From a virus: DNA of 21,053 nt. Position 1 is the stretch's first letter; each line of letters opens with the position of its first letter. The notes below the pieces were generated by a model. The model was not told where the DNA came from, did no database searches, and was given only the letters and a program-made list of their open reading frames with translations. This document shows positions 1 to 21,053 of the stretch, one piece after another. The DNA lies in the IMG/VR virus record IMGVR_UViG_3300034106_000428, positions 1 through 21,053 of that record. One strand, written 5' to 3'. A program made the position numbers and the translations under genes.

Positions 1-1
1 C

Positions 2-115
2 GTGTACCCGCCCGACCCGTATGTGCCGCCCGTCACGCAGCGCATGACCGACGAAGAGATGACTGCGTACATCCAAAGCCGGCGCTACAACTGGGAGACA
101 AAAAGGTGGAGCTAA
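2..115 (+). CDS. C-terminal fragment of an upstream gene (5' end outside window)
   Basis: An open frame runs in from the left edge and ends at TAA 113-115, giving about 37 residues ending in RRYNWETKRWS. It is rich in proline at the left (YPPDPYVPP) and then becomes polar (TDEEMTAYIQS). The product is not recognised. A promoter follows directly, so this is probably the last gene of the preceding plus-strand unit. The codon pattern is ordinary, but with so little sequence a chance open frame cannot be ruled out. Confidence 0.5.
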   Translation: MYPPDPYVPPVTQRMTDEEMTAYIQSRRYNWETKRWS

Positions 116-148
116 CAACTATTAGGGAAAACCCCTATAAAAAAGTTC

Positions 149-177
149 TTGACATGCGTAAAAGAATCTGTTACACT
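149..177 (+). promoter_or_regulatory. sigma70-type promoter for the helicase gene cluster
   Basis: A perfect -35 hexamer TTGACA (149-154) is followed after exactly 17 bp by TACACT (172-177), 4 of 6 matches to TATAAT. An A/T-rich stretch just upstream (136-148) could act as an UP element. Transcription would start near 184 and give a short leader before the AGGAGA ribosome site (210-215) of the 68-aa gene. It is recognisable by host RNA polymerase, which suits an early or middle phage operon. Confidence 0.75.
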
Positions 178-220
178 GTATTTACGTTGTCGATAGTGAC
201 GGCGTAAACAGGAGAATCAA

Positions 221-427
221 ATGCAGTACAAACTCAATGTTCAGCGCGACGTAGATACAGACGAGCCAGGCGTCTACATCCTCAACCTCCCCAAAGGCTG
301 GCGCTTTGACGAGGTCAGCTCTCCCAACGACAGAGTGCACGTCAAAGGCTATGACTCAATGAAAGAGTTACGCGCCGACATCAAGCCCAGCGTCATACCT
401 TGCGATTGCTCAGGATGCTCACCTTAA
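221..427 (+). CDS. hypothetical 68-aa protein, first gene of the left operon
   Basis: The ATG is preceded by AGGAGA at 210-215 with 5-nt spacing, a good ribosome site, and sits about 40 nt downstream of the predicted transcription start. The protein reads MQYKLNVQRDVDTDEPGVYI and continues as a soluble acidic/basic mix (LNLPKGWRFDEV). It ends with a cysteine-rich tail CDCSGCSP (C61, C63, C66) that could bind a metal, though three cysteines alone are weak evidence. I do not recognise the family. The 3' end overlaps the helicase start by 13 nt (or 28 nt if the TTG at 400 is used), so translation of the two is likely coupled. Confidence 0.75.
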   Translation: MQYKLNVQRDVDTDEPGVYILNLPKGWRFDEVSSPNDRVHVKGYDSMKELRADIKPSVIPCDCSGCSP

Positions 428-1698
428 GACCCTACCAAGAGCAGGCGGCTGACTTCCTGTACGAGCACGACCGCGCCATGATCTTGGCGCCGGTCGGCGC
501 GGGCAAGACGGCGATCACGCTGACGGCCATGCAGGACATGGTGCGCGACGGCCACGTCAGGCGCTTCCTCGTCGTCGCCCCGCTGCGCGTCGCCACCAGC
601 GTCTGGCCGGTCGAGGCCGCCAAGTGGGCGCCCGGCCTGCAACTGCGCGTGGCGGTCGGCACACCTACGCAGCGCAAGGCGGCGCTCGACTACTGGTGCG
701 AGATCGTCGTGACCAACTACGACAACCTCCAGTGGCTGGCCGAGCAAGACCTAAGCACCTTCGATGGCGTGGTGTTCGACGAGCTGACGCGCCTGAAGAA
801 CCCGTCGGGCGCCAGGTTCAAGGCGCTCGCCAAGGCGCTTGACTGCCCGATCCGCTGGGGCCTGACCGGCAGCTTCACCAGCAACGGCTTGGAGGACGTC
901 TTCGGGCAGTGCAAAATCATCGACCAGAAGCTGCTAGGCCGCAGCAAGGGCGCGTTCCAGCAACAGTACTTCTACCTCGTCAACAAGGATTACAACGACT
1001 GGCAACCGCGCCCCGGCGCGCTGGAGCAGGTCATGGCCCGGATCAAGCCGGCTACCTTCGTGCTGGAGCCAGGCGAGTACAAGGACAAGCTGCCGCCGCT
1101 GCACACGGTCGAGGTGCGGCTGGACCTGCCCGACCGCAAGCCGTACGAGGACATGAAGAAGGACTTCGTGACGCGCTTCCCGGACGCGACTGCGGTGGCG
1201 ATCAACGCCGCCGTGGTGACGCAAAAACTGTCGCAGATGGCCGCAGGGTTCGTCTACACGCCAGAGCCGGTCTGGTTCAGCAGCCACAAGTTCGACCGGC
1301 TCGAAGAGCTGCTGGCCGAGAACCAGCAGGCCAACACGATTGTCTTTTACAACTTTGTCGAGGAACTCCATGAACTCAAGCGACGTTTTCCTTACGCCCG
1401 GACAGTTGACAGCATTGATGACTGGAACGCCGGACGAGTACGCCTTCTATGCCTGCACCCGCGATCTGCCGGGCACGGGCTCAACCTCCAGCACGGCGGC
1501 CACCATATCGTCTGGCTCAGCCTGCCTTGGAGCCTTGAGCTGTTCGAGCAGGCCAACGGACGGCTGCACCGATCCGGGCAGCGCCGCGACGTCTGGTGCT
1601 ACGTCATGATCGCCAACCAGACGGTGGACGAGAAGATATGGGCCGCGCTGCACAGCAAGCAGGCGGTCAGCGACATTGCAATGGAGAGCCTGAAATGA
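415..1698 (+). CDS. SNF2-family (superfamily 2) DNA helicase/ATPase
   Basis: A 427-residue protein with both RecA-like lobes of an SF2 helicase. Visible motifs: the Q-motif-like LRPYQ at 4-8, Walker A APVGAGKTA (25-33; K31, T32), motif II DELT (122-125) in VVFDELTRLKN, motif III GLTGS (149-153), and in the C-terminal lobe motif VI QANGRLHRSGQ (379-389), typical of SNF2-like proteins (Q..GR.HR.GQ). The family uses ATP to translocate on duplex DNA; phage members are usually placed with replication/recombination genes. No extra nuclease domain is visible. I chose ATG 415; an in-frame TTG at 400 would add five residues, and neither has a strong ribosome site, which suggests coupling to the upstream gene. 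The stop overlaps the next start (ATGA, 1695-1698). Confidence 0.93.
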   Translation: MLTLRPYQEQAADFLYEHDRAMILAPVGAGKTAITLTAMQDMVRDGHVRRFLVVAPLRVATSVWPVEAAKWAPGLQLRVAVGTPTQRKAALDYWCEIVVTNYDNLQWLAEQDLSTFDGVVFDELTRLKNPSGARFKALAKALDCPIRWGLTGSFTSNGLEDVFGQCKIIDQKLLGRSKGAFQQQYFYLVNKDYNDWQPRPGALEQVMARIKPATFVLEPGEYKDKLPPLHTVEVRLDLPDRKPYEDMKKDFVTRFPDATAVAINAAVVTQKLSQMAAGFVYTPEPVWFSSHKFDRLEELLAENQQANTIVFYNFVEELHELKRRFPYARTVDSIDDWNAGRVRLLCLHPRSAGHGLNLQHGGHHIVWLSLPWSLELFEQANGRLHRSGQRRDVWCYVMIANQTVDEKIWAALHSKQAVSDIAMESLK

Positions 1699-1871
1699 AC
1701 ACCCTGAAAGACCGTATTCGCTCGACGAAGGCGCAGTTCCGCATCGCCGTCAAGCAGTACAACCAAGCGCAGCGCCTGATGGAGCGGCTGAAGAAATCAC
1801 TTGAACAACTGGAGAAGAAAGATGAACTGGCGCGAGCTAAACAAAAAGCTAAACATGCTGACCGAGGATGA
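1695..1871 (+). CDS. hypothetical helical 58-aa protein
   Basis: It starts in an ATGA overlap with the helicase stop, with GGAG at 1683-1686 as a possible ribosome site. The protein is MNTLKDRIRSTKAQF... and is almost entirely charged and helical (KQYNQAQRLMERLKKSLEQL), with heptad-like leucines suggesting a coiled coil, and a lysine-rich end ([13 protein letters not shown]). No known domain. The 3' third overlaps the next gene by 50 nt in another frame. Its position directly after the helicase suggests a co-expressed accessory factor, but this is inference. Confidence 0.65.
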   Translation: MNTLKDRIRSTKAQFRIAVKQYNQAQRLMERLKKSLEQLEKKDELARAKQKAKHADRG

Positions 1872-2004
1872 GGTGCTGGCGCTGCTTGAGATTGAACGCC
1901 AAGGCGCCAAGCGCGTGACGTTCTTGGAGCGTCTGCACCAGCGATACACCATGCTGCGGGCGGCGCGCGAACGAGTGGAACTACTGAAGGAAGCAATCAA
2001 ATGA
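1822..2004 (+). CDS. hypothetical helical 60-aa protein
   Basis: The start ATG 1822 is preceded by GGAGAAG (1811-1817), a good ribosome site located inside the preceding gene; I prefer it to an in-frame TTG at 1801. The protein ([20 protein letters not shown]...) is helical and charged: an N-terminal [13 protein letters not shown] segment and a C-terminal [20 protein letters not shown] helix. This is reminiscent of short phage proteins built of a helical hairpin, but I cannot name the family. It overlaps the previous gene by 50 nt and the next by an ATGA (2001-2004). Confidence 0.7.
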
Positions 2005-2189
2005 AATCCCGTATCCTAGACCCCAACTTTAAATATGTGCCGGCAGCGGCGACAGATGTTCAGGCAACATGGCGAAAATTTGGATGGAAACCTCTCGATG
2101 AAATGCCCAACGTGCGCAGCGTGGACAGAAGTAAAATTGACCAAGCAGATGGGCGAGTACGTCCAGAGATCAAGGGTATGCGGCAATGA
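2001..2189 (+). CDS. hypothetical 62-aa protein overlapping the zinc-finger gene
   Basis: The ATG is in an ATGA overlap with the preceding stop, with GAAGGA about 10 nt upstream. The N-terminal half ([20 protein letters not shown]) has the look of short conserved phage proteins with an '[14 protein letters not shown]' opening; I recall this type from podovirus genomes but cannot name a function. The C-terminal half (residues about 33-62) is encoded by the same DNA as the start of the zinc-finger gene in another frame and appears less constrained. It ends at TGA 2187-2189, overlapping the next start. Confidence 0.65.
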
Positions 2190-2313
2190 GCACAAGTTCA
2201 CCACAGAAGAGCGCGTCGTCCCCACCAAGCCGCACGGAGGGGCCAGACTTCGCAAGCTGGAGCCCAATGGTGCTGACGAAGTTCGCGCAAGACTCCTACG
2301 CAAAGATGCGTGA
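2098..2313 (+). CDS. small zinc-finger protein, NrdR-like N-terminal fold
   Basis: A 71-residue protein beginning [12 protein letters not shown]. Likely zinc ligands are C3, C6, C28 and H32 (CPTC ... CGNEH), followed by [10 protein letters not shown]. This resembles the zinc ribbon at the N-terminus of the repressor NrdR (CPxC ... R.RR.C ... FTT.E), but the ATP-cone domain of NrdR is absent, so it is not an NrdR ortholog. Small phage proteins of this type are common; they may bind nucleic acid. The start ATG 2098 has GGATGGAAA upstream. An in-frame ATG at 2035 would add 21 residues without similarity to the family. It overlaps the 62-aa gene by 92 nt and the next gene by 128 nt, each in a different frame. 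Confidence 0.72.
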
Positions 2314-2392
2314 GCAGGAGGACCAGCTAGAGCAGTTGCGCCAAGACCTCAAGACGGCGCTGGAGGCTTACCGGGCCTTGTTGCGGCTGTAG
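2186..2392 (+). CDS. hypothetical 68-aa coiled-coil protein, last gene of the left operon
   Basis: It starts in an ATGA overlap with the 62-aa gene, with AAGG (2173-2176) upstream. Residues 1-27 are Ser/Pro-rich and share DNA with the zinc-finger gene. Residues 28-68 ([20 protein letters not shown] onward) form a likely coiled coil with a leucine-rich end ([14 protein letters not shown]). An internal ATG at 2267 with GGAG at 2259-2262 would give a 41-aa product containing only the helix and could be the true start. The last 25 bp overlap the 3' end of the convergent holin gene. Function unknown. Confidence 0.6.
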
Positions 2393-2739
2393 AACAGCGT
2401 CCGGTCGCCGAACAGGTAGAAGCCCACAGCCGCAGCGAAGTTGTCCACAGCGTCGCTCGGCTGGCCCGACAGCTTGAGCGAGGCCCAGGTGCCCAGCACA
2501 ATCATCGCTACAGTGGGCCGCATAAGGCGCACGGCGGCCTCGACCCACGGGTACGAGGGATTGGCCCCACCGGCCTCATTCATCGCCTTGAACATGTCCA
2601 GATCGAACTGGCGCATCTTGACGTACTCTTCTACGTTGACGGGCTTGTAGCCGTCGGTCTGAATGAAGCGCCCGATGAGCGACTTACCCAAGTCAACGGC
2701 CAGAGGGCCGAGGGCGGCGAGGATGGTTAGCGGGTCCAT
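2368..2739 (-). CDS. putative holin (three-TM gene-transfer-agent holin type)
   Basis: 123 residues. A hydrophobic N-terminal segment (LTILAALGPLAVDLGKSL, about 5-25) is followed by a polar linker. Two close hydrophobic segments come next: MRPTVAMIVLGTWASLKL (about 73-90) and VDNFAAAVGFYLFGDR (about 98-113). The ending resembles the family of GTA-type holins with W...MRP and FY.FGDR. Holins pierce the inner membrane and let the endolysin reach the cell wall. It lies 1 nt downstream of the endolysin gene, which has no signal peptide and so needs a holin. It is the last gene of the minus-strand unit and overlaps the last plus-strand gene. Confidence 0.78.
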   Translation of the reverse strand: MDPLTILAALGPLAVDLGKSLIGRFIQTDGYKPVNVEEYVKMRQFDLDMFKAMNEAGGANPSYPWVEAAVRLMRPTVAMIVLGTWASLKLSGQPSDAVDNFAAAVGFYLFGDRTLFYSRNKAR

Positions 2740-2740
2740 G

Positions 2741-3217
2741 TCACACCTCCAGCAAGTCGCAGATGCGGTTGGCCCAGCCTCGGCTGAACGCCGGCCAGTT
2801 GGGCAGCTTGGCCATGAAGCGCAGGCGCTGGGCGAGGATGCGCCGGCGCAGCCCCTCGGAGTGCAGCGTACTGGCCGCGCGGATGGTGATGGGGCCGATC
2901 ACGCCGTCGTCCTTGACACCGCAGGCCCGCTGGAGCCACTTGGATGACTGAGCCACGCCTGAGTTGACGGCGCCGTCGAAGACGATGTAGCGCACGTCTG
3001 GGGGCAGCGCCTCGGCCTGCACGGCGTCCCAGTATCGCTCCTTATAGATGCGCTGCGCCAGCTCTAGTGGCAGTTCGCGCATGTCGCCACGGTAGCCGAC
3101 CTCGCGGGCCACGGCCTCGGTGATGCCGTAGCGGGTCTTGTTGCCGGGGTCGGCGGGGTGGTTGCTGTAATCGCCCTCATGCTTGAGCAGCTTGTCGAAG
3201 GCGGTTAGGAAGTTCAC
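2741..3217 (-). CDS. endolysin, GH108 N-acetylmuramidase with peptidoglycan-binding region
   Basis: 158 residues, the usual length for the GH108 family. The catalytic glutamate is E14 in LLKHEGDYSNHPADPGNKT (family signature EGGY...PADPGG.T..GIT); the usual glycine at position 15 is aspartate here. Other family features are RYGIT (29-33), YKERYWD (58-64) and FDGAVNSG (80-87). A PG_binding_3-like segment follows (WLQRACGVKDDGVIGP, 94-109). It cleaves the glycan strand of peptidoglycan. There is no signal peptide or signal anchor, so release depends on the holin. The start overlaps the stop of the upstream membrane-protein gene (ATGA, 3214-3217), a sign of translational coupling. Confidence 0.92.
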   Translation of the reverse strand: MNFLTAFDKLLKHEGDYSNHPADPGNKTRYGITEAVAREVGYRGDMRELPLELAQRIYKERYWDAVQAEALPPDVRYIVFDGAVNSGVAQSSKWLQRACGVKDDGVIGPITIRAASTLHSEGLRRRILAQRLRFMAKLPNWPAFSRGWANRICDLLEV

Positions 3218-3435
3218 TTGTCTACCTTGCCGTCTAGCTTGTCGAAGATGCGCCCCAACATCGACTTGATGTCTACCATGTCGGCGCGGTAGTCGTCGCG
3301 AGCGACGTAGTGCGTCGGCATCTGCCGCACATCAGCGTCAAGCCGGTCGATGGCCTGGTAGATGCGGTTGAGTGTCCAGCCCCCGAAGAATCCTGCGACG
3401 GCCACGGCGATGTTGAAGAGAATTTGGTAGTCCAT
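3214..3435 (-). CDS. small membrane protein of the lysis cassette (spanin- or holin-like)
   Basis: 73 residues: one N-terminal membrane segment (ILFNIAVAVAGFFGGWTL, about 5-22) followed by a charged, probably helical tail (RIYQAIDRLDADV ... DIKSMLGRIFDKLDGK). It is the first gene of the lysis cassette. Topology fits an i-spanin or an accessory holin, but there is no second overlapping lipoprotein gene as in Rz/Rz1, so I do not assign one. The ATG 3435 is chosen; a TTG at 3453 would add six residues (MIKLTV). Both have weak ribosome sites. Confidence 0.72.
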   Translation of the reverse strand: MDYQILFNIAVAVAGFFGGWTLNRIYQAIDRLDADVRQMPTHYVARDDYRADMVDIKSMLGRIFDKLDGKVDK

Positions 3436-3494
3436 GACCGTTAATTTGATCAAACGTTTGTGCGAAGTTCAAGACGAGTGACAAGATTTTGCAG

Positions 3495-5774
3495 TTAGGG
3501 CGCGAGCGCGTTTGCGCGAGACGCGGGCTCGGCACGGCGCGACAACTCATTTCCGAATTGTGCGGCCGCGCGGCCGTAAAACTCAGGCATTTGGTTTATC
3601 TCGCGGCTACGGCGCAACGCCATAGCAGCCTCAACCATATCAGCGGCTTTTGCAGGGCTGGTCATTTCGCGAGCGATTTCCATCGCAATCTTGTCGTCCA
3701 TCCTAAGCGCCAGTCTTTTGAACACATTGTTAAAGACCGTGATCGGAACAGACAGAAAGTTAGGCAGGGGAAGACCTATCTCGCGGCCAGTTTCAGTCCC
3801 CAAACCGCGTATCTTAATGTCAGCCTTGGCGCCAGCGTCTACAAGGCGCTGGTACTCGCCTTCGCGTAGCAGGTCGTTTCGGACAGCATTTACATGAGAC
3901 AACTGCTGGGGCGTAAAGTTCTTGGTAAGTTCAGCGATGCGCTTGTCAACCGCCAGAGCGTTTGACCCAGCCGGCAGCGCGGGCGCAAGTTTATTCTGAC
4001 TTGCAACCGCAAGTGAATCAATCTTTGCCAATCGCGCCGCGTCCTTGGCTACTGCGTCCAGCCGAGGCGTAAGGCTCATGCCCGCGTCGTCAAGGATGCG
4101 GATTGGATCGGCGTACTTTTTCAAGAATTTAGCGTGCGCTTCCGGCGTCACACGACCGGCAGCGTCGGTGACTTCTCTACGGTACAGGTCTTCAATGCCT
4201 GCCCGCGCCGTGCGAACCGCATCGGCATTTTTGCCGAACATCGTCACAAACTGCTGGGCTTCCCGCTCACCTCTTGGCTGGAAGTACGTTTTGATCACGT
4301 CGTCAGGGTTGAGCCGAGGCTCATTGAGCGACGTTTGCTTAAACAGGTTTGCGTTAACGCCGGTTTTGAACCGAGGCGCGTATTGCGTGCGGTATGTGTT
4401 AAGCGCCTCGGTGTACAGCGTTTTAGCTTCCGCAGGCAGCGTAGAGCTGCCGTCAACGGCCGCATCGATTGCGCGGTGCAGTTTCCCCAAGTTGCGAAGC
4501 GTCACCGCAGCCGAGGGGTCGCTAGACCTGGCTGCGGCAGCGATGTCAGCGTTGATGGCTTTGCGAACATCATCGAGTTGCGCGAGCGTGACTTCAGGCG
4601 CTGCCGCAGGCGGCGTAGGCGCTTTTATGCGGGACGCTATTAGACCAACGCCAACAGGCTTTGCAGCCGGCGCGGCGGGCTGCAAAGACAGCAGTTTAGT
4701 AACGGTTGACGGCGCGGTGCTTGGGTCAAACGTAGACAGTTTACGGCCCAAGATAGACTCGGCCTCGTCGATCACGTTGCCAACATTGATCTTGGCGTCG
4801 CCTGCCGCCGCAAACGCGCGGTTATACGCCGGCTCAGTGACGGTAGCTTTTGCTGTCTGTTGTTCAGCCCTCGCCGCGTCCAGCAGCGTCTGCCCTGCCT
4901 CTCGTTGGCTAACATTTGTCAGGCCAGCGTCAATTTTTTGCTTGACCTTATCCGCAGACGCCCGAAACTTTGCGTCGGCTCGGGCTTGTTGAGCCAGTCG
5001 CGCTTGATTTGTTTGCGCTGCCATCCCCGCATAAGTGTCGGTCATCGCGGGAACTTCCAACGCTCTAGCCTGCAGCGTAGAAAACCCAGTGCTGCCCGCT
5101 GGCGCGGCAATTTCACCTGCGGTCGGCGCTGCGCCTGGCACAGCCGACGGTCGCCCTCTAAGCGCGTTTACGATGTCATCGCCTTTGTTGCCAATGGCTT
5201 TGATGTATGTGTCTAGCTTGACGTTCGCCAACTTGCTGGCGTACTCCATGCCCTTGCCGATTATTGGCGCGATGACGCCTCTGCCGGCCGCCTCCATAGT
5301 CGCGCCTTCAAGCGCGGTTTGGGCTTGTCTTGCGGCAGCTTGAGGCAGCGTTTCGGGCGCGGCGCCCCCTCCTGCCATTCGCATCAGCTCCTTAGCGCCC
5401 GCAAACCCAGCGCCTGCGCCAGCTACCACGCCCGCCGGACCCGCTGGCGTACCAAGAGCAGCCCCGCCGACCGTGCCTAAGGCTTCAACTGTAGGTGCTA
5501 TAAATTGCGCGATTGCTCGCCGGCGAGTTGGGATAGCATCTTGCTGAGTCTGGGCCGCAGGCACTGGCCGGCCGTAGCCAGGTATCTGGTCTACCGCAGA
5601 GCTAGGCCGCGCCTGAGCAACGCCAAACCGTTGCCGAATAGCTTCTTGCGTGGCGGGATTTGCGTTTGCAAAATTTGCATCTTGCGCGGCGTACTTGTCA
5701 AAAATTGCCTGCTTGGTGGCAGGGTTGGCGTTGACGTAATTGGGGTCGGTAAGAATTGAGGCCAGAGTTGCCAT
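3495..5774 (-). CDS. large ejection / internal virion protein (P22 gp16 position)
   Basis: 759 residues. Residues 10-53 hold two tandem 22-aa units (see the repeat entry). A Gly/Ala-rich hydrophobic stretch follows (about 95-130: FIAPTVEALGTVGGAALG, then GVVAGAGAGFAGAKELMR), which could insert in a membrane. The rest is mostly helical, Ala/Lys-rich with segments such as LAQLDDVRKAINADIAAAA and FTPQQLSHVNAVRNDLLREG. No enzyme motif is visible. In P22 the third ejection gene (gp16, 609 aa) holds the same place after gp7 and gp20, and all three are injected with the DNA. The assignment rests on order, size and composition. It has an AAGGAAT ribosome site and lies 9 nt after the preceding gene. 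Confidence 0.7.
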   Translation of the reverse strand: MATLASILTDPNYVNANPATKQAIFDKYAAQDANFANANPATQEAIRQRFGVAQARPSSAVDQIPGYGRPVPAAQTQQDAIPTRRRAIAQFIAPTVEALGTVGGAALGTPAGPAGVVAGAGAGFAGAKELMRMAGGGAAPETLPQAAARQAQTALEGATMEAAGRGVIAPIIGKGMEYASKLANVKLDTYIKAIGNKGDDIVNALRGRPSAVPGAAPTAGEIAAPAGSTGFSTLQARALEVPAMTDTYAGMAAQTNQARLAQQARADAKFRASADKVKQKIDAGLTNVSQREAGQTLLDAARAEQQTAKATVTEPAYNRAFAAAGDAKINVGNVIDEAESILGRKLSTFDPSTAPSTVTKLLSLQPAAPAAKPVGVGLIASRIKAPTPPAAAPEVTLAQLDDVRKAINADIAAAARSSDPSAAVTLRNLGKLHRAIDAAVDGSSTLPAEAKTLYTEALNTYRTQYAPRFKTGVNANLFKQTSLNEPRLNPDDVIKTYFQPRGEREAQQFVTMFGKNADAVRTARAGIEDLYRREVTDAAGRVTPEAHAKFLKKYADPIRILDDAGMSLTPRLDAVAKDAARLAKIDSLAVASQNKLAPALPAGSNALAVDKRIAELTKNFTPQQLSHVNAVRNDLLREGEYQRLVDAGAKADIKIRGLGTETGREIGLPLPNFLSVPITVFNNVFKRLALRMDDKIAMEIAREMTSPAKAADMVEAAMALRRSREINQMPEFYGRAAAQFGNELSRRAEPASRANALAP
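5616..5747 (-). repeat. two tandem 22-residue repeats in the ejection protein N-terminus
   Basis: Unit 1 (residues 10-31) reads DPNYVNANPATKQAIFDKYA plus AQ; unit 2 (residues 32-53) reads DANFANANPATQEAIRQRFG plus VA. Thirteen or so positions are identical, centred on the core NANPAT.(K/E).AI. The helical pattern suggests a small repeated docking or bundle element. It is seen directly in the translation; the function is not known. Confidence 0.75.
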
Positions 5775-5783
5775 GTTTATTCC

Positions 5784-7610
5784 TTACCGAAGAAGCGGGT
5801 TGTTGGTATCCACGCCGCTGCTGGCCGGCGCCGCGCCAGGCGCCGCGCGGCGATTAGCGGGTGTTGCAGGCTTAAACGACGATTGCGGTGCTGGCAAGTC
5901 AGAAAATTGCGGAAACCGCGCAAAATCCTCACCAAACTGCCGTTGGTATGCGTCGCGAATGCGCGCCATCGCACCTTGCGCTTGCGCTTCAACCAACTCC
6001 AACTGTTTCAAAAGTGGCCCCGTGCCTTTGACAGGGTCAATGGCCGCAATTTGATCGGAAAGAATTTTCCATTCTTGGTTGGCAATTGAGCCGATAGCGC
6101 CGGATGCTGCCGCAGCAGCCTTACCCAAAGCTGTAATCTTGCCTTTCAGGTTAGCCAGCCGCGTTTCAGCCGCCGCCGCCGCGCCTTCTGGGATTGACGG
6201 CAGCATACCTGTAAAGCCGGTTGCACGCGACAGTCCAGGCTCTGCTCTAACAAACGAAATAGAGTCGAGAACTTCCTGCGTTGTCTGAAGCGCCGCAGTC
6301 GCAGACTTAAATTCTTTGCCCAGCTTATCGCGCCGCGCCGCCTCTTGCACCGGAGTGAGCGGCTTTGGTTGCGCTGCTGCGGAGCCTTCTGCGGCCCGAG
6401 CCGCCGGTCCTCCAGGGATAGGCTCCAAATCACCAGTAGGCGTAAAACGATACCCGACAGGAGGTTTACCCGCCGCCCGCGCCGGCGCGGGGGCTGCCGC
6501 AGCAGTAGCGGCGTTTTCTTGCGATTGAGCAAGTTGCGCTTGCGTCGGCGAGATAAACTGTTCCGTTTGACGGTCAAACACCAATCTACCCACGGGGACA
6601 AAACGATCCGACAGTGAAGCCGCAGCTTCAGGCGCCGCAAATATCTGCCGGCCGGTTCTTGGGTCAATAACTACTTGCCCCCGAGACACAGTTATAGGCT
6701 TGTTTTGATCCCCACGCAACGCGGCGTCAATCTGCTTAAGAAGCACCGCTGCGTCGGGGCTGCCCGCCTTAGACGCCAAGTTGTACCGTCTCATTAGCGC
6801 GTCTATATCCGGCGCAGCGCCGCCAGCAGCCGCCAACTGATTGAGGTTTGCAGGAGGCGCGGTAGGCGCAAGAGCGTTAGTCTGAACAGCGGCGACCGGC
6901 GCAGGCTCATTAGTAGGCTCAAAAGGCGGCAACGGTTCGGCCAAAAACGGGTTGGTCGTTGTTGGCATGCTGTAGCTAAAAACGCGCCCGGAAGCAGAGT
7001 CCATTGGGTTTACATACCGCACCAAAGGCCGGCCTGATTCAGACTCGCTTTGCAACATGCCACGCAATTCGGCTTGTGACTTGCCCTGCGCTCGACGTTG
7101 CGTAGATGTTGGGGAGCTTTCATAAGGCATTACCTCAATGAAAGGACTTTCCGGCGTACCTTTTTCTTCAACATGCGACCGCATGTCAAAATCAGTGCTT
7201 TTAACAGGCTCAGCCGCTGCTGGCGCAGCACCAGTGATCGCGCCAGCAGCCGATGTCGGCGTAGTGGGCGCGCCAGCGCCGCCGCCATATCGGCGCTCGT
7301 ATTCATCAAGGAGTTGCTGTTTTTGCAACGCTTGATAGATGTTGTACCCTTGCTCGCTAGTTCTGGGGTTTTGCATCATCAGCAGCGATGCAGTCCTAAG
7401 ATCGGGACCACCTTTAGCCGAGATAGCGGCTGCGATCTGACCAAGAACGCCACGTTCACGGCGCAAATCTTCCATCTGCATGTCGGCAATTTCAGTCTGA
7501 CGCTGACCACCTACAATCTGTTGGACTTGCGCGTACTCGGCCAGCGCATTACGCGGCCTAAACTCGGGCTGGCGAAAGCTCATCGCAATGTTAGGGTTAA
7601 CGAGTGCCAT
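5784..7610 (-). CDS. ejection / internal virion protein (P22 gp20 position)
   Basis: 608 residues. The N-terminal 110 residues are helical and polar (FRPRNALAEYAQVQQIVGGQ, then MQMEDLRRERGVLGQIAAAI). Long Ala/Pro/Thr low-complexity linkers follow (GAPTTPTSAAGAITGAAPAA; ALAPTAPPANLNQLAAAGGA). The C-terminal ~200 residues are again helical (TTQEVLDSISFVRAEPGLSR; QEWKILSDQIAAIDPVKGTG; ARIRDAYQRQFGEDFARFPQ). No catalytic motif is seen. It is the second of three consecutive genes that match P22 7-20-16 in order. It starts 2 nt after the stop of the 231-aa gene without a clear ribosome site, so it is probably translated by re-initiation. Confidence 0.7.
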   Translation of the reverse strand: MALVNPNIAMSFRQPEFRPRNALAEYAQVQQIVGGQRQTEIADMQMEDLRRERGVLGQIAAAISAKGGPDLRTASLLMMQNPRTSEQGYNIYQALQKQQLLDEYERRYGGGAGAPTTPTSAAGAITGAAPAAAEPVKSTDFDMRSHVEEKGTPESPFIEVMPYESSPTSTQRRAQGKSQAELRGMLQSESESGRPLVRYVNPMDSASGRVFSYSMPTTTNPFLAEPLPPFEPTNEPAPVAAVQTNALAPTAPPANLNQLAAAGGAAPDIDALMRRYNLASKAGSPDAAVLLKQIDAALRGDQNKPITVSRGQVVIDPRTGRQIFAAPEAAASLSDRFVPVGRLVFDRQTEQFISPTQAQLAQSQENAATAAAAPAPARAAGKPPVGYRFTPTGDLEPIPGGPAARAAEGSAAAQPKPLTPVQEAARRDKLGKEFKSATAALQTTQEVLDSISFVRAEPGLSRATGFTGMLPSIPEGAAAAAETRLANLKGKITALGKAAAAASGAIGSIANQEWKILSDQIAAIDPVKGTGPLLKQLELVEAQAQGAMARIRDAYQRQFGEDFARFPQFSDLPAPQSSFKPATPANRRAAPGAAPASSGVDTNNPLLR

Positions 7611-7612
7611 GA

Positions 7613-8308
7613 TTAGTACCCCACGCCAGCAAAGTTAGACGGGTCGTAACGGCGGCTGTTAAGAGCCTGTTGCAGCAACGAGTTCTGCGCTTGACCCTGC
7701 TGATAGTTCATGTATTGGCCCAAGCCGCCAGTAATTGCGTTGGCTGCGCCCATGTAGCCAGATGCGCGGGCCTGAGCACCAGCACCAATGGTTTCAGCCA
7801 AGTTGGACCCAAACTGCCCGGCTTGTCCGGCAAGATTTTGCGCTGCGGTCTGACCAACGCCGGCCAGCGATTGCAACGGGTTAAGCCGCGCTTGGCGCTC
7901 GGATTGATAGCGGTTGAAGGCGTTCTGGTACTCTTGTGAGCCCATCTCCTGCCCGAACCGCGTCAGCGCCTTGCCGGTTGCGCCGCCCATCAGCCCGCCC
8001 CGCGCCGCAGCCGACCGCTCCAGCGCCTTCTGGCCCTCCGACAGCCTGAATGCGTAGCCAGGATCAGCCTGAAACTGTTGCATTCCAAATGGCGTGTATT
8101 CGGTTGCTAGCGGGATCAGCTTGTTAAGCGCCTGCTCACCAGCTTCACGGTAGGGTCTGCCCAGCTCAACCTGCCGCTCAAAAATCTCGCGCTGCACATC
8201 GGCAGCGCGGTCAGCAGCGGCGGCTTGCGCGTTGGCGGCGCTGCGGGAAGAACTTGCGCCAAGCAAAGAACTGCCGATAATCGCGGCGGGGATCATCCAT
8301 GCGGCCAT
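7613..8308 (-). CDS. DNA ejection protein (P22 gp7 position)
   Basis: 231 residues, almost the same length as P22 gp7 (about 229). A hydrophobic small-residue N-terminus (MAAWMIPAAIIGSSLLGASS) precedes a helix (ADRAADVQREIFERQVELGR). The section PGYAFRLSEGQKALERSAAA and GGLMGGATGKALTRFGQEMG is characteristic of a widespread phage virion protein annotated as DNA transfer/injection protein. The C-terminal half is Gln/Ala/Gly-rich. It has a strong AAGGAG ribosome site. It would be ejected early to help form the conduit across the envelope; that role is taken from the P22 system. Confidence 0.78.
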   Translation of the reverse strand: MAAWMIPAAIIGSSLLGASSSRSAANAQAAAADRAADVQREIFERQVELGRPYREAGEQALNKLIPLATEYTPFGMQQFQADPGYAFRLSEGQKALERSAAARGGLMGGATGKALTRFGQEMGSQEYQNAFNRYQSERQARLNPLQSLAGVGQTAAQNLAGQAGQFGSNLAETIGAGAQARASGYMGAANAITGGLGQYMNYQQGQAQNSLLQQALNSRRYDPSNFAGVGY

Positions 8309-8318
8309 GTCAGGCTCC

Positions 8319-8654
8319 TTAAGTCACTTCGCGTCCACTGACGCGCATGTTGATGGCGCTGGCAGTTCCAGCAATTGTACTGATGAAGTCGCCGATGCCA
8401 AGCACCTGGCCCACCAGTTCGGGGAAGGTGTACACCTCGGACGGCTGAAGCGTCTTGGTCTTGGTAATCAAGTTCTGATTGCCCGCCGAGCCAGCAGCCG
8501 TGACGAGGTTGACGCTGATCGTCGCGGCGGTGGCGCTGTAGTTCGTCGCCGTGAATTTGTCGATGATGGTCGTCACGCCAGTCGCGGTGTACTGGGTGGT
8601 TTGGCTGTTCTCGACCGTTTTGGCCGGAACGAGGACTTTGACGGTGACTGTCAT
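8319..8654 (-). CDS. hypothetical 111-aa beta-rich structural protein (P22 gene 14 position)
   Basis: The protein (MTVTVKVLVPAKTVENSQTT...) is rich in Thr, Val and Ala with alternating beta-strand patterns (TTIIDKFTATNYSATAATIS; KTLQPSEVYTFPELVGQVLG; ISTIAGTASAINMRVSGREV). It looks like a single beta-sandwich domain, similar in style to small virion proteins found beside tail genes in many phages. By position it lies where P22 has gene 14, but no sequence similarity to gp14 can be claimed from here. It starts 2 nt after the stop of the tail-needle candidate. Confidence 0.72.
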   Translation of the reverse strand: MTVTVKVLVPAKTVENSQTTQYTATGVTTIIDKFTATNYSATAATISVNLVTAAGSAGNQNLITKTKTLQPSEVYTFPELVGQVLGIGDFISTIAGTASAINMRVSGREVT

Positions 8655-8656
8655 GA

Positions 8657-9736
8657 CTAGACTCCCTGTAGTGTCGGCACAGAGGCTATCGACACAGTTA
8701 ATATGACTGACGGCGTGGCCGGACGAACTGGCCCGGTTTGTGCAGCAATGTACTGAATTGTAGTGGAGGCGTTAGTAGTTGCCCACATCAACTCAATGTA
8801 TTCGTCAGCGGCTAAATCGACGAACAGGTTTAGCGCGCCGATTAAGTGCCCGTCTGTGCCGCCGTGCCGATTGGGCACGGAAAACTGGCTGTTGGAGTCA
8901 GGCACATTTACACCGTTTTTACGCATCCAAATATCGGTGTCGTGAATGTTGTTGTCGGTGTTTACAAATTGAACGCTGAACTGAATGTTGTACGTCCCGG
9001 CAATCTCACACCTGACCTTGGACTTGCAGGTGCCGGTGATGGTCGTAGACGCTACGGTCTGCGACACGCTGACCTGATAGGTGCCAGTGCTGCCGTCCGT
9101 GCCTGTTAGCTGCGACACGATGCGAGTTCCAGCCGTAACGCCGGTGCCCGTGATCACCATGCCAGGGTAGATTGGCCCCGAGGTGATCGCTGTCACCGTC
9201 ATGGTGGTCGTGGCAATCGACGCAGTGAACACGGCTGTGCGGTCTTCTATCGTGACGTTTTTGCTGAACTGCGTGGTGTCGTACAGCAGCGGGTACGCCG
9301 TAGTTGTTGAGCCGTCTGGCTGGTTGGCCGTGCTGTAAAAGGAGCCGTATACAAATTGCGGAATCTGCGGCGTGGTAATCGGCGCAGACTGAAGTGCGTC
9401 GATCTGCTTTTGCATCTCGGCAATCTGCGACACCAAAGCCGAGCAGCAGTCTGCCAACGCTTCTGCTTGGATTTGCTTGGTCAACTCATCGCTCAAATCA
9501 GCCGCAGGCGGCAGCGTCTGCAACTCCTGATTGACTGCTTGAAGCGCGGCCTCAAGAGAGGCAATCGTTGACTCGGCGCTGAACGTAAGCCCCGAGTCGT
9601 CAATAACCGCTGCGGCCGCGTTGTTGAGCGACAGGAAGAACAAATACCAAGCCCTGTCGATCAACCCCGTGCGGGGGTCGATCAACGGCACCCGTGGCGG
9701 GGTGATTGGCGTCGGCGTCGCGTTAGGGCTAGGCAT
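8657..9736 (-). CDS. tail-needle/fibre-like protein with coiled coil and C1q/TNF-like knob
   Basis: 359 residues. Residues 1-40 are Pro-rich with [20 protein letters not shown], an opening common in phage tail-associated proteins. Residues about 52-118 are helical with heptad spacing ([40 protein letters not shown]), a likely trimeric coiled coil. Residues about 168-237 are a Thr/Gly/Ser-rich insert ([20 protein letters not shown] ...). Residues 238-359 form a beta-rich domain ([36 protein letters not shown]) reminiscent of C1q/TNF-type virion knobs. It starts inside the gp10-like gene (8-nt overlap), exactly where P22 has the tail needle gp26; Sf6 gp26 also ends in a TNF-like knob. The needle role is inferred from position and architecture. 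Confidence 0.75.
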
Positions 9737-11168
9737 TCGTTGGACTCAGAATCAACTCTGCGCCCATGATGCTGATCTTGACCGGATCGGTGCCCGATAG
9801 CTCATAAACGCGGTCGCGCAGCTTCAGGGTCATGCCCATGCGCCGCCAGAACACCCGGCGGTAGTACTCGCCGATCTTGCCGATCTGCGCCCAGTGCTCG
9901 TTGCCCCATGTGTGGCCGCCGTCGTCCGACCAGCGCAGCATGACCTCGGGGTTGCTGCCTTGGCCCAGATTCAGGCCAGTACCGGCCTCAATGTCCAGTT
10001 GCAGGCTGTGCTGCGCGGTGCGCTTGAGGTTGTTTTGGCCGGTGGGCAGCGCCCGCCACGACCGCAGCCACTTTTGAATCTGGCCGTTGTCCGAGTAGTC
10101 GTCCAGATCAAAGGCGTAGATGTTGCCGTTCTCGTAGTCGCCGACGACCACTTTGTTGTTGAACGCCATCTGGCAGTTGCTGCGGTGCCGGGTGAACTCG
10201 CCATTGCTCCAGCCAGCCCGCTCGTGCCAGGCTTGGGTGGCGGCGTCGTAGACCCAGGTCGTGTTGGCGCTCGGGAAGATCAGCACATAAAAGCTGTGGC
10301 CGTCCTGCTGGTAGGTGTACGCGATGGCGTCCGACAAATCGCTGTACTGCTGAATCTGCCACTCAACGGCGTGGGTGCTAATGCGCTGGCCGGTGTAGCC
10401 GTTGGCCCGGTAGACCATGCCTTGGCCCCGGCGGTCACGCCCAAGCCAGAACAAGGCGTTGTCCATCTTGGCAACCGAAAACGGGGCCGCGCAGCCCAGC
10501 TCGTTAAACGCGCCTTGGATGCGCTGGAGCGGGAAGTCGGTCGCGCCGGAGTCGTACCAAACTTCAATCGAGTTGGTGCCAAAGGCCCAGATTTCGCGGA
10601 AATTAGACGCCACGGCAACCAGCCCGTCAGGCGAGCCCTCGGTGCTGGCAAACTCCAGCGGGTCAATCGACGTGCCGTCCAGCAGCGCCGTGATCCACAT
10701 CTTTTGGCTGTTGGGCTGGTTGAAGACGAAGTAGCCGTCGAGATACGCCACGGTCACGGCGCCGGGAAAATCCGGGTCGGTGATCTGCCCAAAAGCGTTG
10801 GTCGTGTTGTTGTAGATGTAGCTCGGGCCGTTGGCCGCGATGAAAAGCTGCGTGCCGTTGTCGGCCATGCTGACTGGGCCGGTGCCTGCCACGGTGCCCA
10901 GCAGCGTCGGCGCGTAGCTGTTGTTGATCTTGTAGAGTTGCGTGCCCGACACCACAAAGCCGGTGCCGTCTTGCGGCGAGAAGGCCCACAGGCCACGGAT
11001 CGGGCCGGTGCCAATCGAGTTGAGCAGCTTCAGCCCCGGAGCGCGGTTTAGAAACGCCGGCTCCTTGCCCGCCTCGGGCACGATCTCGGGGAACAGGTTG
11101 ACCATGCGGGCGTCGGCAGCATTGACGCTGCGAGCCACATAGGTCGAACCAAGGATCGGCGTTTTCAT
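9729..11168 (-). CDS. P22 gp10-like packaged-DNA stabilisation (tail accessory) protein
   Basis: 479 residues, close to P22 gp10 (472). The opening [29 protein letters not shown] and [11 protein letters not shown] is the signature of this family (Phage_stabilise). Further typical segments are [37 protein letters not shown] and [18 protein letters not shown]. The protein is beta-rich (propeller-like repeats such as [25 protein letters not shown]). In P22, gp10 binds below gp4 to plug the portal and is the platform for the needle and tailspikes. Translation begins in an ATGA overlap with the 53-aa gene. Confidence 0.92.
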
Positions 11169-11326
11169 GCTTGACCTACCCTTTGCAAGCCTTTACCGGT
11201 AGTCCAAACAGTTTTGCCGACGCGCACGTTGATAGCGGAACCCAAGAACCGCTCCTCCAGCAAGTTGTATACGCGGCCAAGACGCACGCACACTTCGAAG
11301 GGACGAGAGCGAAAAGTGAACTCCAT
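11165..11326 (-). CDS. hypothetical 53-aa protein between gp4- and gp10-like genes
   Basis: An open frame of 54 codons fills what would otherwise be a 160-bp gap. It begins at ATG 11326, 2 nt after the stop of the gp4-like gene, and its TGA overlaps the start of the gp10-like gene (ATGA, 11165-11168). The product (MEFTFRSRPFEVCVRLGRVY ... [18 protein letters not shown]) is basic and beta-prone. The precise coupling at both ends argues that it is real. Family and function are not known; a minor neck component would fit the position. Confidence 0.75.
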   Translation of the reverse strand: MEFTFRSRPFEVCVRLGRVYNLLEERFLGSAINVRVGKTVWTTGKGLQRVGQA

Positions 11327-11328
11327 GA

Positions 11329-12060
11329 TCAATAGTTGCCGGCATAGATGTTGAACCGCTGCCGCGTGGCAATCAGCGAGTACGGCATCGACATCACATC
11401 GTCCGGGTTGTTGATGCGCTTGAGGTTGCGCTTGCTGTACATTGCAATTCGCTGCACTTGGGGACTTGGCTCGATGCCAAACTCCGGCGCGATCTCGCAG
11501 GCCAAGTTGTAGGTAAACGCCCGCAGGTAGCCTGGCGGGAACAGAATCTGGGTGGACAGATTGGCCGGCTGCGTCAGCTCTTGGACGCTGATAAAGTGGA
11601 ACTCCAGCAGCCGCGTCGGGCGCGGGTAGATGAAGATGTCAAAGTCCGGGTAGGTGTTGTTGACGAACATCACCTGCGGGTACGTCGAGGTCACGGTCTT
11701 GACCGCGATGCCGTCGTACTGCTGCTGGTTGATCAGCTTGATGCCGTACGACACGCCAGTGCCGGGGTCTTTGAAGTAGGTGGCGTCGTCCACCAGAATC
11801 GGGCGTACAGCAGTGCCGTTGAGCCGCACCAGCGAGCCGCTGGGGCCAAGGGTTGCGTTGATTAAGCCAACCGGCCAATTGCAAATCTGGTCGATGGTGG
11901 CAAAAACAGACAGGCGCTCGGTGTTCCACGAGTCGATCATCTGATTTAGCGCCATCAGGGAGTCCTGAGACACTGAGGCCGACGACGTTTCGCCCTCGGC
12001 TAGAACGCCTAGCAGCCGCAACGCCCGGTTAATCTGTTCGCCTGCGGTGTAGGTCGTCAT
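11329..12060 (-). CDS. P22 gp4-like head-completion / neck protein
   Basis: 243 residues. The opening MTTYTAGEQINRALRLLGVL followed by SQDSLMALNQMIDSWNTERL is typical of the gp4 (P22_Tail-4) family, an all-helical N-terminal domain. Other family-like sections are FHFISVQELTQPANLSTQIL, FPPGYLRAFTYNLACEIAPE and FGIEPSPQVQRIAMYSKRNL. P22 gp4 has about 166 residues; the extra ~75 residues here are a beta-rich insertion in the middle (VRLNGTAVRPILVDDATYFK ... GIKLINQQQYDGIAV). The protein binds the portal after packaging and starts tail assembly. The place between capsid and gp10-like genes agrees. Confidence 0.88.
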   Translation of the reverse strand: MTTYTAGEQINRALRLLGVLAEGETSSASVSQDSLMALNQMIDSWNTERLSVFATIDQICNWPVGLINATLGPSGSLVRLNGTAVRPILVDDATYFKDPGTGVSYGIKLINQQQYDGIAVKTVTSTYPQVMFVNNTYPDFDIFIYPRPTRLLEFHFISVQELTQPANLSTQILFPPGYLRAFTYNLACEIAPEFGIEPSPQVQRIAMYSKRNLKRINNPDDVMSMPYSLIATRQRFNIYAGNY

Positions 12061-12061
12061 G

Positions 12062-12256
12062 CTATTCCTCTTCGTCCTTTTTGCGCCGCCCGCGCCGAGG
12101 TGCAGGTGCTACCTCAATTTGCGGCTCGATCTGAGGCACATCTTGTTCCTCAGGATTGTAGCGTGACCAGCCGTGTTGAACATCAAAATCGGCTTCCAAG
12201 TCCATCACGGCAACTTTAGCGCCGTGGACGGGGTGTGTCAGGTAGATTGCGGCCAT
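12062..12256 (-). CDS. hypothetical 64-aa protein with basic/acidic tail
   Basis: The protein starts MAAIYLTHPVHGAKVAVMDL, continues EADFDVQHGWSRYNPEE and ends in a Pro-rich linker and a charged tail (RRGRRKKDEEE). Short proteins with an 'HP.HG.K.A....E...D...GW..Y' pattern are common beside phage neck genes; function is unknown. ATG 12256 is chosen; an in-frame GTG at 12274 would add six residues but lies inside the loop of a strong hairpin. Neither start has a good ribosome site. The stop is 1 nt before the gp4-like start. Confidence 0.72.
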   Translation of the reverse strand: MAAIYLTHPVHGAKVAVMDLEADFDVQHGWSRYNPEEQDVPQIEPQIEVAPAPRRGRRKKDEEE

Positions 12257-12265
12257 AGAGTAAGA

Positions 12266-12284
12266 CGGGGGCACGAAGCCCCCG
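12266..12284 (-). other. strong GC hairpin directly before the 64-aa gene
   Basis: On the minus strand CGGGGGC (12284-12278) pairs perfectly with GCCCCCG (12272-12266) around the loop TTCGT. It lies 5 nt after the stop of the 138-aa gene and 9 nt before ATG 12256. The following bases (TCTTACTCT) are only partly T-rich, so it is a weak terminator, an mRNA 3'-end stabiliser, or a structure that dampens translation of the next gene. Confidence 0.7.
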
Positions 12285-12289
12285 CCAAT

Positions 12290-12706
12290 TTAGTTTGCAG
12301 ACATGACGACCCAATCAGTCCCGTCACAAACGAGCATCGCAAACTTACCAGCGGTGTTGGTAAGGATGGCGGTGCCGGCCGTGTTGGAATTGAGGGGTTT
12401 CACGTTGGTTGCAGCAGAGTTGACTGCCTGAGCCGCAATCGTCTTGATCCAAACCACGCGGCCAGTGCTGGCCGAAGCGGTCGGGAACGTGACGGAAATT
12501 GCGCCTGTTCCGTTGCAAACCACGAAGTTTTCGGTCGCGCCCAGCGTGAACGAAGCGGCCTTGATGACCGGCGCGTTCAAGTCCAGTTGCGTGCCGCTGA
12601 GAGCGCCGGCGGCAGAGATTGACGCAGCGGTAACCGCGCCAGTGACCGTTACCGACTCAAACTCCGGGTCAGCAAACGCGACGCCTACTGCTTTAGTATT
12701 TGGCAT
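12290..12706 (-). CDS. putative capsid decoration protein (138 aa, beta-rich)
   Basis: The start is ATG 12706 with AAGGACA about 7 nt upstream; a longer in-frame opening further upstream lies inside the preceding gene and is not real. The protein begins MPNTKAVGVAFADPEFESVT, continues with VTGAVTAASISAAGALSGTQ (a short beta-repeat type stem), then a compact beta domain ending KFAMLVCDGTDWVVMSAN. Such endings (A.FV.DGT.W..) occur in many phage fibre and decoration proteins. Placement between capsid and neck genes, isolation by hairpins and its own ribosome site suggest an abundant head-associated protein. Function is inference. Confidence 0.78.
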   Translation of the reverse strand: MPNTKAVGVAFADPEFESVTVTGAVTAASISAAGALSGTQLDLNAPVIKAASFTLGATENFVVCNGTGAISVTFPTASASTGRVVWIKTIAAQAVNSAATNVKPLNSNTAGTAILTNTAGKFAMLVCDGTDWVVMSAN

Positions 12707-12719
12707 GATATGTCCTTTT

Positions 12720-12742
12720 AAAAACAGGAGGCCGAAGCCTCC
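12720..12742 (-). terminator. rho-independent terminator between the two decoration genes
   Basis: On the minus strand GGAGGC (12742-12737) pairs with GCCTCC (12732-12727) around the extra-stable loop TTCG, followed by TG and a run of five T (12724-12720). It is 7 nt after the stop of the 142-aa gene and just before the AAGGACA ribosome site of the 138-aa gene. The structure has all parts of an intrinsic terminator with a short U-tract, probably partial since essential genes follow. Confidence 0.78.
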
Positions 12743-12749
12743 CGTTAGC

Positions 12750-13178
12750 TTAGACGCGGTACAGAGTCCAAGTCGTGTCGCTGGTTTTACGAGCGATAAA
12801 CGAGGCCGAAGTACCATCGTTGATGGCCAGCGAACCGACAATCGTCCAGCCCGTGCCAGTGCCAGCGGCCATGGTGATGTCGCCGGTCGAGGTGCCAATG
12901 TTGACCACCACCCAGTTAAAGGTGCTGCCAACTTTAGCACTGGAGACCAGATCGTTCACACCAGTGACGCCGCCTGCTGTAACCACGATAGGCATCGTGT
13001 AGGTCGTGGCAGTGGTGCCAGGATTGGCGATCAGAATACCGCCAGTTACTTCAGCAGCCGTCAGGGTGACAGCGGAAGTGCCAGTTTCAGTAGTAGGGGC
13101 GGGCAAGTAGCCGATGACGGGTTCGTTGAGGTTGCCGTCGCCGACTTGATAGCCGCCTGCGCCATTAGGGAGAGCCAT
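12750..13178 (-). CDS. putative capsid decoration / head-associated protein (142 aa, beta-rich)
   Basis: ATG 13178 has AAAGGAA upstream. The protein begins MALPNGAGGYQVGDGNLNEP and contains many Thr/Val/Gly strands (SAVTLTAAEVTGGILIANPG; TYTMPIVVTAGGVTGVN; TFNWVVVNIGTSTGDITMAA), ending FIARKTSDTTWTLYRV. It directly follows the capsid gene and is bordered by hairpins on both sides, as expected for a gene expressed at high level on its own mRNA segment. Its last 40 residues follow the same plan as those of the 138-aa protein, suggesting a related fold. No database family can be named. Confidence 0.78.
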   Translation of the reverse strand: MALPNGAGGYQVGDGNLNEPVIGYLPAPTTETGTSAVTLTAAEVTGGILIANPGTTATTYTMPIVVTAGGVTGVNDLVSSAKVGSTFNWVVVNIGTSTGDITMAAGTGTGWTIVGSLAINDGTSASFIARKTSDTTWTLYRV

Positions 13179-13211
13179 GATAAATTCCTTTCAAAAAGTT
13201 ACGAATTGAAG

Positions 13212-13225
13212 CCCCCGAAGGGGCG
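13212..13225 (-). terminator. UUCG hairpin at the end of the capsid gene
   Basis: On the minus strand GCCCC (13225-13221) pairs with GGGGC (13216-13212) around TTCG, the extra-stable C(UUCG)G arrangement. It begins 6 nt after the capsid stop codon. No direct T-run follows (TTCAATTCG, then a TTTTT further on), so it is a weak terminator or an mRNA-stabilising 3' structure. Confidence 0.6.
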
Positions 13226-13231
13226 TCAAAA

Positions 13232-14378
13232 TCAACCCCACATCCGAACGCCCATCTGGGGACGGATGGTGCTGTAGCCGTACAGAACGTCAATACGGCA
13301 GGGCATACGGTCGTTGTTGATGTCGTACTGGCGCACCACACGCAGGCTGATGCCATTGTGAACGGCGCGAGCGGCCATGTCCACACCTTGCGGCAGGAGC
13401 AGGTCGGCGGTTGCGAAGGTGATCGCGTCCTTGTGGTACACCAAGTTCTGGGCGTACTGGCTGGACGGAGCGCCAACGAACACGACAGCCTTGTTGTTGC
13501 CAGGCAAAGCGGTCATGGTCGCCAGTGCATGGCTGGCCGAGTACATCGGAGCCACGGTCACAGTTGCGGTGGTGGTGGCGGTCGAAGAAGTCAAGGCCAC
13601 GAACTGGAACAGCGAGCCGGTGGACTCACGAGTCTGCGGGTTCACAGCGTAGACATCAGCGATGGTGAACACGTCACCAACAGCGATGGTGTCGCCAGAG
13701 CCAACAGTCAGAGTCAGCGTAGCAGCGCCTTCAGCAGTCACGGCGGCGGCGGTAACCACGCCAGTAGCAGCGCGGGAGCCGGTGGTGTGCTGCTTGATCG
13801 ACTGAGACATGTTGATCTCGTCAAAGCCCAACACGCCCATGCCCATCATGCCGTTCTTGAACTGCTTGCTGATGGTGTCGGTGGGGTTGAAGAGACCCTT
13901 CATGCCCTCGACCAGACCAGCGTTGGCAGCCGGGTTGACGGTTGCGTAGCGCGGGCTCATCACAGCAGCGTTCTCGTTGAGCTTCTGCTGGGCTTGCAGC
14001 AAAACCAGCGAGGTAGCGGGCGTGGTGCCAGGGGTGCCAACGGAGTTACCGATGCTCTTGTAAGCGTTGGCAACGTCAGCGTCGATGCTCGATGCCAACT
14101 GGCTGATACGAGGCTTCAGAACACGCTCTGCGAAGTCGTCCAACTGCATGGTCAGTTCGGCAGACGTGAAGTTCACGCCGATGTGCTTCTGCGAAGCCAC
14201 AGTCAGGGTGGTGAACTGCTCGTTGTCGTCCTGCACTTGCAGGGCGGCGCCGTCGGTGACCAGAGCGCGATCAGGCAGACGGATACGCAGGGTCGAACCG
14301 ATCTTGGCACCTTCGACAGCGAAGCTGTCGTCGTACTGACGGTTCACGTTACGGGTGAGCACCAGGTTGTTCTCTAGG
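13232..14378 (-). other. capsid gene exon 2
   Basis: Coding part after the intron. The first base (C14378) completes the Ile codon begun in exon 1; CTA GAG AAC AAC (Leu-Glu-Asn-Asn) follows in frame to the stop at 13234-13232. The 3' splice site TTTGG|CCTAG is placed by the need for a terminal intron G, by the reading frame, and by matching the end of the T4 td intron. Confidence 0.88.
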
Positions 14379-15187
14379 CCAAATGTTCGCCAAGGTTCGT
14401 TACGCCTTGACCGCCCTTTCGGGCTGCTGCATGTCACCATGCAGAGCAGACTATCTCTTCACCCTCTTGCGAGGGGCTGTGCGCTTCCAGCCACTTGGCT
14501 GTACTCCCTTACGGGATAGTCGTTACACCTTCCGCTGGTGAGGACAAACGCCGCCGTTTCTGTGTTTGCCGACTTGACAATTCATACACAACACTTGGTA
14601 GCCTTGCGGAAACTTGCTCTTGCGAAGCCAATTGTAGAAGGCTGACCCTCCACCGTTGTACTTGCCTGATCTTCGTTCCTCAGCCCCATCATTGTTGATG
14701 TGGTCAATCGACAAAAACATTCGCTCAGTCTCTCCGCAGCAGTTGCACTTGTATCCGCCGTAGGCTTCAAACACTTGCTCTCTGCACCGGTCTTGATTGC
14801 GCTTGGTTTTCTCAGACTCTGCGGCGCGTATCGCGGCCACTTCCTCTGGCGTTCCATTTGCAATCTTCCGGTTGCGCCATTCACGCGAATGCTCTCGGGA
14901 CTTCTCCCTGTTTGCTTCACGCCAATCACGCATACGTTGATTGAACTTCTCTCGGTTGCGCTCTCGGTATCTGGCTGCGGCTTCGCGGTTTTTAGCCCGC
15001 TTGGCCTCGACATCTACCTCACTATTCTCACTTTTGGCTTGGCTCGGTGTTTTCATGTAATCATCTTACATGACGTCCACCGAATTCACACAGTTTTTTT
15101 CCTAGGGTTACCCCTAGGGGAGACCGATTAGTTAATCTCCAGAGCCTTCCGGGTGATCATGTCAATTGTCAAGATTGAGTTAGCCAT
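13232..15187 (-). CDS. major capsid (coat) protein, P22-type, split by a group I intron
   Basis: Join of 15187-15135 and 14378-13232, 399 residues after splicing. Exon 1 encodes MANSILTIDMITRKALE plus two bases of an Ile codon; exon 2 supplies its last base and continues LENNLVLTRNVNRQYDDSFA. This is the conserved opening of the P22 coat-like family (MANS.LT.DMIT..AL.IL...L....NR.YD..FA..GAKIG). Later family features are LDDFAERVLKPRISQLASSI and GDVFTIADVYAVNPQTREST. The protein has the HK97 fold and forms the icosahedral shell with the help of the upstream scaffold. Without splicing, translation stops at an in-frame TAA after 19 codons. Ribosome site AAAGGAA at about 15198-15204. The open frame upstream of 14378 (to 14440) is intron sequence. 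Confidence 0.92.
14523..15056 (-). CDS. intron-encoded HNH homing endonuclease
   Basis: 177 residues. The N-terminal 65 residues are highly basic and contain repeated NREK/RDWREANREK-type units (RYRERNREKFNQRMRDWREA; REKSREHSREW), a pattern seen in DNA-binding parts of phage HNH proteins. The HNH domain covers about 95-175. It has CNCC (104-107), the catalytic strand LSIDHINNDG with D118-H119, then VLCMNCQVGKH (C157, C160) and CPHQ (C171, H173), which fit a structural zinc site. It would nick or cut the intronless capsid gene and spread the intron by homing. ATG 15056 is inside P5/P4 of the intron and TAA 14525-14523 touches P7, so the entire gene lies within the ribozyme. No clear ribosome site is seen. 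Confidence 0.93.
   Translation of the reverse strand: MKTPSQAKSENSEVDVEAKRAKNREAAARYRERNREKFNQRMRDWREANREKSREHSREWRNRKIANGTPEEVAAIRAAESEKTKRNQDRCREQVFEAYGGYKCNCCGETERMFLSIDHINNDGAEERRSGKYNGGGSAFYNWLRKSKFPQGYQVLCMNCQVGKHRNGGVCPHQRKV
15044..15083 (-). promoter_or_regulatory. P4-P5 stem of the intron covering the HNH start codon
   Basis: TCGGTG (15083-15078 when read on the minus strand) pairs with CACCGA (15049-15044), and inside it CATGTAA (15072-15066) pairs with TTACATG (15060-15054) around a 5-nt loop. The HNH start ATG (15056-15054) ends the P5 3' strand and codons 2-5 form J5/4 and P4. A folded intron would hide this start from ribosomes, so endonuclease synthesis should compete with splicing. 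Confidence 0.65.
15135..15187 (-). other. capsid gene exon 1 (53 nt)
   Basis: ATG 15187-15185 begins the coat protein. The last six bases, GGAGAT (15140-15135), form P1 with the intron guide. Reading on into the intron gives ATT AAC TAA, so an unspliced mRNA encodes only a 19-residue peptide. Confidence 0.88.
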
Positions 15188-15211
15188 GATCAAAAAATTC
15201 CTTTAAAAAAG

Positions 15212-16003
15212 TTAGCGGTTCATTTGCGCTTGCAGCTTCTTCATCTGCCGGGCACGTTCAGCTTCAATCCACTGCGAGTCAGTCATGGTCTTCGTCGAGC
15301 GAGGATCAGTCGTGTCGTAGGACGAACTTCCACTGGTGCGTGCGGTAACAGGCGAAATAGGCGCAGGCGCAGACGTAGTTGGTTTCACAAGAGGATTGGA
15401 GCCAAGTTTGGCCTCAATCTTCCCAATCTCTCGGGCCTGCAAAAGAGGTGCCAAGCGGGAAATGCGATCAGCTTCCTTCGGGTTGGTTCCCAGCCAGTAG
15501 GCTAGGTCCGGCCCCATGTCGGACGCCTTGATTGTCTCGGCCATCACGTCAGTGACTCGAAGCTGCGGGTTGTAGGCGACTTGTTCAAAGTCGTCGTACT
15601 TGGCCCTGGCCTCTTCCTCACGGTCGTGGTAAGCGTCGTTAATCTCAGCCTGCTGCCGTTGGAACTCACGCTGCGCGAGCAGTTCTTCAGCCTTTTTGAC
15701 GGCCAACGCTTCCGCGTAGGCATCAGGGGACTCGAAATGCTCGATAGGCGGGACTTCTCTTGGCGCTTGCGGTTGGGCAAGTTTAGCCTGCTGCTCACGT
15801 TCCCATTTGCGCTGCTCTCTGGCAAGGCGCTTGCTGATCATCGCGTCGATCTCGGCCTGGGTGAATTTCTTCTCCTCGGGCGTCTGCTCGGGTTGACTCT
15901 CAGCTACTTCCGGCGCGTTTTGTGCATTCTCCGGGGCGGCCGTCGCCTCGGGTGCTGGCGCGGATTCAACTTCCGCTAAGGCTTGTTGGACTTCTTCAGT
16001 CAT
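15212..16003 (-). CDS. capsid scaffolding protein
   Basis: 263 residues, immediately before the capsid gene. The N-terminal 60 residues are acidic and Ala/Pro/Glu-rich (disordered). EKKFTQAEIDAMISKRLARE and QRKWEREQQAKLAQ, then AEALAVKKAEELLAQREFQR and QQAEINDAYHDREEEARAKY, form long charged helices. The section YDDFEQVAYNPQLRVTDVMA and LAYWLGTNPKEADRISRL is typical of podovirus scaffolds. The C-terminus is basic (ERARQMKKLQAQMNR), as in P22 where a basic helix-turn-helix contacts coat. It directs procapsid assembly and leaves before DNA packaging. The start follows a candidate promoter (16050-16078). Confidence 0.88.
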   Translation of the reverse strand: MTEEVQQALAEVESAPAPEATAAPENAQNAPEVAESQPEQTPEEKKFTQAEIDAMISKRLAREQRKWEREQQAKLAQPQAPREVPPIEHFESPDAYAEALAVKKAEELLAQREFQRQQAEINDAYHDREEEARAKYDDFEQVAYNPQLRVTDVMAETIKASDMGPDLAYWLGTNPKEADRISRLAPLLQAREIGKIEAKLGSNPLVKPTTSAPAPISPVTARTSGSSSYDTTDPRSTKTMTDSQWIEAERARQMKKLQAQMNR

Positions 16004-16049
16004 TTTCGATTCTTGTGAATCCCTGGTCTACCGGGCCAGTACTGTGTCG

Positions 16050-16078
16050 ATAGTACGACAATTTTATTTTGTGTACAA
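16050..16078 (-). promoter_or_regulatory. candidate sigma70-like promoter upstream of the scaffold gene
   Basis: On the minus strand TTGTAC (16078-16073) and TACTAT (16055-16050) are separated by 17 bp, and the spacer is A/T-rich. The -35 match is only 3 of 6 and the -10 match 4 of 6. It lies at the end of the 77-aa gene, in the only gap above 50 nt in this half of the operon, and would drive scaffold and capsid. Confidence 0.35.
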
Positions 16079-16297
16079 GAGTGCGCCCACAATAACGCCA
16101 GGCAGCGCCGTTGCAGTCGCATCCCAAAACTCTGGTTTGCCTTCTTTACGATACCACTGCTGGACTTCGTAGAACACCGCAAACAGCACACCGCCGATAG
16201 CCACTGCCGCCCACACAGGCAAGAAATGGACGGCCCACAGCACCGCCGTACAGGCCGCGCCCATCAGGAGGTGTTGCTGTTTGTCTTTGGCAATCAT
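16064..16297 (-). CDS. small three-TM membrane protein (DKxxHxxxG type)
   Basis: 77 residues starting MIAKDKQQHLLMGA. Three hydrophobic segments are visible: about 10-26 (LLMGAACTAVLWAVHFL), 28-44 (VWAAVAIGGVLFAVFYE) and 62-75 (ATALPGVIVGALLY). Conserved-looking polar residues are D5-K6, H9, G13, E44 and W58-D59 with T61 and G67. This layout (DK..H...G, E in the second segment, D.....G in the third) is widespread in small phage and bacterial membrane proteins of unknown function. It stands alone between tailspike and scaffold genes, away from the lysis cassette. ATG 16297 is chosen; a TTG at 16339 would overlap the tailspike gene. Confidence 0.75.
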   Translation of the reverse strand: MIAKDKQQHLLMGAACTAVLWAVHFLPVWAAVAIGGVLFAVFYEVQQWYRKEGKPEFWDATATALPGVIVGALLYTK

Positions 16298-16305
16298 GAC
16301 GTTCG

Positions 16306-17709
16306 TCAATAAATTTCCACAACAATCTGACCGCGCCAAGACACGGTTGCGCCAGAAGCAAAAGTCGACGAATCACCTTTGCGGGAGTAAATTAAATTGT
16401 CGCTTGTAGAGCCAAACATAAGCCCGATTGACGATGCGCCCCCCACATACAAAACACAAGTTGCATTTGCTACTTTTTTTATGCCTGTAATTCCCGATAT
16501 GGCGGGCAGCGAAAAGATCAAACTTTGCGGCGTAACTGCGTTTAATGTCGCAGAAAAAGAAAAGTCAATAAACAAACTTTTGCCGATTTGTTTGTACTGA
16601 CAATTGTTAATCGTTACTGAGCCAGAAAATGTCGTAGCAGCGTTTCCTACGTCACTGGAGAATGTAGGTGTGTAAGACCTGTACGCCCCCAACACGCCGT
16701 AATCGCCGTTGCCTGAATCGGACAGCGTAGACAAATAGCTCAGGTAAGTAGACCAATTATCAGTAACCCCCACCGCGCTGTTTGTAATTAACACGGCCCC
16801 TGGATACGCTTGGGCTAGTCTTGGGTTGTTGACGTAAAACCCCGATACTTCGGCGCCGCTTAACTTGATGGCTTTTGCCGCAGTCCCGCCAGAGTTAGTC
16901 GAGAAAAATGTGCCATCTACGATGGGGCGCAAAGTTCTGCCCGATCCCGTCCCAACCACAGACATATGGAACTGGGCGGGGTTGTTGTTGTAGTTTGCTT
17001 CAAACCAGCAACCAATAATGTAAATATCAAGCACATCGCGGTTAGAGGTGTCCGTAATGTACAAGCCTTCTTGCCCGCTGGACTCAAAATCGGTGTTTAC
17101 AAAGTACAGACCGTAGCCATCGACAAGTTTTGCGCCGTACAGACTGTTGGTTGTAAAGACGCAAGAGTCAAACAGCAGCGTCGTGGGGAAAGAGTCAGAC
17201 ACAGCTTGTTGAACCAACAAGCCAATTTCGTTCAGTTCTGACGTAACTTTTGTAAAGTTTGTTTTTAGAGCTTTGTCGATGCGAACACCCACGCCGCCAG
17301 TGCCGCTAAAATTTTTGACGCGCAAATTGCGGAACTCGCCAGCTATTGACCCACCATCACCAAAGAAGATTCCGGTTGCGGTTGGACAGGATGATCCTTC
17401 AACTTGGAACCCGTCAAGTATGTTTGGGTACGAAGCCCCGCCGCCGATTGCGATTGCTTTAGTCACAGCAGCAGTCGGCTTGATAATTGTTGCAAGCTCT
17501 CCGTCGCCAATTATTTCTGAACACAAAGGCCGCAACGTAGACGAAATTTTGTATGTGCCGGTGGGAAGATAAATGGATTTTCCCGCTTGCGCCATAGCCG
17601 TGCTTAACGCGCTAGTGCTGTCAATGTTTCCGGTTGGGTCAGCCCCATAGTCAAGGACGTTTACGGGCGCACCCGTAATCATTGAGTAGCTGACTTTGGT
17701 GAGGCTCAT
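16306..17709 (-). CDS. tailspike with pectate-lyase-like beta-helix (467 aa)
   Basis: The short N-terminus MSLTKVSYSMITGAPVNVLD continues YGADPTGNIDSTSALSTAMA, the start of a Pectate_lyase_3 beta-helix domain (about 16-330), with rungs such as IFFGDGGSIAGEFRNLRVKN and DIYIIGCWFEANYNNN. Residues about 342-467 (YRSYTPTFSSDVGN ... CQYKQIGKSLFIDFSFSA ... IVVEIY) form a separate beta domain with the Y.PT ... Y...G plan of trimeric spike ends. Such spikes bind and often cleave surface polysaccharide; catalytic residues cannot be picked by eye. The very short N-terminus lacks a head-binding domain, so it may dock on another spike. Ribosome site AAGGAT at 17714-17719. Confidence 0.85.
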   Translation of the reverse strand: MSLTKVSYSMITGAPVNVLDYGADPTGNIDSTSALSTAMAQAGKSIYLPTGTYKISSTLRPLCSEIIGDGELATIIKPTAAVTKAIAIGGGASYPNILDGFQVEGSSCPTATGIFFGDGGSIAGEFRNLRVKNFSGTGGVGVRIDKALKTNFTKVTSELNEIGLLVQQAVSDSFPTTLLFDSCVFTTNSLYGAKLVDGYGLYFVNTDFESSGQEGLYITDTSNRDVLDIYIIGCWFEANYNNNPAQFHMSVVGTGSGRTLRPIVDGTFFSTNSGGTAAKAIKLSGAEVSGFYVNNPRLAQAYPGAVLITNSAVGVTDNWSTYLSYLSTLSDSGNGDYGVLGAYRSYTPTFSSDVGNAATTFSGSVTINNCQYKQIGKSLFIDFSFSATLNAVTPQSLIFSLPAISGITGIKKVANATCVLYVGGASSIGLMFGSTSDNLIYSRKGDSSTFASGATVSWRGQIVVEIY

Positions 17710-17718
17710 GTCAAATCC

Positions 17719-18531
17719 TTAAACAAAGTAGACAAGCGTTCCGCGCACAACTGCGCCAGAATATGCGGCGTTATTGTTGTCTGAGCCGTCCAACCAGCGC
17801 CTAAAACTGACGCCAGAAGAAGAAACTAAAAGACTCATGCCACCGGCAAAAGTTGTATAGTTAATAAATCCACCTTGGCTTCCAGATGCTGGTGTAAAAG
17901 GCAGCCCACCCAAAAGTTGCGTCGCGGTGTTAGAAGTAGACGGGAAAGTAATGTCAAACACCGCAGTTACTTGTCTTCCGATACGGGTATATCTGCAAGT
18001 GCCAACAGTAAATGACAGCCCCGCGCCGCTGGCATCAGAAGGCGTCCAAGTCCCCTCCTCATACCAGTTCAGCAACTCGCTCGTCATCCCCGGCGCGTTG
18101 GTGTTGGCGGTGAAGTTGATGCCTTTGCCTGCGGTGCCTTGGACGATGTTGTTTGACGGCAACCTCAAGTCACCGTTCGTTGCTATCGCCCATCCTTCAA
18201 GCCAAGACGATCCGTTATACGCCCAAGCGCTTCCTAAATTAGTAGAACTAAGTTGAAAATTTAACGCTTTAGTGCCTGCCGCATTTTGGGCGTAAAAAAG
18301 ATTAGATATAGTGTCGCTCTCTGCCGCGCTATTACTTCTGTGAACGCCCCCGGTGTTTGATGTAAACCCACCGTTTGTTGCGGTATATGCTGTTGCCGAT
18401 ACAGACCGGCCCGCCGTGAGATTGCTCACTGCAACTTTTACCGTTGATCCGCTTTGAACAATCGGCAGAACTTCGGTGCCAGCAAGAGGAGTGCTTGCCC
18501 CGGTCAATGCAGAAATTTTTAGGTCAGCCAT
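17719..18531 (-). CDS. tail fibre-like receptor-binding protein (270 aa)
   Basis: The N-terminus MADLKISALTGASTPLAGTE, VLPIVQSGSTVKVAVSNLTA is a stem motif found at the start of many phage fibre proteins. A beta-rich middle contains repeats of the type TNGGFTSNTGGVHRSNSAAE and GKGINFTANTNAPGMTSE. From about residue 157 a terminal domain starts with YEEGTWTPSDASGAGLSFTV, CRYTRIGRQVTAVFDITFPS and LLGGLPFTPASGSQG, similar in plan to the ends of both neighbouring spikes. No beta-helix is seen, so this is probably a non-enzymatic fibre. AAGGAT ribosome site upstream. Confidence 0.8.
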   Translation of the reverse strand: MADLKISALTGASTPLAGTEVLPIVQSGSTVKVAVSNLTAGRSVSATAYTATNGGFTSNTGGVHRSNSAAESDTISNLFYAQNAAGTKALNFQLSSTNLGSAWAYNGSSWLEGWAIATNGDLRLPSNNIVQGTAGKGINFTANTNAPGMTSELLNWYEEGTWTPSDASGAGLSFTVGTCRYTRIGRQVTAVFDITFPSTSNTATQLLGGLPFTPASGSQGGFINYTTFAGGMSLLVSSSGVSFRRWLDGSDNNNAAYSGAVVRGTLVYFV

Positions 18532-18542
18532 TTTTTAAATCC

Positions 18543-20582
18543 TTATGTCAGTCGGTATACGATTTGGCACTGCTGCACACCCTTAGTTCCGCTGCCCGTA
18601 AATGTCCCGGACGTTCCATTATTAAATGTGATGACGCCAGCAGACGAAACTTCTACCCACGATATGACGTTGTTTCCGTTATCAGTGGCTACGCCAACAT
18701 CACGCTGCGTGGCTGATGGATAGATTGCAGAAGGTAGCCCTGTCAGGGTGGGGGCGTTAGTATTTGCGCTAGTGCCGTTAATAGCAGTTGGAACCGTGAT
18801 AGTTACAATATCGCCGTTGAGATCGTATTTTACAGTTCCTGTAACTGAACCTGAAACGCCGGTCAATGTAGCAGTAAAGGTACCCTTAGTGCGTAAGCGC
18901 GAAACTACATCGTCTGTGCTTGATAGCACGTAGCTATTCGTAAAGCCAGAAGCAAAATTGTTGGTGAATGTTACTGCGCTGTTTGCGCTTAAAGTTTTAT
19001 ATCCGTCAACGGTAGCACCCGTAGCGTAGCAGCCAATGACCATGCCTACAGACGCTGGGTTAAGCCCGCTGTCATCAAAACGCATAGCTGTTCTATAGCC
19101 AACAGCATCTCCTGCGCCGTTATTCAGCATTTTGATGCCAGAATACAAAAAGTTTTGCGCTGCTGACGTAATAACGCCTGACTTCGTATTACCGCTGACT
19201 ACGCCGCCTATGATAGTGAGATTACACGCAGTGTTGTTGATACCAACGCCAGTAGAATTGGTACAGACGCAGCCGATTGCAATGCCGTCATTAGCAGAAC
19301 CGCCAGCCGATTGTTCCCAATGGACGCCAGCGCCAGACTGCCCAAAATCGGCGCGGTTATCGTTAGCCGTAACCGACACGCGACAGCCAGAAGCCGTTGT
19401 TGCAGCCCCGCTGGCCTCTACAGCCACACCGATGCAGTTATCGTGATAGTAGCCGTAGATCGTAGCGCGGTCATGGTTAAACACATAAAAGCCGTAACCA
19501 GCCGCCGCTATTCCGTTTGAATAGCACGTATTTCGTGCACTGGTAGAAGCGCCGGAACCGCCAGATAGAACAACGCCAGTGCCACGGCAATTGTATATTT
19601 CAACATCAAAATATGGGTTGTCGCACTTAGTAAAAATTATGCCGTGAACTACAGATGTTTGATTGGTGTAGTTTCCATCTATGCTGAAATTGCTAAGTTT
19701 AATGTTTGGATTTCCAGCCACCGTGTTTGCGTTGTCAAACACACTTGCGTTAGAACCGTTTATCAACTTAAAAATAGTGCTTTGAAATCCGGCCCCTACA
19801 ACACAATTGTTGTCGTTCAACGTAAGTCCACTAACCATGTACGTACCCGCAGGCACATACACCTGAAGCGCCGTGTCTAACGCAGCTTGAATAGCCACCG
19901 TATCGTTCGTTACGCCATCGCCGACAGCACCAAAGTCTTTGACCGAGACGTATTGCGCCAGCTTGTCTTCAACATTCGTTACTACAGACCCCGCAAACGG
20001 TGGGTCATAGGTCACCTGAGATGCGTCTCCAACACTAGCGTTCTGCAACTGGCTTGTGGTGAACTTGACCTCAGCGCCAACATGCAAGCCAGACACAAAC
20101 GTCACTGTGTCAGCGTCAGTCTCAAGGTAAGCGTATTGGGCACCTGGGCCGTACTGGTTCACGCCGTCCACAAACACCGACAGGCTGTTGGTGCCTGGCG
20201 CGTAGCTGATGCCAAGATTAAACACCGTCTGGCCTGCGGTGGCCGTGACGATTTCTTGCTGATTGACGAAAGAAACAAAATTGCTGTTGATGCCGCTGAT
20301 GTTGTCGTAGGTGGCGATCAGAACGTCGTTGGCGTCCTTGAGCAAAAACTTGTACAGCAGCCCGTCGGTTATCCAAATCTCGCCGCTACCGGACACCCGG
20401 CCAGCAGCATCCAACACGATGGGATTGGTCCAAGCAGTAGAACCGTTGGATGATGTGTAAGCGGCCACGGGCGTGGTGGTGCCAGCCGCGTAAGTGAACA
20501 GCTTGCCGCCCGTCAGGACAGCGCCGGTGTTGGTGAAGAACTGGGCCGCAACGCCGCCCACTGGGGAAAGATTGACGGCCAT
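18543..20582 (-). CDS. large tailspike with N-terminal attachment domain and beta-helix (679 aa)
   Basis: Residues 1-100 (LSPVGGVAAQFFTNTGAVLT, GGKLFTYAAGTTTPVAAYTS ... WTNPIVLDAAGRVSGSGEIW) are the attachment domain common to many podovirus spikes, like the head-binding domain of P22 gp9 in role. Residues about 105-180 form a linker beta domain (GQTVFNLGISYAPGTNSLSV). The beta-helix begins at 213 with VSVKDFGAVGDGVTNDTVAI (Pectate_lyase_3). The C-terminal domain (about 562-679: RTKGTFTATLTGVSGSVTGT, VKYDLNGDIVTITVPTAING) resembles those of the two following proteins. It is the only one of the three with a full virion-attachment region, so it is probably the anchor spike. GGAG ribosome site overlaps the end of the 54-aa gene. 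Confidence 0.88.
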   Translation of the reverse strand: MAVNLSPVGGVAAQFFTNTGAVLTGGKLFTYAAGTTTPVAAYTSSNGSTAWTNPIVLDAAGRVSGSGEIWITDGLLYKFLLKDANDVLIATYDNISGINSNFVSFVNQQEIVTATAGQTVFNLGISYAPGTNSLSVFVDGVNQYGPGAQYAYLETDADTVTFVSGLHVGAEVKFTTSQLQNASVGDASQVTYDPPFAGSVVTNVEDKLAQYVSVKDFGAVGDGVTNDTVAIQAALDTALQVYVPAGTYMVSGLTLNDNNCVVGAGFQSTIFKLINGSNASVFDNANTVAGNPNIKLSNFSIDGNYTNQTSVVHGIIFTKCDNPYFDVEIYNCRGTGVVLSGGSGASTSARNTCYSNGIAAAGYGFYVFNHDRATIYGYYHDNCIGVAVEASGAATTASGCRVSVTANDNRADFGQSGAGVHWEQSAGGSANDGIAIGCVCTNSTGVGINNTACNLTIIGGVVSGNTKSGVITSAAQNFLYSGIKMLNNGAGDAVGYRTAMRFDDSGLNPASVGMVIGCYATGATVDGYKTLSANSAVTFTNNFASGFTNSYVLSSTDDVVSRLRTKGTFTATLTGVSGSVTGTVKYDLNGDIVTITVPTAINGTSANTNAPTLTGLPSAIYPSATQRDVGVATDNGNNVISWVEVSSAGVITFNNGTSGTFTGSGTKGVQQCQIVYRLT

Positions 20583-20587
20583 TTAGG

Positions 20588-20752
20588 TCACTCCAAGAGA
20601 ATCAAGCCATTGTCCTCTTGCACGAGGTTGTCGCCAGACTCGGTGAGAAGGTTGCTCTGCGCCTGTTCGCTTGCTCGGCCCGAGAACAGCGAAATAATGC
20701 CGCCAAGGCCAATGGCAACCGAGTTGCGAAGATCAGGGCCAAAGAAGCTCAT
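20588..20752 (-). CDS. hypothetical 54-aa protein
   Basis: The start ATG 20752 lies in an ATGA overlap with the preceding stop (20749-20752). The protein reads MSFFGPDLRNSVAIGLGGII followed by SLFSGRASEQAQSNLLTESG, and ends DNLVQEDNGLILLE. A mildly hydrophobic Gly-rich stretch (SVAIGLGGIISLF, 11-23) could be amphipathic. The ending 'LLTE.G..L..E....L.LE' recurs in small phage virion genes as I remember them. Function unknown. A longer in-frame opening upstream lies within the 96-aa gene and is rejected. Confidence 0.65.
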   Translation of the reverse strand: MSFFGPDLRNSVAIGLGGIISLFSGRASEQAQSNLLTESGDNLVQEDNGLILLE

Positions 20753-21039
20753 TGCTTGTTGATGGGTTTGGCGTACGCGGTGCCGTCGGTGCTGCCGATC
20801 CGCAGCACGCTGACGCGCCAAGGGGCGCCGGTCGTGTTCAGCGGCACGACAAACGGGATGGGCGTGAAGGCAGGGATCGGGGTGCTGGCGCTGGTAGCCA
20901 CGGCCCCCACGCCCACTTCAACGTAGCAGGATTGGTCGCACCACACCAGTACGCCTTGCGGGCCAGGGCCCCATGCGGTCGTGTTGCCCGCAGTAGCACC
21001 GGCAGTTGCAGTGTATGCGGGGAAATCCGCTTTGCTCAT
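20749..21039 (-). CDS. hypothetical 96-aa beta-rich protein
   Basis: The protein (MSKADFPAYTATAGATAGNT, TAWGPGPQGVLVWCDQSCYV ...) is rich in Ala, Thr, Pro and Val with strands such as GVLVWCDQSCYVEVGVGAVA and PWRVSVLRIGSTDGTAYA; it looks like one small beta-barrel domain of a virion protein. I cannot name the family. Between it and the window edge, five codons in another frame (Asn-Ser-Ser-Thr-Arg) end in a TGA overlapping this start (ATGA, 21036-21039), suggesting an upstream minus-strand gene that continues beyond the window. By comparison with P22 this may be the portal gene region, but that cannot be seen here. Confidence 0.7.
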   Translation of the reverse strand: MSKADFPAYTATAGATAGNTTAWGPGPQGVLVWCDQSCYVEVGVGAVATSASTPIPAFTPIPFVVPLNTTGAPWRVSVLRIGSTDGTAYAKPINKQ

Positions 21040-21053
21040 CGGGTTGAGGAGTT

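Follow-up and report, generated by a model that had tools for sequence, protein, structure and literature searches.

The gene at 8657-9736 belongs to a virus record 21,053 bases long, the whole of which is referred to here as the window. The 359-residue product of this gene most likely serves as the needle that terminates a short phage tail, and a Thr/Gly-rich beta module is nested inside its predicted C1q/TNF-like knob. The explanation that accounts best for the entire set of results, and which we consider probable, is a needle of the P22/SU10 type whose Sf6-like knob bears a promiscuous virion domain. The gene and its relevant neighbors are as follows.

8657..9736, minus strand: tail-needle gene, 359 amino acids, stop codon included, assigned from the ORF call, its place after the gp10/nozzle gene and the 80 best relatives
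9729..11168, minus strand: gp10-like head-closure/nozzle gene, the expected needle socket (phrog_578, PF11134)
11329..12060, minus strand: gp4-like adaptor gene (PF11650, P22_Tail-4; phrog_12985)
8319..8654, minus strand: small gene of 111 amino acids adjoining the needle gene on its downstream side (weak PHROG matches, best E 0.026)
7613..8308, minus strand: gp7-like DNA-ejection protein (phrog_598)

The needle place is assigned because the adaptor gene and the phrog_578/Phage_stabilise gene precede this ORF and an ejection gene follows it. The ORF is located directly downstream of a gene matching the phrog_578 head closure protein Hc3 (E 2.2e-138) and PF11134 (Phage_stabilise), and the order adaptor, gp10/Hc3, needle is the one found in P22-like and SU10-like blocks. 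The same order is present in two complete phage genomes from Manatee Spring (MW202462 and MW202481), in which similar knob genes follow a gene for a "phage stabilization protein". SU10, as described in PMC9509320, likewise has adaptor (gp11), nozzle (gp17) and needle (gp18) parts with a coiled-coil needle, and its adaptor family, PF24175, is matched by two of the adaptors that we collected (L232 and L385); however, the SU10 needle ends in a beta-prism, while the window protein ends in a C1q/TNF jelly roll.

We picked the 80 best virus loci by their gp10 gene, blind to the needle. The next ORF after gp10 shares its first ~120 residues across these loci and varies in the remainder: 52 of the 80 encode complete proteins with a spike-type end, 12 have other ends, four carry a knob with the module and two a knob without it, while eight are cut and two are without an anchored ORF that we could find. 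The presence of variable ends behind a shared anchor indicates that the C-terminus of the needle is its exchangeable part. All such counts refer to the best-scoring 80 loci taken per scan rather than to a random sample; many of the loci come from shared contigs and overlap one another, and each set of identical proteins contributed a single count. Of six module-bearing knobs with other stems or a divergent anchor for which the upstream gene was determined, four follow phrog_3287 (L195, L206, L216 and L217), one follows phrog_578 (L213) and one an HNH endonuclease (L204). At L204:2003-2704 and L439:2141-2704, HNH endonuclease genes directly precede knob genes and are possibly tied to knob exchange. 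In the window, the ORF at 14523-15056 (minus strand) shows a CNCC...HINNDG...CMNCQ pattern that looks HNH-endonuclease-like by eye.

Every ORF of the retrieved loci was scanned with four profiles, one each for the anchor, the first knob part, the module and the second knob part. In the window the parts are:

9377..9736, minus strand: N-terminal anchor and helical stem, residues 1-120, common to needles with very different C-termini; helices in the model
9239..9370, minus strand: first knob part (C1q/TNF-like), residues 123-166, ending at the interrupted hairpin; placed from profiles, junction and model
9032..9232, minus strand: Thr/Gly-rich beta module inserted within the knob, residues 169-235 by the HMM core; placed from profiles, model and HMM
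8660..9028, minus strand: second knob part, residues 237-359; placed from profiles, model and fold comparison

The AlphaFold monomer model predicts helices at residues 28-45, 54-73 and 82-117, and therefore an elongated helical stem between the N-terminal anchor and the distal domain, the confidence being modest there (residues 71-120, block pLDDT 52-80). The knob is well modelled (block pLDDT 91-98, residues 151-350) and corresponds to a C1q/TNF jelly roll, matching C1q, BclA-type and TNF-type chains with Z of about 14-16.7 and rmsd mostly 2.1-3.0 A over ~125-140 residues; the Sf6/HS1 knob is absent among the 50 structure matches listed. Gene order, predicted helices and the jelly-roll match thus bear out the sequence-only reading in so far as it recognized an ORF in the needle position with a stem and a C1q/TNF-like knob. 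At the level of sequence, similarity to the P22 gp26 and Sf6 needles was found neither in Pfam, nor in PHROG, nor in the PDB: Pfam and PHROG gave no needle-family match for the 359-residue protein, NCBIfam gave only a chance match to a coiled coil, and the PDB search returned no chain at E up to 1 with either the needle protein or a 62-sequence profile. Since solved structures are without a sequence match, the protein is named needle-like by its position and architecture and is not presented as a member of the gp26 family.

The lack of a sequence match between solved needles and this product also suits another interpretation, namely that the gene encodes a short side fibre or spike after gp10 and no axial needle. 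The ends found behind the same anchor are often spike-like, and Foldseek comparison with viral models leads to proteins named tail fibres. Yet the gene directly follows gp10/nozzle, as the needle gene gp18 is paired with nozzle gp17 in SU10 (PMC9509320), two separate pectate-lyase-type spike genes are already encoded elsewhere in the window (16306-17709 and 18543-20582), and a helical stem with a small knob is the arrangement of Sf6-type needles. We therefore regard a side fibre or spike as unlikely and retain the axial needle. The best viral fold match is the BFVD entry A0A6J5S2W8, a protein of 292 amino acids (36% identity) that is named as a lambda Stf side tail fibre repeat. To judge from this length, it may be a needle relative lacking the module, in which case the name misleads.

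The module is recognized by its HMM at residues 169-235 (E 1.4e-32), close to the residues 168-237 proposed earlier for a Thr/Gly-rich beta module, and this is the sole significant match among the 70 window ORFs scanned. That reading had placed the module between the coiled coil and the knob. Residues 123-166, however, are already part of the knob, and both the models and the module-less relatives place the module inside the jelly roll. The window knob aligns with the C1q domain of Caprin-2 (4ous) with Z 15.7 and 2.2 A over 132 residues that extend across model residues 127-354, whereas the module-less knob of L045 aligns with the same structure with Z 15.5 over 132 residues within 145-295. 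The fact that 132 residues match in both, but over a longer span of the window model, implies that the module is nested inside the jelly roll, and the ~77 extra residues of the window knob relative to L045 correspond to the module plus its junction. In the window model two long strands (161-186 and 218-243) occupy the place where the L045 model has short strands (172-181 and 188-190). In the models, the module is at the tip of a predicted beta hairpin within the jelly roll, where L045 has a short turn; judging from strand order, the interrupted hairpin would be A'-B'. A position of the module between coil and knob was dropped after the two models and the 4ous alignments.

The junction itself is constant. 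Knobs of the module-less L045 type read GVYLGTPTS directly followed by RVYV, and the window protein reads NVTIEDRTA, the module, and TCKSKVRC, so the interruption of the join at NVTIED was correctly recognized from the letters. It could still be argued that the segment is an integral elaboration of the knob family and no inserted domain, given that the close relatives all have it. This is hardly credible, and is already contradicted by the wider sample: the same knob lacks the segment in 151 of the 229 cases in which both knob halves are readable, the junction measures 4-7 residues in all 152 module-less knobs measured, and unrelated proteins contain the same domain, in one case a nozzle protein with a clean insertion of 69 residues. 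The second knob part, cut proteins included, occurs with the module in 81 distinct proteins and without it in 156. The claim that the module was inserted is accordingly upheld by relatives with clean short junctions. One needle, L059:5532-6542 (plus strand), has a module-less knob that carries a different insert (IFINGVYQDKNTYTLVGTTVTF..., residues ~211-290) in another loop, which means that at least two knob loops accept insertions. This insert resembles a different tail-fibre module; its similarity to the window ORF 18543-20582 (29%, E 0.008 in a two-sequence comparison) is too weak to support a claim.

Outside needles, the module is carried by several classes of virion proteins. We found it in minor head proteins (L212 and L221, phrog_2122), in adaptors (L232 and L385, phrog_12985 and SU10_adaptor PF24175) and in a tail sheath (L220, phrog_205, DUF3383). 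The adaptor copies are all located at one site, as a single module in L385 and L227 and as two tandem modules in four gp4/SU10-type adaptors:

L232:2569-3762, adaptor with tandem modules
L223:1770-2963, adaptor with tandem modules
L226:2569-3732, adaptor with tandem modules
L233:2569-3750, adaptor with tandem modules

The nozzle insertion is found in L437:70-1704 (plus strand), a phrog_3287 protein in the nozzle place that carries the module at residues 135-199 and is encoded directly before a module-less C1q needle; the 69 residues are absent from the corresponding proteins of L453, L455 and L435. Scanning bacterial and archaeal genomes turned up 64 loci, 62 of which have the module by HMM, in 71 proteins, and none of which has a window-type knob. 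Ten of these 71 proteins that were examined comprise three tail sheaths, a minor head/cement protein, a tail terminator and a protein that PHROG assigns to head structure, the others being an RHS protein, a GH5 cellulase, one protein with weak tail-fibre matches and one with nothing beyond the module. The recurrence of the module in unrelated bacterial and phage proteins, as had been anticipated, thus holds for adaptor, nozzle, sheath, terminator, minor head, RHS and GH5 types. Among named phages, a tblastn search with the module alone gave one match in 50,697 records, a number that the low-complexity filter may have lowered by masking others.

No Pfam family describes the module (Big_6 is reached by two of 13 modules, best E 0.026), and NCBIfam returned no module family for three module-bearing proteins, a needle, a nozzle and a sheath protein. 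The module profile had one match in the PDB, at E 0.14, which was judged to be chance. A stretch of phrog_21413 and of phrog_38233 is matched by the module, but these are groups of whole proteins of unknown or tail-fibre annotation and hold no description of the module as a domain. Three peptide words of the module did not occur in the literature searched, and the titles and abstract beginnings of the openly accessible papers listed contain no description of it. The closest parallel is provided by the promiscuous Ig-like domains of tailed phages (Fraser et al. 2006, as cited in PMC9022992), small beta domains which are reported there on several classes of virion structural proteins, sometimes between strands and often with an unclear role; in comparison, Big_6 is reached by two of the 13 modules, so that the module is at most a candidate Ig-type domain, and it has been seen in needle, nozzle, adaptor, sheath, terminator and minor head proteins. 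The chances appear about even that it represents an uncatalogued, promiscuous beta domain of ~65 residues, inserted in loops of consecutive components of a single tail machine, namely adaptor, nozzle and needle knob, and of sheath, terminator and head proteins, which would serve as a general virion accessory in the manner of Ig-like domains and has become a fixed part of the needle tip.

The age of the insertion was examined on a knob tree from which the module and junction columns were excluded. Before the 229 knobs were assembled, L059 was dropped, together with knobs whose second half was shorter than 90 residues or whose first half was too short or undetected; dereplication at 95% identity within label then removed 97 of the 229 and left 132 rows. 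Module presence requires two changes on this tree, while the mean for shuffled labels is ~34 and none of 500 shuffles was as low. The 40 module-bearing rows cluster, with a single module-less row, L382, on a long branch inside them, and in the starred sets around the window, which comprise 2, 15 and 29 rows, every member carries the module. L382 is PQ492659.1, Limnohabitans phage DC33, which is listed under Inoviridae despite a genome of 39 kb; its C1q-like, module-less protein is the best named-phage match. Among the sampled knobs, the module-less knob closest to the window is that of L401, at 50% identity, and the closest pair with and without the module is L214 and L439, at 65%.

Synonymous divergence was measured in 69 of the 76 complete module-bearing needles, those with a P22-type anchor, and in a subset of 14 close needles. 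Among the 14, pS is 0.155 for the module, 0.172 for the anchor, 0.093 for the first knob part and 0.152 for the second; among the 69 the corresponding values are 0.573, 0.644, 0.646 and 0.667. A recent spread would leave a clearly lower pS in the module, and values near those of the flanks therefore speak against it. Distances between modules follow those between knobs (r 0.90 overall, permutation maximum 0.41), and for 40 of 40 knobs all modules of other proteins are more distant than the best module of a distant knob. Resolution in the module tree is low, six of its 68 inner branches being starred; by itself this tree leaves the knob modules ungrouped, but a grouping of them is not rejected (p 0.638). 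The knob tree, pS and the stem types support one old insertion into the knob lineage, after which the module would have been inherited with the knob, perhaps with one loss. Because the correlation falls to r 0.28 among distant knobs (363 pairs) and the module tree is poorly resolved, an ancient re-insertion into the same knob site is also possible.

A recent gain of the module is not supported by the knob tree or by the synonymous divergence. The original suggestion had been that of a recently acquired host-contact domain between coil and knob, and its starting points, a promiscuous module and the existence of module-less knobs, are confirmed; nevertheless, with the module inside the knob, only two changes on the tree, all 29 of 29 starred rows carrying it, and a pS of 0.155 and 0.573 (14 and 69 needles) against 0.152 and 0.667 in the second knob part, we consider recent acquisition very improbable.

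The host-contact part of that suggestion is doubtful, given that purifying selection on the module is strong (dN/dS 0.041 in the 14 close needles and 0.093 in the 69) and that the module is shared with adaptor, nozzle, sheath and head proteins. Across the 69 needles no other part is better conserved, the mean amino-acid difference being 0.13 for the module, compared to 0.30 and 0.25 in the two knob parts and 0.48 in the anchor; within the 14 close needles, in which the first knob part shows no amino-acid change, the module comes second at 0.009. Conservation and purifying selection also led us to reject the module as a hypervariable host-contact patch. A related proposal is that the module is a glycan- or envelope-binding adhesion domain, old in the knob, which makes host contact at the tip. 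Its location in a predicted knob that is likely distal and exposed would be consistent with such a role, as would its occurrence in GH5-cellulase-type and RHS proteins, and PMC3909814 and PMC7468147 class the C1q-domain proteins that they describe in marine and cryoconite phages as variable receptor-binding proteins. The window protein resembles these in having a C1q-like domain in a variable tail gene, but differs from such variable, host-recognising proteins in its needle place and in the conserved module nested in its knob. In addition to this, the dN/dS values, the greater conservation of the module than of the rest of the knob over the 69 needles, and its presence in adaptor, nozzle, sheath, terminator and minor head proteins argue against adhesion, as does the P22 knob swap that, according to PMC3741392, left host range unchanged. 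We thus view an adhesion domain as possible but doubtful. High conservation and low dN/dS favor an accessory, tip-stabilising or weakly adhesive role over a role in specificity, and most likely the module is an accessory surface domain that would enlarge and stabilise the tip, or provide weak general adhesion, and so modulate DNA delivery.

We propose that the N-terminal anchor plugs the channel of the adjoining gp10/nozzle protein, that a trimeric coiled-coil stem projects from the tail, and that the jelly roll predicted in the monomer model forms the distal tip. One hairpin of this jelly roll would hold the nested ~67-residue beta module of the promiscuous kind, which probably entered the knob lineage once, long ago, and has since been passed on with the knob, knobs with and without it having presumably been joined to different needle stems. 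The accessory domain would then modulate how the tip leads DNA delivery and would not act as a fast-evolving determinant of specificity. The Sf6/HS1 needle, as described in PMC3741392, is similar in having its gene in a P22-like virion block and a C-terminal TNF-like knob that is exchangeable between stems, and it differs from the window protein in that the window knob has a second, nested domain and is without a sequence match to any PDB chain. The Sf6-type TNF-like knob is suggested in PMC3741392 to be a recent arrival in the P22-like group.

The position of the module outside Pfam and NCBIfam models is a gap that hampers the annotation of environmental phages, and its occurrence in nozzle, adaptor and sheath proteins as well points to an accessory module of general use on virions. 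In P22, according to PMC3741392, the needle tip is unnecessary for host specificity and affects how fast DNA is delivered; needle tips are considered to influence the kinetics of genome delivery, with the contribution of the knob unsettled in that account. Natural needles with related anchors and knobs exist both with and without the nested domain, and its effect is therefore directly testable.
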